DNA from: Pseudoxanthomonas sacheonensis
Lineage (GTDB): Bacteria > Pseudomonadota > Gammaproteobacteria > Xanthomonadales > Xanthomonadaceae
NCBI RefSeq assembly: GCF_010093305.1
Contig: NZ_PDWS01000012.1
Span: forward strand, 62,001-126,000
Direction of reading: 5' to 3'
Length of the DNA stretch: 64,000 nt
The notes below the pieces were generated by a model. That model was not told the origin of the DNA. It saw nothing but the letters and a program-made list of their open reading frames with translations, and ran no database searches. The position numbers and the translations under genes were made by a program. Below, in pieces: positions 1 to 64,000 of this stretch. Position 1 is the first letter of the stretch. The number at the start of each line of letters is the position of its first letter.

Positions 1-1
1 T

Positions 2-157
2 CCGTTAGTGAACATCAACGTTTTTTCCGGACGCAAATCCTCGCCGGACAATTTTCTGCATTGCGATTTCTTTCAGGACACCCTGGCCGCCGCAGCCAAG
101 ACCCCGGTCGTTTTGCATTGCAAGCTGATCGACGAACCTTCCAGCTCCACGCGATAG
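2..157 (+). CDS. C-terminal fragment of an unrecognised protein (runs off the left edge)
   Basis: An open frame enters from the window edge and stops at a TAG (155-157), giving about 51 residues that end in a mixed hydrophobic and acidic segment (…VVLHCKLIDEPSSSTR). Codon use is plausible for a real gene, but the fragment is too short to identify. A second short coding-looking stretch follows in another frame (204-284, ends …DFVTKDGVAYR then TAA), so this may be the decayed end of one gene rather than an intact C-terminus. Confidence 0.3.
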   Translation, partial: PLVNINVFSGRKSSPDNFLHCDFFQDTLAAAAKTPVVLHCKLIDEPSSSTR

Positions 158-329
158 GCTCAGCGCTGATCCGCCGCGCAACAACCACGCGTACTGAATC
201 GCCATGCCGGGCGATCCGGCGGCCTGGACCGACAACGTGATGGAAGAGGATTTCGTGACGAAGGATGGTGTGGCCTATCGGTAACCGGCCATCGAACAAG
301 GCAGATCGGCGCAACGGATTTTCGGATTG

Positions 330-357
330 AAAAAGCGGCCGTTTGGCCGCTTTTTTT
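330..357. terminator. Bidirectional intrinsic terminator
   Basis: A GCGGCC/GGCCGC stem (335-340 and 345-350) with a GTTT loop is flanked by an A run on the left and seven T on the right. It can end transcription arriving from the left edge and also serve the leftward gene at 385-579. Confidence 0.8.
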
Positions 358-384
358 GTCACCGGTGCTAGTGGACGCCCAGCG

Positions 385-579
385 TCACCAGACGCATCTC
401 CAGCCCACGATCTGGCCCTGCGCATTGTAGATGTACTGCCTCTCCTGGCCCGCCTGGCAGACAGGATGAAGGCCGTAGGAATAGTTCGTTTCTTGCGGCA
501 GCGACAACTCGGCCGCATTCTTCGCTTGTGCGGTCGACATGCCCAACACCATCATCGCTCCCAGAATCAGCATCTTCAT
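385..579 (-). CDS. Small secreted hypothetical protein
   Basis: A 64-residue product starting MKMLILGAMMVLGMSTAQA, a clear Sec signal peptide cut after AQA. The mature part is about 45 residues with two Cys (in HPVCQAG and GWRCVW) that could form a disulfide. An alternative ATG nine bases upstream (588) lies directly behind a GGAG and would add MHS. No family is recognised. The gene stands alone and faces the terminator at 330-357. A periplasmic or secreted location is inferred from the signal peptide only. Confidence 0.6.
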   Translation of the reverse strand: MKMLILGAMMVLGMSTAQAKNAAELSLPQETNYSYGLHPVCQAGQERQYIYNAQGQIVGWRCVW

Positions 580-843
580 ACTATGCATTGCTCCATTATT
601 TTTCTTGTGGCCCCTTCGACTGCATGAATCGTGTCCTACGGGGAAGAGTGACCGCCGCAGGAACATTTTCCTGCGACGACCCGATGCTAGCAATGGAATG
701 TCCGCACTCACAAGGAAAAAAGCGCCTGCAACATCAAATGCTCCATCGCTCACAGATAGCCGGCTCGTGGATGTCACTGCGACGCGCATTTCCGTAGCGT
801 GTTCGATGCATGTCTCACGATCGATGCATCGGCCACGCCGGGA

Positions 844-1458
844 CTACGCTCCCGACGCGCGAATGCCCAAGCGACCTGCGACCGCAACCCATGACAGCCA
901 CAAACCGAATGCGATGCGTTGCGCCAATCCTGCAGGCATGAAATCGGTGAATACGAATCCGGCCAGCATGACGCCAGCGGCAATCGCCAGGCACAGCCAG
1001 GCGAATCGGCGCGCGTTCGGATAAGCCAACAGCCCGGCTCCCATCAGCACCGCAGCGGGAACGAACGCCACCGTCCACAGCATCCAGGCTGTGCCGTGCA
1101 GCCGGCTGCTTTCGTTCTCCAAATCCTGGGGATCCAGCGGCAACAGACCCATGGCGATGAAAGCCAATGCCGACAGGAACACCAGCTGCGCGCCGATGCG
1201 AAGGGACCAGCCGGCGCCCGCCGGCAACCGGCGACGCAACGCCATCGCCACGACTCCGGCCAGCATTCCCGGCATCACGAACGCCAGCAGATTGAAGGCC
1301 AACGCATTCGGGAAACCTTTGGCGCCAAGCAGAGCAACCGGCATCCGCAGCTGCGAATAACCATCCAGCGCCATACCGAAACCACTCACCGATACCAGAA
1401 ACAGGATCGCGGCGATCCAGCCGGCATGACCCGGCAATGACCTCATTCGGTCTTCCAT
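844..1458 (-). CDS. DUF998 family membrane protein
   Basis: A 204-residue integral membrane protein with about six hydrophobic segments, beginning [20 protein letters not shown]. The pattern, including the loop [18 protein letters not shown] after helix 3, matches DUF998 proteins, whose function is unknown. The start at 1458 is chosen because a GGAGGTG lies just upstream and the gene then overlaps the end of the HTH regulator by 16 bases, implying translational coupling. It is the last gene of a three-gene run (membrane protein, HTH regulator, DUF998). Confidence 0.75.
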
Positions 1459-1658
1459 CGAAACACCTCCTCCACGCCCACGCCGAATGCGCGTGCGATG
1501 CGGAACGCCAGTTCCAGCGACGGCGAATACTTGCCCGCTTCCAAGGCGATGATCGTCTGCCGGGTCACGCCGCAGGCCTGGGCCAAGGCTTCCTGCGTCA
1601 TCTCGCCGCGCTCGAAGCGCCAGCGGCGGATGTCGTTGGCGATGGGAGTGCCGGTCAT
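1443..1658 (-). CDS. Small XRE-family HTH transcriptional regulator
   Basis: A 71-residue protein that is almost only a helix-turn-helix: [20 protein letters not shown] carries the two helices and is followed by [20 protein letters not shown]. This is the YozG-like compact XRE type, usually encoded beside a membrane protein. The start overlaps the stop of the upstream membrane gene (ATGA, 1655-1658) and its end overlaps the DUF998 start. It is the obvious candidate to bind the palindrome at 2301-2321 and autoregulate the operon (inference). Confidence 0.85.
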
Positions 1659-2287
1659 CGACGGTCGCGCCAGTAATAGGCGGCCGCCGCGCCGTATTCG
1701 AACAGGCCACCCAGCATCAGCGAGAAGACCAGCAGATTGGCGATCGTCACCGGCGTCGCCCAGACCAGCCTTTCCGACGGCGAAAAACCCAACGTCACCA
1801 CCAAGGCTATGACGCAGAACACCAACCCGCCACGCCCCCAACGGCTGGCGCGCGCCGCGATTTCGCGGTCGCGTTCGTCCTCTTGCACTTCGTGCTTCCA
1901 GCGCGCGCGCGTGACGCGGGACAACAGTATCCAGGCGCCAAGCAGTATCACCAGGTTGCGGCCGACGGCGCGTGCATCCGGGCCGAACACGACGGCAAAG
2001 CTTTGCCCCGAAGTCTCCAGACTGAACAGGGAAAATAGGGCAACACCAAGGATGAACCCGAATCCGTTGCGCGCTTTCCATTCCCCAGGCGAAGCGGCGC
2101 TTTCGAACCCGCTGCGCAGTGCCCGGTCGGCGGCATACAGCGCCACGGCCGCAGTGACGACCAGCAGCGCCATGCCCAATTGCCCCATATCCAAACCCAA
2201 TACACGGCCAGGCGGCTCCGCAAGTAGCAACCACAGCGCCAATACCGCAACCAGTAGCAAACCGAACCAAGCCAAATATCGCGACAT
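1655..2287 (-). CDS. Four- to six-helix membrane protein (DUF2178-like), first gene of the regulator operon
   Basis: A 210-residue protein beginning [20 protein letters not shown], with hydrophobic segments near residues 4-22, 35-55, 75-95, 105-125, 150-170 and 180-200. The cytosolic loop [17 protein letters not shown] resembles the DERE motif of DUF2178 proteins, which are often paired with YozG-like regulators. The start at 2287 has an AAGGTGA ribosome site; an upstream in-frame start at 2308 would fall inside the operator and is rejected. Function is unknown; the pairing suggests an envelope-stress or immunity-like unit, but nothing in the sequence proves that. Confidence 0.7.
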
Positions 2288-2300
2288 GATGTCACCTTGT

Positions 2301-2348
2301 TTCAACATAATGTATGTTGAACATTACATCATGAAAAATCAATGTCAA
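2301..2348 (-). promoter_or_regulatory. Promoter with overlapping palindromic operator for the HTH operon
   Basis: On the minus strand a perfect TTGACA -35 (2343-2348) is followed after 16 bases by a weak -10, TAATGT (2321-2326). Overlapping the -10 and the likely start point is a perfect 9-bp inverted repeat, TTCAACATA-ATG-TATGTTGAA on the plus strand (2301-2321). A palindrome placed over the -10 fits a repressor site for the HTH protein encoded in this operon (inference). Confidence 0.7.
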
Positions 2349-2420
2349 GTCTTTTTTACATCCACTTGTATCCTTTCCTGACAACACCATCTCTCACCCA
2401 GTTTTTGAACGAGCCCCGCC

Positions 2421-3278
2421 ATGTCCGATCACGTTTTCGACGCGACCACAGAGACCTTCGAAGCCGAGGTCCTGCAAAAATCCCTGCAGACTCCCGTGCT
2501 GGTCGACTTCTGGGCGACCTGGTGCGGACCCTGCAAGACCCTGGGGCCGATCCTGGAAAAGCTGGCCGGCGAATACAACGGCGCTTTCCGCCTGGCCAAG
2601 GTCGACGTGGACAAGCAACAGGAGATCGCCGCGGCTTTCCAGATCCGTTCGGTGCCGACCGTATTCCTGGTCAAGGGCGGACAGATCGTGGACGGTTTTC
2701 CCGGCGCGGTGCCGGAAGGCCAGTTGCGCGACTTCCTGAAACAGCACGGGATCGAACCGGGCCTGGCTGCCAATGAAGAACCCGTTGCGGAAGAAGCCGC
2801 CCCGCTGGACCCGCATGCGGAAGTCCTGGCCTTGCGCAAGGCGATCGAAACCGAGCCGGACAAGGCCGAACTCAAGCTCGACCTCGCCCTGGCCTTGCTC
2901 AAGACCGGCGCAGCTGCCGAGGCCGAAACGCTGCTCGATGCCCTGCCCGCCAATCTGGCCACCGACGACCGCACGATCCGCGCCCGCTCGCGGCTGAGTT
3001 TCGTCGCGATACTGAAGGACGCGCCGCCGGTGGAAGTGCTGGAGGCCGCCATCGCTTCCGATCCGGACGACCTGCGGGCACGCCGCCTGCTGGGCGTGCA
3101 GCAGTTGCTGGGCGGAAAGGAAGAAGCGGGGCTGGAACAGTTCCTGGAAATGCTGAGGCGCGACCGCAGCTATGAGGATGGATTGCCGAAGAAGTTGCTC
3201 ATCGATGCCTTCCGCGTGGTCGAGGACCAGGATCTGGTGGGCCGGTACCGGCGGAAGATGTCTTCGCTGTTGTTCTAG
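2421..3278 (+). CDS. cnoX: Thioredoxin-TPR co-chaperone (CnoX/YbbN type)
   Basis: A 285-residue protein with an N-terminal thioredoxin fold (residues about 8-110; active site WCGPC with C35 and C38; cis-Pro in RSVPTVF) followed by a TPR region (about 130-285). That architecture is CnoX/YbbN, a redox chaperedoxin that holds oxidised substrates and hands them to GroEL. E. coli CnoX lacks the second Cys, but here CxxC is intact, so thiol reductase activity is expected. It is monocistronic, divergent from the regulator operon, and its 143-base upstream region contains that operon's promoter. Confidence 0.9.
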   Translation: MSDHVFDATTETFEAEVLQKSLQTPVLVDFWATWCGPCKTLGPILEKLAGEYNGAFRLAKVDVDKQQEIAAAFQIRSVPTVFLVKGGQIVDGFPGAVPEGQLRDFLKQHGIEPGLAANEEPVAEEAAPLDPHAEVLALRKAIETEPDKAELKLDLALALLKTGAAAEAETLLDALPANLATDDRTIRARSRLSFVAILKDAPPVEVLEAAIASDPDDLRARRLLGVQQLLGGKEEAGLEQFLEMLRRDRSYEDGLPKKLLIDAFRVVEDQDLVGRYRRKMSSLLF

Positions 3279-3320
3279 CGACACCGCGCAAGTAACGCCC
3301 AGTCCAGCAAAAAAAGCGAC

Positions 3321-3394
3321 CGTCATCCCGGCGAAGGCCGGGACCCAACCATCACCCCTCGCACAATTGGGCCCCGGCTTTCGCCGGGATGACG
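3321..3394. repeat. REP-like inverted repeat, GTCATCCCGGCGAA family
   Basis: The left arm CGTCATCCCGGCGAAGGCC (3321 onward) and the right arm …GGCTTTCGCCGGGATGACG (ending 3394) form a long imperfect hairpin around an AT-richer loop. A related copy with AGCGAAAGCT core lies at 41499-41591. It sits between cnoX and the DUF4442 gene and is a dispersed intergenic palindrome, not coding. Confidence 0.8.
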
Positions 3395-3511
3395 TTCTCC
3401 AAGGGATGGAGGCCCCTTGATGACCACCTCAAGCCACCGGCTCCATGGCTCCACGGCTTCCATACCCAATCGTATGGTAGTGTTCCGGCCAGTCCCCCTA
3501 AGAGCCGCCCC

Positions 3512-3976
3512 GTGAAACCCTCCACCCTGCGCCTGATCTTCAACCTCTGGCCGCCGTTCGTGGCCAGCGGCATCCACGTCACCCGCTTCTCGCCCGACTG
3601 GCGGCATGTCCGCGTGGAAATGCGCATGCGCCCGTGGAACCGCAACTATGTCGGCACCCACTTCGGCGGCAACCTGTTCGCCATGACCGACCCGTTCTGG
3701 ATGATTCCGATCAAGGAATGCCTGGGCAACGACTACCTGGTCTGGGACAAGGCGGCCGAGATCGAGTTCGTCAAGCCCGGCAAGGGCACGGTGCACGCCG
3801 AGTTCAATGTGGAAGACGGTGCGCTGGACGAGATCCGCGCCGCGACCGCGGGCGGAGAGAAATACCTGAAATGGTTCCCGGTCGATGTGATCGATGCGCA
3901 GGGCGATGTGGTGGCGCGGGTGCGCAAGCAGGTCTATGTGCGATTGAAGGAAAGGATTCGCACCGCAGCCACCTGA
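3512..3976 (+). CDS. DUF4442 hotdog-fold protein
   Basis: A 154-residue protein from a GTG start (VKPSTLRLIFNLWPPFVASG…). The segment RMRPWNRNYVGTHFGGNLFA, then MTDPFWM, is the hallmark of DUF4442, a hotdog-fold group related to PaaI/YiiD-C acyl-CoA thioesterases. Upstream in-frame codons back to 3389 lie in the REP hairpin and low-complexity sequence, so the GTG at 3512 is preferred, though its ribosome site is weak. Acyl-thioester hydrolysis is only inferred from the fold. It converges on the leftward gene ending at 3977. Confidence 0.8.
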   Translation: MKPSTLRLIFNLWPPFVASGIHVTRFSPDWRHVRVEMRMRPWNRNYVGTHFGGNLFAMTDPFWMIPIKECLGNDYLVWDKAAEIEFVKPGKGTVHAEFNVEDGALDEIRAATAGGEKYLKWFPVDVIDAQGDVVARVRKQVYVRLKERIRTAAT

Positions 3977-5314
3977 TCAATGCGACTGGGGTTTATTCAT
4001 CCAGCCGGCAATCGGCAGTTGCCAGGTATCGCCTTCGGGCCGGCTCTCGTACATCGGCACCACCAACGTCTTTCCGTCTTCGCTGATGCTGATTTCACGA
4101 GCCGGACTTCTGAGCGCTTGCGGGCGCGACGCCAGACGGTCGGATAGTGGACGCGTGTCGTCCGCGTTGGTGCGTAGCCACAACCAGGTCGCGACCAGTT
4201 TCTGCCGCATCTCGGCATCCTGCAGTCGCCATGCATATTCGGCGTACGCAGGCGGAAGGGTGTCGTTAACAACGCAGCCCATTGCGTTGGACACGCACCG
4301 GATCGACGCCAGCGAGGCCGGCAACGTCGCATCGCTCAAGGGCTCGTCGGCAAGAATCCGTTCACGTGCGTGCTCTTCGCAGAACCAGGTCGCGTGTCGG
4401 GCATTGCGTGCCAGCGTCTTTTCGACATCAAGGAGCCAGGAGGTTGGCTTCCAGCTTTCCCCGGCCTTCGCCTGGTAGGCGGACCGCAACATGCCCAATC
4501 CAAAGCGACCCTCGCCTAGCATGGTCGGACAGATGCTCGACGTCATAGCACCATCGGCCTGGAAAACGCGGAGGCAGTTCGTTGGAACGGGATGATCCGC
4601 CGGCAGTTCCGCCAACATGTCGACGAACAACCGGCTGGCCCCCTCCATCATCGCCACACCGATCATGCTGCCAATCAGGTTATCGCCGCTGGCCACCAGC
4701 TTGCGGGCTATCGAGGCATTGCGGCATACGCCTTCTAACGCCGATGTCGCGTCGCCGCGGGCGAAGTTATAGGCGTGCACTGGCAGATCGCGAGTCAGCC
4801 ATCGATAGTCGGGCAAGGGCGTATCGATCCGGGATGGAAACGGATTGCGGAAATAGTCGTACCCGTCCAGCGCCGCGACGCGCGACGCGATCTTGCTGCG
4901 TGCCTCCCCCTTACGCTCGTACTCCGGCAAGATCGAACGGATCTTCTGCAAACAGCCGGGTTCGCGCAAACGGCATTCGCCGCCGGCATCGGTAAGATCT
5001 CCATCGAGACGGGCGGCACCGAGCGAGAGTGAAAACAACGTCGCATCGCCCCCGAATTGAACAGGAATAGCCGCGAACCGCGCGACTTCAGGCGCCAGTA
5101 CGCTCTCGGCCTGTTCTATGGGGACATTGTAGGCCAGCAACCACAACGCGGCGCCACCGTTCCTGCCCGGCGAGGCAGGTGCAGCTTCCAACTTCGCCAG
5201 CGCTGCCGCTTCATCCGCAGGCACCGGCATCAGCCGGCTTATCGCGTAAAGCAGCAATACCGCCAGCAAAGCGCAGCCGGCCACGGCCGCGCCCCATTTG
5301 AAAACCCCGTGCAT
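3977..5314 (-). CDS. Membrane-anchored hypothetical protein, 445 aa
   Basis: The product begins MHGVFKWGAAVAGCALLAVL, a single N-terminal hydrophobic segment (about residues 5-27) that acts as a signal anchor. The remainder is a soluble, presumably periplasmic domain with eight or more Cys, several in pairs (for example GGECRLREPGCLQK), suggesting disulfides. No family is recognised. The start at 5314 is preferred to 5404 because GGGGG precedes it and the longer form would run into the divergent DUF502 gene. Confidence 0.6.
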   Translation of the reverse strand: MHGVFKWGAAVAGCALLAVLLLYAISRLMPVPADEAAALAKLEAAPASPGRNGGAALWLLAYNVPIEQAESVLAPEVARFAAIPVQFGGDATLFSLSLGAARLDGDLTDAGGECRLREPGCLQKIRSILPEYERKGEARSKIASRVAALDGYDYFRNPFPSRIDTPLPDYRWLTRDLPVHAYNFARGDATSALEGVCRNASIARKLVASGDNLIGSMIGVAMMEGASRLFVDMLAELPADHPVPTNCLRVFQADGAMTSSICPTMLGEGRFGLGMLRSAYQAKAGESWKPTSWLLDVEKTLARNARHATWFCEEHARERILADEPLSDATLPASLASIRCVSNAMGCVVNDTLPPAYAEYAWRLQDAEMRQKLVATWLWLRTNADDTRPLSDRLASRPQALRSPAREISISEDGKTLVVPMYESRPEGDTWQLPIAGWMNKPQSH

Positions 5315-5370
5315 CGCGCCCCCTGGATACCGGATCCTGTGTCGACTATAGCCCGACCCATGCAGCGCCT

Positions 5371-5376
5371 TACAAT
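5371..5376 (+). promoter_or_regulatory. Candidate -10 box of the DUF502 gene (possible leaderless transcript)
   Basis: TACAAT matches the -10 consensus at five of six positions and ends only six bases before the ATG at 5383. If used, transcription would begin at or next to the start codon. No convincing -35 is visible. Confidence 0.4.
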
Positions 5377-5382
5377 AGCCGT

Positions 5383-6057
5383 ATGACCCCCGACTCCCCC
5401 GCAACCCACCGCCCTTCCCTGCAGAAGCTCTTCCTGACCGGCCTGCTGACCCTGCTGCCGATCTGGCTGACCTGGGTAGTGGTCAAGTTCGTGTTCGTAC
5501 TCTTGTCGGATATCAGCCGGCCGCTGGTCGAACCCATGTCGCACCAGATCGCGGCCTCGTTCCCCGATTCGATGGGCTGGTTCAATGCGCAATGGGTGCA
5601 GGCCGGCATCGCGCTGATCGCCACGCTGTTCGTGATTCTGGCCGTCGGCGTGCTGACCCGGCGCGTGGTCGGGCAACGCCTGCTGGGCTGGTTCGAACTT
5701 TTGATCCTGCGCATTCCGCTGGCCAGCACCATCTACACCAGCGCGCGGCAGCTGCTGGACATCCTGCAGACCAAGCCGGGCAACACGCAACGCGTGGTGC
5801 TGGTGGATTTCCCGCACAAGGAAATGAAATCGGTCGGCCTGGTGACGCGCATCCTCAAAGAGGAAGGCACCGGGCGCGAGCTGGCCGCCGTGTACGTGCC
5901 GACCACGCCCAACCCGACTTCCGGCTACCTGGAAATCGTGCCGATAGAAATGCTCACGCCCACCGACTGGACCGTGGACCAGGCGATGAGCTTCATCATT
6001 TCCGGCGGCGCGGTTTCGCCGGAAAGCGTGCCCTTCACCCGCGCGGGCGATCGCTGA
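5383..6057 (+). CDS. DUF502 family membrane protein
   Basis: A 224-residue protein with two strong transmembrane segments (about residues 15-40 and 68-92) and a soluble domain containing the family signature RIPLASTIYTSARQLLD and VYVPTTPNPTSGYLEIVP. DUF502 proteins are widespread in Proteobacteria and their function is not established. The stop is three bases before the yhhQ start, so the two are co-transcribed. Confidence 0.85.
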   Translation: MTPDSPATHRPSLQKLFLTGLLTLLPIWLTWVVVKFVFVLLSDISRPLVEPMSHQIAASFPDSMGWFNAQWVQAGIALIATLFVILAVGVLTRRVVGQRLLGWFELLILRIPLASTIYTSARQLLDILQTKPGNTQRVVLVDFPHKEMKSVGLVTRILKEEGTGRELAAVYVPTTPNPTSGYLEIVPIEMLTPTDWTVDQAMSFIISGGAVSPESVPFTRAGDR

Positions 6058-6060
6058 CCG

Positions 6061-6837
6061 ATGTCGCCGGCGCGCACGCTCGACGACCGCGCGGTAAGGC
6101 TGTTCATCGCGCTGGCCGCGTTCTTCTGCGTCAACGCGGTGCTGGCCGAATTCATCGGGGTCAAAATCTTCGCGTTGGAAGACACTCTGGGCATCGCGCC
6201 GCTCGAATGGAACCTGTTCGGGCAGAAAGGCTCGTTGAGCTTCACTGCTGGCACCCTGTTGTGGCCGATGGTGTTCATCCTCACCGATACCATCAACGAA
6301 TTCTTCGGCCGCCGCGGCGTGAAGTTCATCTCATGGGTGGCGGTGGCGCTGATCGTCTACGGATTCCTGTTCGCCTTCGCCGCCATCGCGCTGGCCCCGG
6401 CGGGCTGGTGGGTGACGGCCGCGCAACCGCAGGGCGTGCCCGACTACCAGAAGGCTTTCGCTGCGATCTTCGGCCAGGGCATGTGGACGATCGCCGGTTC
6501 CATCGTCGCCTTCCTGCTGGGGCAGTTGATCGATGTCGCCGTATTCCACCGCATCCGCAACGCCACCGGCGAAAAACATGTGTGGCTGCGCGCCACCGGT
6601 TCCACAGCGGTCTCGCAGCTGGTCGACAGTTTCGTGGTGCTGTACATCGCTTTCGTGCTGGGACCGCAGAAGTGGCCGACATCGTTGTTCCTGGCGGTCA
6701 GCACGGTCAACTACGCCTACAAGATGCTGGCGGCGATCGCGCTGATCCCGCTGCTGTACCTGATGCGGCGCGGCATACGCGCCTACCTGGGCAGCGCGCG
6801 CGAGAAGGAACTGCGCGAGGAAGCCGCAGCCGATTGA
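6061..6837 (+). CDS. yhhQ: Queuosine precursor transporter (VUT/YhhQ family)
   Basis: A 258-residue inner-membrane protein with six or more helices. Family signatures are the early NAVLAEFIGVKIF, the helix-loop ILTDTINEFFGRRG and the C-terminal STVNYAYKMLAAI. YhhQ imports preQ0/preQ1 for queuosine tRNA modification; the later steps (tgt, queA) are encoded at 40358-42677 in this window. It is the second gene after DUF502. No PreQ1 riboswitch was seen upstream. Confidence 0.85.
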   Translation: MSPARTLDDRAVRLFIALAAFFCVNAVLAEFIGVKIFALEDTLGIAPLEWNLFGQKGSLSFTAGTLLWPMVFILTDTINEFFGRRGVKFISWVAVALIVYGFLFAFAAIALAPAGWWVTAAQPQGVPDYQKAFAAIFGQGMWTIAGSIVAFLLGQLIDVAVFHRIRNATGEKHVWLRATGSTAVSQLVDSFVVLYIAFVLGPQKWPTSLFLAVSTVNYAYKMLAAIALIPLLYLMRRGIRAYLGSAREKELREEAAAD

Positions 6838-6849
6838 ACCTGCGGTGAT

Positions 6850-6946
6850 TGTAGGAGCTGCGTAAGCTGCGACCACTGCAATCGCACGATCCGGAAAAGC
6901 CCGCTGCAAACGTAATTGCCTGGTCGCAGCTTACGCAGCTCCTATA
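6850..6946. repeat. REP-like palindrome, GTAGGAGC family, copy 1
   Basis: Arms TGTAGGAGCTGCGTAAGCTG (6850 on) and its reverse complement ending CTCCTATA (6946) flank about 45 bases. The right tip departs from the usual CTCCTACA and reads TATAAT (6943-6948), a perfect -10 hexamer facing the DUF885 gene. Confidence 0.85.
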
Positions 6947-7031
6947 ATCATGCCTATCCGTGACTTTCGTCGCTGGCCCCGAACGCCCGCATACGGCACT
7001 CTCGCTGGCTAACGCCCTCCGGAGCCTTGCG

Positions 7032-8849
7032 ATGACCCGTCTGCTGCCCAGCCTGCTTGTCCTTGCCACCGCCGCCGTTCTGATGACCGCGGTTCCGCAA
7101 GCCGAAGCCGCGAAGAAGAAAACGGCCGAAACCGTCCAGGTCGCGGAGGACAAGGGCGCGCAGCTGACCAAGCTCTATTCCGAATACTGGGAAGAGACGC
7201 TCAAACTCAATCCTGTCCAAGCCACCTTCCAGGGCGACAACCGCTACAACGACCTGTTGCCCGACTTCGGTTCGGCCGAATACCGCAAACAGCAGCACGA
7301 TTTCACCGTGCGTTGGCTGAAGACCATCAAGGATGTCGGCAGCGCGGGTCTGCAGGGCCAGGATCTGCTGAGCTATGAAATCTTCGTGCGCGATGCGGAG
7401 AACTCGCTGGAAGGCGAGAAATTCCCCGACTGGATGATGCCCGTCAACCAGATGGCCAGTATCGCCAGCTACGCGGTGATGCTGGGCGCGGGCACCAGTG
7501 CGCAACCATTCAAGACGGTGAAGGACTACGACAACTGGCTGGCGCGCGGCAACAGGCTGCCGGTCCTGTTCGACACCGACATCGCCAACATGCGCGAAGG
7601 CATCAAGGCCGGCGTGGTGCAGCCGCGCGCGCTGATGGTCAAGGTCATCCCGCAGCTGGACGCGCTGATCAAGGACAAGCCGGAAGACACCCTGTTCTGG
7701 GGCCCGATCAAGAACCTTCCCGCCGATTTCAGCGCCGCCGACAAGCAACGCCTCACTGCCGACTATCGCAAGATGATCGGCGAACAGCTGCTGCCGGCCT
7801 ATCGCAAACTGCGCGCTTTCATTAACGACGAATACCTGCCGGCCACGCGCGACAGCGTTGGTCTGGACAAACTGCCCGACGGGCTGGCCTGGTACGCCTA
7901 CAACGCGCGCAATTCCACCACCACCGACATGAGCCCCGATGCCATCCACCAGCTCGGCCTGAGCGAGGTGGCGCGCATCCATGGCGAGATCCGCAAGCTG
8001 ATGGCCGAAACCGGCTTCAAGGGCTCGCTGCAGGATTTCTTCAAGTTCATGCAGAACGATCCGCGTTTCAGCTTCAAGGACGAGCCCGCGTTGCTGGCGT
8101 ACTACCGCGCGCTGGAAGCACGGATCAACAAGCGCATTCCCGAGCAGTTCTCGCTGACGCCCAAGGCGCCGTTCGAGATCCGCCCGGTGGAGGAATTCCG
8201 CGCCAAGTCCGCGGCCGGCGGCGAATACCAGAGTCCCAGCGAAGACGGCAGCCGTCCCGGCATCTTCTACGTCAACACCTACGACCTGCCCACACGCAAG
8301 ACCTGGGATGCGGAAGACCTGTATCTGCACGAAGCGATCCCGGGCCATCATTTCCAACTCGCCCTGCAGCAGGAACTCAGCGGCGTGCCGGCATTCCGCC
8401 GCTTCGGCGGCGAGACCGCCTTCATCGAAGGCTGGGGCCTGTACTCCGAATCGCTGGGCAAGTCGTTGGGCGTGTACGAGACTCCGTACGACTACTTCGG
8501 CTACCTGCAGAACGAACTGTGGCGCGCGATCCGCCTGGTCACCGACACCGGCCTGCACAGCAAGGGCTGGACCCGCGAACAGGTGATCAAGTACATGCTG
8601 GACAATTCCGCCGAGAGCGAAACGCAATCCACCGCCGAAGCCGAACGCTACATCGCCTGGCCGGCGCAGGCGCTGGCCTACAAGATCGGCGAACTCAAGA
8701 TCCAGCAGCTGCGGGCCAAGTCGGAGAAGGAATTGGGAAGCAAGTTCGACGTGCGCGAATTCCACGCCGAAGTGCTGAAGGACGGCTCGGTGCCGCTGGA
8801 CGTGCTGGAAGCGAAGATAGACCGCTGGATCGCAAGCAAGAAAGGCTGA
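7032..8849 (+). CDS. DUF885 family secreted metallopeptidase-like protein
   Basis: A 605-residue protein with a signal peptide (MTRLLPSLLVLATAAVLMTA, likely cut at AEA) and a long alpha-helical DUF885 domain. The zinc-type motif is HEAIPGHHFQ (H433, E434, H439, H440), with a downstream glutamate in ETAFIEGW. These HExxxGH proteins resemble carboxypeptidase-like helical gluzincins; the substrate is unknown. The start at 7032 has GGAG eight bases upstream and gives a clean signal peptide, unlike the upstream in-frame start at 6960. A periplasmic location is expected. Confidence 0.88.
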   Translation: MTRLLPSLLVLATAAVLMTAVPQAEAAKKKTAETVQVAEDKGAQLTKLYSEYWEETLKLNPVQATFQGDNRYNDLLPDFGSAEYRKQQHDFTVRWLKTIKDVGSAGLQGQDLLSYEIFVRDAENSLEGEKFPDWMMPVNQMASIASYAVMLGAGTSAQPFKTVKDYDNWLARGNRLPVLFDTDIANMREGIKAGVVQPRALMVKVIPQLDALIKDKPEDTLFWGPIKNLPADFSAADKQRLTADYRKMIGEQLLPAYRKLRAFINDEYLPATRDSVGLDKLPDGLAWYAYNARNSTTTDMSPDAIHQLGLSEVARIHGEIRKLMAETGFKGSLQDFFKFMQNDPRFSFKDEPALLAYYRALEARINKRIPEQFSLTPKAPFEIRPVEEFRAKSAAGGEYQSPSEDGSRPGIFYVNTYDLPTRKTWDAEDLYLHEAIPGHHFQLALQQELSGVPAFRRFGGETAFIEGWGLYSESLGKSLGVYETPYDYFGYLQNELWRAIRLVTDTGLHSKGWTREQVIKYMLDNSAESETQSTAEAERYIAWPAQALAYKIGELKIQQLRAKSEKELGSKFDVREFHAEVLKDGSVPLDVLEAKIDRWIASKKG

Positions 8850-8887
8850 TCCTGCGGAGCGGGCGCAACGCCCGCCCCGCCTCGTGT

Positions 8888-8961
8888 TGTAGGAGCGACG
8901 CGAGTCGCGAAGCTGGTCATCGTTCAGACGTCCACTGCTTCGCGACTCGCGTCGCTCCTAC
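8888..8961. repeat. REP-like palindrome, GTAGGAGC family, copy 2
   Basis: Arms TGTAGGAGCGACGCGAGTCG and its complement CGACTCGCGTCGCTCCTAC enclose about 20 bases. It lies between the convergent DUF885 and oxidoreductase genes, where it may also help stop transcription. Confidence 0.85.
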
Positions 8962-8974
8962 TAGTGGAGGGTCA

Positions 8975-10567
8975 TCACCGCAGATCGGCGATGACCACCT
9001 TGGCCGCGTTGTGCCCCGGCGCGCCGGTCACGCCGCCGCCGGGATGCGTGCCGGCCCCACAGAGATATAGACCCGGTACAGCACCGCGATAATCCGCCTG
9101 GCCGACCATGGGCCGCGCGCTGAAAAGCTGATTGAGCGACAGCGCGCCATGGAAAATATCGCCGCCGATCAGACCGAAAGTGCGTTCGAGATCCATCGGC
9201 GTCAGCACTTGCCTTCCCAACACCGAAGCAGCGAAGCCCGGCGCGTATCTGTCGACCGTGGCGATCATCAGGTCAGCGACTTCGTCGCGATGGTCGTCCC
9301 AGCTGCGGCCGTCGGACAGTTCGGGCTGCACCTGCTGGCAGAACAGGCTGGCAACGTGCTGCCCGGGAGGCGCCAGCGTGTCGTCGAGCGTGGACGGAAT
9401 CAGCATCTCGACGATCGGCTCCTTCGACCATCCGTTCGCACGGGCATCAAGATAGGCGCGGTCCATGTAGTCCAGATCCGGCGCCATGATGATGCCGGCG
9501 GTGAGGTGGTCGCCTTCGCCCGGCAATGCGGTGAAATCGGGCAGTCGCGACAGGGCCACGTTCATGCGCAATGTGCCGGAACCGCAACGCCAGTTGGCCA
9601 TGCGCTCGCGGGTGGGCGCGGGCACCGCGGCCGGCGACATCAACCGCTCGTACAGCAGTTTCGGATTGACGTTGGCGACCACCGCGCGCGCGCGCAAAGT
9701 TTCGCCGGACTCGGTGAGCACACCCACGGCACGCCCCTGCTCGACCAGCACTTCGCGCACGCCCGCATCGGTACGGATTTCCACGCCGGCGGCCACGGCC
9801 GCCTTCGCCATCGCCTGGGTGATCGCGCCCATGCCGCCGATGGCATGGCCCCACGCGCCTTTGACTCCGTTCACTTCGCCGAACACGTGATGCAGCAATA
9901 CGTAGGCCGAACCCGGCGTATACGGGCTGGCGTAGTTGCCGACGATGCCGTCGAAGCCCAACACGGCCTTGATCGGCGTGCTCTCGAACCAGCGATCCAG
10001 GTACTCGCCCGCCGAGACGGTGAACAGATCCAGCAGTTCCTGGCGCAGGGTTTCGTCCAGCGCATGCAGACGCTTTCCCAGGCGCCCCGCGCGCATCAGC
10101 TCGGGAAGCGCTTTCCACCAGCCGCCGTCGGTCACGTTGGGCGGCGGCTGCAGGGCCAACGCACGCAGCACATCGGCGATGGCGTCCAGGCGGCGTTCGT
10201 ATTCGGGCAAGCGCTCGGCGTCGCGGCGGGAGAACTTGGCCACCTGCTCAAGGGTCTCGCCGCCTCCGGTCAGCAGGTAGCGGCCGTCGGGCAACGGCAG
10301 GAAATTGCTGCGCTTGCGGTGCACGATCTTCAAGCCGTGCCCATGCAGGTCCAGGTCGGCGATGACCTTGGGCTGCAGCAGCGACACCGTGTAGGAAGCT
10401 ACCGAATTACGGAAACCGGGATGGAATTCCTCGGTCACGGCCGCACCGCCGACTACTTGCCGGCGTTCCAATACAGTGACCTTCAATCCGGCCTTGGCAA
10501 GATAAGCCGCGCAGACCAGGCCATTGTGGCCGCCTCCCACCAGCAATACATCGCATTTACCCGTCAT
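8975..10567 (-). CDS. FAD-dependent oxidoreductase, PYROXD2 / phytoene-desaturase-like
   Basis: A 530-residue flavoprotein. The N-terminal dinucleotide-binding motif is VLLVGGGHNGLVCAAYLAKA followed by the LKVTVLE strand; the C-terminal FAD motif is PGLYLCGAGTHPGGGVTGAP. This layout matches the NAD(P)/FAD-dependent PYROXD2-type family, relatives of carotenoid desaturases; the natural substrate is not known and no other carotenoid genes are nearby. The ATG at 10567 is chosen over a GTG three codons earlier. It is divergent from the LysM/FecR gene. Confidence 0.85.
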   Translation of the reverse strand: MTGKCDVLLVGGGHNGLVCAAYLAKAGLKVTVLERRQVVGGAAVTEEFHPGFRNSVASYTVSLLQPKVIADLDLHGHGLKIVHRKRSNFLPLPDGRYLLTGGGETLEQVAKFSRRDAERLPEYERRLDAIADVLRALALQPPPNVTDGGWWKALPELMRAGRLGKRLHALDETLRQELLDLFTVSAGEYLDRWFESTPIKAVLGFDGIVGNYASPYTPGSAYVLLHHVFGEVNGVKGAWGHAIGGMGAITQAMAKAAVAAGVEIRTDAGVREVLVEQGRAVGVLTESGETLRARAVVANVNPKLLYERLMSPAAVPAPTRERMANWRCGSGTLRMNVALSRLPDFTALPGEGDHLTAGIIMAPDLDYMDRAYLDARANGWSKEPIVEMLIPSTLDDTLAPPGQHVASLFCQQVQPELSDGRSWDDHRDEVADLMIATVDRYAPGFAASVLGRQVLTPMDLERTFGLIGGDIFHGALSLNQLFSARPMVGQADYRGAVPGLYLCGAGTHPGGGVTGAPGHNAAKVVIADLR

Positions 10568-10687
10568 CTGGAACACCCTGTCTTCCCGGCTTGGAATAGC
10601 CGTCCGACAGGAATCATCTCGCGAAAACGGTCTGCGCGTAACGTAGGTTCCAGTCTGGCCAGGCCACTTAATGCCAACCGGTTCACT

Positions 10688-10693
10688 TATAAT
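10688..10693 (+). promoter_or_regulatory. Candidate -10 box for the FecR/LysM-CHASE2 operon
   Basis: A perfect TATAAT hexamer lies 24 bases before the first ATG at 10717. The expected -35 window reads CACTTA, so the promoter would be weak or activator-dependent. Confidence 0.45.
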
Positions 10694-10716
10694 CGTGGAA
10701 GTGGGGCATCGGCGAC

Positions 10717-12393
10717 ATGATGGGCATGCGGGTCAGTTTCGATATCGACTATTCCAGCTGGCGCCGTGCTGGCCTGCTGGGCAGATGCTGCATGCTGTTG
10801 CTGTTGCTGGCATGCAGTCCGCTGGCCCTGGCCGAGGACTGGAGCTACCGCATCCGCCCAGGCGACACGATCTGGGACCTGGCAGGCGAGTACCTCAAAC
10901 CCGGCATTCCCTGGCAGCGCCTGCAGGCGCATAACGGCATCTCCAACCCCTACCAGCTTCCCCCCGGCTCTACGGTTCGCTTCCCGCTTGCCTGGCTGCA
11001 TCTGCAGCCGGCGCGGGCGCGGGTGGTCGCAGTACGCGGCCAGGCCCTGGTCGATGGCATCGGGAGCGGCCGGGCCGTCCCGGCGACCGAAGGCATGCAG
11101 TTGGGCGCCGGCGCTCTTTTGCGTACCGCGCGGGATGCGACATTGACCCTGGAGTTCGCCGACCACACGCGCCTGCTGCTGCAAAGCGATAGCGAACTTC
11201 GCCTGGACCGCCTCAGCCAGTACGGCAAGAGCGGCATGGTCGATACCCGCCTGCGCCTGCAACGCGGCCGCATCACCAATAGCGTGACCCCCAGCCGCGG
11301 CGCTTCGCCGGCCTTCATCGTGGACACGCCCAACGCCACTTCGGCGGTACGCGGTACGCGCTTCCGGGTGAACGCGGAGGAGTCGCGCACCCAGGCCGAA
11401 GTGACCGAAGGCAGCGTCGCGGTCAGCGCCGGCTCCCGCAACGCGCTGGTCAGGCATGGTTATGGCGCAGTGGTGGCCGCCGGACAGGCGGCGCCGATCC
11501 GGGCGGTGCCGCTGTTGCCCGCGCCGGATCTCTCGGGCGTTCCCGCGAAGTTGAACGGCACGCGCGCCGAAGTGCAATGGCACGCGCTGGAACAGGCGCG
11601 GCGTTACCGCGTGCAGGCCAGCAATACGGCCACCTTCGATACCCTGCTGGCCGACCTGGAAACCACCGCGCCGCTGGCCAAGCTGCCGTTGCTGCAGGAG
11701 GGGGCGTATTTCCTGCGCGTGCGCGCCATCGACGCGCAGGGACTGGAAGGCCACGACGCCACCACCCGTTTCGTCGCCGAAACGCTGCCCGAACCTCCCT
11801 TCGCCATCGCGCCCAAGACCGACAGCCTGGTCCGCGAAGTCCAGCCCGAGTTCCGTTGGGCGGACGTAGCCGAGGCGGCGGGCTACCGCTTCGAACTGGC
11901 CGACAACGCCGGTTTCGAACGCCCGCTTTCCTTCCAGGAAAAGGGCACCCGCACGCGCGCGCCGCGCGCGCTGGCGCCCGGCCGCTATTACTGGCGCATC
12001 GCAAGCGACGCCAGCAACGGCCGTCAAGGCCCGTACGGCGACCCCATCGCATTCACCGTGCAGCCTTTGCCGGAAGCGGGCGAGATCGAAGACGAAGCCG
12101 GCGACTCGCGCAGCGTGACTTTCCACTGGCGCGCCGGGGAACCGGGCCAGCGCTACCGCTTCCAGTTGTCGCGCTCGCCCGACTTCAAGAATCCCCGCGT
12201 CGACCAGGTGGTGGACCAATCGCAGATCACTCTGCCCAAACTCCGGGCGGGCACCTGGTACCTGCGCGCGCAGGCCATCGGCGGCGACGGCTACGAAGCG
12301 CCTTTCCCGCCTGCGCAACGCGTGAAGGTGCCGTGCGGCGTCTGCAAGGGCATCGCAGCGGGCGGCATGCTGTGGATCCTGCTGACGCTATGA
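10717..12393 (+). CDS. Periplasmic LysM-FecR-domain protein with fibronectin-like repeats
   Basis: A 558-residue protein: signal peptide (hydrophobic core LLLLLACSPLALA near residues 27-40), a LysM domain (YRIRPGDTIWDLAGEYLKPG), a FecR domain (about 90-240; TPNATSAVRGTRFRV), then two or three beta-sandwich repeats (about 260-530; e.g. EARRYRV/RYYWRIAS patterns). LysM suggests peptidoglycan binding. The stop overlaps the start of the CHASE2-GGDEF gene (ATGA), so the two are coupled; FecR-type proteins are commonly paired with CHASE2 sensors, and a periplasmic partner role is inferred. Confidence 0.85.
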   Translation: MMGMRVSFDIDYSSWRRAGLLGRCCMLLLLLACSPLALAEDWSYRIRPGDTIWDLAGEYLKPGIPWQRLQAHNGISNPYQLPPGSTVRFPLAWLHLQPARARVVAVRGQALVDGIGSGRAVPATEGMQLGAGALLRTARDATLTLEFADHTRLLLQSDSELRLDRLSQYGKSGMVDTRLRLQRGRITNSVTPSRGASPAFIVDTPNATSAVRGTRFRVNAEESRTQAEVTEGSVAVSAGSRNALVRHGYGAVVAAGQAAPIRAVPLLPAPDLSGVPAKLNGTRAEVQWHALEQARRYRVQASNTATFDTLLADLETTAPLAKLPLLQEGAYFLRVRAIDAQGLEGHDATTRFVAETLPEPPFAIAPKTDSLVREVQPEFRWADVAEAAGYRFELADNAGFERPLSFQEKGTRTRAPRALAPGRYYWRIASDASNGRQGPYGDPIAFTVQPLPEAGEIEDEAGDSRSVTFHWRAGEPGQRYRFQLSRSPDFKNPRVDQVVDQSQITLPKLRAGTWYLRAQAIGGDGYEAPFPPAQRVKVPCGVCKGIAAGGMLWILLTL

Positions 12394-14075
12394 ACGGACC
12401 GCGCACCCACGCGATCCGGAGCAGATCGCGCCTGCTCACCGCACTGGCCGCGGCCTCGATCGTGACCTTGCTGCATTTGTTCTCGGCGACCTGGCGCGCG
12501 GATGCGTGGATGTACGACGCGCTGGTCCAAGCCTCTTCCCACACCGCCGACGACCGCATCGTGATCGTGGCGATCGACGAAAAAAGCCTGACCGAACTCG
12601 GGCGCTGGCCGTGGTCGCGGCGCACGCACGCCGAACTGCTGGGGCGCCTTGGCGATGCCGGCGTACGCGGCGTGGCTCTGAACATCCTGCTTTCGGAGCC
12701 CGCCCTGTTCGACCCGGAAGGCGATGCGCTGCTGGCGCAGGCGTTGAACCGCAGCGGCAAGGTGGTGCTGCCGGTATACGCCGAGGCCGAACACCTCAAC
12801 GGCCCTTCGGTGGAACTCATGCCGATCCCCGAGTTCGCCGCCGCAGCCGCTTCGCTGGGCCATGTGGACATGGCGCTGGACGGCGACGGCATGGCGCGCA
12901 GCATGTTCCTGCGCGCCGGTCTGGGCTCGCCGCACTGGCCGTCGCTGGCCCTGGCCCTGAGCCAGATCGGAAACGAGCCCAACCCCGCCGCCGAACTTCC
13001 GGGGCTGCGCGTGGCCGACCTGCAGGATGCGTCGCCGCATCGCTGGGTGCGCGACTACCAGGTGCTGATCCCGTACACGGACCCGCCCGACGGCTTCCAG
13101 ACCGTCTCCTACGTCGACGTGCTGAAAGGAACCGTGCCGCCTTCATTGCTGCGCGGGCGCTGGGTGCTGGTGGGCGTGACCGCCGCGGGCATGGGCGACG
13201 AACTTGCCGCACCGGGTTGGCACGCCACGGAACCGCGCATGTCGGGTATCGACTACCAGGCCAACGCGCTGAACATGCTGATGGGCAACGATGCCGTGGT
13301 GCCGCTGTCGATAACCTGGCAGGTCGCCCTGTCGAGCCTGATGGTGATCCTGCCGCTGCTGCTGCTCGGGCTTCCCGGGCTGCATCGGATCTGGCGGCCG
13401 ATGCTCATCGCATTGCTGACGGTACCGTTGCTGTCCTGGCTGCTGCTGCGGTTCGCGCATGTGTGGTATCCGCCGGTACCCGCGCTGCTGGTGCTGGGCC
13501 TGGGCGCCTCGCTGCTGATTCTGCGCGCGCTGCGGCGGACGCGGCTGCAGGCCCAGTCCGACCCCCTTACCGGCCTGGCCAACCGCATCAAGTTCGACGA
13601 GGAACTGGAACAGGAACTGCGCTCGGCGCGGCGCACCGGCCAGCCGCTTTCCTTGCTGCTGCTGGACGTAGACCATTTCAAGCGCCTCAACGACGGCCTG
13701 GGCCATCCCGCTGGCGACGAAGTGCTGCGCGCGCTGTCCACCATCCTGCGGGGCCGTGCGCGCCGTCCCCGCGACCTGGTGGCGCGTCTGGGCGGCGACG
13801 AGTTCGCCGTACTGCTGCCCGAAACAACACCGCAGGCAGCCGCCGCCATCGCGACCACCATCCATGTGGACCTGGCCAACTTGTCCTCGCGCACCGGCAA
13901 CCATGTGCCTTTGCCGCCGTTCACGGCCAGCATCGGCATCCACACCACCCAGAGCGAAGAAGAAACCGCGGCGTACGTGTTCGAACTCGCCGACAACGCG
14001 CTCTACCAGGCCAAGCAGGCCGGCCGCAACCGCAGCTTCAGCCATACCGGCGAACGGGGTTGCGCGCCGAGCTGA
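12390..14075 (+). CDS. CHASE2-GGDEF diguanylate cyclase
   Basis: A 561-residue membrane protein. An N-terminal helix (residues about 11-30) leads into an extracytoplasmic CHASE2 domain (about 40-300; IVIVAIDEKSLTELGRWPWS), three transmembrane helices (about 308-390) and a C-terminal GGDEF domain (about 395-550). The catalytic motif GGDEF is intact (468-472) and an RxxD inhibitory I-site (R459-D462) sits five residues before it, so it should make c-di-GMP with product feedback. There is no EAL. It begins on the four-base overlap with the FecR/LysM gene. Confidence 0.93.
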   Translation: MNGPRTHAIRSRSRLLTALAAASIVTLLHLFSATWRADAWMYDALVQASSHTADDRIVIVAIDEKSLTELGRWPWSRRTHAELLGRLGDAGVRGVALNILLSEPALFDPEGDALLAQALNRSGKVVLPVYAEAEHLNGPSVELMPIPEFAAAAASLGHVDMALDGDGMARSMFLRAGLGSPHWPSLALALSQIGNEPNPAAELPGLRVADLQDASPHRWVRDYQVLIPYTDPPDGFQTVSYVDVLKGTVPPSLLRGRWVLVGVTAAGMGDELAAPGWHATEPRMSGIDYQANALNMLMGNDAVVPLSITWQVALSSLMVILPLLLLGLPGLHRIWRPMLIALLTVPLLSWLLLRFAHVWYPPVPALLVLGLGASLLILRALRRTRLQAQSDPLTGLANRIKFDEELEQELRSARRTGQPLSLLLLDVDHFKRLNDGLGHPAGDEVLRALSTILRGRARRPRDLVARLGGDEFAVLLPETTPQAAAAIATTIHVDLANLSSRTGNHVPLPPFTASIGIHTTQSEEETAAYVFELADNALYQAKQAGRNRSFSHTGERGCAPS

Positions 14076-14089
14076 AGCATCAGCGAACG

Positions 14090-15463
14090 TTAGACCGGCA
14101 ACACCATGCCCGGCCGCGCCAACTGCACCTGGATACCGTCGCGCTCGCCGATCTCGCCCGCCAAGGCTTCGCGCGCCTTGTCTTCCCCATGCACCAGCAC
14201 CAGGGGCGGATGCGCGGCAAAGCCGCCGTACCAGGCCATCAAACCGCGCTGGTCGGTATGCGCGGACAGTCCGCCGATGGTGTGCCGCTTGGCCTGCACC
14301 CGATAGTCGCGGCCATGGATGCGCGCCCATTGGGCGCCGTCGACCAGACGCCTTCCTAGCGTGCCTTCGGCCTGGTAGCCGACGAACACCAGATGCGTAC
14401 TGTCGCGGCCCAGATTGTGCTTGAGATGGTGCAGGATGCGTCCGCCATTGGCCATGCCGGAACCGGCGATGATGATCGCGCCGCCCTGCACCTCGTTGAT
14501 GGCCATCGAATCCTGCGCGCTTTCGGCGATGCGCAGGTTAGGTAGCTGGAACGGGTTGAGCCTGCGCTTCCAAACCGCTTGCGCATCGGCGTCGAACAGA
14601 TCGGTATGACGGTCGTAGACCGAAACGACTTTCGCCGCCATCGGGCTGTCCAGGAAGATCTTCCAGCGCGACAGCCGCCACTCTTCCCAATGACGGGCGA
14701 ACCAGTACAGCAGTTCCTGGCTGCGGCCCACCGCGAACGCGGGAATCAGCACGTTGCCGCCCTCTTGCCAGGCCTGGGCGAATATTTCTCCCAGTTCATG
14801 GATGGTATCCAGGCGGGCGCGATGGTTGCGGTCGCCATAGGTGGATTCCATCAGCACCATGTCCGCCTGCCCGATGATCTCGGGATCGCGCAGGATCGGC
14901 GTGCCGTTCGGACCGAGGTCCCCCGAGAACACGAGCTTCCTGCCGTCCGCCCACAATTCTGTGATGGAAGAACCCAGAATATGCCCCGCATCGCGGAACG
15001 CTATCTCCACACCAGGAAGGATTTCGCGGCGCGCGCCATAGGGCATCGCCTGCACCTGGCGCATGGCCTGCTCCACATCGGCGCGCGCATACAACGGCAC
15101 CATTTCGACATCGCCCGGACCCAGCGTGCGGTTGGCGCGTTCGGCGTCGGATTCGGCCAGCGACGCCGAATCCAGAAGCATCACCGGCATCAGCTCGCCG
15201 CCGGCTTGCTGGATGAAGATCGGCCCTGCGAAACCGCGTTTGACCAGCAGCGGCACGCGCCCGACATGGTCGATATGCGCGTGGCTTATCACCAGCGCGT
15301 CCAGCCACGCCGGTTCGAACGGGAAAGGATCCGCGTTGCGCGCCTCGGCCTCGCGGCTGCCTTGCATCATTCCGCAGTCCAGCAGGATGCGCTTGCCGGC
15401 GGCCACCACCAGATGCATGGAGCCGGTGACCTCGCCTGCGGCGCCATGGAATTCGACCTGCAT
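14090..15463 (-). CDS. MBL-fold / beta-CASP RNase-like hydrolase
   Basis: A 457-residue protein with the metallo-beta-lactamase zinc motif SHAHIDHVGR (about residues 59-68), later ligands in RDAGHILGS and FSGDLG, a beta-CASP insert with MESTYGDR and the AFAVGRSQELLY segment, and a terminal RMMBL part (KRHTIGGLSAHTDQRGL). This is the CPSF/YsjA-like group that includes RNases and exonucleases; the precise substrate is unknown. It converges on the GGDEF gene and follows a terminator that isolates it from the next leftward gene. Confidence 0.88.
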   Translation of the reverse strand: MQVEFHGAAGEVTGSMHLVVAAGKRILLDCGMMQGSREAEARNADPFPFEPAWLDALVISHAHIDHVGRVPLLVKRGFAGPIFIQQAGGELMPVMLLDSASLAESDAERANRTLGPGDVEMVPLYARADVEQAMRQVQAMPYGARREILPGVEIAFRDAGHILGSSITELWADGRKLVFSGDLGPNGTPILRDPEIIGQADMVLMESTYGDRNHRARLDTIHELGEIFAQAWQEGGNVLIPAFAVGRSQELLYWFARHWEEWRLSRWKIFLDSPMAAKVVSVYDRHTDLFDADAQAVWKRRLNPFQLPNLRIAESAQDSMAINEVQGGAIIIAGSGMANGGRILHHLKHNLGRDSTHLVFVGYQAEGTLGRRLVDGAQWARIHGRDYRVQAKRHTIGGLSAHTDQRGLMAWYGGFAAHPPLVLVHGEDKAREALAGEIGERDGIQVQLARPGMVLPV

Positions 15464-15535
15464 GCTTGAATGCCTTAATAGCTCATTGGTATTGAAGATA
15501 TTGCCGCCAAGTCGATGCAGATGCAGCCATAGACA

Positions 15536-15562
15536 GCAAAAGGGCCCGCATAACGGGCCCTT
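15536..15562 (-). terminator. Intrinsic terminator after the low-GC orphan gene
   Basis: A nine-base stem AAGGGCCCG/CGGGCCCTT (540-548 and 554-562) with a five-base loop is followed on the minus strand by TTTTGCT. It lies 40 bases past the stop of the gene at 15606-16610. Confidence 0.7.
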
Positions 15563-15605
15563 CTACCTGAACCTGAAACCACGGCTATTGTTCTACTTAG
15601 CTAAA

Positions 15606-16610
15606 TCAACGCCCAGGGACGCGACAGCATGTACGGGAGGCACGGAGACTGGCATTCCCCGCGGAGTTGTTCTGGGCAGAGCAAACGCCCCCAGAGAAAA
15701 ATACAAATGGCATTTGCCAAGTGGACGATTCGCAGTTTGTGGCCGTTTGGGTGTAGGTGGCTGTACATGCCGGGGCAACAGCATTCGCCGTGGCGCCCGC
15801 TGCAACCGACACCACCGTATCTGCTGTATCCACGCAATCCAGCGCAGTCGCTTGCGGATTGATGTAGTAGCCGACAACATCAGCCACAAGGTGCAACTGC
15901 CGCTCCGAATAGATGTTCATTTCGTTGGCGGAAGCACCTTGATCTAGCCTCACTATCGCAAAGTTGCTCAAGATTCCGCCGGCCGTATAGACTTGGGTGG
16001 CCGCCAGCGGCTGGGTCCCCAGGAAAGGGAATGCCGTGAAATAGCCTGTTTGCGCGGGCGTAACGGAAGTAAAATTCACAGCTACCGCGGCGAAGGAACC
16101 GGCCGCACCCATGCCACTGCAATTGCTCGCGTCGCCACCTTGGAAGCTGTAGTCGGATACGGCGCTCACATCAACACCCCGGGTGGTACCAGCCGCAATA
16201 GCGCCGACGGCCAGACGGGTATCCAGGATGCGGCAGGGCGGGATGGGCACGAAGACCAAATCAGCCGCGATTTCGCCCAGTGTTTTTGGTGTGATCGCAC
16301 CGCCTTTCGCTGCAACCGATGCGCCCAACAGGGCATTGTTCATCGTGTCAAAGTTGCGGGCATCCGCTGCTTTCTGCAGATCATTAAGCGACGCTTTCGC
16401 AAACAACGGCCCCATCTCCTTTGCCCAACTACTCAGATTCGCTTTATAGGCCTCCTGAACATAAGGCCCCCATTGCTTGACAATCTTGCGAACTAGTTGC
16501 CCACGCTGGGTTTTAGGTTGATAGGCTTCTGCAGCTGAAGCCTGCTGAATGAATTCCCCATTACATAACACCAACGCAAAGGCTATAGATACTGCGAGAA
16601 CCTTGTTCAT
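15606..16610 (-). CDS. Secreted orphan protein with PPCRxLDTR-type beta domain; atypically low GC
   Basis: A 334-residue protein with a signal peptide (MNKVLAVSIAFALVLCNGEF…QASA), a helical region (about 30-115), then a domain that opens FVPIPPCRILDTRLA and closes with QLHLVADVVGYYI (about 125-265). That beginning and end recur in secreted proteins of several phyla as an uncharacterised beta-rich repeat. The tail is Cys-rich and ends SRTCCRVPGR. GC content is visibly lower (near 50%) than neighbouring genes, suggesting acquisition. GGGAGA precedes the 16610 start. Function unknown. Confidence 0.7.
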   Translation of the reverse strand: MNKVLAVSIAFALVLCNGEFIQQASAAEAYQPKTQRGQLVRKIVKQWGPYVQEAYKANLSSWAKEMGPLFAKASLNDLQKAADARNFDTMNNALLGASVAAKGGAITPKTLGEIAADLVFVPIPPCRILDTRLAVGAIAAGTTRGVDVSAVSDYSFQGGDASNCSGMGAAGSFAAVAVNFTSVTPAQTGYFTAFPFLGTQPLAATQVYTAGGILSNFAIVRLDQGASANEMNIYSERQLHLVADVVGYYINPQATALDCVDTADTVVSVAAGATANAVAPACTATYTQTATNCESSTWQMPFVFFSGGVCSAQNNSAGNASLRASRTCCRVPGR

Positions 16611-16933
16611 CCAGTGTCTCCCGACGGTTGAGTGAAAGTGCGCTAAACCCCAATGCTGGCGCACTTGATCTAATGAACGCGGCATAGTTCACCTGCCGGC
16701 CAAATCGGCTCAATAGCTGGTTTCCGCCATTGAAGAGGCCACCTCCTCATGTCCCAGAGATGTGCCTCCATCGAGTCCGGTCCACGCCAAAAGCAGCCTG
16801 CAAACCGAAAGTTGGTCATCCCCAGCCCATGACCTTCGACACCCTCAGTGCGGCGGCGGCAGGCGTAGAGTCCGCGCACGCCCCCGCGCAGGGGGTTTTT
16901 CCTTATCTATGCCCCTAGGGGCCGGAGTAGTCT
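16611..16933. other. Intergenic region with two GC hairpins upstream of the M13 gene
   Basis: These 323 bases between divergent genes carry no convincing gene. The right end holds CCCCC-GCGCA-GGGGG followed by TTTTT (16881-16900), which looks like an intrinsic terminator in the plus direction, and then a GCCCCTAGGGGC palindrome (16910-16921) close to the GTG start. With no plus-strand gene upstream, the hairpin may be an attenuator or end a small RNA. A 29-codon frame starting MTFDTLSAAAAG (from about 16829) overlaps the hairpin; its reality is unproven. Confidence 0.4.
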
Positions 16934-19039
16934 GTGACTCGTAAACCCCAGATCCTGTTGTTGTCCCTGGCCGTGAGCGTGGCCTTGGCCGCCTGCGGCA
17001 AGAAAGAAGAAGCCGCCACCCCGGCCGCCGGCACCACCCCGGCCACGACCACCGAACCGGTCGCGCTGAAGCTGGACGAATCCAAGCTGCCGCCGGTCAA
17101 CCGTTTCCTGGTCAGCGACCTGGATACCACCAAGAGCGCCTGCGCCGACTTTGGCGGCTATGCGAACGGCAAGTGGCTCGCCGCCAACGCCATCCCGGGC
17201 GACCGCACCAGCTGGGGTGCGTTCGAGATGCTGGATGAGCGCTCCACCGGCGTGCAGCACCAGTTGGCCGAGCAAGCCGCCGCCGACAAGAACGCCACCG
17301 GCGTGGAAAAGATCGTCGGCGACCTGTGGTCGACCGGCATGGACGAAGCCAAGGCCAACGCCCAGGGCATCGATCCGATCAAGGGCGAGCTGGCCGCCAT
17401 CGACGCCCTCAACGACAAGGACGCGATCGTCGCCTACATCCAGAGCAACGCAGCCAAGGGCCAGAACGGCCTGTTCGGCTTCGGCGCCGAAGCCGATTTC
17501 AAGAACTCCGCGGTCAACATGGCCTACGCCTCGCAAGGCGGCCTGGGCCTGCCGGACAAGGAGTACTACATCGCGGCCAGCAACAAGGACAAACTGCAGG
17601 CTTACGAGCGCCACATCGCCAAGGTGCTCGAGTTGTCCGGCGTAGCCGCGGCCGATGCGGCGGCCCAGGCCAAGACCGTGATCGCATTCGAAACGCGTCT
17701 GGCCAAGGCCTCCAAGTCCAGCGAAGAGCTGTCGCGCGACGTCTCGCTGTACTACAACCCGGTCACCCTGGCCGATGCCGACAAGCTGACCCCGAATTTC
17801 TCCTGGAGCAAATTCTTCGAATCGCAGGGCGTTGCGCCGCAGGAGAAGTTCTCGCTGGCCATTCCGGCTTTCCACCAGGAAGTCAGCAAGATGCTGGGCG
17901 ATACCGCGCCGGCGACGTGGCGCAACTACCTGCGCTTCCACGCCATCGACAGCGCCTCGCCGTACCTGAGCGACGCCTTCGCCAACGAGAACTTCGATTT
18001 CTACGCCAAGACCCTGCGCGGCCAGAAGGAAATCAAGCAACGCTGGAAGCGCGTGCTCGACACCATCGAAAGCCAGGCCGGCGAAGCGCTGGGCCAGATG
18101 TACGTCAAGGTCGCCTTCCCCGCCGAATCCAAGGCCAAGATGGAAACGCTGGTGGGCAATCTGCGCACCGCATTGAAGGCGCGCATCGAAAACCTGACCT
18201 GGATGAGCGACGAAACCAAGAAGAAGGCCATCGCCAAGTGGGAGACCTTCACGCCCAAGATCGGCTATCCCGACAAGTGGCGCGAATGGACCGGCCTGTC
18301 GACCAACCGCGACAGCTACCTGGGCAACGTGCTGGCTGCGCAGGAATTCAACTACAAGTGGAACCTGGGCAAGATCGGCAAGCCGGTGGACAAAACCGAA
18401 TGGGGCATGAGCCCGCAGACGGTCAACGCCTACTACAACCCGCTGCAGAACGAGATCGTGTTCCCCGCCGCCATCCTGCAGCCGCCGTTCTTCGACGCCA
18501 ACGCCACCGATGAAATGAACTACGGCGGCATCGGCGCGGTGATCGGCCACGAAATGACCCATGGTTACGACGATCAGGGCGCGCGCTTCGGGCCGACCGG
18601 CAATTTCGAGAACTGGTGGTCCGACGCCGACGCCAAGGGCTTTTCGGGCCTGACCGACAAACTCGTCAACCAGTTCAACGGTTACGACGCCGGCGGCACC
18701 AAGGTCAACGGCAAGCTGACTCTGGGCGAGAACATCGCCGACCTGGGCGGCATCGCCACGGCCTACGACGCGATGAAGAAGGCCACCGACGGCACCCCGG
18801 ATCCGAAAACCGACGGACTGACCCGCGATCAGCGCTTCTTCCTGAACTGGGCCACGGTGTGGCGCCGCAACTTCACCCCGGAAGAACTGACCGTGCGCCT
18901 GAAGACCGACCCGCATGCGCCGGCCAACTTCCGCGCCATCGGCGCCCCGTCCAACATGCCCGCGTTCGCCGCCGCGTTCTCGTGCAAGGCCGGCGACCCG
19001 ATGGTGCGTGCGGACGACCAGAAGGTCGTGATCTGGTAA
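16934..19039 (+). CDS. M13 family zinc metallopeptidase, lipoprotein, catalytically complete
   Basis: A 701-residue neprilysin/PepO-like endopeptidase from a GTG start (CGGAG eight bases upstream). A lipobox LAAC (C20) predicts outer-membrane or periplasmic lipidation. The M13 set is intact: NAYYNP substrate motif, HEMTH zinc motif (H539-H543), ENIADLGG (E599, D603) and the C-terminal DPHAP…R segment. It acts as a periplasmic oligopeptidase. A paralogue follows behind a terminator. Confidence 0.93.
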   Translation: MTRKPQILLLSLAVSVALAACGKKEEAATPAAGTTPATTTEPVALKLDESKLPPVNRFLVSDLDTTKSACADFGGYANGKWLAANAIPGDRTSWGAFEMLDERSTGVQHQLAEQAAADKNATGVEKIVGDLWSTGMDEAKANAQGIDPIKGELAAIDALNDKDAIVAYIQSNAAKGQNGLFGFGAEADFKNSAVNMAYASQGGLGLPDKEYYIAASNKDKLQAYERHIAKVLELSGVAAADAAAQAKTVIAFETRLAKASKSSEELSRDVSLYYNPVTLADADKLTPNFSWSKFFESQGVAPQEKFSLAIPAFHQEVSKMLGDTAPATWRNYLRFHAIDSASPYLSDAFANENFDFYAKTLRGQKEIKQRWKRVLDTIESQAGEALGQMYVKVAFPAESKAKMETLVGNLRTALKARIENLTWMSDETKKKAIAKWETFTPKIGYPDKWREWTGLSTNRDSYLGNVLAAQEFNYKWNLGKIGKPVDKTEWGMSPQTVNAYYNPLQNEIVFPAAILQPPFFDANATDEMNYGGIGAVIGHEMTHGYDDQGARFGPTGNFENWWSDADAKGFSGLTDKLVNQFNGYDAGGTKVNGKLTLGENIADLGGIATAYDAMKKATDGTPDPKTDGLTRDQRFFLNWATVWRRNFTPEELTVRLKTDPHAPANFRAIGAPSNMPAFAAAFSCKAGDPMVRADDQKVVIW

Positions 19040-19062
19040 GTCCATCGCTCCGCGCAAGACCC

Positions 19063-19094
19063 GAAGGCCCGGCTTAGTCCGGGCCTTCGTTTTT
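19063..19094 (+). terminator. Intrinsic terminator after the first M13 gene
   Basis: A GAAGGCCCGG/CCGGGCCTTC stem with a CTTAGT loop is followed by GTTTTTG, 23 bases after the stop at 19039. It separates the two M13 genes transcriptionally. Confidence 0.85.
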
Positions 19095-19127
19095 GCGGGG
19101 GCTGTTCATGGGTGCGGCCTCGGCGCT

Positions 19128-19136
19128 TGCTAGAAT
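19128..19136 (+). promoter_or_regulatory. Extended -10 promoter for the second M13 gene
   Basis: TGCTAGAAT is an extended -10 element (TGn before TAGAAT, five of six matches) about 30 bases before the ATG at 19166. The same TGCTAGAATC string occurs before the CNNM gene at 29641. No good -35 is visible, as expected for an extended -10. Confidence 0.55.
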
Positions 19137-19165
19137 CCCGGCACTCACCGACACGGAAATCCCTG

Positions 19166-21187
19166 ATGCAGCCACTGCGCGACGCCCTCAGCAAGCCCAC
19201 CCTGCTCGCCCTTGCCCTGATCCTGGCGCTCGGCGCCAACGAGGCCCAGGCCGCCAAGAAGAAGAAAGCGCCCAGGGCGCCGGCCGTGAGCGCCGAATGC
19301 ACCGACTTCTACGCCAGCGCCAACGCGGCCTGGCTCAAGGCCAACCCGCTGCCTGCCGGGACCGCCTCGCTGACCGCGCTGGGACAGTTGATCGAACGCA
19401 GCCAGCTGCAACAGCGCCAACTGCTGGATGCCTCCATGCAGTCGCCGCAGGGCAACGTGCAGAAGCTGCTGGGCGATTTCTGGGCCAGCGGCCTGGACGA
19501 AGCGGCCGTGGAAGCCGACGGCGCCAAGCCCATCGCTCCACTGCTGGACCGCATCAACGGCATCAAGAAGTCCAAGGACGTGCCGGCGGCAATCGCCGCG
19601 CTGCATCAGATCGGCATCCCGGTGGCCTTCAACTTCAGTCCGGATGTGGATCTGAAGGCACTGGACCGCCACATCGGCTATTTCTCGCAAGGCGGTCTGG
19701 GCCTGCCCGACCCGGCCTACTACACCCGCAGCGATGCGGAGACCCGCGAACTGCTGGGCCGCTACAAGAACTACGTGAAGCAGATCCTCGCCCTGACCGG
19801 AACCAAGGCCGACAAGCTGGATGCCGAAGCCAATGCCGTGATCGACCTGGAAACGCGCATCGCGCGCGCGTCCAAGCCGCTGCAGGACCTGCGCAATCCG
19901 CTTTCCAACTACCTGCCCACGCCCACCAAGGACCTGGGCAAGCGTTACCGCAACCTGCAACTGGATGCCTTCCTCAAGGCGCAGGGCGTCAGCGATGACA
20001 CAGTATCGATGGTCAACCCGGCATTGTTCGCCGAACTCAACACCCTGGTCGGCACGCTCAAGCCCGACCAATGGAAGACCTACCTGCGCTTCCAGGTCGG
20101 CAACGCCATGGCGCCCTACCTGGCCAAGTCTTACCGGGACGCCAGCTTTGAATTCCGCGGCCGCGTGTTGAAGGGAGAGGCGGCGCCCGCGCCGCGCTGG
20201 CAGCAGGTGTTGGAGGCCATCAACACAGCCGCCGGTCCGATGCTGGGCCGCGAGTACGCCGCCCGCTATCTGCCCGCCGCCAGCAAGAGCAAGGCCGAAG
20301 CGATCGCCCAGAACGTGCGCGACGCATTGGCCCGCGGCATCGAACGCAACGCATGGATGAGCGCATCGGCCAAGACCGAAGCCAAATCCAAGATCGATAA
20401 ATTGAAGATCGAGATCGGCACCCCGCGCCGCGACCTGGACTACAGTGTGCAGCCGATGGGCCGCGGCAGCTTCGGCGGCAATATCCTCATCGCTTCGACC
20501 TGGCGCCACCGCGAAGAGATGAAGCGGATCGGCAAGGGCAACGCGGACCGCCGCTGGGACGTGCTGCCGCAGCAACCGGCACTGGCCTACGATCTGGCGC
20601 AGAACCGTCTGATCGTGACGGCGGCGGTGTTGCAGCCTCCTGTATTCGATGTGAACCGCGGCGATTCGGCGCTGTTCGGATCCTACGGCGCGCTGGTCGG
20701 GCACGAGCTCAGCCGCGGCTTCGACGTCCGTGGCCGCATGGTCGACGCCGGCGGCGAACTGCGCGACTGGTGGACGCCCGCCGACGTGACCGCGTGGAAT
20801 GCGATCGGCGCGCGCGTGGCGGCGCAGTACAACGGCTATGCGTATCCGGACGTGGCCAATGGCAAGGTCAACGGCACCCTGACCCTGGACGAGAACCTGG
20901 CGGACCTGGCCGGCGTGGAACTGGCTTGGGACGCATTCACCAACGCTCAGCTTGCGCCGAATCTGGGCGCCAAGCAGACCCTGTTCCGCAGCTGGTCGGA
21001 ACTGTGGGCGCAGCGCATGTCGCCTACGGAAGCTGCGCAGCGCATCGCCACCGATGTGCATGCGCCCGGCCAATGGCGCAGCAACGGGCCGCTGGCCAAT
21101 CAGCTGGCGTTCGGCGAAACCTTCAGCTGCAAAGCCGGGCAGCCGATGCGCCGTAGCGAGGCGGAGCAGATCAAGATCTGGCGCTGA
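19166..21187 (+). CDS. M13 family paralogue with degenerate zinc motif (predicted pseudo-peptidase)
   Basis: A 673-residue protein with signal peptide (TLLALALILALGANEAQA) and full-length similarity in layout to the M13 protein upstream (GGLGLPDPAYYTRSD; DVHAP…R near the C-terminus). The zinc motif is HELSR (513-517) instead of HExxH, so the second histidine ligand is arginine; the substrate motif NAYYNP is LAYDLA, and ENxADxGG is ENLADLAG (E576, D580 kept). Peptidase activity is therefore doubtful. Being intact and full length, it is probably a maintained binding or chaperone-like paralogue (inference). Confidence 0.88.
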   Translation: MQPLRDALSKPTLLALALILALGANEAQAAKKKKAPRAPAVSAECTDFYASANAAWLKANPLPAGTASLTALGQLIERSQLQQRQLLDASMQSPQGNVQKLLGDFWASGLDEAAVEADGAKPIAPLLDRINGIKKSKDVPAAIAALHQIGIPVAFNFSPDVDLKALDRHIGYFSQGGLGLPDPAYYTRSDAETRELLGRYKNYVKQILALTGTKADKLDAEANAVIDLETRIARASKPLQDLRNPLSNYLPTPTKDLGKRYRNLQLDAFLKAQGVSDDTVSMVNPALFAELNTLVGTLKPDQWKTYLRFQVGNAMAPYLAKSYRDASFEFRGRVLKGEAAPAPRWQQVLEAINTAAGPMLGREYAARYLPAASKSKAEAIAQNVRDALARGIERNAWMSASAKTEAKSKIDKLKIEIGTPRRDLDYSVQPMGRGSFGGNILIASTWRHREEMKRIGKGNADRRWDVLPQQPALAYDLAQNRLIVTAAVLQPPVFDVNRGDSALFGSYGALVGHELSRGFDVRGRMVDAGGELRDWWTPADVTAWNAIGARVAAQYNGYAYPDVANGKVNGTLTLDENLADLAGVELAWDAFTNAQLAPNLGAKQTLFRSWSELWAQRMSPTEAAQRIATDVHAPGQWRSNGPLANQLAFGETFSCKAGQPMRRSEAEQIKIWR

Positions 21188-21208
21188 AGGATTGTCAATC
21201 GCACAAGG

Positions 21209-21239
21209 AAAAAGGCGCGGATATCCGCGCCTTTTTTTT
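21209..21239 (+). terminator. Strong intrinsic terminator after the second M13 gene
   Basis: A fully palindromic AAGGCGCGGATATCCGCGCCTT stem (written here in one strand, 21212-21232 region) is flanked by A on the left and eight T on the right, so it can work in both directions and also serve the convergent operon ending at 21259. Confidence 0.9.
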
Positions 21240-21258
21240 GCGCTTCGGTATACACCGG

Positions 21259-22275
21259 TCATCGATCCGGGAATGCTAGATGCAATGCCGGCAGCGATTC
21301 GAGGAAGTCCTGCGCATCGAAAGCCTCGCCGGGCGCGAGGACTCCGTTCGCTTTTCCGCGTCCATCGCCGATACGCTCCATCGCCTCCACCACCAATGGC
21401 GCGGTGACCGCATAGATATCGCGTCCTAGCGCCAACGCGCGACGCGTCTGACCGCCTCGGCGCACTCTGGTTTCGACCGCGAAGGTTTGCGAGGAACGTC
21501 CATGCGCATCGGCTGGCGCTGGCGGCGGCGTGTGCGGATCGCGCAGATCCTTGAGCGGAGCCAGGTTCATGTACGAATGCACCTCGGCGCTGCGCACATG
21601 GCGCGAGAGGGTGACGATTTCGGAAAACGGCAGCGCGATCATGTCCTGACTGCCGAATGGCTCCGGGAATGTCCATCGCCTCGATGGCGGCGGATCGGCC
21701 AGCGGCTCCAGCTTTCCGCCAGCGATCACCAGGCGGCGATAGTGGTTGCGCGCACCGGTCAAGCGGGTGCCGGCCGTGGGATGCCAACTGTCCAGTGCGA
21801 CCGCTATGTCTATGGCGTCCGCATCCGGCCAGTCGCCCAGCGCAGCGGTCGCCAGCAGATCGGCCAGGCCGCCGTAGAACGCCATCGCGGGAATGACGGT
21901 CACTGCCGCTGCCTTCGCCGCACCGGAAAAGCGATCGAAGACATCCAGAACGGCCTGTTGCTCTGCGCTCACATCCAGATAGTGGATGCGCGCACGCAAT
22001 GCGGCTTCGATCATCGGCGCCGCTGAGTCCAGGAAGGGTCCGGCGCAATTGATGACTCCCATCGCACCAGCGAGCGCTCGATCCAGCGAAGCCGGGTCTT
22101 CGACCGATGCCAGTCGTCTTTCCAGACCGGGAAACGCGTCGCCCAAAGCGGCCAGCTTGCCCGCATCGCGGCCGGACAGGACCGGAATCCAACCGCGCTC
22201 AAGCAACTCCGCGACGACGAAACGTCCGGTATGCCCATATGCGCCGTACACCACGACAGTACGATCAGTGCTCAT
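21259..22275 (-). CDS. Saccharopine-dehydrogenase-like NAD(P)-binding protein
   Basis: A 338-residue protein with an N-terminal Rossmann motif VVVYGAYGHTGRFVVAELL (residues 7-25) and the segment MGVINCAGPFLDSA, typical of the saccharopine dehydrogenase / trans-acting enoyl reductase superfamily. Substrate is unknown; a reductase acting on a lipid or polyketide-like acyl chain is one possibility. Its start overlaps the stop of the upstream hydrolase (ATGA, 22272-22275). It is the last gene of the run starting at 24324. Confidence 0.8.
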   Translation of the reverse strand: MSTDRTVVVYGAYGHTGRFVVAELLERGWIPVLSGRDAGKLAALGDAFPGLERRLASVEDPASLDRALAGAMGVINCAGPFLDSAAPMIEAALRARIHYLDVSAEQQAVLDVFDRFSGAAKAAAVTVIPAMAFYGGLADLLATAALGDWPDADAIDIAVALDSWHPTAGTRLTGARNHYRRLVIAGGKLEPLADPPPSRRWTFPEPFGSQDMIALPFSEIVTLSRHVRSAEVHSYMNLAPLKDLRDPHTPPPAPADAHGRSSQTFAVETRVRRGGQTRRALALGRDIYAVTAPLVVEAMERIGDGRGKANGVLAPGEAFDAQDFLESLPALHLAFPDR

Positions 22276-23276
22276 CGCGAACCTCTTCCGTTAGTGGGTA
22301 TCCAAGCGTTCCATAACCGTTGCGCCTCCTCGGCGATCACATCCGGACGCTCTTCCGGCCAGAATAGTTTGCTGCCTTTGAGCAACCTTACCCCGCGCGA
22401 ATGGCCGAATTCATGGTCTAGCCGCCTGGGACTCTTCGTCGAGAAAATCGTGTCGCCCATACCCCAGACGATTCGCGTCGGCACCCTGCAACGCCTGAGT
22501 TCCGGGCCGATGCCGGCCAGCGCGTTGCGTTCCAGCGCGACGGCATAGGCATGCGCGTTGTCGGTACGCTGCTGCGTACTGAGCAGCGGTCCGAAATAGG
22601 TATCGATCGCCTCATCGGTGGGTTGTGCGGGGTCGGCATAACACATGCCGCCGATGCCCTCGGACGAACGCGCCAGCGCTCTGTCGGCATGCCACCGGCC
22701 AAGCCATTCGTCCACGAACCTGCCTTCCTTGGCCAATTGAATGACCGGCAGCAGCGCAGGCGGCGGGCTGTCGTGCTCGGTGTCGCAGTTGGTCAGCAAC
22801 AGCGTGCGCACGTGGTCGCGGTGCCGCGCCGCCAGCAGTTGCGCGACCGCGCCGCCGCTGTCGTTGGCGACCACATCTACGCTGGACACCGACAACGCAT
22901 CCAGCAAGGCCAGCAGCATGTCGACCTGGGCTTCCGGCGTGCAACTCTGGCCCTCGGCTACCTGCGTGTAGCCCATGCCGAGGAAATCCGGCGCTATACA
23001 GCGCCGGTACGGCGACAGCCGATCCAGAGCTCCGCGCCACTGGAAGCCGTTGAGCGGAAATCCGTGCAGAAACAAGGCGGCCGGCCCGGAGCCGCGTTCG
23101 ACATAAGCGATGCTCCCGAACCGGGTCGCCACATAGCGTCGCGCACCATGGAAGGCGGCCGCGTCCAATGCGGCGCCTCCCGGCGCGACCTCACCGGCCA
23201 TTCGCGAGGCGCATCCGGCCAGCATGCCCGAAGCAATCATCCCGGCGGATGCGGCAAGGAAGCTTCTCCGATCCAT
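22272..23276 (-). CDS. Tat-exported lipoprotein alpha/beta hydrolase with Asp nucleophile
   Basis: A 334-residue protein starting MDRRSFLAASAGMIASGMLA, a twin-arginine (RRSFL) signal ending in an LAGC lipobox. The hydrolase fold shows the oxyanion loop LFLHGFPLNGFQW and nucleophile elbow ANDSGG, where the nucleophile is Asp, as in haloalkane dehalogenases and epoxide hydrolases. The region where the catalytic His normally lies reads GSKLFWPEERPD, with Lys instead. It is paralogous to the next gene upstream (23279-24187) and separated from it by two bases. Confidence 0.82.
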   Translation of the reverse strand: MDRRSFLAASAGMIASGMLAGCASRMAGEVAPGGAALDAAAFHGARRYVATRFGSIAYVERGSGPAALFLHGFPLNGFQWRGALDRLSPYRRCIAPDFLGMGYTQVAEGQSCTPEAQVDMLLALLDALSVSSVDVVANDSGGAVAQLLAARHRDHVRTLLLTNCDTEHDSPPPALLPVIQLAKEGRFVDEWLGRWHADRALARSSEGIGGMCYADPAQPTDEAIDTYFGPLLSTQQRTDNAHAYAVALERNALAGIGPELRRCRVPTRIVWGMGDTIFSTKSPRRLDHEFGHSRGVRLLKGSKLFWPEERPDVIAEEAQRLWNAWIPTNGRGSR

Positions 23277-23278
23277 GT

Positions 23279-24187
23279 TCAAGCTTCCCTTGCCAGTGGT
23301 TCGCGCAGATCCGTCTGCGATGCCGGATTCGCGTCCCAGTGCGCGCGCACGTCCCGATTGAAATCCAGCCAGCGCTCTTCGGGAAAGAAGATGCGCGCAC
23401 CCTCGAATTCCACCCGCCATTGCGTTCCGGGAATGGCTTGCGCCAGCCAGTGCGACCACTCCACGGGGAAGTAGATGTCGTCGGTGCCCCAGGCGATGAA
23501 GGTCGGCGCCCGTACCTGCCGCAGCTTGTCTTCGATAGCGAGCGTATGACGGCAATCGAATGCGTTGACGAAGCGCTCCAGATCGCGCGTCCGTTGCGGC
23601 GAGGCCAGGAACGGCCGCAGATAGGTTTCGATGGTGTCGTCGGACACCTGTTCCGGATGTTCGTACGCCGGGCCGAGCGCCTGTTCGGAGCGGTACACCG
23701 CCTTGTCGTCGAGCATCGCCTTGAGCGTGTCCGCAAGCCCGCCCGCCGCCACCATCTCCACGAACGGCTTGAAGGCATCGGGTGGCCAGTTGTCGTGGGC
23801 ATCGCAATTGCTCAGCACCAGGCTGCGCAGGCGCGACGGATACAGGGCCGCGAAGATCTGGCAGATGCCGCCGCCGCTGTCGTTGCCGACAAGGTCGACC
23901 TGGTCGATGCCCAGCGCGTCCAGGAACTGCGCCAGCATGTGCGCATTAGCGGTCACCGAGACGTCCTGGCCAGCATCGATCTCGGTATGGCCGTGGGCAA
24001 GCAGATCCGGCGCGATGCAGCGGCGGACATCGCTCAGTTCCGCCAGTTGGTGGCGCCACAGGTAGCCGTTGAGCAACACGCCATGTACGAACAGGGCCAC
24101 CGGACCGCGGCCCTGTTCGACATAACTGATGCGTCCGGAGGGCGTGACGGCCGACTTGCGTGCCTTGAAATAGCTCTTGCCGTCCAT
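23279..24187 (-). CDS. Cytosolic alpha/beta hydrolase with Asp nucleophile
   Basis: A 302-residue protein with the oxyanion loop LFVHGVLLNGYLW, nucleophile elbow GNDSGGG (Asp) and C-terminal GARIFFPEERWLDF. It is clearly related to the lipoprotein hydrolase downstream but has no signal peptide, so the pair would act on the two sides of the inner membrane. Haloalkane dehalogenase or epoxide hydrolase relatives are the closest functional group; the histidine of the triad is not at its usual place. Its start overlaps the stop of the Cys-rich mini-gene (TGATG). Confidence 0.82.
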   Translation of the reverse strand: MDGKSYFKARKSAVTPSGRISYVEQGRGPVALFVHGVLLNGYLWRHQLAELSDVRRCIAPDLLAHGHTEIDAGQDVSVTANAHMLAQFLDALGIDQVDLVGNDSGGGICQIFAALYPSRLRSLVLSNCDAHDNWPPDAFKPFVEMVAAGGLADTLKAMLDDKAVYRSEQALGPAYEHPEQVSDDTIETYLRPFLASPQRTRDLERFVNAFDCRHTLAIEDKLRQVRAPTFIAWGTDDIYFPVEWSHWLAQAIPGTQWRVEFEGARIFFPEERWLDFNRDVRAHWDANPASQTDLREPLAREA

Positions 24188-24324
24188 CACTCCGGCACTC
24201 CGGCGTCGCGCAGCTTCTCGGCGCATTCCTCGCAGCACACCTCGACGGCGCGGCCGCCGATGGTGACGGTGATGGCATTCTCGTCCAGCTCGCAATCGCA
24301 AGCAGCACAGGTTTTCTCGCTCAT
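24187..24324 (-). CDS. 45-residue Cys-rich putative metal-binding protein
   Basis: MSEKTCAACDCELDENAITV begins the product, followed by a second cluster VCCEECAEKL. CxxCxC plus CCxxC is the layout of a small zinc-ribbon or TRASH-like metal-binding module. The start has a strong GGAGAG. It is the first gene of the AraC-adjacent run and overlaps the next gene by one base. A metallochaperone or regulatory role is possible but not shown. Confidence 0.75.
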   Translation of the reverse strand: MSEKTCAACDCELDENAITVTIGGRAVEVCCEECAEKLRDAGVPE

Positions 24325-24453
24325 GACACTCTCCAATGCACGCCCGCCAATCGGGCATGCGTAGGAGACCATCGGGGCGCAAAGCGGGCTGTCGAAATCT
24401 TTAGCTGTTTACCGGCGGCAGCGGATTCGCCGATCCGTCGGCCAACGGGGCGC

Positions 24454-25290
24454 CTAGGCGCTCTTGGTGGAGGCCGCGTGTTTGAACTCGGTCGGCGAGC
24501 GGCCGTAGGCCTGCTTGAACGCGGCGGCGAAGTGGCTGTGGCTGGAAAAACCCAGGTCTTGCGCCAGGGTCGACATGTCTTCGTAGTCCATGACCCGGTC
24601 CAGCGCGCGCGCCAGGCGCAGGCGCAGGTGGTAGCGGTACAGCGGCACGCCTTCGACCTGCTGGAAGGCCTGGGTCAGGTAAACCGCGGAGCCGCCGATC
24701 TCGGCGGCGATTTCGGCAAGGCTCCAGCGCCGGGTCAGGTCGCTCGCCAGCAGCACCTTGGCCCTGTCGACCAGCCGTTGCCGCGCGTGCGTTGCTCCGG
24801 TGGAACGCGTCGTGCGCGGCCCCAGGCTGCGGCAGACCAGGGTCAGCGCCAGGCTCTCGGCTTCCAACGGTTCGATGCTGCCCTTGCTCAGGCTGTGCCG
24901 CAGCAAAGCGACCAGCGCCTGCGCGCGTGGATCGATGCGCAGCGATTGCCCGCGGAATCCGAATTCGTCGCCCTTGGCGGCCAATGCGACCGGCGCGAGT
25001 TCGCGCAGCAGCGGCTGCGATACCGCCAGCACCAGACTGTCGTCGCCGCCGGTCACCGGATGACTGACCTGATAACCCTCGCCGGCGTTGAAGAACAACA
25101 CATGGTTGGCGTCGGCCACCGACTGGTCGCTGCCGACATGGCGCATGTAGACGCCGCGGTAGGGAAACACCAGATGGGTCGCAGCAGCGCATTCCTCCGC
25201 GCTGCGATGGCGGCAGACGCCCGAGCAATGCACGTCCTTCACCGCGACTGTGCCGGTGTCGAGCAGGCCATTGATCTCGAAATCGGGCAT
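24454..25290 (-). CDS. AraC-family transcriptional regulator
   Basis: A 278-residue protein: an N-terminal cupin-like sensing part (about 1-160; with CSGVCRHRSAEECAAA, unusually Cys-rich) and a C-terminal AraC double helix-turn-helix (about 180-275; WSLAEIAAEIGGSAVYLTQA and LGFSSHSHFAAAFKQAYG). It lies 129 bases upstream of the four-gene run 24324-21259 in the same direction and is the likely activator. The Cys/His cluster in the sensor domain would suit a metal or redox signal (inference). Confidence 0.88.
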   Translation of the reverse strand: MPDFEINGLLDTGTVAVKDVHCSGVCRHRSAEECAAATHLVFPYRGVYMRHVGSDQSVADANHVLFFNAGEGYQVSHPVTGGDDSLVLAVSQPLLRELAPVALAAKGDEFGFRGQSLRIDPRAQALVALLRHSLSKGSIEPLEAESLALTLVCRSLGPRTTRSTGATHARQRLVDRAKVLLASDLTRRWSLAEIAAEIGGSAVYLTQAFQQVEGVPLYRYHLRLRLARALDRVMDYEDMSTLAQDLGFSSHSHFAAAFKQAYGRSPTEFKHAASTKSA

Positions 25291-25430
25291 GGGGGTGCAC
25301 GATGCAGTCCAGTAGCGACGTCGTTAGCCTACCGGATACGCGAACGGATTGTCTGGATGGCGGGCCCATGCCCCGAAGGCCGCAACACTGTAGAGCCAGA
25401 TACGGGGGCGGGCAATGCCCGCCCTACGGA

Positions 25431-26093
25431 TCAGCGCACGATCCGCGGCCTCGGAGGCCGACGTTTATTGAACGGCGGCTGCCCGCGCCAATAGCGGATC
25501 AGCAGCCAGCCGAACAGCATGCCTCCCAGGTGCGCGAAATGCGCCACGCCAGGCTGCCAACCGGTGAATCCAAGCATCAGTTCGATCGCGCCGTAAACTA
25601 TGACCAGAGTGCGCGCCTTCATGGGGATTGGCGGGAACAGCAGCATGACGCGCTGGTTGGGGAACAGCATTCCGTAAGCGAGCAACAGGCCGAATACCCC
25701 GCCCGATGCGCCCACGGTGGGATACGGATCACCGCCACTGGAAACCGTCCACCAGCCCACCACCAGCTGCAGCACGCCTGCACCGACGATGCACACCAGG
25801 AAATAAGTCAGGAAGCGCCGGTTGCCCCAGGTGTATTCCAGCGGCGCGCCGAACATGTACAGCGCCAGCATGTTGAACAGCAAGTGCGGAAACCCGCCAT
25901 GCATGAAGCCATAGGTCAGCAACTGCCAGGGTTTGAACTCGTAAGCGGCCGAGAAAAGATCCAGGCCATTTGGGCCTACAGGCCACAGCATCATCGAAGC
26001 CAGAGCCTGATCGCCCAAAAACTGCTGCAACAGGAACACCACTACATTGGCGATGATCAGCGCCTGCGTAACCGGGGGAATTCTGGGGAACAT
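25431..26093 (-). CDS. Rhomboid intramembrane serine protease
   Basis: A 220-residue six-helix protein. The catalytic dyad is visible: GASGGVFG (Ser130) and AHLGG (His187); the conserved HGGFPHLLFNM loop-helix 2 motif is present. It cleaves transmembrane substrates within the inner membrane. The C-terminal tail is short and basic (KRRPPRPRIVR). It is divergent from the 2OG oxygenase gene, whose start lies 37 bases away. Confidence 0.92.
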   Translation of the reverse strand: MFPRIPPVTQALIIANVVVFLLQQFLGDQALASMMLWPVGPNGLDLFSAAYEFKPWQLLTYGFMHGGFPHLLFNMLALYMFGAPLEYTWGNRRFLTYFLVCIVGAGVLQLVVGWWTVSSGGDPYPTVGASGGVFGLLLAYGMLFPNQRVMLLFPPIPMKARTLVIVYGAIELMLGFTGWQPGVAHFAHLGGMLFGWLLIRYWRGQPPFNKRRPPRPRIVR

Positions 26094-26130
26094 GACGTTT
26101 CTCGGAGTGCCTGGCGCGTATCATCCCGGC

Positions 26131-26745
26131 ATGCCTTCCCTGCCCGCGGCGGTCCTGCGTGACCCGGCCGCGCTCGCCGAGGGCCTGGACCAACATGGCG
26201 CTTGCCTGCTGTTGGGGTTTCCCGACGCATCGGCCACCTTGGCCCTGCGCGGCGCGTTGAGGCTGCTCCAGGCGGACGGCCATCTGCGTGCGGCGGAAGT
26301 GGGGCGCGGCCGCAGCCACCAACTGCGCATCGCCATCCGTGGGGACGACACGCGATGGATGGACGCCGACTCGGGCACTGCGGCCACGGCCTACCTCGCT
26401 GCGCTGTGCAACTTGCGCGTGGCGATGAACCGGCGCCTGTTCCTGGGCATGGAGGAAGAGGAAGCGCATTTCGCCTGCTATCCGGCCGGCGCTTCCTACC
26501 ACCGCCATCGCGACCAGTTCCAGGACAGCGATACGCGGGTGTTGTCGATGGTCAGCTATCTCAACGACGACTGGCTGCCCGAGCACGGCGGCGCGCTTCG
26601 CCTGTACCTGCCGCAAGGAACCATCGATGTACTGCCGCATGCGGGCACCAGCGTGGCCTTTCTGAGCGGCATCGAGCACGAAGTACTGCCCGCGACCCGC
26701 GAACGCTTGAGCGTGGCGGCGTGGCTGCGAAAACGCGCCGGATAG
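26131..26745 (+). CDS. 2-oxoglutarate/Fe(II)-dependent oxygenase, prolyl-4-hydroxylase-like
   Basis: A 204-residue protein with the iron facial triad HRHRD (HxD) and a distal His in LSGIEHEV, and the 2OG-binding Arg in RERLSVAAWL. The segment FACYPAGASYHRHRDQF is typical of the P4HA-like family, which hydroxylates proteins or small molecules. An alternative upstream ATG at 26092 would overlap the rhomboid start, so 26131 is preferred. Confidence 0.87.
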   Translation: MPSLPAAVLRDPAALAEGLDQHGACLLLGFPDASATLALRGALRLLQADGHLRAAEVGRGRSHQLRIAIRGDDTRWMDADSGTAATAYLAALCNLRVAMNRRLFLGMEEEEAHFACYPAGASYHRHRDQFQDSDTRVLSMVSYLNDDWLPEHGGALRLYLPQGTIDVLPHAGTSVAFLSGIEHEVLPATRERLSVAAWLRKRAG

Positions 26746-26784
26746 CGCTGATTCGTCGGAAACAAATTCCGCAACAGAAAAACC

Positions 26785-26889
26785 CGTTCGTGGTGAGCCT
26801 GTCGAACCACACCTTTTTGCGTTGAAATTCAGGAGTGGGGATCGGAAGTATTCCACCAAGAGCGTGGTTCGACAGGCTCACCACGAACG
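26785..26889. repeat. Inverted repeat with TTCGTGGTGAGCCTGTCGAA arms
   Basis: Arms of about 26 bases (26785-26810 and 26864-26889) are exact reverse complements around a 53-base AT-richer loop. This is a widespread dispersed palindrome of proteobacterial intergenic regions and here separates convergent genes. Confidence 0.85.
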
Positions 26890-26908
26890 GTTTGAAGGGG
26901 ATTTCCTG

Positions 26909-27247
26909 TCAGCCGCCGGGCGGGCCCCACACCTGCTCGTCCATCGTGCGCGCCGTCTTCAGGCCGCGCACGCGTCCCTTGACCACCATCACGCCTTCGG
27001 CACGCAGGCGCTGGCATTGTTCCCGGAACCCTTGCGAACCTTCCGGCAATGCAATCCTTCCGTCCGATCGCAATACGCGGTGCCAGGGAAGTTTCGGATC
27101 CGTGTTTTCGCTCAGCACCTTCGCGGCAAGACGCGCCCGGCCCGGCAACCCGGCGCGGTGCGCGACCTCGCCATAGCCGGCCACCTGCCCGCGCGGAATC
27201 GCGCGTATGGCGGCGAGGATGCGTTCGGCGGGAGACTTGTCGGCCAT
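26909..27247 (-). CDS. atl: Alkyltransferase-like protein (ATL), non-catalytic MGMT homologue
   Basis: A 112-residue MGMT C-terminal domain with helix-turn-helix (AGYGEVAHRAGLPG) and recognition arginine. The alkyl-acceptor site reads PWHRV (W55) where true O6-alkylguanine methyltransferases have PCHRV. Trp or Ala replacing Cys defines ATL proteins, which bind O6-alkylguanine, flip and bend the DNA and recruit nucleotide excision repair. Length and motif match E. coli YbaZ. It is divergent from the 27288 gene. Confidence 0.9.
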   Translation of the reverse strand: MADKSPAERILAAIRAIPRGQVAGYGEVAHRAGLPGRARLAAKVLSENTDPKLPWHRVLRSDGRIALPEGSQGFREQCQRLRAEGVMVVKGRVRGLKTARTMDEQVWGPPGG

Positions 27248-27287
27248 GAGGCATTAGCATAGCCGCCGCGATGCAAAGGAGCACGAC

Positions 27288-27698
27288 ATGCAGAATTTCG
27301 AGCAGATCCGCAGCCATCTGACCAAGTCCGGCTACAAGGTCACCATGCACGAACCGTACGTGGCCTGCGTGGAGCTGTCGCTGGACAACGGCAACCGCCA
27401 CCAGGCGATCTTCGTTTCGGAACTGGGCAACGACGACGAGCGCGGCTACCTGCGCGTCAGCACCGTGATCGCCCCGATCACCGGCGTGGACGCGCGGCGC
27501 GCGCTGGGCTTCAACTGGCAGAGCAGCGTGGGCTACCTGGCCATCGGCGACCTGGACGGCGTGCCCTATCTGCAACTGTGCGAGAACCGCCCATACGACG
27601 GGCTTACGCCCGCGGAAGTGGACCGCATGGTGCTGGAGATCGGCGGCCTGGGCGACAGCATGGAACGCGCGCTGTCGGCTGAGGGTGATTTGCTGTAG
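27288..27698 (+). CDS. YbjN-like hypothetical protein
   Basis: A 136-residue soluble acidic protein with an alternating alpha/beta pattern resembling the type III secretion chaperone / YbjN fold (N-terminal helix MQNFEQIRSHLTKSGYKV, then strands). An AAAGGAGCACGAC ribosome site precedes the ATG. No catalytic residues are recognisable and function is unknown. Followed by a short GGGAGAAGG hairpin (27708-27729) before the convergent pit gene. Confidence 0.65.
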   Translation: MQNFEQIRSHLTKSGYKVTMHEPYVACVELSLDNGNRHQAIFVSELGNDDERGYLRVSTVIAPITGVDARRALGFNWQSSVGYLAIGDLDGVPYLQLCENRPYDGLTPAEVDRMVLEIGGLGDSMERALSAEGDLL

Positions 27699-27736
27699 AG
27701 ATTTTCCTTCTCCCACATTGGGAGAAGGGAAAACCG

Positions 27737-28858
27737 TCAGGCCCAGCCCACCGACTCGACCAGCTTGAACAAACCGTAGGCGATACCGCCCGCAGCCGGG
27801 ATGGTGAGTATCCACGCCCACACGATGCGCTCGATCACTCCGAGCTTGAGCTTGCGCGGGTTCTTGGCGAAACCCACGCCCATGATGGCGGTCGAAATGC
27901 TGTGCGTGGTGGAGACCGGCATGCCGAAGTGCGCGGCCGTGACCAGGATCGTCGCCGAGGCGGTCTCGGCCGCGAAACCGTCGATAGTCTGCAGCTTGAC
28001 CATCTTGTGGCCCAGCGTCTTGATGATGCGCCAGCCGCCGGCAGCGGTGCCCGCGGCCATGACCAGGGCGCAGGTGGCGATCACCCAGGTATCGATGTCG
28101 TCCTTGCCCCCGTCCGGATGCAGGAACGCCAGCCACGCAGGCAGGTCGTTCAGGATGCCGGAAGCCTGGGCGCCGAACATCGACAGCGCGATGATGCCCA
28201 TCGTCTTCTGCGCGTCCTGGCGGCCATGGGCGAAACCCATGTACGCGGCCGACACGAGCTGCGCCTTGCCGAAGAAAGCATTGACCCAGCGGGGCTTGGC
28301 CATGCGCGCCAGCGGCCCGCCCGCTTTCATCAGCGCGGCGATGATCAGGTAGAGCAACGTGATGATGCCGACGCCCAGCAGGAAGCCGGCCAGCGGCGAA
28401 GTGATCATCGGCACCACCACCTTCCACAGCAGGCCCTTGTTGGAAGCCCAGTCGCCATCGCCGGCCTTGGACCAGATCAGCGCGGTCCAGTTGTTGTGCG
28501 ATGCGGCCAGCGCAGCGCCGCAAAGGCCGCCGATGAGGGCGTGCGAAGAAGACGACGGCAATCCGCGCCACCAGGTGATCAGGTTCCAGATGATCGCGCC
28601 GAGCAGCGTGCAGATGAGCACCTGCGAAGTGACGTTGACGACGTCGGTGTCCACCAGGCCCGAGGCGATGGTCTTGGCGACCGCGGTGCCCATGAACGCG
28701 CCGATGAGATTGGTGCTGGCGGCCATGATGATGGCCTGGCCGGGCGTCAGCACCTTGGTGGCCACCACCGTGGCGATGGAGTTGGCGGTGTCGTGGAAAC
28801 CGTTGATGAACTCGAAGACGAGCGCAGTCAGGATCACGACCAGTACCAGGGTCAGCAT
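27737..28858 (-). CDS. pit: Low-affinity inorganic phosphate transporter (PiT family)
   Basis: A 373-residue multi-helix protein with both copies of the PiT signature: GFHDTANSIATVVATKVLTP near the N-terminus and the inverted-topology repeat containing VTAAHFGMPVSTTHSI. It carries out metal-phosphate/proton symport. It is shorter than E. coli PitA (about 500) because the central cytosolic loop is small, as in many PiT-DUF47 pairs. It lies 11 bases downstream of the DUF47 gene. Confidence 0.93.
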   Translation of the reverse strand: MLTLVLVVILTALVFEFINGFHDTANSIATVVATKVLTPGQAIIMAASTNLIGAFMGTAVAKTIASGLVDTDVVNVTSQVLICTLLGAIIWNLITWWRGLPSSSSHALIGGLCGAALAASHNNWTALIWSKAGDGDWASNKGLLWKVVVPMITSPLAGFLLGVGIITLLYLIIAALMKAGGPLARMAKPRWVNAFFGKAQLVSAAYMGFAHGRQDAQKTMGIIALSMFGAQASGILNDLPAWLAFLHPDGGKDDIDTWVIATCALVMAAGTAAGGWRIIKTLGHKMVKLQTIDGFAAETASATILVTAAHFGMPVSTTHSISTAIMGVGFAKNPRKLKLGVIERIVWAWILTIPAAGGIAYGLFKLVESVGWA

Positions 28859-28869
28859 CGGGCGCGGTC

Positions 28870-29496
28870 CTAGCTGTTCTTCAGCACGATCTGGTACGCC
28901 GCCACGCCGGCTTCCCGGCAGCGGTCGATAGCCTTCTCCAGGATCTCGAAGAACTCTTTCAGCAGGAACATCTGCAGGTTGTCCAGACGGCCCGAATAGA
29001 TGTCGCGGTACAACTCCAGCATCAGCCGGTCGGCCTCGTTCTCCAGCGCGCGCAGCTTCTCGTTGAGCGCGGTCATGCGGTCGATGTTCATCTTCTGCAG
29101 GTCGTGGACCATTTCCACCACCACCGAAGCGGCCTGCTCCAGCATCGCCGCGCGCGGCGCGAAATCGATGCCTTCCAGGTGCTTGGTCGCCAGGGAATAG
29201 CGGTCGGCGAACTTCTCGACCTGCTTGGGAATCTTGTACAGCGCCGACCCCAGGGCTTCGATGTCCTCGCGCTCGATCGGGGTGATGAAGCTGTCCACCA
29301 GGGCCTTGCCGATCTTGTCCGAAGCCGCGCGTTCGCGCTGGCGGGCCAGCTTGAAGGCATCGAGCGCCGGCTGCCGGTCGGCGGTCTTCATCATGCTGTG
29401 CAGGGCCTTGGTACTGTCGTAGGCGGCCTGCGCCGAATCGTCCAGCAGGGTATAGAACTGCTGGCCGGAGCCGAAAATGGTCTGCAGCGAAAACAT
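28870..29496 (-). CDS. DUF47 (PhoU-like) phosphate transport regulator
   Basis: A 208-residue all-helical protein with the DUF47 / TIGR00153 pattern (FYTLLDDSAQAAYDST; DREAD-like region NEADRLMLELYRDI; ending RCREAGVAAYQIVLKNS). DUF47 proteins resemble PhoU and are almost always the partner of a PiT transporter, probably gating it. It is the first gene of the pair and has a candidate PhoB site upstream. Confidence 0.9.
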   Translation of the reverse strand: MFSLQTIFGSGQQFYTLLDDSAQAAYDSTKALHSMMKTADRQPALDAFKLARQRERAASDKIGKALVDSFITPIEREDIEALGSALYKIPKQVEKFADRYSLATKHLEGIDFAPRAAMLEQAASVVVEMVHDLQKMNIDRMTALNEKLRALENEADRLMLELYRDIYSGRLDNLQMFLLKEFFEILEKAIDRCREAGVAAYQIVLKNS

Positions 29497-29544
29497 CGGT
29501 AGCGCACCCCGCCGTCACGGGAGGGACGGCAACCGGCGCGAATT

Positions 29545-29562
29545 ATGACCGTTTCATGACCC
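29545..29562 (-). promoter_or_regulatory. Candidate PhoB box upstream of the DUF47-pit operon
   Basis: On the minus strand GGGTCATGAAACGGTCAT contains two TCAT half-sites (GGGTCAT, CGGTCAT) spaced 11 bases apart, the period of Pho boxes (consensus CTGTCAT repeats). A CATAAT hexamer overlaps the second half-site, so the exact geometry with the -10 is uncertain. The function of the downstream genes supports the call. Confidence 0.5.
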
Positions 29563-29640
29563 TCTGTGGCGGTCCAACAGCGCCGGGACGGTGCGATGCA
29601 ACCCGGTGATGGGCCGTTACCGCAGCCACCTGGGCGGGTT

Positions 29641-29649
29641 TGCTAGAAT
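29641..29649 (+). promoter_or_regulatory. Extended -10 promoter for the CNNM gene
   Basis: TGCTAGAAT (extended -10) matches the element before the second M13 gene. Transcription would start near 29656, leaving a 5' leader of roughly 110 bases that contains the small frame at 29674-29772. Confidence 0.5.
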
Positions 29650-29673
29650 CCGCACCGCGCCAAGGCGCACTTT

Positions 29674-29772
29674 ATGGAAGACGACCCTACCTCCCCCTAC
29701 CCCGCCCGCCGCTCGCCCGCGATGCGTGGTCCCGCAGAAGCCCGCCCTGGCGAGGGTCGCCCGCGTGCTTGA
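29674..29772 (+). CDS. Possible 32-codon leader peptide overlapping the CNNM start
   Basis: ATG-initiated frame MEDDPTSPYPARRSPAMRGP…, Pro/Arg-rich, stopping at TGA 29770-29772 just inside the next gene whose GTG is at 29765. The eight-base overlap would allow translational coupling. Alternatively it is a frameshifted N-terminal extension or chance. No ribosome site is evident. Confidence 0.25.
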   Translation: MEDDPTSPYPARRSPAMRGPAEARPGEGRPRA

Positions 29773-31072
29773 ACTGCTGATCGTAGCCGGCCTGATCGTG
29801 CTCAATGGCTTCTTCGCCTTGTCGGAGATGGCCCTCATGACCTCGCGCAAGCTGCGCCTGAAACAGATGGCGCTGGAAAGCCGCGGCGCCCGGGTCGCGC
29901 TGGCGCTGGCCGAACACCCGGACAACCTGCTCTCCACTGTGCAGGTCGGCATTACCCTGATCGGCGTGCTGGCCGGCTCGCTGGGCAGCGACGCCATCGG
30001 CGCCCTGGTCGCCGGTTGGCTGACCGGGATCTGGCCGAACGCGAGCCAATATGCGGGGCGCATAGGTTTCGGCACCGCGGTCACCCTGATCACCGCCGGC
30101 TCGGTCATTTTCGGCGAACTCATTCCCAAGCGCCTGGCCTTGACCAACGCCGAGAACATCGCCGCGGTAGTGGCCATTCCGCTGGACTGGCTGTCGCGCA
30201 TCGCCCGCCCCGTCGTGTTCCTGCTGGGCGCGATAAACCGGCTGGTGTTGCGCCTGCTCGGCATCCGCGACGGCGACCGCAATGCGGTGAGCGAAGAAGA
30301 AATCCGCCTGCTGGTCAGCGAAGGCCACGCCCAGGGCGTGATCGACGTGGACGAACGCAACATGGTCAATCGCGTGTTGCGGCTGGGCGACCGCACCGCC
30401 GACAGCCTGATGACGCCGCGCAAGAGGATCGTATGGCTGGACCAGGCCGCCAGCTACGAAGAAAACATCGAAACCATGCGCGAATCGCAGTTCTCGCGCT
30501 TTCCGGTGTACCGCCACAACGACCAGGACGTGGTCGGCATCCTGGAAGTCAAATCGCTGCTGGACCGCTTCGCCGAACGCTCGCCGGAAATATTCCGCAA
30601 CCTGCGCGAACCGCTGTTCGTTTCCGAATCCACCCATGCCATGAAGCTGCTCGAGATCCTGCGCGAGGAACAGCAGTCGCTGGCCCTGGTGGTGGACGAG
30701 TACGGCGAGATCCAGGGCCTGGTGACGCTCAGCGACCTGATGGGCGCGGTGGTCGGCCGCCTGCAGGCCTCGGAGAACAGCGACGAAGATGCGCTGGTGG
30801 TGACCCGCGAGGATGGCTCGCTGCTGGTCGATGGCTCGTTGCCCAACGACGATTTGCGCGAGCTGTTGGGCGGCGTCGCCCTGCCGGACGGCGACGAGGC
30901 CGACTACAACACCATCGCCGGCCTGGTGATCGAACAGTTCGGGCGCATCCCGCATGTCGGCGAATACCTGGACTGGGCCGGCTGGCGCATCGAGGTCGTG
31001 GACCTGGACGGCGCGCGCATCGACAAACTGCTGGTGCAGAGGCTGCCGGAAGAAGACGATGACGAAGCCTGA
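29765..31072 (+). CDS. Hemolysin-family CNNM/CorC transporter-like protein
   Basis: A 435-residue protein: N-terminal CNNM (DUF21) domain with four helices (LIVAGLIVLNGFFALSEMAL; FGELIPKRLALTNAENIA), a CBS pair (about 205-335; ADSLMTPRKRIVWLD, LALVVDEYGEIQGLVT) and a C-terminal CorC_HlyC domain (about 350-430; DYNTIAGLVIEQFGRIP). The family handles Mg2+/Co2+ efflux or its regulation. The GTG start at 29765 gives the expected N-terminus; its stop overlaps the exoD start by 14 bases. Confidence 0.88.
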   Translation: MLELLIVAGLIVLNGFFALSEMALMTSRKLRLKQMALESRGARVALALAEHPDNLLSTVQVGITLIGVLAGSLGSDAIGALVAGWLTGIWPNASQYAGRIGFGTAVTLITAGSVIFGELIPKRLALTNAENIAAVVAIPLDWLSRIARPVVFLLGAINRLVLRLLGIRDGDRNAVSEEEIRLLVSEGHAQGVIDVDERNMVNRVLRLGDRTADSLMTPRKRIVWLDQAASYEENIETMRESQFSRFPVYRHNDQDVVGILEVKSLLDRFAERSPEIFRNLREPLFVSESTHAMKLLEILREEQQSLALVVDEYGEIQGLVTLSDLMGAVVGRLQASENSDEDALVVTREDGSLLVDGSLPNDDLRELLGGVALPDGDEADYNTIAGLVIEQFGRIPHVGEYLDWAGWRIEVVDLDGARIDKLLVQRLPEEDDDEA

Positions 31073-31703
31073 TTCCGGCCCCGCACCGGGAAACGGCGAC
31101 CATGTCAGCACGCGCGCGGTGCTGGATGAATTCGCGGCCGGCGATCCCGACGACCACCTCAGATTGGGCGATCTGCTTTCGGGATTGCGGCAGACCGCGT
31201 TCGGCATGCTGCTGTTCGTGGCGGTGCTGCCTGCCTTCATCCCCATCCCCGGCGTGGCCGGCGCCATCAGCGGTCCGCTGGTGGTGCTGATCGGCGCGCA
31301 GCTGCTGTTCTGCCTGCGCAAGCCGTGGCTTCCCGGTTTCCTGGCCAGGCGCGGCCCCTACCGGCGCTCGATGGTGCGTTTCCGCGACAGGATGGCGCGC
31401 TGGCTGGGCTGGCTGGAAAAAGTGGTGCGCCCGCGCATGGAAGGCGTGCTCGACCACCCCGTCGCCAGCGCCTTCACCGGCCTGCTGCTGGTGCTGTTGG
31501 GGCTGCTGCTGGCCTTGCCGATCCCCTTCACCAACTACGTGTTCGGCGTGTTGCTGTTGCTGTTCGTGTTCGCCTTGCTGGAACGCGACGGCGCCTTGAT
31601 GCTGGTCGCCTGGCTGGCCGGAGCCATCGCGGTAGTGGTGTTCGGCTTCGTGTCCGGCAATCTGGTGCAGATGCTGGTCCACATGGTCGATGGTTGGTTC
31701 TGA
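31059..31703 (+). CDS. exoD: ExoD family exopolysaccharide-synthesis-associated membrane protein
   Basis: A 214-residue membrane protein with ExoD features: an N-terminal cytosolic segment (LGDLLSGLRQTAFGMLLFVA), the PAFIPIPGVAGAISGPLVVLI helix pair region and further helices near 145-165, 168-185 and 190-210. ExoD is linked to exopolysaccharide production and alkaline tolerance in rhizobia; the mechanism is unknown. It overlaps the CNNM gene end, implying coupling. Confidence 0.82.
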   Translation: MTKPDSGPAPGNGDHVSTRAVLDEFAAGDPDDHLRLGDLLSGLRQTAFGMLLFVAVLPAFIPIPGVAGAISGPLVVLIGAQLLFCLRKPWLPGFLARRGPYRRSMVRFRDRMARWLGWLEKVVRPRMEGVLDHPVASAFTGLLLVLLGLLLALPIPFTNYVFGVLLLLFVFALLERDGALMLVAWLAGAIAVVVFGFVSGNLVQMLVHMVDGWF

Positions 31704-31807
31704 CGTAGGTCGGGGCTACGCCCCCGACACTCGCAATGCTTGCCACATGCGGATCGGTCTTCGCTTCGTTGTGCCGGGGGTCGGGGACGTAGCCCCGACC
31801 TACGTCA
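31701..31807. repeat. Inverted repeat with TGACGTAGGTCGGGGCTACG arms
   Basis: The left arm begins on the exoD stop codon and the right arm ends on the stop of the leftward GGDEF/EAL gene, so the roughly 100-base palindrome fills the whole gap between convergent genes and supplies both stops. A related single arm (GTAGGTCGGCCCTACG) lies near 40292. Confidence 0.8.
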
Positions 31808-33922
31808 GATCAGGAGATGCGCGAACTCGGCGGCGCTCATCGGATGGCCCAGCCAGTAACCCTGCGCCAGATCGCACCCGCGGTCGCGCAGGATGTCGAA
31901 CTGCGCTTCCTTCTCCACTCCTTCGGCCACCACCGTGATGCCCAGCGAATGGGCCATGGCGATGATCGCGGTGGTCAGCGCCAGATCGTCGGGATCGCGC
32001 TGCATGTCGGCGATGAAGCTGCGGTCGATCTTCACCCCGTCCACCGGTACGCGGCGCAGGTGGCTGAGCCCCGAGAAACCGGTGCCGAAATCGTCCAGCC
32101 ATACCTTCACCCCGGTACGGTGCAGCTTCGCCAGCAAGGCGCTGGCGTGGGCTTCGTCGCCGATCACCGCGGTTTCGGTCAATTCCAGATGCAGGCGCGA
32201 AGCCGGCAAGCCGGTGTCGCGCAAGGAAGAGGCGACCTCTTCCGGCAGGTCTCCGCTGCGCAGCTGCCGCGGAGAGACGTTGACCGCCACGAACGGCGCC
32301 TCCTCCGAGTCGCCCTGCGCGTTCCAATGCGCAGCGGCGGCGCAGGCCGCGCGCAGCACGCGCGGTCCGATGGTTTCGATCAACCCGCTCTGCTCGGCCA
32401 CATCGATGAAGACCGAAGGGGCGACCGCTCCCATCTCCGGGTGCTGCCAGCGCAGCAGCGCCTCGGCGCCGACGATGCGGTGATCCATGAGGCGGTAGAT
32501 CGGCTGATAGACCAGGCTCAGTTCGCCGCGCTCCCATGCGCCGCGCAGCTCCTGCTCCATGTGCACGCGGCGCTCCACCGCCTGGTCCATGGCGCGGCTG
32601 TAGAAGCGGTAGCAGTTCTTGCCGGCGACCTTGGCCTGGTACATGGCGATGTCGCCGTTCTTCATCAGCGAAGTGGCGCCGGAAGCGTCCTCCGGGAACA
32701 GGGTGATGCCGATGGACGTGCCCAGGAAAACCTGCCGGCCCTCCACCACCAGCGGCTGTCCGAGCTCCTTCACCAGCGCCTCGGCCAGCTGCGTGGCCGC
32801 AGCGCGCACGTCGCCGTTCTGGATCAGGATGACGAACTCGTCGCCGCCGAAACGCGCCAGCAGCGAATCGTCGCCGCCCATGCGCTCCACCGCTTCGCGG
32901 ATGCGGTTGGCGAACTGCACCAGCACCTCGTCGCCCGCTTCGTGCCCCAGGGTGTCGTTGACGCGCTTGAAGTCGTCGATATCGGCGAACAGCAGGGCCA
33001 GCTGGCGGCCGGCGCCGCGCAACATCATCAGCCGATGGTCCAGGCTTTCCCGGAAGGCGAGACGGTTGGTCAGCCCGGTCAGCGCATCGGTATAAGCCAT
33101 GCGGCGCACATCGCGGTCGTGGCGGGCGATGCTGTCGTTCATGCTGCCGAAAGCGCGCACCAGCTCGCCGACTTCGTCCTTGCGATCGCTGGACAACCGT
33201 TCCGCGTCGTAGTTGCCGACGCCGATGGCGTGCGCGGCCTCGGCCAGCTGCCTGATCGGTTTTACCAGTGTGCGCTGCGCATACCAGGCGATCCCCACGC
33301 AGACCGCGGCCAACGCGGCCAGCAGCAATACGATCCAGCCCATGTGGCGGCGGCCCAGCTCGACCAGGCGGCTGTTGAGGTTATCGGCCGCGCGTTCTTC
33401 GCTGGCGCGTATCTCGGCCAGCGAAAAGCCCACCCGCACGCCTCCGAGGCGCTCATTGCCGATGCTGATGCCTTCGGACACGTCCACCACCTGCCGCGAC
33501 CACTGGGTCAGCAGGCGATCGGAAGAAACCGCCGCATGGGCGAGCGGATCGGTCATCGGCTGCCCGTAGGCGGCGATATCGTAGGAACCGTCGTGGACGA
33601 TGTTGCCGCGCGCGTCGTACACCAGCACGTAGGCCACATCGGGCTGGCGGGCGGCCGCGCGTACGGTGGTGCCGATCGCGTCCAGGTCGGAAAAATACAG
33701 CGGGTTGGTCAGGGAGTCGGCCAGCTGCTCCACCATGGCTTCGCCGCGCCGGTTGAGCGCGTCGGCGGCCATGCTCTGCATGGCTTCGCGGCCTAGCACG
33801 TCCACTTCCCGCTGCATCATCGCCTGCCGCTGCAGTAGCACCGCGATCAACGCGAACACCACCGCCAGGGTGATGCCCATGGCCACCAGGAACCGCGCCT
33901 GCAACCCGAAACGCAGGCTCAC
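31805..33922 (-). CDS. HAMP-GGDEF-EAL bifunctional c-di-GMP enzyme with periplasmic sensor
   Basis: A 705-residue protein: transmembrane helix (about 11-32), periplasmic sensor loop (about 33-195), second helix (196-214), HAMP (215-268), GGDEF domain (275-440, motif GGDEF at 359-363) and EAL domain (450-700, EALLR at 487-491, plus LDDFGTG and VAEGVE). Both catalytic motifs look intact, so it can be a cyclase and a phosphodiesterase; which dominates cannot be read. There is no RxxD I-site directly before GGDEF. It is coupled (ATGA overlap) to the PhnD-like gene upstream, a likely ligand-binding partner. Confidence 0.93.
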   Translation of the reverse strand: MSLRFGLQARFLVAMGITLAVVFALIAVLLQRQAMMQREVDVLGREAMQSMAADALNRRGEAMVEQLADSLTNPLYFSDLDAIGTTVRAAARQPDVAYVLVYDARGNIVHDGSYDIAAYGQPMTDPLAHAAVSSDRLLTQWSRQVVDVSEGISIGNERLGGVRVGFSLAEIRASEERAADNLNSRLVELGRRHMGWIVLLLAALAAVCVGIAWYAQRTLVKPIRQLAEAAHAIGVGNYDAERLSSDRKDEVGELVRAFGSMNDSIARHDRDVRRMAYTDALTGLTNRLAFRESLDHRLMMLRGAGRQLALLFADIDDFKRVNDTLGHEAGDEVLVQFANRIREAVERMGGDDSLLARFGGDEFVILIQNGDVRAAATQLAEALVKELGQPLVVEGRQVFLGTSIGITLFPEDASGATSLMKNGDIAMYQAKVAGKNCYRFYSRAMDQAVERRVHMEQELRGAWERGELSLVYQPIYRLMDHRIVGAEALLRWQHPEMGAVAPSVFIDVAEQSGLIETIGPRVLRAACAAAAHWNAQGDSEEAPFVAVNVSPRQLRSGDLPEEVASSLRDTGLPASRLHLELTETAVIGDEAHASALLAKLHRTGVKVWLDDFGTGFSGLSHLRRVPVDGVKIDRSFIADMQRDPDDLALTTAIIAMAHSLGITVVAEGVEKEAQFDILRDRGCDLAQGYWLGHPMSAAEFAHLLI

Positions 33923-34872
33923 TCGACTTGCTCGCGCACGCGCACGGCGCCGTCGCGCAGGCGATCCAGGCCTTGTTGCGAAACCGCGTCGACCGGCATG
34001 AAGCGCGTGGTGCGGAAGAACAGCGCCATGGCTTCGCGCGCGTCAGGATCGTTGGCCGCCTGCAGCAACACCTCGCGCAGGCGCGCTTCCACTTTGGGAT
34101 CCAGGTCGCCGCGCACCATCTCCAGCGCGCGCGGATAGTCCGGGGTTTTGTAGATGATCTTCATGTCGGAGCGGAACGCCGCCGGCATCCGCCGGTCGTC
34201 TTCCCAGTCCAGGCTGCTGAATACGCCGGCATCGACAAGGCGCTTGTGCACCCATGCCGCGATGTTGAGTTCCGAGCGCGCGAAAACGTAGCCCACCGAA
34301 TCCGGCGTGGGCCTGTCCATGGGCGACAGCAGGATCTCCATGTGCAGGCCGTGATCCACCAGGGTCGAAGCGGGAACGATATAGGAACTGGTGGAAGCGG
34401 TGCTCTGGAAAGCGATGCTGCGGCCCTTCAGATCGGCCAGCGAATCGATGCCGCTGTCCTTGCGCGCGAAGAACACCGAGTGGTAGCGGCTCACTCCGCC
34501 GCGCTCGGTCAGCAGCAGCGGTTTTGCCCCGGCGCGCTTCTGCAGCTGCATGGCGGTACCGGCGGTTTCGGTGACCCAGTCCACGCGCCCGCGGCGCAGG
34601 TAGCTGGTCATCTGCTGGGCGTCGCGCGCCATCAGGATGCGGCCCCCGGTGATCCCTACATCGCGCATGCGCGGCACCACATAGTCCAGCAGCGGCTTGA
34701 GCTGCTCGTAGTGGGCCTTGGGATCGTCGCTTATGCGGCCGATGACCAGCACATTGCCGTTGTCGGAAGGCGGCGGCGCCGGCGCCGGCGCTGCCGACGC
34801 TACCGTCGTGGGCGCCTGCAGCAGCAGGAGGGCAAGACCAAACCAGGCTGTACGCAACGTCAGGGCTCGCAT
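33919..34872 (-). CDS. PhnD-like periplasmic substrate-binding protein
   Basis: A 317-residue protein with signal peptide (LTLRTAWFGLALLLLQAPTTVASA) and a phosphate/phosphonate-type binding fold (LVIGRISDDPKAHYEQLKPLLDY at the start; GRSIAFQSTASTSSYIVPAS hinge region). No ABC permease or ATPase follows; instead its stop overlaps the start of the GGDEF/EAL gene, so it more likely serves as a ligand-sensing subunit for that enzyme than for transport. The ATG at 34872 is preferred to a TTG at 34881. Confidence 0.85.
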   Translation of the reverse strand: MRALTLRTAWFGLALLLLQAPTTVASAAPAPAPPPSDNGNVLVIGRISDDPKAHYEQLKPLLDYVVPRMRDVGITGGRILMARDAQQMTSYLRRGRVDWVTETAGTAMQLQKRAGAKPLLLTERGGVSRYHSVFFARKDSGIDSLADLKGRSIAFQSTASTSSYIVPASTLVDHGLHMEILLSPMDRPTPDSVGYVFARSELNIAAWVHKRLVDAGVFSSLDWEDDRRMPAAFRSDMKIIYKTPDYPRALEMVRGDLDPKVEARLREVLLQAANDPDAREAMALFFRTTRFMPVDAVSQQGLDRLRDGAVRVREQVE

Positions 34873-34920
34873 CAACGACAAGTACGAGACTAGCCGAAAG
34901 CTCCCTTCACGGGTAGCGAT

Positions 34921-35712
34921 TCAGCTCCGATTCTCTCCGGCCAGCCGCGCCATTCGCTGCGCATCGGCCAGGATGCCGCGCAACAACCGGACCTCCTGCT
35001 CGTTCAGATTGGAGCGCAGGAACAGCCGCCGCAGCTTGCGCATGGCCGATTCAGGGGCTCGGCCCTTGTGGAAATCGATATCGTCCAGGGTTTCCCCCAG
35101 CTGGGCGAAAAAACCCTCCAGCTGCGCGTGGTTGGCCGGCGCCTCGTGGCTTTCTTCGACCGCAGGCGGCGGCGCCTCTCCCGCGGCCAGCAAGGCCACC
35201 CGCAGTTCGTAGGCCAGCACCTGCACGGCCGCGGCCAGGTTGAGCGAGCTGTATTCGGGATTGGCGGGGATATGCACCGAGGCGTGGCAGAGCTGCAGCT
35301 CCTCGTTGCTCAGTCCGGTGCGCTCGCGGCCGAACACCAGCGCCGTCTCGGCCCGGCGGGCCAATGCCGCCACGCGTTCGCCCGCCGCCCGGGGGTGCAG
35401 CTCCTCCAGCGCCACCCGCCGGCTGCGCGCCGTGCAGCCCAGCACGAAGGTGCAATCGGCCACCGCTTCGGCCAGGGTCGCCACCACGCTGGCCGAAGCC
35501 AGCAGGTCGTCGGCGCCGGCGGCCCGGCGAAAAGCCTCGTCCGCCGGGTACTGCTCCGGCGCCACCAGTACCAGCTTCGAAAGCCCCATGGTCTTCAGCG
35601 CACGCGCCGCCGCACCGATATTGCCGGGGTGCTGGGTGCCGACCAGCACGATGCGGATACGGCTGGCGGCGGTTGCCGGGGGCGATTCTGGCGATTCGGC
35701 GGGAATGTTCAT
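34921..35712 (-). CDS. trmJ: tRNA (cytidine/uridine-2'-O-)-methyltransferase TrmJ
   Basis: A 263-residue SPOUT-class methyltransferase: [20 protein letters not shown], then [15 protein letters not shown] and [18 protein letters not shown] form the knotted SAM site; a C-terminal helical extension (about 200-263) is typical of TrmJ. It modifies position 32 of tRNAs. It is divergent from suhB, an order conserved in many gammaproteobacteria. Confidence 0.92.
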
Positions 35713-35835
35713 GAGTGTTGGGGAGTGTTCGCAGGCGCAGATGTTAAACTGCGCGCGCCGGTCCACGCGCCGTGCCGCTCTTTAACCACTCGTTCCGCCC
35801 CACCCGTCTGCCTGTCCGCCCGAGGTCTGTCGCCC

Positions 35836-36660
35836 ATGCTGAATCCCGTCATCACCATCATGGTCAAGGCCGCGCGCCAGGGGGGCAACGTCCTGTTGCG
35901 CAACATCAACAAGCTCGACGCCCTGAACGTGGTGGAAAAGGGACGCCTGGACTACGCCAGCGAAGTGGATGCGGACGCCGAAAAAGCCGTCATCAAGGAA
36001 CTCAAGCGCGCCTACCCTGACTATTCGGTGCTGGGCGAGGAAAGCGGCGGCCAGGCCGGCAAGAACGGGCGCTACACCTGGGTCATCGACCCGCTGGACG
36101 GCACCAGCAACTACCTGCGCGGTTTCCCGCACTACTGCGTCTCCATCGCCCTGGTCGACAACGGCGAACCCACCGATGCGGTGATCTTCGATCCGCTGCG
36201 CAACGAGCTGTTCACCGCCAGCCGCGGTAGCGGCGCCCAGCTCAACGAACGCCGCATCCGCGTCACCGACCGCAAAGACCTGGCTGGCGCCACCATCGCC
36301 ACCGGCTTCGCCCCGCGCGAACGCGCCCGCGCCGGCGCGCAGCTCGAATGCGTGCGCGAACTGCTGGTGCAGGCCGAGGACGTGCGCCGCACCGGTTCTG
36401 CCGCGCTGGATCTGGCCTATGTGGCCTGCGGCCGCAGCGATGCCTATTTCGAAGCGGGCGTGAAAGCCTGGGACATCGCCGCCGGCGTACTGCTGGTGCG
36501 CGAGGCAGGCGGCAAGGTCTGCGACTACCGCGGCGCCAACCTGGCGAGGATGGATTTCCAGGGCGCCAAGGACCACCAGGTCGTAGCCGGCAACATCAAG
36601 GTCTGCGAGGCGCTGCAGAAAGCCATCGTTACCTCGGGCTACGCCGCCAGCTTCAACTGA
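35836..36660 (+). CDS. suhB: Inositol-1-monophosphatase / SuhB
   Basis: A 274-residue member with the metal-binding motifs [23 protein letters not shown] and the C-terminal [18 protein letters not shown]. It hydrolyses inositol monophosphate and, in E. coli, SuhB also joins rRNA antitermination complexes. Start at 35836 chosen by homologue N-terminus ([17 protein letters not shown]). Confidence 0.93.
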
Positions 36661-36669
36661 CGTCATCCC

Positions 36670-36747
36670 TGTAGGAGCGGGCCCTGCCCGCGAAGCTTTT
36701 TCCCTGGGTTGATGCAAAAAGCGTCGCGGGCAGGGCCCGCTCCTACA
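36670..36747. repeat. REP-like palindrome, GTAGGAGC family, copy 3
   Basis: Arms TGTAGGAGCGGGCCCTGCCC and its complement GGGCAGGGCCCGCTCCTACA enclose about 26 bases. The arms are the same subtype as copy 4 at 44761. Confidence 0.9.
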
Positions 36748-36760
36748 GATCCGATCCATG

Positions 36761-36789
36761 AAAAAGGCCGCGAAATTCGCGGCCTTTTT
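36761..36789. terminator. Bidirectional terminator between suhB and secF
   Basis: AAAAAGGCCGCG-AAAT-TCGCGGCCTTTTT is symmetrical, with A and T tracts on either side of a GC stem, so it can end both suhB (plus) and secF (minus) transcripts. Confidence 0.9.
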
Positions 36790-36809
36790 CGTTGCGGTGC
36801 CGGCAGGCT

Positions 36810-37775
36810 TTACGGCCGGCGGGCCAGCGCCGCTTCTTCCCGCGCCTTCGGCAACAGGTCCTGCTTGGTGACCTTCAGGAACCAGATGGTCAGCAACGGA
36901 CAGGCCACGAAGATCGAGGAGACGGTGCCGATCACGATGCCCAGCATCTGCGAGATCGCCATGCCTTCCAGCGAACCGCCGCCGTACAGGTACAGCGCCA
37001 GCACGGTGAGGAAGGCCACGAAAGAGGTGATGATGGTGCGCGACAGGGTCTGGTTGACCGAACGGTTGAGGATCTCCACCGGTTCGGCGCGCAGGCTGCG
37101 GAAATTCTCGCGCACGCGGTCGAACACCACGATGGTGTCGTTGATCGAGAAACCCATCACCGACAACAGGCCGGCCAGCACGGTCAGGTCGAACTCGCGC
37201 CCGGTCAGGGCGAAGAAACCGGCCACGATCAGCACGTCGTGCAAGGTGGTGAGGATGGCGGCCACCGCGAACTTCCACTCGAAGCGGAACGAGATGTAGA
37301 TCAGAAAGCCGACCACCACGAAGATAAGCGCGTAAAGGGCCCTCTCGGCCAGCTCGTTTCCGACCTGCGGCCCGACGAACTCGTTGCGCAGCATCTTGGC
37401 GACATTGTCCGGCGTGGAGGCGGCCGCCACAACTTCCTTCACCGTGGCGTTATCGCTGCCGGAGCTGTTCTGCCCCTCGCGAGGCTGCAAGCGGATCAGC
37501 AGATCGCTACCGGTGCCGAAAGTCTGCACCTGGGCACTGGTGTAACCGGCCGCGGCAAGTCGTTCGCGCACTCCATCCACTTCCGGCGCTTTGTCGAAAC
37601 GCAGTTCGACCACGGTACCGCCGGTGAAATCCAGCGCGTAGTTGAAGTTCTTGAATGCGATCGCGCCGACGGCGACGACCGCCAGCAACAGCGCCACGGC
37701 CAGCGACACCCAGCGCAGCCGCATGAAGTTGAAGTTGGTGTCGTTGGGTATGAGATGCAACGGGAAAAGTTTCAT
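36810..37775 (-). CDS. secF: Protein translocase subunit SecF
   Basis: A 321-residue six-helix protein: N-terminal helix (about 18-38), periplasmic loop opening YALDFTGGTVVELRFD, and the C-terminal five helices with LAGLLSVMGFSINDTIVVFDRVREN, the RND-like SecF motif. It partners SecD to pull translocated preproteins using the proton motive force. It lies 15 bases after secD and ends the queA-tgt-yajC-secD-secF run. Confidence 0.97.
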   Translation of the reverse strand: MKLFPLHLIPNDTNFNFMRLRWVSLAVALLLAVVAVGAIAFKNFNYALDFTGGTVVELRFDKAPEVDGVRERLAAAGYTSAQVQTFGTGSDLLIRLQPREGQNSSGSDNATVKEVVAAASTPDNVAKMLRNEFVGPQVGNELAERALYALIFVVVGFLIYISFRFEWKFAVAAILTTLHDVLIVAGFFALTGREFDLTVLAGLLSVMGFSINDTIVVFDRVRENFRSLRAEPVEILNRSVNQTLSRTIITSFVAFLTVLALYLYGGGSLEGMAISQMLGIVIGTVSSIFVACPLLTIWFLKVTKQDLLPKAREEAALARRP

Positions 37776-37790
37776 GGTCGGTGTGTCCCG

Positions 37791-39683
37791 TTAGATGGCC
37801 AATGACTTGAGCTTGCGGCGGCGGCCGTAGATCAAGGTGGCGATGCCGCGCGATACGGTGACGGCAGTGAATACGGAGGTCAGAATGCCGATGATCATGG
37901 TCACCGCAAAGCCCTTCAGCGGTCCGGTGCCGAAGGCGTACAGCGCCACGCCTGCCAGCAGGGCGGTCATGTTCGAATCGAAAATAGTGCCCGAAGCCTT
38001 GTCGTATCCGGTGGCGATAGCCGCCAGAGGCGGCACCCCGGCGCGCAGCTCTTCGCGTATTCGTTCGTTGATCAGCACGTTGGCGTCCACCGACATGCCG
38101 ATGGTCAGCGCCAAACCGGCGAAACCGGGCAAGGTCATGGTGGCGCCGAACATCGACATCACCGCGACCACCATCACCAGATTGAGCAGCAGGGCCACGC
38201 ACGTGATCAAGCCGAACATGCGGTAATAGACAAGAAAGAACGCCAGCGCGAACAGGAACGAGAACATCACCGCCTTGGTGCCGCGCTCGACGTTCTCCGC
38301 GCCCAGGCTCGGGCCGACCACGCGTTCTTCTATGAAATCCATCGGCGCGGCCAACGCACCGGCCTTCAACTGCTCGGCGAGCTTATTGGCTTCCTCTTTG
38401 CCCAAACCGGTGGTCTGGAAGGTCTTGCCCAGCGGTTCCCGCGTCGTGGCGGAGCTGATTACGTACTCATCGACGCGCGAAGACCTGACTTGCTTGCCAT
38501 CCACAATATTCATCGTGGGGACGCGCTCGACATAGACGATGCCGATGCGCTTGCCCACGTTGTCGATGGTGTGGTCGAACATGCGCTTTCCGCCGGCGCC
38601 ATTGAGCGTGATCAGCACCGACGGCGAACCGGTCTGCGAATCGGTCTGGGGCGCGGCGTTGACCAGTTGGTCGCCGGATACGAGCAAACGCTTGGACAGC
38701 AGAAGCGGCCGTTTGTTCTGGTCGTAATAGATACGCGAATCGCCGGGAATGTTGCCATCGCGCAAAGCGGCGGCGGCCGCGATTTCGTCGCCGGTGACGG
38801 CCCTGAACTCCAGGGTGGCCGTCGCGCCGATGATGTCCTTGGCGCGCGCGGTGTCCTGCAGGCCCGGCAGCTCTACGACCAGCCGATCGTCGCCCTGCCG
38901 CTGCAACACCGGCTCGGCGACGCCGATGGCGTTGACGCGGTTCGCGATCACCGTGCGGTTCTGTTCGATCGCATTGGAAGCGATGCGTCCCAGCTCGGCC
39001 GCGGGCAAAGTCACCATCACCTGCTTGCCTTCGGTCGTGTAGGAAAAGCCGGCGGACAAACCAGGCACCGCAACTCCGCCGTCGCTGGTGCCGGTCAGAT
39101 TCTCGGCGATCAGCTTACGCGCCTTGGCGGCGTCGTTTTCCGATACCAAGGTCACCGCGATGTGGGAATCGTCCAGCTTGTTGACGGCGGTATAGCCGAC
39201 CTTGTTGTCGCGGAGAATCACCCGGATGCTGTCGAGGTAGGACTCGATCGTTTTCGCCAAAGCCGCCTTCTGGTCGACCTGCATCAAGAAATGCACGCCA
39301 CCCTGGAGATCCAGGCCCAGCGACATGGGCCTGGCATGCAGCGCTTCCAACCATGCAGGTACGGTCGAAGCAAGATTCAAAGCGACCGAATAGTCGTCGC
39401 CCAATTCAGGCCGCAGCGTGTCGGCCGCCTTGGTTTGGACGTCCGCATTGGCAAGCCTCACCAACAGATGGTCCGACTCCAGGTCGATCGCTTTCGGTAC
39501 CACGCCGACCTTCTTCAGTCCGGCTTCCACCCGTTGGCGCAAGGCCTGGTCCACGGTGAAACCGCGGCTGGGAGTGATCTGAACGGAACTGTCGGAGGGA
39601 TAGAGGTTGGGCAGTGCATAAAGCCCGCTCAGCACCACTACCAGCAGGATGGCGACGTATTTCCAGCGTGGGAATTCAAGCAT
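37791..39683 (-). CDS. secD: Protein translocase subunit SecD
   Basis: A 630-residue protein with N-terminal helix (MLEFPRWKYVAILLVVVLSG), P1 domain with GLDLQGGVHFLMQVD, large periplasmic head (about 120-440), and six helices at the C-terminus with LTIGMSVDANVLINERIREE. Length fits gammaproteobacterial SecD. A 110-base gap to yajC holds no separate gene. Confidence 0.97.
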   Translation of the reverse strand: MLEFPRWKYVAILLVVVLSGLYALPNLYPSDSSVQITPSRGFTVDQALRQRVEAGLKKVGVVPKAIDLESDHLLVRLANADVQTKAADTLRPELGDDYSVALNLASTVPAWLEALHARPMSLGLDLQGGVHFLMQVDQKAALAKTIESYLDSIRVILRDNKVGYTAVNKLDDSHIAVTLVSENDAAKARKLIAENLTGTSDGGVAVPGLSAGFSYTTEGKQVMVTLPAAELGRIASNAIEQNRTVIANRVNAIGVAEPVLQRQGDDRLVVELPGLQDTARAKDIIGATATLEFRAVTGDEIAAAAALRDGNIPGDSRIYYDQNKRPLLLSKRLLVSGDQLVNAAPQTDSQTGSPSVLITLNGAGGKRMFDHTIDNVGKRIGIVYVERVPTMNIVDGKQVRSSRVDEYVISSATTREPLGKTFQTTGLGKEEANKLAEQLKAGALAAPMDFIEERVVGPSLGAENVERGTKAVMFSFLFALAFFLVYYRMFGLITCVALLLNLVMVVAVMSMFGATMTLPGFAGLALTIGMSVDANVLINERIREELRAGVPPLAAIATGYDKASGTIFDSNMTALLAGVALYAFGTGPLKGFAVTMIIGILTSVFTAVTVSRGIATLIYGRRRKLKSLAI

Positions 39684-39793
39684 CGGAGAGTTCCAGGTCG
39701 AACTTTACCCGGGCAAGCGCAACGCCGGCCGGGAGGTTGGATACCGCGAAAACCGGACGCGCCTTGCGGGCAGTCCGGCGCATCGCAGCGGGA

Positions 39794-40135
39794 TCAAGCG
39801 GACTTGAGCGTGCCCTTGGGCAGCACGTTGCCGACTGCGGCCTTCTGCACGCGCACGCGCACGTTGTCGGCGACTTCGACGGTGACGAAGTTGTCGCCGA
39901 TGTCGGTCACGGTGCCGGCGATGCCGCCCGAGGTGATCACTTCGTCGCCCTTGGACAGCTTGTCCAGCATGCCGCGATGTTCCTTGGCGCGCTTCATCTG
40001 CGGACGGATCATCAGGAAGTACATCACCGCGATCAGAATGATCGGAAACAGCAGCATGCCGAATCCACCACCGGCGGGAGCAGCGCCAGCGGCCTGGGCA
40101 TGGGCGGTGGGAATCAGGAAATCGAGCAGGTTCAT
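39794..40135 (-). CDS. yajC: Preprotein translocase accessory subunit YajC
   Basis: A 113-residue protein with one transmembrane helix (GGFGMLLFPIILIAVMYFL, about 24-43), then the conserved MIRPQMKRAKEH and DEVITSGGIAGTVTDI. It associates with SecDF. The N-terminal stretch before the helix is Ala/Gly-rich. Confidence 0.95.
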   Translation of the reverse strand: MNLLDFLIPTAHAQAAGAAPAGGGFGMLLFPIILIAVMYFLMIRPQMKRAKEHRGMLDKLSKGDEVITSGGIAGTVTDIGDNFVTVEVADNVRVRVQKAAVGNVLPKGTLKSA

Positions 40136-40357
40136 CAGGTCATCCGATAGGGCCGAAAACAGCCGGGAATTATGCCATGGGGGCGGGCCGGCGTCCCCGC
40201 AAGCAGGGAAATCGCCTCAAATCCACCGAAAATCCCCCAACGGCAAGGAAAAGACCTTCGATTCGCGCAAAGGTTCCACCTCCCCACCCTGGCCGTAGGT
40301 CGGCCCTACGCGGCCGACGCCCCGCGATGCCACAGGAATCCGAGTCCCAACGCTGCT
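40136..40357. other. Gap between tgt and yajC; repeat arm only
   Basis: No gene is seen in these 222 bases. They contain a single GTAGGTCGGCCCTACGCGGC element (about 40296-40315) related to the arms at 31701 and some GC-rich sequence. A CATAAT (minus strand, about 40172) could be a -10 for yajC, but no -35 accompanies it. Confidence 0.35.
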
Positions 40358-41591
<1,234 letters not shown>

Positions 41592-41615
41592 ACTGAAAAT
41601 TTTCTGGAACACCAA

Positions 41616-42677
41616 TCATTTCGAAATCTCGGGAAACAGCAACATCGCATCCCCATAGGAAAAGAACCGGTATTTCTCCCGCACCGCATGCTCGTAAGCG
41701 GCGAACACCCGATCCTTTCCAGCGAACGCCGACACCAGCATCAGCAGCGTGCTTTCCGGCAAATGGAAGTTGGTCAGCATCGCATCGACGCTGCGGATGC
41801 GGTAACCCGGGAAAATGAAGATCCGCGTTTCGCCAGCGAACGGCTGCAGCTCGCCATCGCGCAACGCCGATTCCAGCGCGCGCACCACCGTCGTGCCCAC
41901 CGCGATCCCCCGCCCGCCGCGGGCGCGCGCGGCGCGCACCTGCTCCACAAGCGCAGCGCCCACGTTCAGCCACTCGCTATGCATGCGGTGTTCGCGCACG
42001 TCGTCCACGCGCACCGGCTGGAAGGTGCCCGCGCCCACATGCAGGGTGACGTGGCCGAACTCGATGCCTTGCGCGCGCAAAGTTTCCAGCAATGCATCGT
42101 CGAAATGCAGGCCGGCGGTCGGCGCGGCCACCGCGCCGAGTTCGCGCGCGAACACGGTCTGGTAGCGCTCATCGTCGTCGATGCCGGGATCGCGATGGAT
42201 GTACGGCGGCAGCGGCAGGCGGCCCGCCTTCAGCAACCAGCTTTCCAACGCGCCGTCGACGTGGAAACGCAACTGGTAGAACTCGCCATCGCGCCCCAGC
42301 ACCTCCGCTTCGCCGCCCGCATCCAGAGCGATGCGCCCGCCCGGCTTGGGCGATTTGCTGGCGCCGATCTGCACCCGCGCCCGGTTGTCCGGCAGCAGGC
42401 GCTCGATCAGGATTTCCACCCGTCCGCCGCTTTGCTTCTGCCCGAACAGCCGCGCCGGAATCACGCGCGTGTCGTTGAACACCAGCAGATCGCCCTTGCG
42501 CAGCAATTGCGGAAGATCGCGTACTTGCCGATCCGCAAACGGCGCGTCGCCCGCCGGCACCACCAGCAGGCGACTGGCGGAACGCTCGGCCAATGGCTCC
42601 TGCGCAATCAGCCCGGGCGGCAGTTCGTAGTGGAAATCGGATTTCTTCAACGTGATGGGCCCTGGAAGGCCGCGCAT
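41616..42677 (-). CDS. queA: S-adenosylmethionine:tRNA ribosyltransferase-isomerase QueA
   Basis: A 353-residue enzyme with FHYELPPGLIAQEPLAERS, VFNDTRVIPARLFG, PTAGLHFDDALLETL and HLPESTLLMLVSAFAG, the standard QueA blocks. It builds epoxyqueuosine from the preQ1-modified tRNA made by Tgt. The ATG at 42677 adds nine residues before KKSDFHYELP; a TTG at 42650 would give the N-terminus seen in most homologues, so the true start is uncertain. Confidence 0.95.
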   Translation of the reverse strand: MRGLPGPITLKKSDFHYELPPGLIAQEPLAERSASRLLVVPAGDAPFADRQVRDLPQLLRKGDLLVFNDTRVIPARLFGQKQSGGRVEILIERLLPDNRARVQIGASKSPKPGGRIALDAGGEAEVLGRDGEFYQLRFHVDGALESWLLKAGRLPLPPYIHRDPGIDDDERYQTVFARELGAVAAPTAGLHFDDALLETLRAQGIEFGHVTLHVGAGTFQPVRVDDVREHRMHSEWLNVGAALVEQVRAARARGGRGIAVGTTVVRALESALRDGELQPFAGETRIFIFPGYRIRSVDAMLTNFHLPESTLLMLVSAFAGKDRVFAAYEHAVREKYRFFSYGDAMLLFPEISK

Positions 42678-42688
42678 TGTACGTGAGC

Positions 42689-43123
42689 CTAGCGCTCGAA
42701 CTTGGTGGAAAGGATCAACGCCGAGGTGGTGCGCTCGACGCCCTCGATTTCGCCGATGCGGTCGGTCAGCACGTCCATTTCGGCCATGGTGGGCACCACG
42801 CCCAGGGCGATCAGGTCGTAGGAACCGGTCACCGAGTGCAGCAGGCGCAGCTCCGGCATGGCCCGCAACGCCTTGGTCACGGCCACCATCTGCTTGGGCT
42901 GCACCGCGATCATGATGTGGCCGCGGATCTGGCCGTGTTCGTATTCGTCGGCCAGGCGCACCGCATAACCGCTGATCACGCCCTGGCGCTCCAGGCGGTC
43001 GATACGGCTTTGCACGGTGGTGCGCGAGAGCCCGAGCCGGCGAGCGATGTCTGCGGTGGAGGCGCGGGCGTTCTCGCGCAGCAGGGAAAGCAGCAGCTGG
43101 TCGGCAGGGGTGATCTTCGTCAT
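42689..43123 (-). CDS. Lrp/AsnC-family transcriptional regulator
   Basis: A 144-residue protein: winged helix-turn-helix (TPADQLLLSLLRENARASTA; RRLGLSRTTVQSRIDRLERQ) and a RAM ligand-binding domain (about 65-144; LHSVTGSYDLIALGVV). It is divergent from a class III aminotransferase, which it probably controls; the shared region carries a perfect palindrome. Confidence 0.92.
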   Translation of the reverse strand: MTKITPADQLLLSLLRENARASTADIARRLGLSRTTVQSRIDRLERQGVISGYAVRLADEYEHGQIRGHIMIAVQPKQMVAVTKALRAMPELRLLHSVTGSYDLIALGVVPTMAEMDVLTDRIGEIEGVERTTSALILSTKFER

Positions 43124-43131
43124 GGGCTTAT

Positions 43132-43152
43132 TTTTCGTCGATTAGACGAAAA
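43132..43152. promoter_or_regulatory. Perfect palindrome between the Lrp-family regulator and the aminotransferase gene
   Basis: TTTTCGTC-GATTA-GACGAAAA is an eight-base perfect inverted repeat around five bases, nine bases upstream of the regulator start. A partial extra half-site, ACGACGAAA, occurs at about 43185-43193. The size and AT flanks suit an Lrp/AsnC dimer site; autoregulation plus aminotransferase control is inferred. Confidence 0.65.
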
Positions 43153-43240
43153 TTACCATGAAACAGTCGAATCATCACTATCAAACGACGAAATTATCCC
43201 GATAATGGTCCGCTTGCCGCCAAATATAATGGAGAGCGCC

Positions 43241-44737
43241 ATGACCCTGATCGAAAAACTCGCCCCGCTGCGCGCTCATGCGGGCAAACGCATGACCACC
43301 GGTCTGGACGACGCCACCCTGATTCGCCTGGCCAAGTCGCACCCCGATCTGGAAGCGGCCGTCGCGGCCGCAGCCGCCGAACACGAAAACCTGCGCGATG
43401 AATTCGCCGATCTGTTCGCCCTGGACGAGGACGCGCAGCTGCGCGCCGTGCAGGGCGGCTACATCAACTTCTACGCCGAAGACGCGGTCAACCCCTACGT
43501 CGCCCTGGCCGCGCGCGGCCCGTGGGTGGTCACCATCAACGGCGCGGTGCTGTACGACGCCGGCGGCTACGGCATGATCGGTTTCGGGCACACGCCCGAA
43601 GCGGTGATGCAAGCGATGGCGCGCCCGCAGGTGATGGCCAATATCATGACCCCCAGCCTGTCGCAGCTGCGCTTCGACCGCGCGTTGCGCAAGGAGATCG
43701 GCCACACCCGCGGCGGTTGTCCGTTCGCCAAGTTCCTGTGCCTGAATTCCGGCTCCGAATCGGTCGGCCTGGCCGCGCGCATCGCCGACATCAACACCAA
43801 GCTGCAGACCGATGCCGGCGCCAAGTACGCCGGCCGGACGATCAAGCGCGTGGTGGTGAAAGGCAGCTTCCACGGCCGCACCGAGCGCCCCGCCCTGTAT
43901 TCGGATTCCTCGCGCAAGGCCTATCAGCAGCACTTGGCCAGCTACCGCAACGAAGATTCGGTGATCGCGGTCGATCCCTACGACGCCGAAGCGTTGAAGC
44001 GCGTGTTCGCCGACGCCGACAGCAAGGGTTGGTTCGTCGAAGCCGTGTTCCTTGAGCCGGTGATGGGCGAAGGCGACCCCGGCCGCTCGTTGCCGCCGGC
44101 TTTCTACGCAGTCGCGCGCGAACTGACCCGCAGCCACGGCAGCCTGCTGCTGGTCGATTCCATCCAGGCCGGCCTGCGCGCGCACGGCGTACTGTCCATC
44201 GTGGACTATCCCGGCTTCGAAGGCCTGGATGCGCCGGATATGGAAACCTATTCGAAGGCGCTCAACGCCGCGCAGTACCCGCTGTCCGTGCTCGCCGTGA
44301 ACGAACGCGCCGCCGGCCTGTACCGCAAGGGCGTGTACGGCAACACCATGACCAGCAACCCGCGCGCGCTGGACGTGGCCTGTGCGGTGCTGAGCCTGCT
44401 CACCCCGCAATTGCGCGAGAACATCCGCAAGCGCGGCGCGGAAGCGGTCGAGAAGCTCGAGAAGCTGAAATCGGAACTGGGCGGCCTGATCACCAAGGTG
44501 CAGGGGACCGGGCTGCTGTTCTCCTGCGAACTGGCCCCGCAGTTCAAGTGCTACGGCGCCGGCTCCACCGAGGAGTGGCTGCGCGAACGCGGGCTCAATG
44601 TGATCCACGGCGGCGCCAACTCGCTGCGTTTCACCCCGCATTTCGCGATGACGGCCGATGAGCTGGACCTGCTGGTCGGCATGGTCGGGCAGGCGCTGCG
44701 CGAAGGGCCGCGCCTGTCTCAGGCGGCAGCCGCCTAA
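43241..44737 (+). CDS. Class III PLP-dependent aminotransferase
   Basis: A 498-residue fold-type I enzyme. The cofactor lysine is K339 in YSKALNAAQYPLSV and the pyridine-nitrogen aspartate is D306 in LLVDSIQAG; the phosphate-binding CLNSGSESVGLAARIAD is present. The DSIQAG and SKALNA motifs differ from the common DEVQTG and GKGLGG of ornithine/GABA enzymes, so this is a distinct branch, and the amine donor cannot be named. A GGAGAG ribosome site precedes the ATG. The divergent Lrp regulator suggests amino-acid-responsive expression. Confidence 0.85.
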   Translation: MTLIEKLAPLRAHAGKRMTTGLDDATLIRLAKSHPDLEAAVAAAAAEHENLRDEFADLFALDEDAQLRAVQGGYINFYAEDAVNPYVALAARGPWVVTINGAVLYDAGGYGMIGFGHTPEAVMQAMARPQVMANIMTPSLSQLRFDRALRKEIGHTRGGCPFAKFLCLNSGSESVGLAARIADINTKLQTDAGAKYAGRTIKRVVVKGSFHGRTERPALYSDSSRKAYQQHLASYRNEDSVIAVDPYDAEALKRVFADADSKGWFVEAVFLEPVMGEGDPGRSLPPAFYAVARELTRSHGSLLLVDSIQAGLRAHGVLSIVDYPGFEGLDAPDMETYSKALNAAQYPLSVLAVNERAAGLYRKGVYGNTMTSNPRALDVACAVLSLLTPQLRENIRKRGAEAVEKLEKLKSELGGLITKVQGTGLLFSCELAPQFKCYGAGSTEEWLRERGLNVIHGGANSLRFTPHFAMTADELDLLVGMVGQALREGPRLSQAAAA

Positions 44738-44760
44738 GAGCCGGCGCAACCGCACTCAAC

Positions 44761-44828
44761 TGTAGGAGCGGGCCCTGCCCGCGACGCTTTTCGATGGAAA
44801 AGCGTCGCGGGCAGGGCCCGCTCCTACA
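44761..44828. repeat. REP-like palindrome, GTAGGAGC family, copy 4
   Basis: Arms TGTAGGAGCGGGCCCTGCCC… and the full complement form about a 30-base perfect stem with a short GATGG loop. It follows the aminotransferase stop by 23 bases and may stabilise or end that transcript. Confidence 0.9.
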
Positions 44829-45069
44829 TTTTGCACTTCCTTTTCACGCTTTGGCTTTGCAAAGCTGCCTGGCGAAACATTGAAGCGATTCCGCGATGCG
44901 TTCTCCGCATGGGCGGACCTGGTGGGCCGAAATCGTCTGCGCATCGAATCGGGAACTTCTACGTCCGCAATATGAACCCCGCATGTCAGTCGCGTGACCC
45001 GGACGCCATTGCCGTGGATTGCGCGAACCGGAAACAAAATTGAAACCCGAACCGCGCCGCTCTCCACGC

Positions 45070-45103
45070 GCGTCATATTTCCGCCACAACCCTCCCGTAG
45101 AAC
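45070..45103 (+). promoter_or_regulatory. Candidate PhoB-box promoter of the TonB receptor gene
   Basis: GCGTCAT (45070-45076) and CCGCCAC (45081-45087) lie 11 bases apart, matching the period and partly the sequence of Pho half-sites; ten bases later comes TAGAAC (45098-45103), a four-of-six -10. The start would fall near 45110, 25 bases before the ATG. The second half-site is a poor match, so this is tentative. The rest of 44829-45134 shows no gene. Confidence 0.35.
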
Positions 45104-45134
45104 ATGCGGATTAACTTCACGGGGAAGCGTGGCA

Positions 45135-47462
45135 ATGAAGAAGAACCTCCTTGCGGCAGGCCTGTCGCACGCCTTGGCCTGCGCGGCGTTCGCGTCGTTT
45201 ACGGCTACCGCGCTGGCGCAGACGGCGACGCAAACGCCGGACGGCGCCAGCGAGGCCAAGCAACTGGACACCATCGTGGTGCAGGGCGAGATCACCTACC
45301 GCAACCGCTCCGACGACACGGCTCCGGTGCTGTCCTACGACCTGGAATATTTCCAGCGCTTCGAGCCGTCCACCGTCGGCGACATGCTCAAACGCCTGCC
45401 CGGCGTGACCTTCGTCGGTTCCGACATCATGGAATTCGATGGCGTGATGATGCGCGGCATGGCCGCCGGCTACACCCAGGTGCTGATCAACGGCAAGAAG
45501 ATGCCGGGCGCCGGCGACGACCGCTCGTTCTGGGTGGACCGCATCCCGGCGGAAATGGTCGACCATATCGAGATCCTGCGCAGCACCAGCGCCAACCGCA
45601 GCGGCGACGCCATCGCCGGCGCGATCAACATCGTGCTGCGCGATGCCTACGCGTTCGACGGCAGCTACCTGCGCCTGGGCCTGAACCGCTGGTACGACGG
45701 CGAAGTGAATCCGACCTTCGGCGCCGTGACCAGCGGCGAAGCCCTGGGCGGCCGCCTCCTCGCCGGCATCAACGTGCAGGACCGCTACCGCGCCAAGGTC
45801 AAGCGTTCGGACCGCTTCGGCGACCCGTCGATGGAAGAACTGGTCAGCTTCGAGGACCAGACCGAAGTGAAGGACGGCCGCGACTATTCGGCCAACCTTT
45901 CCTACACCGCCGATGTCGGCGAAACCGGGCGCTTCAGCATCGACGGCTTCTACGTCAAGACCGACCGCGACGTGAAAGAGGTCTCGCACGAGATCGAGTT
46001 CGACGACGAGGACGTGATCGAAGCCAACGTTCCGGGCTTCAACCCCATCGACCAGAAGAACTGGGGCATCGGCGCCGAGTACCGGTTCGACATGGCCGGC
46101 GGCACCACCGAGTTCGACCTGGATTACGCCAAGTTCGAGGACAACAGCGCCGAGCGCGAGGAGTCGCACGAGTACGTCAACGGCGAGTGGGACGCCTCCG
46201 AAGCCGAGGCTTCGGCCGTGCAAGCCGACGACACCGAAACCAGCTTCAAGATCGCGCACAAGCGCCCGGTCGGCGGCGCCGAACTCGAGTTCGGCGCGGA
46301 CTACCGCAAGAAGAAACGCGACGTCGTCTACACCAACTACGAGTGGGAAGCCGAGGAAGAAGGCGACCCGGTCGTGTACGAACTCGACGGCACCGTCGGC
46401 TCGCTGATCGAGGAAACCCGCGTCGATCCCTACGTCATGCTGACCGGCAAGGGCGAGGTGTTCTCGTGGGAAGCCGGCCTGCGTTACGAAACCACCAAGT
46501 CCGACATCCGCTACAGCGAGGACGACGAAGTGGAAGGCACCGCCAGCAACGACTACAACGAACTGCTGCCCTCGCTGCACCTGAAGTGGGACCTGACCGA
46601 TGCCGACCGCATCAGCCTGTCGCTGGCCAAGAGCGTCAAGCGACCGAACTTCAACGAGCTGATTCCGGCCGTGCTGGACGGCGAATTCGGCGACAACGAC
46701 TACGTCGGCAATCCGCTGCTGGATCCGGAAACCGCCAACGGCATCGACCTGGGTTTCGAACACCGCCTCGGCAAGCACGGCGTGATCGGAGTCAACTTCT
46801 TCTATCGCGACGTGAAGAATCTGATCGAACTGGTCAACACCGGCGAGTTGAGCGAAGACGCGCAGGATACCTACGAGGAAGAGCTGGAGGAATTCCTCGA
46901 GGAGAATCCCGGCTCGACCGAGGACGATTTCGAGTTCGACCCGGAAAGCTGGCTGTTCACCTCGGCCAACGTCGGCGACGGCAAGGTCTACGGCGTCGAG
47001 TTCGATCTTTCCACGCCGCTGACCGCGCTGGGCATGCCGAACACCGGCGTGTTCCTGAACTACTCCTACCTCAACAGCAAGGTCACCGATTTCATCGGCG
47101 AGCGCCGCTTCAACGACCAGGCCAGAAGCGTCTACAACATCGGCTTCATCCAGGACCTGCCGTCGTGGGCGGCCAGCTTCGGCGCGACCTACCGCAAGCA
47201 GGGCGACGCCTTCAGCCGCATCCTGGCCGAGGAAGTGACGGTCAAGTACGGCGACGATCTGGAAGTGTTCGTGGAGAAGCGCTTCGGCAAGACGCTCTCG
47301 GTACGGCTTAGTGCGGCCAACCTGCTGGATGCGTCGAAGGACGAATACTTCCACAAGTTCGACAACGAGGCCGACCAGATCGACCGCGACTACGACGAAT
47401 ACGAGCTGGAATCCGAAGAGGCAGGCCCGAGCTATCAGCTGGTCATGCGCTGGGCGTTCTGA
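45135..47462 (+). CDS. TonB-dependent outer-membrane receptor with highly acidic loops
   Basis: A 775-residue protein: signal peptide (ending TATALAQ), plug domain (about 45-165; LDTIVVQGEITY…TVGDMLKRLPGVTF; INIVLRDAY) and a 22-strand-type barrel ending QLVMRWAF with terminal aromatic. The predicted loops are unusually rich in Asp/Glu, most strikingly residues about 580-605, which would suit a cationic ligand such as metal or peptide. No transport partners are adjacent, so the substrate is unknown. Confidence 0.88.
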   Translation: MKKNLLAAGLSHALACAAFASFTATALAQTATQTPDGASEAKQLDTIVVQGEITYRNRSDDTAPVLSYDLEYFQRFEPSTVGDMLKRLPGVTFVGSDIMEFDGVMMRGMAAGYTQVLINGKKMPGAGDDRSFWVDRIPAEMVDHIEILRSTSANRSGDAIAGAINIVLRDAYAFDGSYLRLGLNRWYDGEVNPTFGAVTSGEALGGRLLAGINVQDRYRAKVKRSDRFGDPSMEELVSFEDQTEVKDGRDYSANLSYTADVGETGRFSIDGFYVKTDRDVKEVSHEIEFDDEDVIEANVPGFNPIDQKNWGIGAEYRFDMAGGTTEFDLDYAKFEDNSAEREESHEYVNGEWDASEAEASAVQADDTETSFKIAHKRPVGGAELEFGADYRKKKRDVVYTNYEWEAEEEGDPVVYELDGTVGSLIEETRVDPYVMLTGKGEVFSWEAGLRYETTKSDIRYSEDDEVEGTASNDYNELLPSLHLKWDLTDADRISLSLAKSVKRPNFNELIPAVLDGEFGDNDYVGNPLLDPETANGIDLGFEHRLGKHGVIGVNFFYRDVKNLIELVNTGELSEDAQDTYEEELEEFLEENPGSTEDDFEFDPESWLFTSANVGDGKVYGVEFDLSTPLTALGMPNTGVFLNYSYLNSKVTDFIGERRFNDQARSVYNIGFIQDLPSWAASFGATYRKQGDAFSRILAEEVTVKYGDDLEVFVEKRFGKTLSVRLSAANLLDASKDEYFHKFDNEADQIDRDYDEYELESEEAGPSYQLVMRWAF

Positions 47463-47483
47463 TTCGCTAGTCCTTCGCTAGTC

Positions 47484-47563
47484 GTGGGAGCGCCGTCCCG
47501 GCGCGAGCTCTTGCTCGATGACCCTATGCAAAGCAAGAGCTCGCGCCGGGACGGCGCTCCCAC
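47484..47563. repeat. REP-like palindrome, GTGGGAGCGCCGTCCCGGCG arms
   Basis: A 30-base arm (GTGGGAGCGCCGTCCCGGCG…CTCTTGC) and its exact complement surround about 20 bases. It is a GTGGGAGC variant of the GTAGGAGC family and lies between the receptor and upp. Confidence 0.9.
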
Positions 47564-47633
47564 GCTTTACGGTTTCGACAGTACGCGAGGCTTGAGGCAG
47601 ACTGGGAACATCATCCTTGCGGGTAGCCTTGCC

Positions 47634-48266
47634 ATGAAGATCGTCGAAGTCCGCCATCCACTGGTTCGCCACAAGATCGGCCTGCTGCGCAACGCCAGCC
47701 TCAACACCAAGGATTTCCGCGAACTGGTGACCGAGCTGGGCACGCTGCTGGCCTACGAGGCGACTGCGGACCTGGAAACAGAAGCGGAAACCATGGCCGG
47801 CTGGGCCGGCCAGGTGCAGGTGCAGAAGATCGCCGGCGCCAAGATCACCCTGGTGCCGATCCTGCGCGCGGGGCTGGGCATGCTGCCTGGCGTGCTGGCG
47901 CTGATTCCGACCGCACGCGTCAGCGTGATCGGCCTGCAACGCGATGAGGAAACCCTGCAGCCGGTGCCCTACTTCGAGCGTTTGACCGGCCGCCTGGAGG
48001 AACGCGATGCGTTGATCCTGGACCCGATGCTGGCCACCGGCGGCACGCTCATCGCCACCATCGACATGCTCAAGCGCGCGGGCTGTAGGCGGATCAAGGG
48101 CATCTTCCTGGTCGCCGCGCCGGAAGGGTTGGCGGCTTTGGAGAAAACGCATCCGGATGTGGAGATCTACACCGCCGCCATCGATGAGCGCCTCAATGAG
48201 CGCGGTTACATCCTGCCGGGGCTGGGCGATGCGGGCGATCGGATTTTCGGGACGCGGATTGGGTGA
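47634..48266 (+). CDS. upp: Uracil phosphoribosyltransferase
   Basis: A 210-residue enzyme: [20 protein letters not shown] at the N-terminus, [18 protein letters not shown], and the PRPP loop [16 protein letters not shown]. It makes UMP from uracil and PRPP for pyrimidine salvage. Length fits the family (about 208). Start MKIVEVRHP at 47634; a longer in-frame start at 47484 lies in the REP and is rejected. Confidence 0.96.
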
Positions 48267-48272
48267 AGCTTC

Positions 48273-48420
48273 TCTCCCTTCTCCCTGCGGGAGAAGGTGG
48301 CGCGAAGCGACGGATGAGGGTACGGCGAAGTCCATGATGCCCGAACACATGGACTCCGCCGTACCCTCACCCCAACCCTCAGCCGCTTGAGGCGGCTTCG
48401 ATTCCCGCTGGAGAGGGGCT
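48273..48420. repeat. About 150-bp composite repeat, copy 1
   Basis: Contains TTCTCCCTGCGGGAGAA, then a hairpin of GGATGAGGGTACGGCG and its complement around ACATGGACTCCGCC, then CCTCACCCCAACCCTC. The same order recurs at 57773-57922, which identifies a dispersed non-coding repeat. No gene is seen in the gap 48267-48427. Confidence 0.75.
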
Positions 48421-48427
48421 CAAACCA

Positions 48428-49318
48428 TCAAGCCGCCAGCGGCCGCGCGTGCAACTCAGCCACTTCATGCGTGGTGCCGAAGCGGCCCTTCTCGTCCCGC
48501 GTCACCTGCGCCAGCGCGCATTCCGTGTCGTGGGTGAAGAACAGGTGCACGTTGCGCGCCAACTTGTCTTCCAGAAACGCGCGCTTCTCGTCGATCAGCA
48601 GTTCCGCATTGCGGTCGTAGCCCATGGTGATGGGCACGTGCACCCAGGAACGTCCCGGAATCAGATCGGCGCAGAACACCACGCCGCCGTGCGCCTGGCC
48701 ATCGACGATTTCGGGGCCGACGATTTCCGCCAGCATCAGCCCCGGCGTATGGCCGTCGCTATAGCTGAAGCGCACGCTGCGGCCGAGCGCCTTGGAAAAT
48801 TCGCCATCCACGATCTCAAGCCGCCCGCTGGCCTGCAGCAAGCCCGGCAGCTCGGGAATGAAACTGGCACGGTCGCGCGGATGCGGGTGCAGCGCGCGTT
48901 GCCAGTGTTGCGCGCCGACCACGTAAGTCGCGTTGGGGAAAAGCAGTTCGGGCGCCCTGCCCTCCGCCCATGGCGCCAGCAGGCCGCCGGCATGGTCGAA
49001 GTGCAGATGGCTCAATACGACGACCTCCACTTCCTCATGGCCGAAACCGGCGGCGGCCAGCGACTCCAGCAGCACGTGCTGCGGCTCCTGTACGCCGTAG
49101 CGTTCGCGCAGCTTCGGTTCGAAGAACGCGCCGATACCGGTTTCGAACAGCACGGTCTTGCCGTTGAGCGGACTGGCCAGCAAGGCGCGGCACGCCAGCG
49201 CGATGCGGTTCTCTTCGTCCGGCGGCGACCATTTCTCCCACATCGCGCGCGGCGCATTGCCGAACATCGCGCCGCCGTCGAGCTTTTGCGAATTGCCTAG
49301 CAGGGACCAGAGTTTCAT
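48428..49318 (-). CDS. MBL-fold metallohydrolase (lactonase-like)
   Basis: A 296-residue protein with the zinc motif [10 protein letters not shown] (about residues 103-112), a third-ligand His in [11 protein letters not shown], an Asp in VFCADLIPG and a terminal His in HDTECAL. That is the glyoxalase-II / lactonase-like MBL group; quorum-signal lactonases share this motif but the substrate is not determinable. The start at 49318 gives [13 protein letters not shown]. Confidence 0.85.
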
Positions 49319-49341
49319 GACCCGATTGTACTCCCGCCTTT

Positions 49342-49426
49342 TGTAGGAACTCGTAGGAGCTCGTAGGAGCGACGTGAGTCGCGAAACCAATGCCATTGGC
49401 CTTCGCGACTCACGTCGCTCCTACGA
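49342..49426. repeat. REP-like palindrome, GTAGGAGC family, copy 5, with repeated tip
   Basis: The left arm tip occurs three times in tandem (TGTAGGAAC, TCGTAGGAGC, TCGTAGGAGC) before GACGTGAGTCGCGAA; the right arm is the single complement ending TCGCTCCTACGA. Ten-base unit slippage is the simplest cause. Confidence 0.85.
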
Positions 49427-49455
49427 CAGTTCTACGACGCGCCCTGCCGTAAGGC

Positions 49456-50037
49456 CTACTCTTTTTCGGGTACGGCCGAGAAATAAAAGGTGAATGCGCC
49501 CTTGCTCTCGTCAGCGGCTTTCACCGCGATAGGCGCCAGCGCGCCGGCCGAGGCCACCCAGCCTTGCCCGCTGACCGCCGGTTGGTCGCTGCTCTTGAAC
49601 CAGCCGCTGCGCCAGCCCTTGATGGTGATGGGGATGCGCTTGCCTGGCGCCAGTTCGAGGTTGGCGCGGGCATTGCGGTCTTCGGCCACCACCACGATGT
49701 TGCGGCCGCCTTCGGAGGTCATCGCTTCCTGTTCGAACGCGAACAACGGCTGGCCGTCGGCCTCGATGGCGAAGCGCCAGTCGGCATTGCCTACCGCACC
49801 ATCGTGCTGCACGGCCACGCGCTGCAATTGCAGGCGCAGCTCCTGCGGTCCGGCGGGTGCGGCCGGTTTCGCCTCGGCGGGCTTGGCGGTGGCCACCACG
49901 GCCGGCGGCGGCGCCTCGTCCTTGATGTCGTTGCGGATGTTGACGTAGACCGTGGTCAACGCGGCGATCAGCGCCGCGCTGCCGGTGAGTATCGCGGGCA
50001 GATGGTTGATGACCGGCTTTTTTTCGTTGTCCGCCAC
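49456..50037 (-). CDS. Membrane-anchored hypothetical protein, 193 aa
   Basis: A short cytosolic head (MADNEKKPVINHLP) is followed by one helix (AILTGSAALIAALTTVYVNI, about 15-34), an Ala/Pro/Lys linker (about 38-66) and a beta-rich domain (about 66-193; LRLQLQRVAVQHDG; KGAFTFYFSAVPEKE). No family is recognised; an N-in, C-out topology is inferred from charge. Confidence 0.6.
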   Translation of the reverse strand: MADNEKKPVINHLPAILTGSAALIAALTTVYVNIRNDIKDEAPPPAVVATAKPAEAKPAAPAGPQELRLQLQRVAVQHDGAVGNADWRFAIEADGQPLFAFEQEAMTSEGGRNIVVVAEDRNARANLELAPGKRIPITIKGWRSGWFKSSDQPAVSGQGWVASAGALAPIAVKAADESKGAFTFYFSAVPEKE

Positions 50038-50106
50038 GCGATCCCGCCTATGAGAGTGAAGAGGTAGCAGGCGGATTCTATCGCCGTTGCTGGCGAACGA
50101 AATCGC

Positions 50107-51882
50107 TCAGGGTTTGGGTGGGTCGGCTGCGATCACCACTTTGGCCCCACCGACCGGATTGCGCGGGTCGCTGCCCGCGGACAATACGTCGCTTGCCCGG
50201 TCCCAGGCCACGGTCTGCAGGTTGCCCCAGACATGGCTGGAACCGCGACCGCCGGCCGCTTCGTCGCCAGGCAGATCGACCTCGTGCCCCATCGCTTCCA
50301 GCGTCTTGGCCACTTCCGGCGAGAACGCACCGCTTTCGGCGGAAATCGCGTCCGGCAGCCATTGGTGGTGGTAGCGCGGCAGCGCGGCGACCTGCTGCGC
50401 GGACAGCCCGGCGTCGTAGCCCAGGACGCCCAGCAACACCATGGTGATGATGCGGCTGCCGCCGGGGGTGCCCAGCACCACGACCTTGTCGGGAGATTCC
50501 ATGAAGGTGGGCGTCATGGAGCTGAGCATGCGCTTGCCAGGCTTGGGCGCATTGGCCTCGTAGCCCATCACCCCGAAGGCGTTGGGTGTGCCGGGCTTGA
50601 GGGCGAAATCGTCCATTTCGTCGTTGAGCAGTACGCCGGTGCCGGGCGGTATCAGGCCCGATCCGTACAGCAGGTTGACCGTCTGCGTGCCGCCGACCCG
50701 GTTGCCTTCGGCGTCGATGATCGAAAAGTGGGTGGTTTCGTCGTCCTCCAGCGGCGTCGGCTTGCCCGAGAGCAGATCGCTGGGCGTGGCCTTGTCCGGA
50801 TGGATGGTGGCGCGAAGGCCTTGCGCGTAATCGCGGCTGGTCAGCACCTTCTGCGGGATCTCCACGAAATCCGGATCGCCCAGGAAAAAGGTGCGGTCGC
50901 GATAGGCGCGGCGCATGGCTTCGGTCACCAGGTGGATGCGGTGCGCTTCGTCCAGTTCCTGCAGGTTCCAGGGTTCCAGGATCTGCAGCATTTCGGCCAG
51001 CGCGATGCCGCCGGAGGACGGCGGCGGCGCGGTGGTCACCTTCCAGCCCCGGTAGTCGAGGCTGATGGGCGTGCGCTGTTTCACCTGATAGGCGGCCAGT
51101 TCCCGCGCGGTCCAACGGCCGCCGGCCTGGTTCACGCCCTTGATCAGTTTGCGCGCGGTCTCGCCACGGTAGAAACCGTCGAAACCTTCGGCCGCCAGCA
51201 GCTCCAGCGTGTGCGCCAATTCGGGCTGACGGAAGATGTCGCCTTCCGCGATCGGCTTGCCGTTGCGCAGATAGACCTCACGCGTACCCGGGTAGCGGTC
51301 CATGATTTCGCGACGCGACGCGTAGCCTTTGGCCATGCGCGCGTACACCGGAAAACCTTCGCGGGCGATACGGATGGCGGGCGCCAGCGATTGCCGCAAC
51401 GGCAGACGGCCGTACTTGCCGGCCAGTTCCACCAGCGCCGCCGGCAGGCCCGGAATGCCGGCCGACCACGGGCCGTTCATCGAGCGGTCCCGGTCCAGCT
51501 CGCCTTTCTTGTCCAGGAATTGCTCGGGCGTGGCCGATTCCGGCGCGTACTCGCGCGCATCCAGCATCACGTCCTTGCCGCTGCGGGCGTCATGCAGCAG
51601 GAAGAGCCCGCCACCGCCCAGACCGGAGCTGATCGGCTCCACCACCGACAAGGTCGAGGACACCGCCACGGCCGCATCGAAGGCATTGCCGCCTTCGGCG
51701 AGCACCTGCAGCCCTGCGTCGGTTGCCAGGTGGTGGCCCGAGGCGATGGCCGCGCCCGGCGGGTGCGCAGCGAGCGAAGCGGAAACGGGCCGCGTCTGCG
51801 GCGAAAGCGCCAGGGCGGTCGCAGGCAGCAGCGCTACCGTGCATGCGAATAGGAATCCAGCCAAACGCTTGCGCGATTTCAT
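50107..51882 (-). CDS. ggt: Gamma-glutamyltransferase (gamma-glutamyltranspeptidase)
   Basis: A 591-residue N-terminal nucleophile hydrolase with signal peptide (LAGFLFACTVALLPATALA). The self-processing and catalytic Thr is in DDETTHFSIID, and the small-subunit motif GTPGGSRIITMV is present. It cleaves glutathione and gamma-glutamyl amides in the periplasm. Its ATG overlaps the ferredoxin stop (51879-51882). Confidence 0.94.
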   Translation of the reverse strand: MKSRKRLAGFLFACTVALLPATALALSPQTRPVSASLAAHPPGAAIASGHHLATDAGLQVLAEGGNAFDAAVAVSSTLSVVEPISSGLGGGGLFLLHDARSGKDVMLDAREYAPESATPEQFLDKKGELDRDRSMNGPWSAGIPGLPAALVELAGKYGRLPLRQSLAPAIRIAREGFPVYARMAKGYASRREIMDRYPGTREVYLRNGKPIAEGDIFRQPELAHTLELLAAEGFDGFYRGETARKLIKGVNQAGGRWTARELAAYQVKQRTPISLDYRGWKVTTAPPPSSGGIALAEMLQILEPWNLQELDEAHRIHLVTEAMRRAYRDRTFFLGDPDFVEIPQKVLTSRDYAQGLRATIHPDKATPSDLLSGKPTPLEDDETTHFSIIDAEGNRVGGTQTVNLLYGSGLIPPGTGVLLNDEMDDFALKPGTPNAFGVMGYEANAPKPGKRMLSSMTPTFMESPDKVVVLGTPGGSRIITMVLLGVLGYDAGLSAQQVAALPRYHHQWLPDAISAESGAFSPEVAKTLEAMGHEVDLPGDEAAGGRGSSHVWGNLQTVAWDRASDVLSAGSDPRNPVGGAKVVIAADPPKP

Positions 51883-52133
51883 GCCTGCTCCTGTTGCAGC
51901 CGGCGCAGTTTCGCCAGCAGGTCCTGCTCTGTTTCGGGAAATGCCGGGTCGGGGTCGATGCATTCCACCGGGCAGACGACCACGCATTGGGGTTCGTCGT
52001 AGTGGCCGACGCACTCGGTGCATCGTGCGGGATCGATGACGTAGATGGTTTCGCCCATGGCGATGGCCTGGTTGGGACAGGCCGGTTCGCACACGTCGCA
52101 GTTCACGCACAGCTCGTTGATCTTCAGTGACAT
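51879..52133 (-). CDS. YfhL-type 2[4Fe-4S] ferredoxin
   Basis: An 84-residue protein with eight Cys: CVNCDVCEPACP (C9, C12, C15, C19) and CTECVGHYDEPQCVVVCPVE (C38, C41, C50, C54). The longer spacing in the second cluster is typical of the Alvin/YfhL ferredoxins, low-potential electron carriers often near coaD. Coupled to ggt by a four-base overlap, which is probably just compact packing. Confidence 0.92.
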   Translation of the reverse strand: MSLKINELCVNCDVCEPACPNQAIAMGETIYVIDPARCTECVGHYDEPQCVVVCPVECIDPDPAFPETEQDLLAKLRRLQQEQA

Positions 52134-52219
52134 GGTTGAAGGTTCAAGAGCGCTGTTTTGCTGGTTCCGGAGTTACTGGTCCGCAAGGCGTGGCCGCGAC
52201 GCGGCCACGCCCGCGCGGA

Positions 52220-52708
52220 TCACTTGGCTTCGACGAAAACGTAATCGGCGCCGGTAGCGGTGACCGCAGCCTTGACCCGCTCGCTGTCGGCAGCCTGGCC
52301 GATGAAGATGATCTTGACCTTCTTCATGGTGTCCGGCGGCACGTCCTTGAAGCCGGCCACTGCGATGTCGGCCATCTTGGCCGATTCGGGCGAACCGAAC
52401 GCGATCAGGTTGCCGCCGACGATGCCGCGCGCCAGGGCGTTGCGGACCTGGTCAAGCTGGCCCTTGTAGTCGCTCTCGAACTTGGGATTGCTCTGGCTGG
52501 TCAGGTAATAGACGAACGGGCTGTTGGTGATGTCGCCCATGTTGCGGCTCACCACGTCCTGCAGGTACGCCTTCCAGGCAGCGTCGTCGGCGGTGGTGGG
52601 AGCGGTGAGCGGCGCCGTTTCCACGGGCGCGGCGGCTTCCTGCTTCTTGCAGGCGGCGAACGTCAATACTAGGCAAGCGGCGAGCAACAGTCGTGTGGCG
52701 ATCTTCAT
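52220..52708 (-). CDS. Hypothetical lipoprotein, 162 aa
   Basis: Signal and lipobox at MKIATRLLLAACLVLTFAAC (C20), then an Ala/Thr/Pro linker and a soluble alpha/beta domain (YLQDVVSRNMGDI; ending VTATGADYVFVEAK). No family is recognised. A 511-type TATA element was not seen; the gene may share the coaD transcript. Confidence 0.65.
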   Translation of the reverse strand: MKIATRLLLAACLVLTFAACKKQEAAAPVETAPLTAPTTADDAAWKAYLQDVVSRNMGDITNSPFVYYLTSQSNPKFESDYKGQLDQVRNALARGIVGGNLIAFGSPESAKMADIAVAGFKDVPPDTMKKVKIIFIGQAADSERVKAAVTATGADYVFVEAK

Positions 52709-52755
52709 GGTTTTTTCCCCTCCGATAAGTCTTGCGGTGAATGGTACGGCATGGA

Positions 52756-53885
<1,130 letters not shown>

Positions 53886-53941
53886 CGGGGCCATCGGGGT
53901 GCCGGTGCTAGCATGTGCGTATTCTCCGATATCCCCGAGCA

Positions 53942-55069
53942 ATGGTCAGTTTTTTCCGTCGCAAGAAGCCCGCCTCCGGTTCCGAAACTCCGCCTGAGAG
54001 CGACGCCACACGCCGTTACAGTACGGAAGAGCTGGCCGCCGCATTCCCCGAAACCAGCCGGGAAAGCGCATCCACCGATCCAGTGGTGGCCGCCGAAACC
54101 ATCGCCGAGGCACCGCCGACCGAAGCCACCCTGCCCGCTGCCGCGCCGGCCGGAAAACCCGGGTGGCGCGAACGCCTGCGCGGTAGCGGTTTCGCGCGCG
54201 GCCTGGGCGGGTTGTTTTCCCGCAATCCCAAGCTGGACGACGATCTGCTGGACGAGATCGAAACGGCCCTGCTCACCGCCGACGTCGGCGTGCCCGCGAC
54301 CACGGCCCTGGTCGAAGGCCTGCGCAAGCGCATGAAGGCGCGCGAATTCAGCGACGCCCAGGCCCTGCTCAAGGCCCTGCGCGCTGAACTGATCGCGATG
54401 CTGGCACCGGTGGCGCTGCCGCTGCAGATCGACCGCGCCCGCCGGCCTTTCGTCGTGCTCACCGTCGGCGTCAACGGCGTGGGCAAAACCACCACCATCG
54501 GCAAACTGGCACGCCGCTTCAAAGAACAGGGCCACAGCCTGATGCTGGCCGCCGGCGACACTTTCCGCGCCGCCGCGGTGGCGCAACTTCAGACCTGGGG
54601 CGAACGCAACGGCGTACCGGTGATCGCCCAGGGACAGGACGCCGATGCGGCATCGGTGGCGTTCGACGCGTTGCAGGCGGCCAAGGCGCGCGGCATGGAA
54701 GTGCTGATCGCCGATACCGCCGGGCGCCTGCACACGCAACAGGGCTTGATGGCCGAACTGGGCAAGATCCGCCGCGTGCTGGGCAAACTGGACCCCAGCG
54801 CGCCCCACGAAGTGCTGATGGTCATCGACGGCACCACCGGACAGAACGCGTTGTCGCAGCTGCGCCAGTTCCATGCCGCCGTCGGCGTCACCGGACTGGT
54901 GGTGACCAAACTGGACGGCACCGCCAAGGGCGGCGTGGTGTTCGCACTGGCGCGCGAGTTCGGCATCCCGATCCGTTATGCCGGCATCGGCGAGCGTTCG
55001 GAGGATCTGCGCGTGTTCGATGCGGAGGCCTTCGTCGATGCGTTGCTGCCGGAAACGCTTGGCGCGTGA
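53942..55069 (+). CDS. ftsY: Signal recognition particle receptor FtsY
   Basis: A 375-residue GTPase: acidic/variable A region (about 1-85), N domain (about 90-165) and G domain with GVNGVGKTTTIGKLA, DTFRAAAVAQL, IADTAGRLHTQ and TKLDGTAKGG. It docks SRP-ribosome complexes at the membrane. The A region is shorter than in E. coli. Start MVSFFRRKK at 53942. Confidence 0.97.
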   Translation: MVSFFRRKKPASGSETPPESDATRRYSTEELAAAFPETSRESASTDPVVAAETIAEAPPTEATLPAAAPAGKPGWRERLRGSGFARGLGGLFSRNPKLDDDLLDEIETALLTADVGVPATTALVEGLRKRMKAREFSDAQALLKALRAELIAMLAPVALPLQIDRARRPFVVLTVGVNGVGKTTTIGKLARRFKEQGHSLMLAAGDTFRAAAVAQLQTWGERNGVPVIAQGQDADAASVAFDALQAAKARGMEVLIADTAGRLHTQQGLMAELGKIRRVLGKLDPSAPHEVLMVIDGTTGQNALSQLRQFHAAVGVTGLVVTKLDGTAKGGVVFALAREFGIPIRYAGIGERSEDLRVFDAEAFVDALLPETLGA

Positions 55070-55140
55070 GACAGACCGTCGGGCATTCTGAATGCCATCG
55101 GCGTGTACATAAAATCCGTTCGTGGGTTGCGACAGAATGA

Positions 55141-56427
55141 ATGCCACCAGGTGATCAAATACCCGAGCGCGTCCGCGTGACTCGGCGCCGCAAGATCGCG
55201 CTGCTGGCGTTGGCGGCCGTGGTCCTGTCCGGCGCGGTCGTATTGCGCTGGCTATTGGATCCGGCATGGCTGGTGCCGCGGATACTGTCGATGGCCGGCG
55301 ATGTGCTGGGAATGCGGATCACCGCCGAAGGCGCAGGCGACTACCGCCTGCGCGGCACGCCGCAACTAGTGGCGCGCAATGTCGTGGCCCGCGACGCGGA
55401 CGGCGATGCGGTGATCCTTCGCTCCGAACGCATCTTCATTTCGGTGCCGTGGTCCACCTTGCGCGCGCGCGGCAGCGACCTGACCGCAAACCGGCTGGAA
55501 CTGGATGCGCCGGTGCTGGACATGGCCGCATTCCAACGCTGGCAGGCCAAACGGCCACCCAGCGACACTCCAATGCCCACACTGTCGCGTGGAATCGGCA
55601 TCGTGCGCGGGCAAATCCTGGGCAACGACTGGAAGATCGAAGCACTGGATGCCGAGTTGCCGTCGCTGACGCCGGGGCGACCCTTGCGCATGCGTCTGCG
55701 CGGGCGCTATGCAGGCGGCGAACTGCGGGTGCCGGTCGACGTCTATGCAAGTTTGACCAAGCCAGAAGTAGGCGCAGGCGTTGGAGTCGTAGGCCAGATC
55801 ACGCTCGAAAGCGCACAGTGGCGACTGCCTTCGCGGATCAACCTGTCGGCGAAACTGCGCGGCAAGCAAGGCATCGGCCTGGACAACGCCGTACTAAGCG
55901 CACAGTCGCGCTATGTCTCCGGGGACACTTCGCTGCCGTTCGCGTTGGGCCTTGCCGGACCGCTGCTGCTCAGCGACAAAACCATCGCCCTGCAACCCGT
56001 GGGCGTGTCGCTGCGCGGCCAGGACGTGATGCCCACACTGGATGCCGCGGGCGGCTTGTCCCTCGCCGATGGTCTGCGCATCGACCTTGATGGCGACCTC
56101 GCCGGCTGGCCCTCCGCATGGCCGGCCCTGCCGCCGCCACTTGGACAATCCAACTCGCCGCTTCCCTTCGCACTGCACTACGACGGCGCCAGCGACCTGT
56201 CGGGAATAGCTGCCTTACGACTGCAACGCGACCGGACCGAATTCGACGGCCGTTTCCGCCTGTTCGAAATCATGGACTGGAGCGCAGCCGGTACCAAGGG
56301 TTCCCCGCTTCCGCCCCTCAGCGGCACGTTGACTACGCCCAAACTGGAAGTGTCGGGTGCGGTGCTGGAAGGCGTTGAGCTGCAAATGGAAGACCCCAGC
56401 ATTCCCGCGAGCCGCGTGCCGGAATGA
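55141..56427 (+). CDS. AsmA-like envelope protein
   Basis: A 428-residue protein with one N-terminal helix (IALLALAAVVLSGAVVLRWL, about 19-38) and a beta-rich periplasmic part that starts ITAEGAGDYRLRGTPQLVAR, as in AsmA/TamB-like proteins tied to outer-membrane lipid or protein assembly. It lacks the long C-terminus of full AsmA. Its stop overlaps the mutY start (ATGA). Confidence 0.68.
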   Translation: MPPGDQIPERVRVTRRRKIALLALAAVVLSGAVVLRWLLDPAWLVPRILSMAGDVLGMRITAEGAGDYRLRGTPQLVARNVVARDADGDAVILRSERIFISVPWSTLRARGSDLTANRLELDAPVLDMAAFQRWQAKRPPSDTPMPTLSRGIGIVRGQILGNDWKIEALDAELPSLTPGRPLRMRLRGRYAGGELRVPVDVYASLTKPEVGAGVGVVGQITLESAQWRLPSRINLSAKLRGKQGIGLDNAVLSAQSRYVSGDTSLPFALGLAGPLLLSDKTIALQPVGVSLRGQDVMPTLDAAGGLSLADGLRIDLDGDLAGWPSAWPALPPPLGQSNSPLPFALHYDGASDLSGIAALRLQRDRTEFDGRFRLFEIMDWSAAGTKGSPLPPLSGTLTTPKLEVSGAVLEGVELQMEDPSIPASRVPE

Positions 56428-57491
56428 GCGCTATGCCAGAGACCTTCGCGCAGCGCCTGCTGGAATGGTTCGATCATTCCGGCCGCCACGACCTGCCTTG
56501 GCAGCATCCGCGCACGCCGTACCGCGTATGGCTGGCGGAAATCATGCTGCAGCAGACGCAAGTGAAGACGGTGATGCCGTACTTCGAACGTTTCGTCGGC
56601 GTGTTTCCCACCCTGGCGGATCTGGCCGCGGCATCGCTGGACCAAGTATTGGCGCAATGGTCCGGGCTGGGCTATTACGCCCGCGCGCGCAATCTGCACG
56701 TGGCCGCGCGTCGCTGCGTCGAACTGCACGGCGGCGATCTGCCGCGCGATTTCGATGCGCTGATCGCGCTGCCGGGCATCGGCCGCAGCACCGCCGGTGC
56801 GATCCTTGCGCAGGCCTGGGGCGATCGCTTCGCGATCCTGGACGGCAACGTCAAGCGCGTGCTCACCCGCTACCACGGCATCGCCGGTTGGCCGAACGCG
56901 CCAGCGGTGGAAAAGGAATTGTGGGCCTTGGCGCAGTCGCACCTTCCCCATTCGCGCATGGCCGACTACACCCAGGCGCAGATGGATTTCGGCGCCACCC
57001 TGTGCACGCGTCAGAACCCGGCCTGCATGCTGTGCGTACTAAGCAGCGATTGCGTCGCGTTGAATGAAGGCCGCGTCGAAGAACTTCCCACTTCCCGTCC
57101 CGGCAAGCCGTTGCCCGAACGCACGGCACTGGTGCTGCTGGCGGAGAATGCGGCGGGCGAAATCCTGCTGCAGCGTCGCCCGCCGACCGGCATCTGGGCT
57201 TCGCTCTGGTCGTTGCCGGAGGCGGAAACCCACGAACAGGCACGCGTCTGGTTCTCGGCGCATCTGCAGGGCGATTACGATGGCGCCGAAGCACTGGCAG
57301 AAATCCCGCACACCTTCACTCACTACCGTCTGCGCATGCATCCGCTGCATTGGCGGACGCTCGCTGCGCGCGATGCTGTGCGCGACAATGACGATCTGCG
57401 CTGGGCGGCGCGCGCCGAGCTGGTTTCGCTGGGACTGCCCGCGCCCATCCGGAAACTGCTCGGCGGATTGCCCGCATTGCTCGGCGAATAA
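56424..57491 (+). CDS. mutY: A/G-specific adenine DNA glycosylase
   Basis: A 355-residue enzyme: [15 protein letters not shown] with catalytic E39, helix-hairpin-helix [26 protein letters not shown] with the catalytic Asp, and the iron-sulfur cluster [17 protein letters not shown] (C-X6-C-X2-C-X5-C). A C-terminal Nudix-like domain (about 230-350) recognises 8-oxoG. It removes adenine opposite 8-oxoguanine. Confidence 0.97.
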
Positions 57492-57501
57492 AAGGACAGC
57501 C

Positions 57502-57771
57502 ATGCCAAGAACCATTTTCTGCGAATACGAAAAACGCGAGGCCGAGGGCCTGGATTTCGTTCCCTATCCCGGCGAACTGGGCCAGCGCATCTATGCGCAC
57601 ATCGGCAAGTCCGCCTGGGCTGCGTGGCTGGCGCACCAGACCATGCTGATCAACGAGAACCGCCTGTCGCCGCGCGATCCCAAGCACCGCGCGTTCCTGG
57701 AGGCGGAGTTGGAGAAATTCCTGTTTTCGGGGGAGGCGGAAAAGCCTGCGGGGTATGTGCCCGAGGAGTAA
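57502..57771 (+). CDS. yggX: Oxidative damage protection protein YggX
   Basis: An 89-residue protein: [20 protein letters not shown], then [20 protein letters not shown]. YggX protects iron-sulfur enzymes and limits iron-driven damage. It lies 10 bases after mutY with a strong AAAGGA, the same mutY-yggX pair as in E. coli. Confidence 0.96.
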
Positions 57772-57772
57772 A

Positions 57773-57922
57773 CCCTTCTCCCGCCGGGAGAAGAGCCTGC
57801 CCCGTACTTGATACGGGGTGCCCGTAGGGCGGATGAGGGTGCGGCGGAGTCCATAAATCTGTACCACATGGACTCCGCCGTACCCTCACCCCAACCCCTC
57901 TCCCGTCGGGAGAGGGGCTTTT
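57773..57922. repeat. About 150-bp composite repeat, copy 2
   Basis: Begins CCTTCTCCCGCCGGGAGAAG, contains GGATGAGGGTGCGGCGGAGT and the inverted ACATGGACTCCGCCGTACCC, and ends in CCTCACCCCAACCCCTC and a terminator hairpin. It parallels 48273-48420, with an extra ATACGGGGTGCCCGTAGGGC segment. Confidence 0.75.
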
Positions 57923-57924
57923 TT
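57895..57924 (+). terminator. Intrinsic terminator after mutY-yggX
   Basis: CCCCTCTCCC-GTC-GGGAGAGGGG followed by CTTTTTT forms a ten-base perfect stem. It is the right end of composite repeat copy 2, so a repeat seems to supply the terminator. Confidence 0.85.
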
Positions 57925-58376
57925 CAACCGCCCGCAGCTGCCTCCCGCTCCACCAGCTGGGCCTCGCGTAGATCCTTCTGCGCCTGTCTGAGCGCTTTCA
58001 CATCCAGCGGGCGAATGGTTTCGATTCTGCAGGGAAGCCGCATGCTGGGCGCGCCGCCTCCGTGCACGTAGACATTGTCGAACCGCGCCGAGACGCTGTT
58101 GGCGATGCTGCTCAGGCTGATCGCCGGAGCGAATTCCAGGTCGTTGCAAGGACCGTAGAGTTCCAGCAGATAGGCTTGGGTAGGTTTGGTCCAGACCGCC
58201 AGCGCGGTGTCGCCCAGTGGAGTCCATCCGTTGAGATGACCCAGGTACTGGAAGCTCTTGACCGGCTCGCCAGCGTGGCCCTTGTACAGGGCCAGGGTTT
58301 CGGCGTCGGTCATCCGGGTCGTGCTGCAAGCCCCGAGCGACAGCGTCAGGGCCAGCAATAAGAGCGTGCGTTTCAT
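57924..58376 (-). CDS. DUF6491 family lipoprotein
   Basis: A 150-residue protein with lipobox (MKRTLLLLALTLSLGAC, C17) and the family block YLGHLNGWTPLGDTALAVWT, KPTQAYLLELYGPCNDLEFA. DUF6491 proteins are small lipoproteins found mainly in Xanthomonadaceae-related bacteria; function is unknown. Confidence 0.78.
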   Translation of the reverse strand: MKRTLLLLALTLSLGACSTTRMTDAETLALYKGHAGEPVKSFQYLGHLNGWTPLGDTALAVWTKPTQAYLLELYGPCNDLEFAPAISLSSIANSVSARFDNVYVHGGGAPSMRLPCRIETIRPLDVKALRQAQKDLREAQLVEREAAAGG

Positions 58377-58474
58377 GCTTTGCTCCGGGTCGTGGAGGGG
58401 ATTCGCGCCAATAATGCGCTCCCCGGGTTGAAGCAAAACCAACCGCTCCACCGCGTGTTCAGCGCACAGGCGGC

Positions 58475-58503
58475 TTGCCGCGCGGGCCCCGTCCCCGTAT
58501 CAT
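58475..58503 (+). promoter_or_regulatory. Sigma70-type promoter of tRNA-Phe
   Basis: TTGCCG (58475-58480), a 17-base spacer and TATCAT (58498-58503, five of six) precede the tRNA by about 35 bases. The bases after the -10 are GC-rich (GCCGCCCC), as in stringently controlled stable-RNA promoters. Confidence 0.65.
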
Positions 58504-58538
58504 GCCGCCCCTCACTTCGGCTTGGCCGCAGGTGCAGC

Positions 58539-58614
58539 GGCCGGGTAGCTCAGTCGGTAGAGCAAGGGATTGAAAATCCCTGTGTCGGGGGTTCGATTCC
58601 CTCCCCGGCCACCA
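58539..58614 (+). tRNA. tRNA-Phe (GAA)
   Basis: A 76-base cloverleaf: acceptor GGCCGGG pairing CCCGGCC, D-loop AGCTCAGTCGGTAGAGC, anticodon loop TTGAAAA (GAA at 58572-58574), T arm GGGGGTTCGATTCCCTC and an encoded CCA. No integrase or duplicated 3' end follows it. Confidence 0.97.
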
Positions 58615-58644
58615 TTTCTGGTGGACCAAAGTTGATGTTTACCG

Positions 58645-58674
58645 AAGGGTTTCCAGCGATGGAAGCCCTTTTTG
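58645..58674 (+). terminator. Terminator after tRNA-Phe
   Basis: AAGGGTTTCC-AGCGAT-GGAAGCCCTT forms a stem with one mismatch, followed by TTTG. It lies 30 bases after the tRNA. The rest of the gap to 58856 shows no gene. Confidence 0.65.
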
Positions 58675-58856
58675 TCTTTGGCTCCCGCAGGCGTCCGCGC
58701 ATAGCAGCTTGCTTTTTAGCCTGTAACCCATTTCTCGCAAAAGAAGCTCGGGCTACCTCATGGCCTCGCCATGATGCGCGTACGCCCTCTGAGACACCTT
58801 CAATCCATACAGAACGGCCGGATGTGCGGCGGTTGAAATACGATCCATTCTCAATA

Positions 58857-58875
58857 GATAATGATTCTCATTATC
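58857..58875. promoter_or_regulatory. Fur box upstream of the siderophore receptor
   Basis: GATAATGATTCTCATTATC matches 17 of 19 bases of the Fur consensus and is palindromic except at its centre. It ends 27 bases before the receptor ATG at 58903, so iron-replete repression is expected. Confidence 0.92.
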
Positions 58876-58902
58876 TTAAAACCCTCGCCTTCCGGAATAT
58901 CC

Positions 58903-61113
58903 ATGCGATCCCCTTCCATCCAGACCCTTCCCTTGCCTTCCTCTCCTGTTGCCGCCTTGCGGCGCGCTTTGTTGTCTCGGTGCATGGCGGTTGCGTTGTT
59001 CGCGCCGGCAACCGTGCTTGCCCAGGACATGCCGGGAACTGCCGACGCCAAGACCTTGGACGCCGTGGAAGTCCAGGGACAAGCGAATGAGGGCTATGTC
59101 TCCGGGCACAGCGGCGTCATGAAGACCGACGCCCCGCTCAACGAAATCCCGCAATCGATCTCGGTCATCAGCAAGGAGCAGATCCGCGACCAGAACGCAC
59201 AGACCATGCAGGAAGTGCTGCGCTACACCGCCGGCGTGCGTTCGGAGATGTACGGACTGGACAACCGCGGCGACTGGTTCACGCTACGCGGCGGCAGCGA
59301 AGGTTCGGTGCTGCTAGACGGCCTGCGCGTGCCGCTAACCGGCTGGTACGGCGTGGTCCGCAACGAACCCTACGCCTTCGAACGCATCGAAGTGCTGCGC
59401 GGCCCGGCCTCGGTGATCGCGGGACAGAACGGCCCCGGCGGCGTGGTCAACCTGGTTTCCAAGCGGCCGCAGGAAACGGCGCAGCGCGAGATCAGCGTGC
59501 AGGTGGGCAACGACAGCCACAAGCAGATCGCCCTGGATCTCACCGGTCCTTTGAACAACGACGGCACGCTGCTGTACCGCCTGGTCGCGCTGGGCAAGGA
59601 CAGCGGCACCCAGGTCGACCACGCCGACGACAAGCGCACCTTCATCGCTCCGTCGCTGACCTGGAAGCCCACTGACAGCACCACACTGACGGCCTACGCC
59701 GAATACCAGAAGGACGAAACCGGCAACACCAACGGCTTCTTCCCCATCGTCGGCACGCTCACGGCGGCACCCAACGGCAAGATTCCGTACGACACTTTCA
59801 TCAGCGAACCCGATTGGGATTACTACGGCGGCACCCGCAAGCGGGCCGGCTACGAGTTCGAACAGAAGCTGGGCGACAACTGGACTCTGCGCCATCACCT
59901 GCGCCACGACGACATCGACGGCAAGATGCGCACCATGTACGCGGCCTGGTGGGAAGGCTTCGTCGATGCCACCGGCGCACCGGATCCGGATGGCACTTAT
60001 CTCAACCGCTTTTGGTACTTCACCGACGACACTGCGCGCATCAACAACGCGGATCTGCTGTTCGAAGGAAAACTGACGCTCGGCCGCACCCAGCACACCT
60101 TGCTGTTCGGCGTGGACGCCATGAACTCGCGCATGCGCCAGGTTTCCTGGGGGGATGGTGTCGCTACCCCGTTGGATGTGTACAACCCTGTCTACGGCAC
60201 TTTTCCGCTGCCCGCGTATCTGGACACGCCGGCCACCGACACCGTTACCCGGGTGCGCAACGTCGGCGTGCTGGTTCAGGACCAGATCAAGTTCGACGAT
60301 CGCTGGGTGCTGGTGGCCGGTTTGCGCCATGATCGAGCGAAGACGGACACCTTGGTCACTTACGAAGGTACGCAGACCCCTTCGCGTACCGAAGATTCGG
60401 CGACCAGCAAGAATCTTGGTCTTGTCTACCTTGCAGACGGCGGCTGGTCGCCTTACGTGAGCTATTCCGAATCGTTCGAGCCTGTAGCCGGTACCGACTT
60501 CTTCGGCAACGCGTTCGAGCCGAAGCGCGGCAAGCAGGCCGAGGCCGGCGTGAAGTGGTCGCCGGAGAATGGCCGCATCACCGCCGCCGCTGCGATCTAT
60601 CAGTTGAAAGAAAAGAACCGACTCAGCGCCGATCCCGCACATACCAACGAATCCGTCCAGCGCGGCGAAGTCACCGTGAAAGGAGTTGAACTGGAAGTAG
60701 CGGCCAACCTGACCGCTTGGGATTTGATCGCCAACTACACCTACATGGACGCGCGCCAGACCAGCGTCGGGGAAGATTCGCTCGCCTATCTGGACAAGCA
60801 GTTGAGCGGCATCCCCAAGCATTCGGCCGCGGTGTGGGCGCTGCACAAGTTCGACGTCTACGGCGTGCCCGGCCTGAAGGCGGGCGCCGGCGTGCGTTAC
60901 GTCGGCAAGACCAGCGATGGCATCGACGTGACCACCACCCCTTCGAGCACGCTGCTGGACTTGATGCTGTCCTACGAAACGGGCCCATGGCGGCTGGCGC
61001 TGAATATCGCCAACGCGACCGACAAGACCTATATCGCCACCTGCCTGGACCGCGGCGATTGCTGGTTCGGCACCAAGCGCAAGGCGATCGCGACCATCGG
61101 GTACCGCTGGTGA
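58903..61113 (+). CDS. TonB-dependent siderophore receptor
   Basis: A 736-residue protein: signal peptide (cut near TVLAQD), plug domain (about 60-170; LDAVEVQGQAN; LNEIPQSISVISKEQIRDQN; IEVLRGPASVIAGQNGPGGV) and barrel ending in KAIATIGYRW. The plug sequence fits the FhuA/FpvA-like siderophore branch; the ligand is not known. The start at 58903 avoids the Fur box, which an earlier ATG at 58861 would include. The partner membrane protein follows 38 bases on. Confidence 0.93.
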   Translation: MRSPSIQTLPLPSSPVAALRRALLSRCMAVALFAPATVLAQDMPGTADAKTLDAVEVQGQANEGYVSGHSGVMKTDAPLNEIPQSISVISKEQIRDQNAQTMQEVLRYTAGVRSEMYGLDNRGDWFTLRGGSEGSVLLDGLRVPLTGWYGVVRNEPYAFERIEVLRGPASVIAGQNGPGGVVNLVSKRPQETAQREISVQVGNDSHKQIALDLTGPLNNDGTLLYRLVALGKDSGTQVDHADDKRTFIAPSLTWKPTDSTTLTAYAEYQKDETGNTNGFFPIVGTLTAAPNGKIPYDTFISEPDWDYYGGTRKRAGYEFEQKLGDNWTLRHHLRHDDIDGKMRTMYAAWWEGFVDATGAPDPDGTYLNRFWYFTDDTARINNADLLFEGKLTLGRTQHTLLFGVDAMNSRMRQVSWGDGVATPLDVYNPVYGTFPLPAYLDTPATDTVTRVRNVGVLVQDQIKFDDRWVLVAGLRHDRAKTDTLVTYEGTQTPSRTEDSATSKNLGLVYLADGGWSPYVSYSESFEPVAGTDFFGNAFEPKRGKQAEAGVKWSPENGRITAAAAIYQLKEKNRLSADPAHTNESVQRGEVTVKGVELEVAANLTAWDLIANYTYMDARQTSVGEDSLAYLDKQLSGIPKHSAAVWALHKFDVYGVPGLKAGAGVRYVGKTSDGIDVTTTPSSTLLDLMLSYETGPWRLALNIANATDKTYIATCLDRGDCWFGTKRKAIATIGYRW

Positions 61114-61151
61114 ACCCCATGCGATCCGCAACGCAGGAGTAGGAAAAACAG

Positions 61152-62372
61152 ATGCGTCGGTCTTTCGTACTCCTGCACCGCTGGTTCGGCCTGTTCATCG
61201 CCGTCTTCCTGTTCGTATCGGGACTGACTGGCGCGGTGATTTCGTGGGACCACGAGTTGGACGAGTGGCTCAATCCCCAGTTCTATCACGCCTCCAGCAC
61301 GGGCCAGCCGCAATCCACGCTCGCCTTGGCTGCCCAGGTGGAAGCGGCCGATCCGCGCATACGCGTGACCTATGCGCCTCTGGCGGTGGAACCCGGACAT
61401 GCGCTCAACCTGTCCATCGAACCGCGCGTCGACCCCGCCAGCGGCCAGTTGTACGACGTCGACTACAACGAGGTCGCACTCGATCCCGCAAGCGGCAGGA
61501 TCCAGGGCAAGCGCATGTGGGGAGCGGTCTCCCTGTCGCGCGAAAACCTGCTGCCGTTCCTGTACAAGCTGCACTACAGCATGCACATCCCCGACGGCTG
61601 GGGCATGGAGATCGGCGTGCTGTTCATGGGCATCGTCGGCATCGTCTGGGCGATCGACAGCGGCATCGCGCTGTGGCTTTCGTTCCCCAACCTGCGCGCC
61701 TGGCGCAAATCGTTCGCCTTCCGCTGGCGCGAGCGCGGCTACAAGCTCAATTTCGACCTGCATCGTTCCGGCGGCGTATGGGTATGGCTGCTGTTGCTTA
61801 CGCTGGCGATCACCTCGGTGTCGATGAACCTGGGCCAGCAGGTGATGCGGCCGCTGGTGTCGACGTTCTCGACGCTGACCCCTTCGCCCTTCGATACGCG
61901 CACTCCCGCCCCGCTGGAGAAGCCGATAGAACCCTCCATCACCCGCGAGCGCAGCGTCGAGCTGGGCATCGCCGCCGGCCGCATGCGCGGTTGGCAGGCG
62001 CCGGCCGGCGCGGTGTTCTACTCGTCCATGTATGGCGTGTACGGCGTAGGCTTCTTCGCGCCGGGGCAGGATCATGGCGATGGCGGACTCGGTAATCCCT
62101 GGCTCTACTTCGACGCGAACACCGGGCAACCGGCGGGCGCGGAGGTACCGGGTACCGGTTCGGCCGGCGACATCTTCATGCAGGCGCAGTTCCCGCTGCA
62201 TTCGGGCCGGATCATCGGCGTGCCTGGCCGGATACTGGTTTCGCTGATGGGCCTTCTGGTGGCGATGCTGTCGCTGACCGGCGTGCTCATCTGGGCGAAA
62301 AAACGGGCGGCACGGGTCCGCTCATCAGCGGTGCGCAAAGCGCGTCCGTCGCAGCTGGCCAGCGATATCTAG
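61152..62372 (+). CDS. PepSY-associated transmembrane protein (siderophore-iron reductase-like, PiuB type)
   Basis: A 406-residue protein with four long helices (about 8-32, 150-175, 212-235, 355-380) and PepSY-type periplasmic loops. HRWFGLFIAVFLFVSGLTGA opens the family and LLPFLYKLHYSMHIP and FDLHRSGGVWVWLLLL contain the His pairs expected for haem-binding. These proteins sit beside siderophore receptors and are thought to reduce ferric siderophores. It shares the Fur-controlled transcript. Confidence 0.87.
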   Translation: MRRSFVLLHRWFGLFIAVFLFVSGLTGAVISWDHELDEWLNPQFYHASSTGQPQSTLALAAQVEAADPRIRVTYAPLAVEPGHALNLSIEPRVDPASGQLYDVDYNEVALDPASGRIQGKRMWGAVSLSRENLLPFLYKLHYSMHIPDGWGMEIGVLFMGIVGIVWAIDSGIALWLSFPNLRAWRKSFAFRWRERGYKLNFDLHRSGGVWVWLLLLTLAITSVSMNLGQQVMRPLVSTFSTLTPSPFDTRTPAPLEKPIEPSITRERSVELGIAAGRMRGWQAPAGAVFYSSMYGVYGVGFFAPGQDHGDGGLGNPWLYFDANTGQPAGAEVPGTGSAGDIFMQAQFPLHSGRIIGVPGRILVSLMGLLVAMLSLTGVLIWAKKRAARVRSSAVRKARPSQLASDI

Positions 62373-62591
62373 ACGCATCGCGCTGCCGTCCCGAGTTGTC
62401 GCCAAGCGGATTTTCGCGCGCAGTCAGACTTTTCCTACCCAATGCCGCGCCCTCGCCCGACTGCGGTGCGCTTGCGGCACGGGCATTCTGTGCCGGCGAT
62501 GGAATCGCCGTTACGCACAAGGAACAGAGTGCCGCGATCAACCCGCAGCCGAAGCCGCCATGCTTCGCTGGGACCGACCGGATACCTGGCC

Positions 62592-62804
62592 ATGACCCGC
62601 TCCCTGCTGATGCTCCGCCCTTCCTACGAAGGCTGGAAACTGATGGACGACGGCAAGCCCATCTTCTGGTTCCCCGAAAAGTCGGCCGCCCTGGCGGTCG
62701 CCAACACCATCGCCGAAGCCCGGCACACCTTCTCCAACAGGCCCACCGGCGTGGAAGTGGAGAGCGAAGGGAAGCCGCCCGAGCGGGTCAGCACCTACGG
62801 CTGA
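62592..62804 (+). CDS. DUF2188-like small protein
   Basis: A 70-residue protein (MTRSLLMLRPSYEGWKLMDD…) with a predicted beta-beta-alpha-beta shape and the K(S)AALAVANTIAEA helix of DUF2188-type proteins. Function is unknown. No clear ribosome site is seen. The preceding gap (62373-62591) holds nothing recognisable. Confidence 0.6.
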   Translation: MTRSLLMLRPSYEGWKLMDDGKPIFWFPEKSAALAVANTIAEARHTFSNRPTGVEVESEGKPPERVSTYG

Positions 62805-62972
62805 GCCGCCGGACAACACCCGGCAAGGCACGAAGACGGAACTTCCCAAGGAAAGCGATCCAGATCAACCGCTTGGCCTACCCCGGAGGTCGCAGATCAG
62901 GCGCAACGACTACTTTACACATCGCGTGCTGCGGGCAACTTAAGCTGTGCCTCCGATTGCGGAGCCCGATGC

Positions 62973-63509
62973 ATGCGTAGCCTGACCGCCGTGCTGTTGC
63001 TGCTGGCCTGCGTCGCCCCCGGCGCCCAGGCCACCAACCCCGTCACTTCGGTGCCGGCCCTGGATATCTCACGCTATGCGGGCCAGTGGTATGAAATCGC
63101 CCACCTGCCGATGTCCTTCCAGGACAAATGCACGGGGGATATCACCGCCGCCTATACCCTGCGCGAAGACCAGCTGATCGGCGTACGCAACGCCTGCCGC
63201 ACCGCCAATGGGGAAACCAGTGTCGCCGAAGGTCTGGCGCGGCCGGTGGAAGGCCACCCCGGACGGCTGGAGGTGCGCTTCGCGCCCAACTGGCTGTCCT
63301 GGCTGCCTTTCGTCTGGGCCGATTACTGGGTGATAGATCTGGACCCCGGCTACACCTGGGCCGTGGTGGGCGAACCGGACCGCGAATATCTGTGGATACT
63401 GTCGCGGGAGCCATCCATGGACCGCGCTCTGTTCGAGCAGATCAAGGCCCGCGCCGCCGCCATGGGCTACGACCTGGGCCCACTGATCATGGCCGCGCCA
63501 TTGCGGTAG
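62973..63509 (+). CDS. blc: Bacterial lipocalin (Blc-like)
   Basis: A 178-residue protein with signal peptide (MRSLTAVLLLLACVAPGAQA) and the lipocalin GxW motif in ISRYAGQWYEIAHLP, then VIDLDPGYTWAVVGEPDREY and WILSREPSMD. It lacks a lipobox at the cleavage site, unlike E. coli Blc, so it is probably periplasmic-soluble. Lipid binding in envelope maintenance is the family role. Confidence 0.88.
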   Translation: MRSLTAVLLLLACVAPGAQATNPVTSVPALDISRYAGQWYEIAHLPMSFQDKCTGDITAAYTLREDQLIGVRNACRTANGETSVAEGLARPVEGHPGRLEVRFAPNWLSWLPFVWADYWVIDLDPGYTWAVVGEPDREYLWILSREPSMDRALFEQIKARAAAMGYDLGPLIMAAPLR

Positions 63510-63563
63510 AGGTTCACCCCATACGCCGTAGTATCCTTGTCCATCGCTGATCGGAGGATGGGC

Positions 63564-64000
63564 ATGAAGGGTGTCGCGCGTTGGGTTTGTCTTCTGTCGA
63601 TTTCGGTTTTCCTGGCCGCGTGCGGCGGCGGGCTGGTGCGGCGCGTTTCCGAGCCGGCTGCCAGCATCCAGCAACTGACCGTCAATGCCGACGGCAGCTG
63701 GTCGCTGGATCTACGCCTGCAGAACTACAGCAGCATCCCCATGCGCTTCGACAGCGCCGACCTTGCCATCACCGTCGGCGACCAGAGCGCCGGCAGCCTG
63801 CGCGCCGCGCCCGGGATTTCCATCGGTCCGGAATCTGCGGATGTGGTCAGCCTGCCTTTCAAGCCGACTGCGGAAGCGCGCATGGCGGTGGCCGATGCCC
63901 TGGCCGGCCGGCATTCGCTGGGCTACACGCTGAAGGGCAAGCTGCAGGCGGTGCCGGACGAGAAGAAGTCCCGCTCCTTCGACATCGATTCGCGCAATAC
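63564..64000 (+). CDS. LEA14-like (LEA type 2) lipoprotein, truncated by window edge
   Basis: At least 145 residues: lipobox FLAAC near residue 20, then a domain of the LEA type 2 / WHy fold (QLTVNADGSWSLDLRLQNYS; PMRFDSADLAITVGDQ). GGAGG lies six bases upstream of the ATG. It is an envelope lipoprotein; LEA14-like proteins are linked to desiccation or stress. The 3' end is outside the window. Confidence 0.78.
   Translation, partial: MKGVARWVCLLSISVFLAACGGGLVRRVSEPAASIQQLTVNADGSWSLDLRLQNYSSIPMRFDSADLAITVGDQSAGSLRAAPGISIGPESADVVSLPFKPTAEARMAVADALAGRHSLGYTLKGKLQAVPDEKKSRSFDIDSRN

Follow-up and report, generated by a model that had tools for sequence, protein, structure and literature searches.

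A maintained M13 pseudopeptidase, predicted from sequence, beside an intact M13 peptidase gene in Pseudoxanthomonas sacheonensis

Pseudopeptidases of family M13 are already known in insects, and a survey of the family reports probable inactive members in Drosophila (excerpts of PMC2259306). A close parallel is described in the available excerpts on Drosophila Nepl15, a protein with arginine at two zinc-ligand places, whose knockout showed that it acts in the storage of lipid and glycogen (PMC7822871). Drosophila Gone early is another M13 non-peptidase homologue, and its function needs no cleavage; it is transmembrane and lacks both HExxH and ExxA/GD (excerpts of PMC4242634 and PMC11266112). 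In a different peptidase family, MPP and the bacterial M16B proteins combine an inactive with an active paralogue, encoded side by side in bacteria, and a two-gene operon has been reported to encode M16B peptidases that resemble MPP (excerpts of PMC11266112). In the open-licence literature of PubMed Central, the listed titles, abstracts and excerpts describe no bacterial M13 pseudopeptidase and contain nothing on a gene of the type treated here in Xanthomonas, Stenotrophomonas or Lysobacter.

The window analyzed in this study is a stretch of 64,000 nucleotides of Pseudoxanthomonas sacheonensis. The gene of protein P0002 lies at 19166..21187 (+) with an open frame of 673 codons, intact as an earlier note on this DNA had stated. 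P0002 is a full-length M13 (neprilysin/PepO) homologue and adjoins an intact M13 peptidase, P0001 (16934..19039, +), from which it is separated by 126 bases. Both proteins pass the Pfam cut-offs for PF05649 and PF01431 (32 and 24.5 bits), with 316 and 152 bits for P0002 and 392 and 233 bits for P0001. They share 35% identity over 637 columns, and no other protein of the assembly (4.04 Mb, 44 contigs) matches PF01431. P0001 has the features of an active-type enzyme, namely HEMTH (residues 539-543, where the earlier note had placed it), GENIADLGG and VNAYYNP, along with a lipobox-like LAAC near the N terminus that was read by eye. Among the best 80 of 118 relatives, the closest named one is Pseudoxanthomonas sp. 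CF125 (99%). The AlphaFold2 model of P0002 has a mean pLDDT of 90.5, and its top PDB match is 9eyg (TfPepO; Z 42.1, rmsd 3.1, 631 residues), followed by full-length matches to neprilysin, PepO, ECE-1 and Zmp1. The 15 best PDB rows have Z values of 26-42, after which Z falls to 6.3; all of them are M13 peptidases except 6row, an M13-related subunit of a Haemonchus complex. By sequence and by predicted fold, P0002 is thus an M13 homologue. Peptidases of the PepO, Zmp1 and PepS type match it over the full length, both in sequence and in the modelled fold (9eyg, 3zuk, 9fma; Z 36-42), but in PepS and related enzymes HExxH, ENxxD and VNAxx are intact (excerpts of PMC4701951), whereas the clade of P0002 has lost the VNA in 108 of 108 members and mostly a zinc ligand as well.

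The HExxH motif of P0002 reads HELSR (residues 513-517; 20702..20716, +), as previously noted, with Arg517 in place of the second zinc ligand. Three residues further on, Asp520 (20723..20725, +) is the counterpart of PepS Asp538, which is thought to hold the second-ligand histidine (excerpts of PMC4701951), and it is found in 36/36 non-redundant clade members with Arg517. The substrate-strand motif VNAYYNPxxN is replaced by PALAYDLAQN (residues 471-480; 20576..20605, +). ENLAD (residues 576-580; 20891..20905, +) preserves the third ligand, Glu576, as well as Asp580. Also retained are His632 and Arg638, the counterparts of neprilysin His711 and PepS Arg660, at either end of 21059..21079 (+). 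Compared with active M13 peptidases, P0002 therefore has the third ligand and aspartate of ENxxD but neither HExxH nor the VNAxx strand (PALAY); it retains Glu514, Glu576, Asp580, His632 and Arg638 and has lost one ligand and the substrate strand.

Two further claims of the earlier note stand in part. It had listed ENLADLAG as a broken ENxADxGG; the sequence is as given, but Glu576 and Asp580 are both present, and P0002 differs here from the GENIADLGG of P0001 only by G>D before the motif, I>L and G>A. The change from NAYYNP to LAYDLA is likewise a genuine replacement, but not random damage, being part of a motif of the clade's own (P471 in 107/108 members, Y475 in 106/108, D476 in 100/108 and N480 in 106/108). 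In PepS, the mutants E532A, E592D, D538N, D596A and R660K are inactive and H654A has little activity, so that small changes suffice to kill M13 activity; a homology model and these mutants suggest a salt bridge between Asp596 and Arg660 (excerpts of PMC4701951). By analogy, a counterpart bridge between Asp580 and Arg638 may have been kept in the clade for shape.

An M13 match was found in 38/38 genomes of the genus. According to the match table, 36 of the 38 encode a full-length P0002 orthologue at >=66% identity, while genome G014 has only a fragment, located at the end of a contig, and the search of the 38 genomes found no orthologue in G020. Conservation of the altered motif, which had been proposed as a check, was indeed found: arginine occupies position 517 in 35 of the 36 full-length orthologues, and the first histidine is present in 34, with L032 and L238 having lost it besides the second. 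The sole exception is L239 (G008), which has HELNH but carries Asp instead of the third ligand and Gln in place of His632. The earlier note had held that HExxH in close relatives would speak against its reading; this occurs, weakly, in that single orthologue, whose site is otherwise altered.

Synonymous and nonsynonymous changes were compared by simple counting (Nei-Gojobori). P0002 and its CF125 orthologue differ by 9 nonsynonymous and 85 synonymous changes (dN 0.0059, dS 0.194, dN/dS 0.030), while the sibling P0001 and its nearest relative give 0.066 (dN 0.0084, dS 0.1265). More distant pairs within the genus range over 0.15-0.27 for four P0002-type comparisons vs 0.17-0.32 for five sibling orthologues, and over all pairs with dS <1 and 88-99.5% identity, 156 clade pairs have a median of 0.11 and 20 active pairs one of 0.16. 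A seventh sibling-type row, with a dN/dS of 0.56, is another M13 paralogue. These ratios show strong purifying selection on P0002, in line with the earlier claim that the gene has not decayed.

The broken zinc motif could in principle reflect a sequencing error, a local mutation or a decaying gene, and a family gene split over two frames (L186, genome G047) shows that loss may happen; no orthologue was found in G020. We nevertheless consider this explanation extremely improbable. Sequencing error and local mutation are ruled out by Arg517 in 35/36 genus orthologues and decay by the dN/dS of 0.03; in addition, the open frames of the relatives are full-length and a promoter-like element ahead of the gene is conserved (see below).

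In the family, 296 genomes were searched, 253 of which have a best match below 1e-140 (counted from the printed table), two of these being transitional (G067, G071); the remaining 43 genomes include the divergent clade members L184, L187 and L229 and the split gene L186. A FastTree tree of 186 tips holds 108 clade members, 74 active relatives and four tips in neither group. For IQ-TREE, 98 tips were retained out of 206 distinct proteins (116 matching P0002 better and 90 matching P0001 better) after repeats and proteins with <560 aligned residues had been dropped. Outgroups were 9 of the loci L050-L112, a set of 63 that come mainly from Sphingomonas and Sphingopyxis. Residue counts were also made on non-redundant sets of 72 core clade members, from which nine early-branching or transitional proteins were omitted, and 57 active partners. 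All 80 tips in which the strand is replaced group together as one clade (SH-aLRT 99.7, ultrafast bootstrap 74); support is only moderate for the clade core (93/84) and for the P0002 subclade (95.6/84), in which 30 of 32 tips carry Arg517.

Loss of catalytic residues recurs across this clade. The complete set of His513, Glu514, His517, Glu576, Asp580, His632 and Arg638 is present in 16/108 clade members vs 74/74 active relatives, or, on the non-redundant sets, in 15/72 core members vs 57/57 active partners. The Asn and Ala of the substrate strand are found in none of the 108 members, and none of the 72 core proteins combines the complete catalytic set with the substrate-motif Asn. On the 83-tip part of this tree, the minimum number of losses under Dollo parsimony, which assumes an intact ancestor and no regain and depends on weak inner nodes, is 15 for His513, 8 for Glu514, 11 for His517, 17 for Glu576 and 19 for His632, and zero for both Asp580 and Arg638. 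The corresponding Fitch changes are 15, 7, 8, 17, 17, 0 and 0; the Fitch root is undecided for His513, His517 and His632 and is without Glu514, so the common ancestor of the clade may already have lost some of these residues. Asp580 and Arg638 are invariant (Arg638 in 83/83 tips), while His632 has been lost many times. Of 146 sites fixed in the active partners, the core clade keeps 55% on average, and its retention of individual residues is 50% for His517, 57% for His632, 62% for Glu576, 78% for His513, 90% for Glu514 and 100% for Asp580 and Arg638. Alignment of the two groups thus shows that the zinc-site residues enjoy no special protection in the clade.

Since P0002 itself keeps Glu514, Glu576, Asp580, His632 and Arg638, it might still be an enzyme, with Arg517 and the PALAYD strand forming an altered site for another metal, another chemistry or weak peptidase activity. 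The three ligands and the catalytic Glu are also complete in 19/72 core proteins, all from other genera (vs 57/57 active partners), and these might be active. For P0002, however, we regard an enzymatic role as quite improbable: members of its subclade read NQLTR, TQLSR or RELTR, with the first His and the Glu subject to loss as well, so the remaining active-site residues are not conserved as a unit; the substrate-strand Asn and Ala are gone from 108/108 clade members; and milder single changes abolish the activity of PepS (excerpts of PMC4701951). It is likely that P0002 neither binds a catalytic zinc nor cleaves peptides.

Two transitional proteins branch next to the clade and have an NAYYDP strand, namely that of G067 (L188:10958-13447), with HELMH and ENIAD, and that of G071 (L189:3783-5795), with HELMR and SNIAD. 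These neighbours suggest a single rewriting of the strand at the base of the clade, with ligand loss scattered. Ligand loss can also precede the strand change, as in G071, and several early-branching members already lack ligands (QQLTH, NQMAH, HQLHN). The positions of G067, G071 and L185 in the tree are not firm. The last of these (L185:5458-7503 (-), G056) lies outside the clade and is a degenerate M13 protein with ARGLM for HExxH, LQVSY in the strand and DTRAP for DxHAP, which probably represents an independent loss. Three very divergent clade members (L184:5740-7653, L187:11205-13109 and L229:4106-6265) have HELAK, HELAK and HELAH, respectively, other strand motifs and long branches; for two of the three no active gene was seen in the upstream stretch read, and L187 has one 7.3 kb away. 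At L186:5975-7697 (G047), a clade gene is split over two frames beside an active M13 gene and is either damaged or misassembled.

The clade of P0002 was seen in one bacterial family only, as far as the genomes of the order that were searched can tell. A search of 200 genomes of the order (cut-off 1e-125, at least ten other families) gave nothing from another family above 424 bits or 36% identity among the listed genomes, a cut-off at which very divergent members (255-366 bits inside the family) would be missed. Without this cut-off, 16 outside genomes (14 from ten other families and the two best outside genomes) gave 19 M13 matches in 12 genomes; HExxH and the third Glu are present in 19/19, and all 18 that cover the substrate strand show NA there. 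Among the best 80 of 118 relatives from named genomes, 16 are close members and the others have <=33% identity. Nearly all of the 16 are from Pseudoxanthomonas or Lysobacter, with L043 named as Lysobacteraceae and L044 as Pseudomonadota.

The clade has also acquired constraints of its own. We found 83 of the 673 positions to be newly constrained, that is, >=95% constant in the 72 core members but without that residue being constant (80%) in the 57 active partners. They are clustered more tightly than in any of 2000 random placements (0/2000), with 30 of the 83 in residues 101-190 (19466..19735, +) and 26 in residues 416-485 (20411..20620, +), a stretch leading into and spanning the substrate strand. 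The clade is as diverse as the active group (mean identity 0.62 and 0.63, respectively). By this comparison of alignments, constraint has shifted to the stretches 101-190 and 416-485, and since the second block runs into the replaced strand, a remodelled cleft would be the natural reading. Loss of constraint near the zinc site did not differ significantly from that at other active-fixed sites (13/24 vs 51/153, Fisher p 0.066). Co-variation of Arg517 with Asp520 was not significant either (36/36 vs 35/39, p 0.12), nor was that of Arg517 with Glu576, Glu514, His513 or His632 (p 0.08-0.36 over all five pairs).

The N terminus of P0002 resembles a signal peptide without lipobox (19166..19252, +; read by eye) and is followed by a basic tail rich in Lys, Ala and Pro ahead of the domain (19253..19297, +; from the charge count). 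A lipobox is present in 3/115 clade-type proteins, one transitional protein included, vs 66/89 active-type proteins, a set that includes outgroups and cut frames. For the 16 residues before the domain, the mean charge is +3.9 over 72 clade members vs -1.3 over 57 active partners, and a charge of >=+2 is found in 65/72 and 0/57, respectively. From these N-terminal signals, P0002 is predicted to be secreted and its sibling P0001 to be a membrane-anchored lipoprotein. Nepl15 resembles P0002 in these respects, being probably secreted rather than membrane-bound and conserved genus-wide, with an M13 fold by modelling, ligands replaced by Arg and the Asp partners of the ligands kept; unlike P0002, it is an animal gene from a separate expansion with two ligands and the Glu changed (excerpts of PMC7822871).

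The two M13 genes of the window are likely transcribed separately, as judged from the elements around them. An extended -10-like element, TTGCTAGAATC, precedes the P0002 gene at 19127..19137 (+), and its core TGCTAGAAT is found directly upstream of the gene in 32/36 genus orthologues, being absent in L005, L032, L237 and L239. A scan with the sigma-70 consensus gave 0 promoters vs 0.5 expected, and no -35 element was seen. The 11-mer TTGCTAGAATC has two copies in the whole assembly, both within the window; the other copy (29640-29650) lies 23 bases before an ATG at 29674 and may mark a promoter of this type for a different gene. Between the M13 genes, the scan found a strong terminator-like stem-loop of 11 pairs with a T tail (19062..19089, +), which is present in 4/4 aligned sequences (the window and the three closest species) and not visible in the 126 bases of the more distant genus members L035, L036, L038 and L047. 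This stem, together with the promoter-like element of P0002, makes separate transcription likely here. Past the gene there is a palindrome followed by a T run (21210..21239, +), read by eye and absent from the scan list. The earlier note had credited P0002 with its own promoter and terminators; the promoter is well supported by the conserved TGCTAGAAT (32/36) despite the empty sigma-70 scan, but the terminator by the closest species only. Downstream, the span 22272-24382 (-) contains two adjoining frames that resemble tandem paralogues (similar stretches, by eye), which we take to be alpha/beta-hydrolase-like.

Gene order was read in 53 regions that were hand-picked, about one per genus plus extras, the split L186 gene being counted once. 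In 38/53 regions, an active M13 gene is encoded on the same strand <=1 kb upstream; in 8 it is farther away, and in 7/53 no active M13 gene was found in the 4.4-5.9 kb read upstream. Blast clustering of neighbouring frames gave no useful shared neighbourhood beyond the M13 pair, shadow frames swamping the GC-rich DNA. The adjacent pair recalls MPP and the bacterial M16B proteins, and P0002 might be a regulatory subunit that pairs with, inhibits or feeds the upstream active M13 lipoprotein; the similar selection on both genes, the export-signal-like N termini of both proteins (by eye) and the two-gene operon reported for M16B (excerpts of PMC11266112) would fit. We consider it rather unlikely, however, because of the 7/53 regions without an active gene nearby, the promoter-like element of P0002 in the genus and the terminator-like stem between the pair in the closest species. 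An origin by tandem duplication would equally give adjacency, and the 53 regions are not a random draw. MPP and M16B, moreover, belong to another peptidase family, and a complex of P0001 with P0002 is hypothetical. Regulation of the active sibling by P0002 is possible, and we rank it second, behind capture of peptides by a remodelled chamber.

The description as a maintained pseudo-peptidase, with which the earlier note had closed, is well supported by Arg517 in 35/36 orthologues, 9 vs 85 differences and repeated ligand loss across the clade. We conclude that P0002 is a pseudopeptidase by its sequence, with catalytic residues missing and the gene under selection, and that its function is presumably non-catalytic. 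Most relatives keep a protein of this type, so it is very probably useful without cleavage, for example as a binder of peptides or of a partner protein. Taken together, the evidence indicates that the shared function of the clade needs no zinc. That P0002 is a maintained, secreted, zinc-independent M13 pseudopeptidase that binds a peptide or protein is the best explanation overall, to which we give a probability of about 0.55; that it acts as a binding protein in the periplasm or outside the cell has roughly even odds.

In such a protein, the M13 chamber with its remodelled rim would hold a peptide or protein ligand. The guanidinium group of Arg517, held by Asp520, would substitute for the charge of the metal, and Asp580 and Arg638 would keep the chamber wall in shape. 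The ligand would probably come from the pool that also supplies the substrates of the membrane-anchored sibling, a step suggested by kinship and gene order, and P0002 would act by capturing or presenting peptides, while the basic tail might tie it to an acidic surface. On a wider scale, an M13 lineage across the family may have become a zinc-independent, receptor-like subunit after the strand was rewritten and then lost its metal site repeatedly and independently, forming a two-part system with the adjacent active lipoprotein (the first such M13 pair), and the transitional NAYYDP forms (G067 with HELMH, G071 with HELMR) survive; this scenario is speculative and, in our view, unlikely.

P0002 is a predicted bacterial M13 pseudopeptidase with dozens of orthologues in graded loss of the active site, with transitional relatives and with an active sibling next to it. 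The case also calls for caution in annotation, as a family-level M13 match is no proof of a metallopeptidase. In this family, the steps from enzyme to pseudoenzyme can be traced, from a strand replaced clade-wide to zinc ligands lost here and there, and genetics in easily handled bacteria could test what the M13 fold does without zinc.
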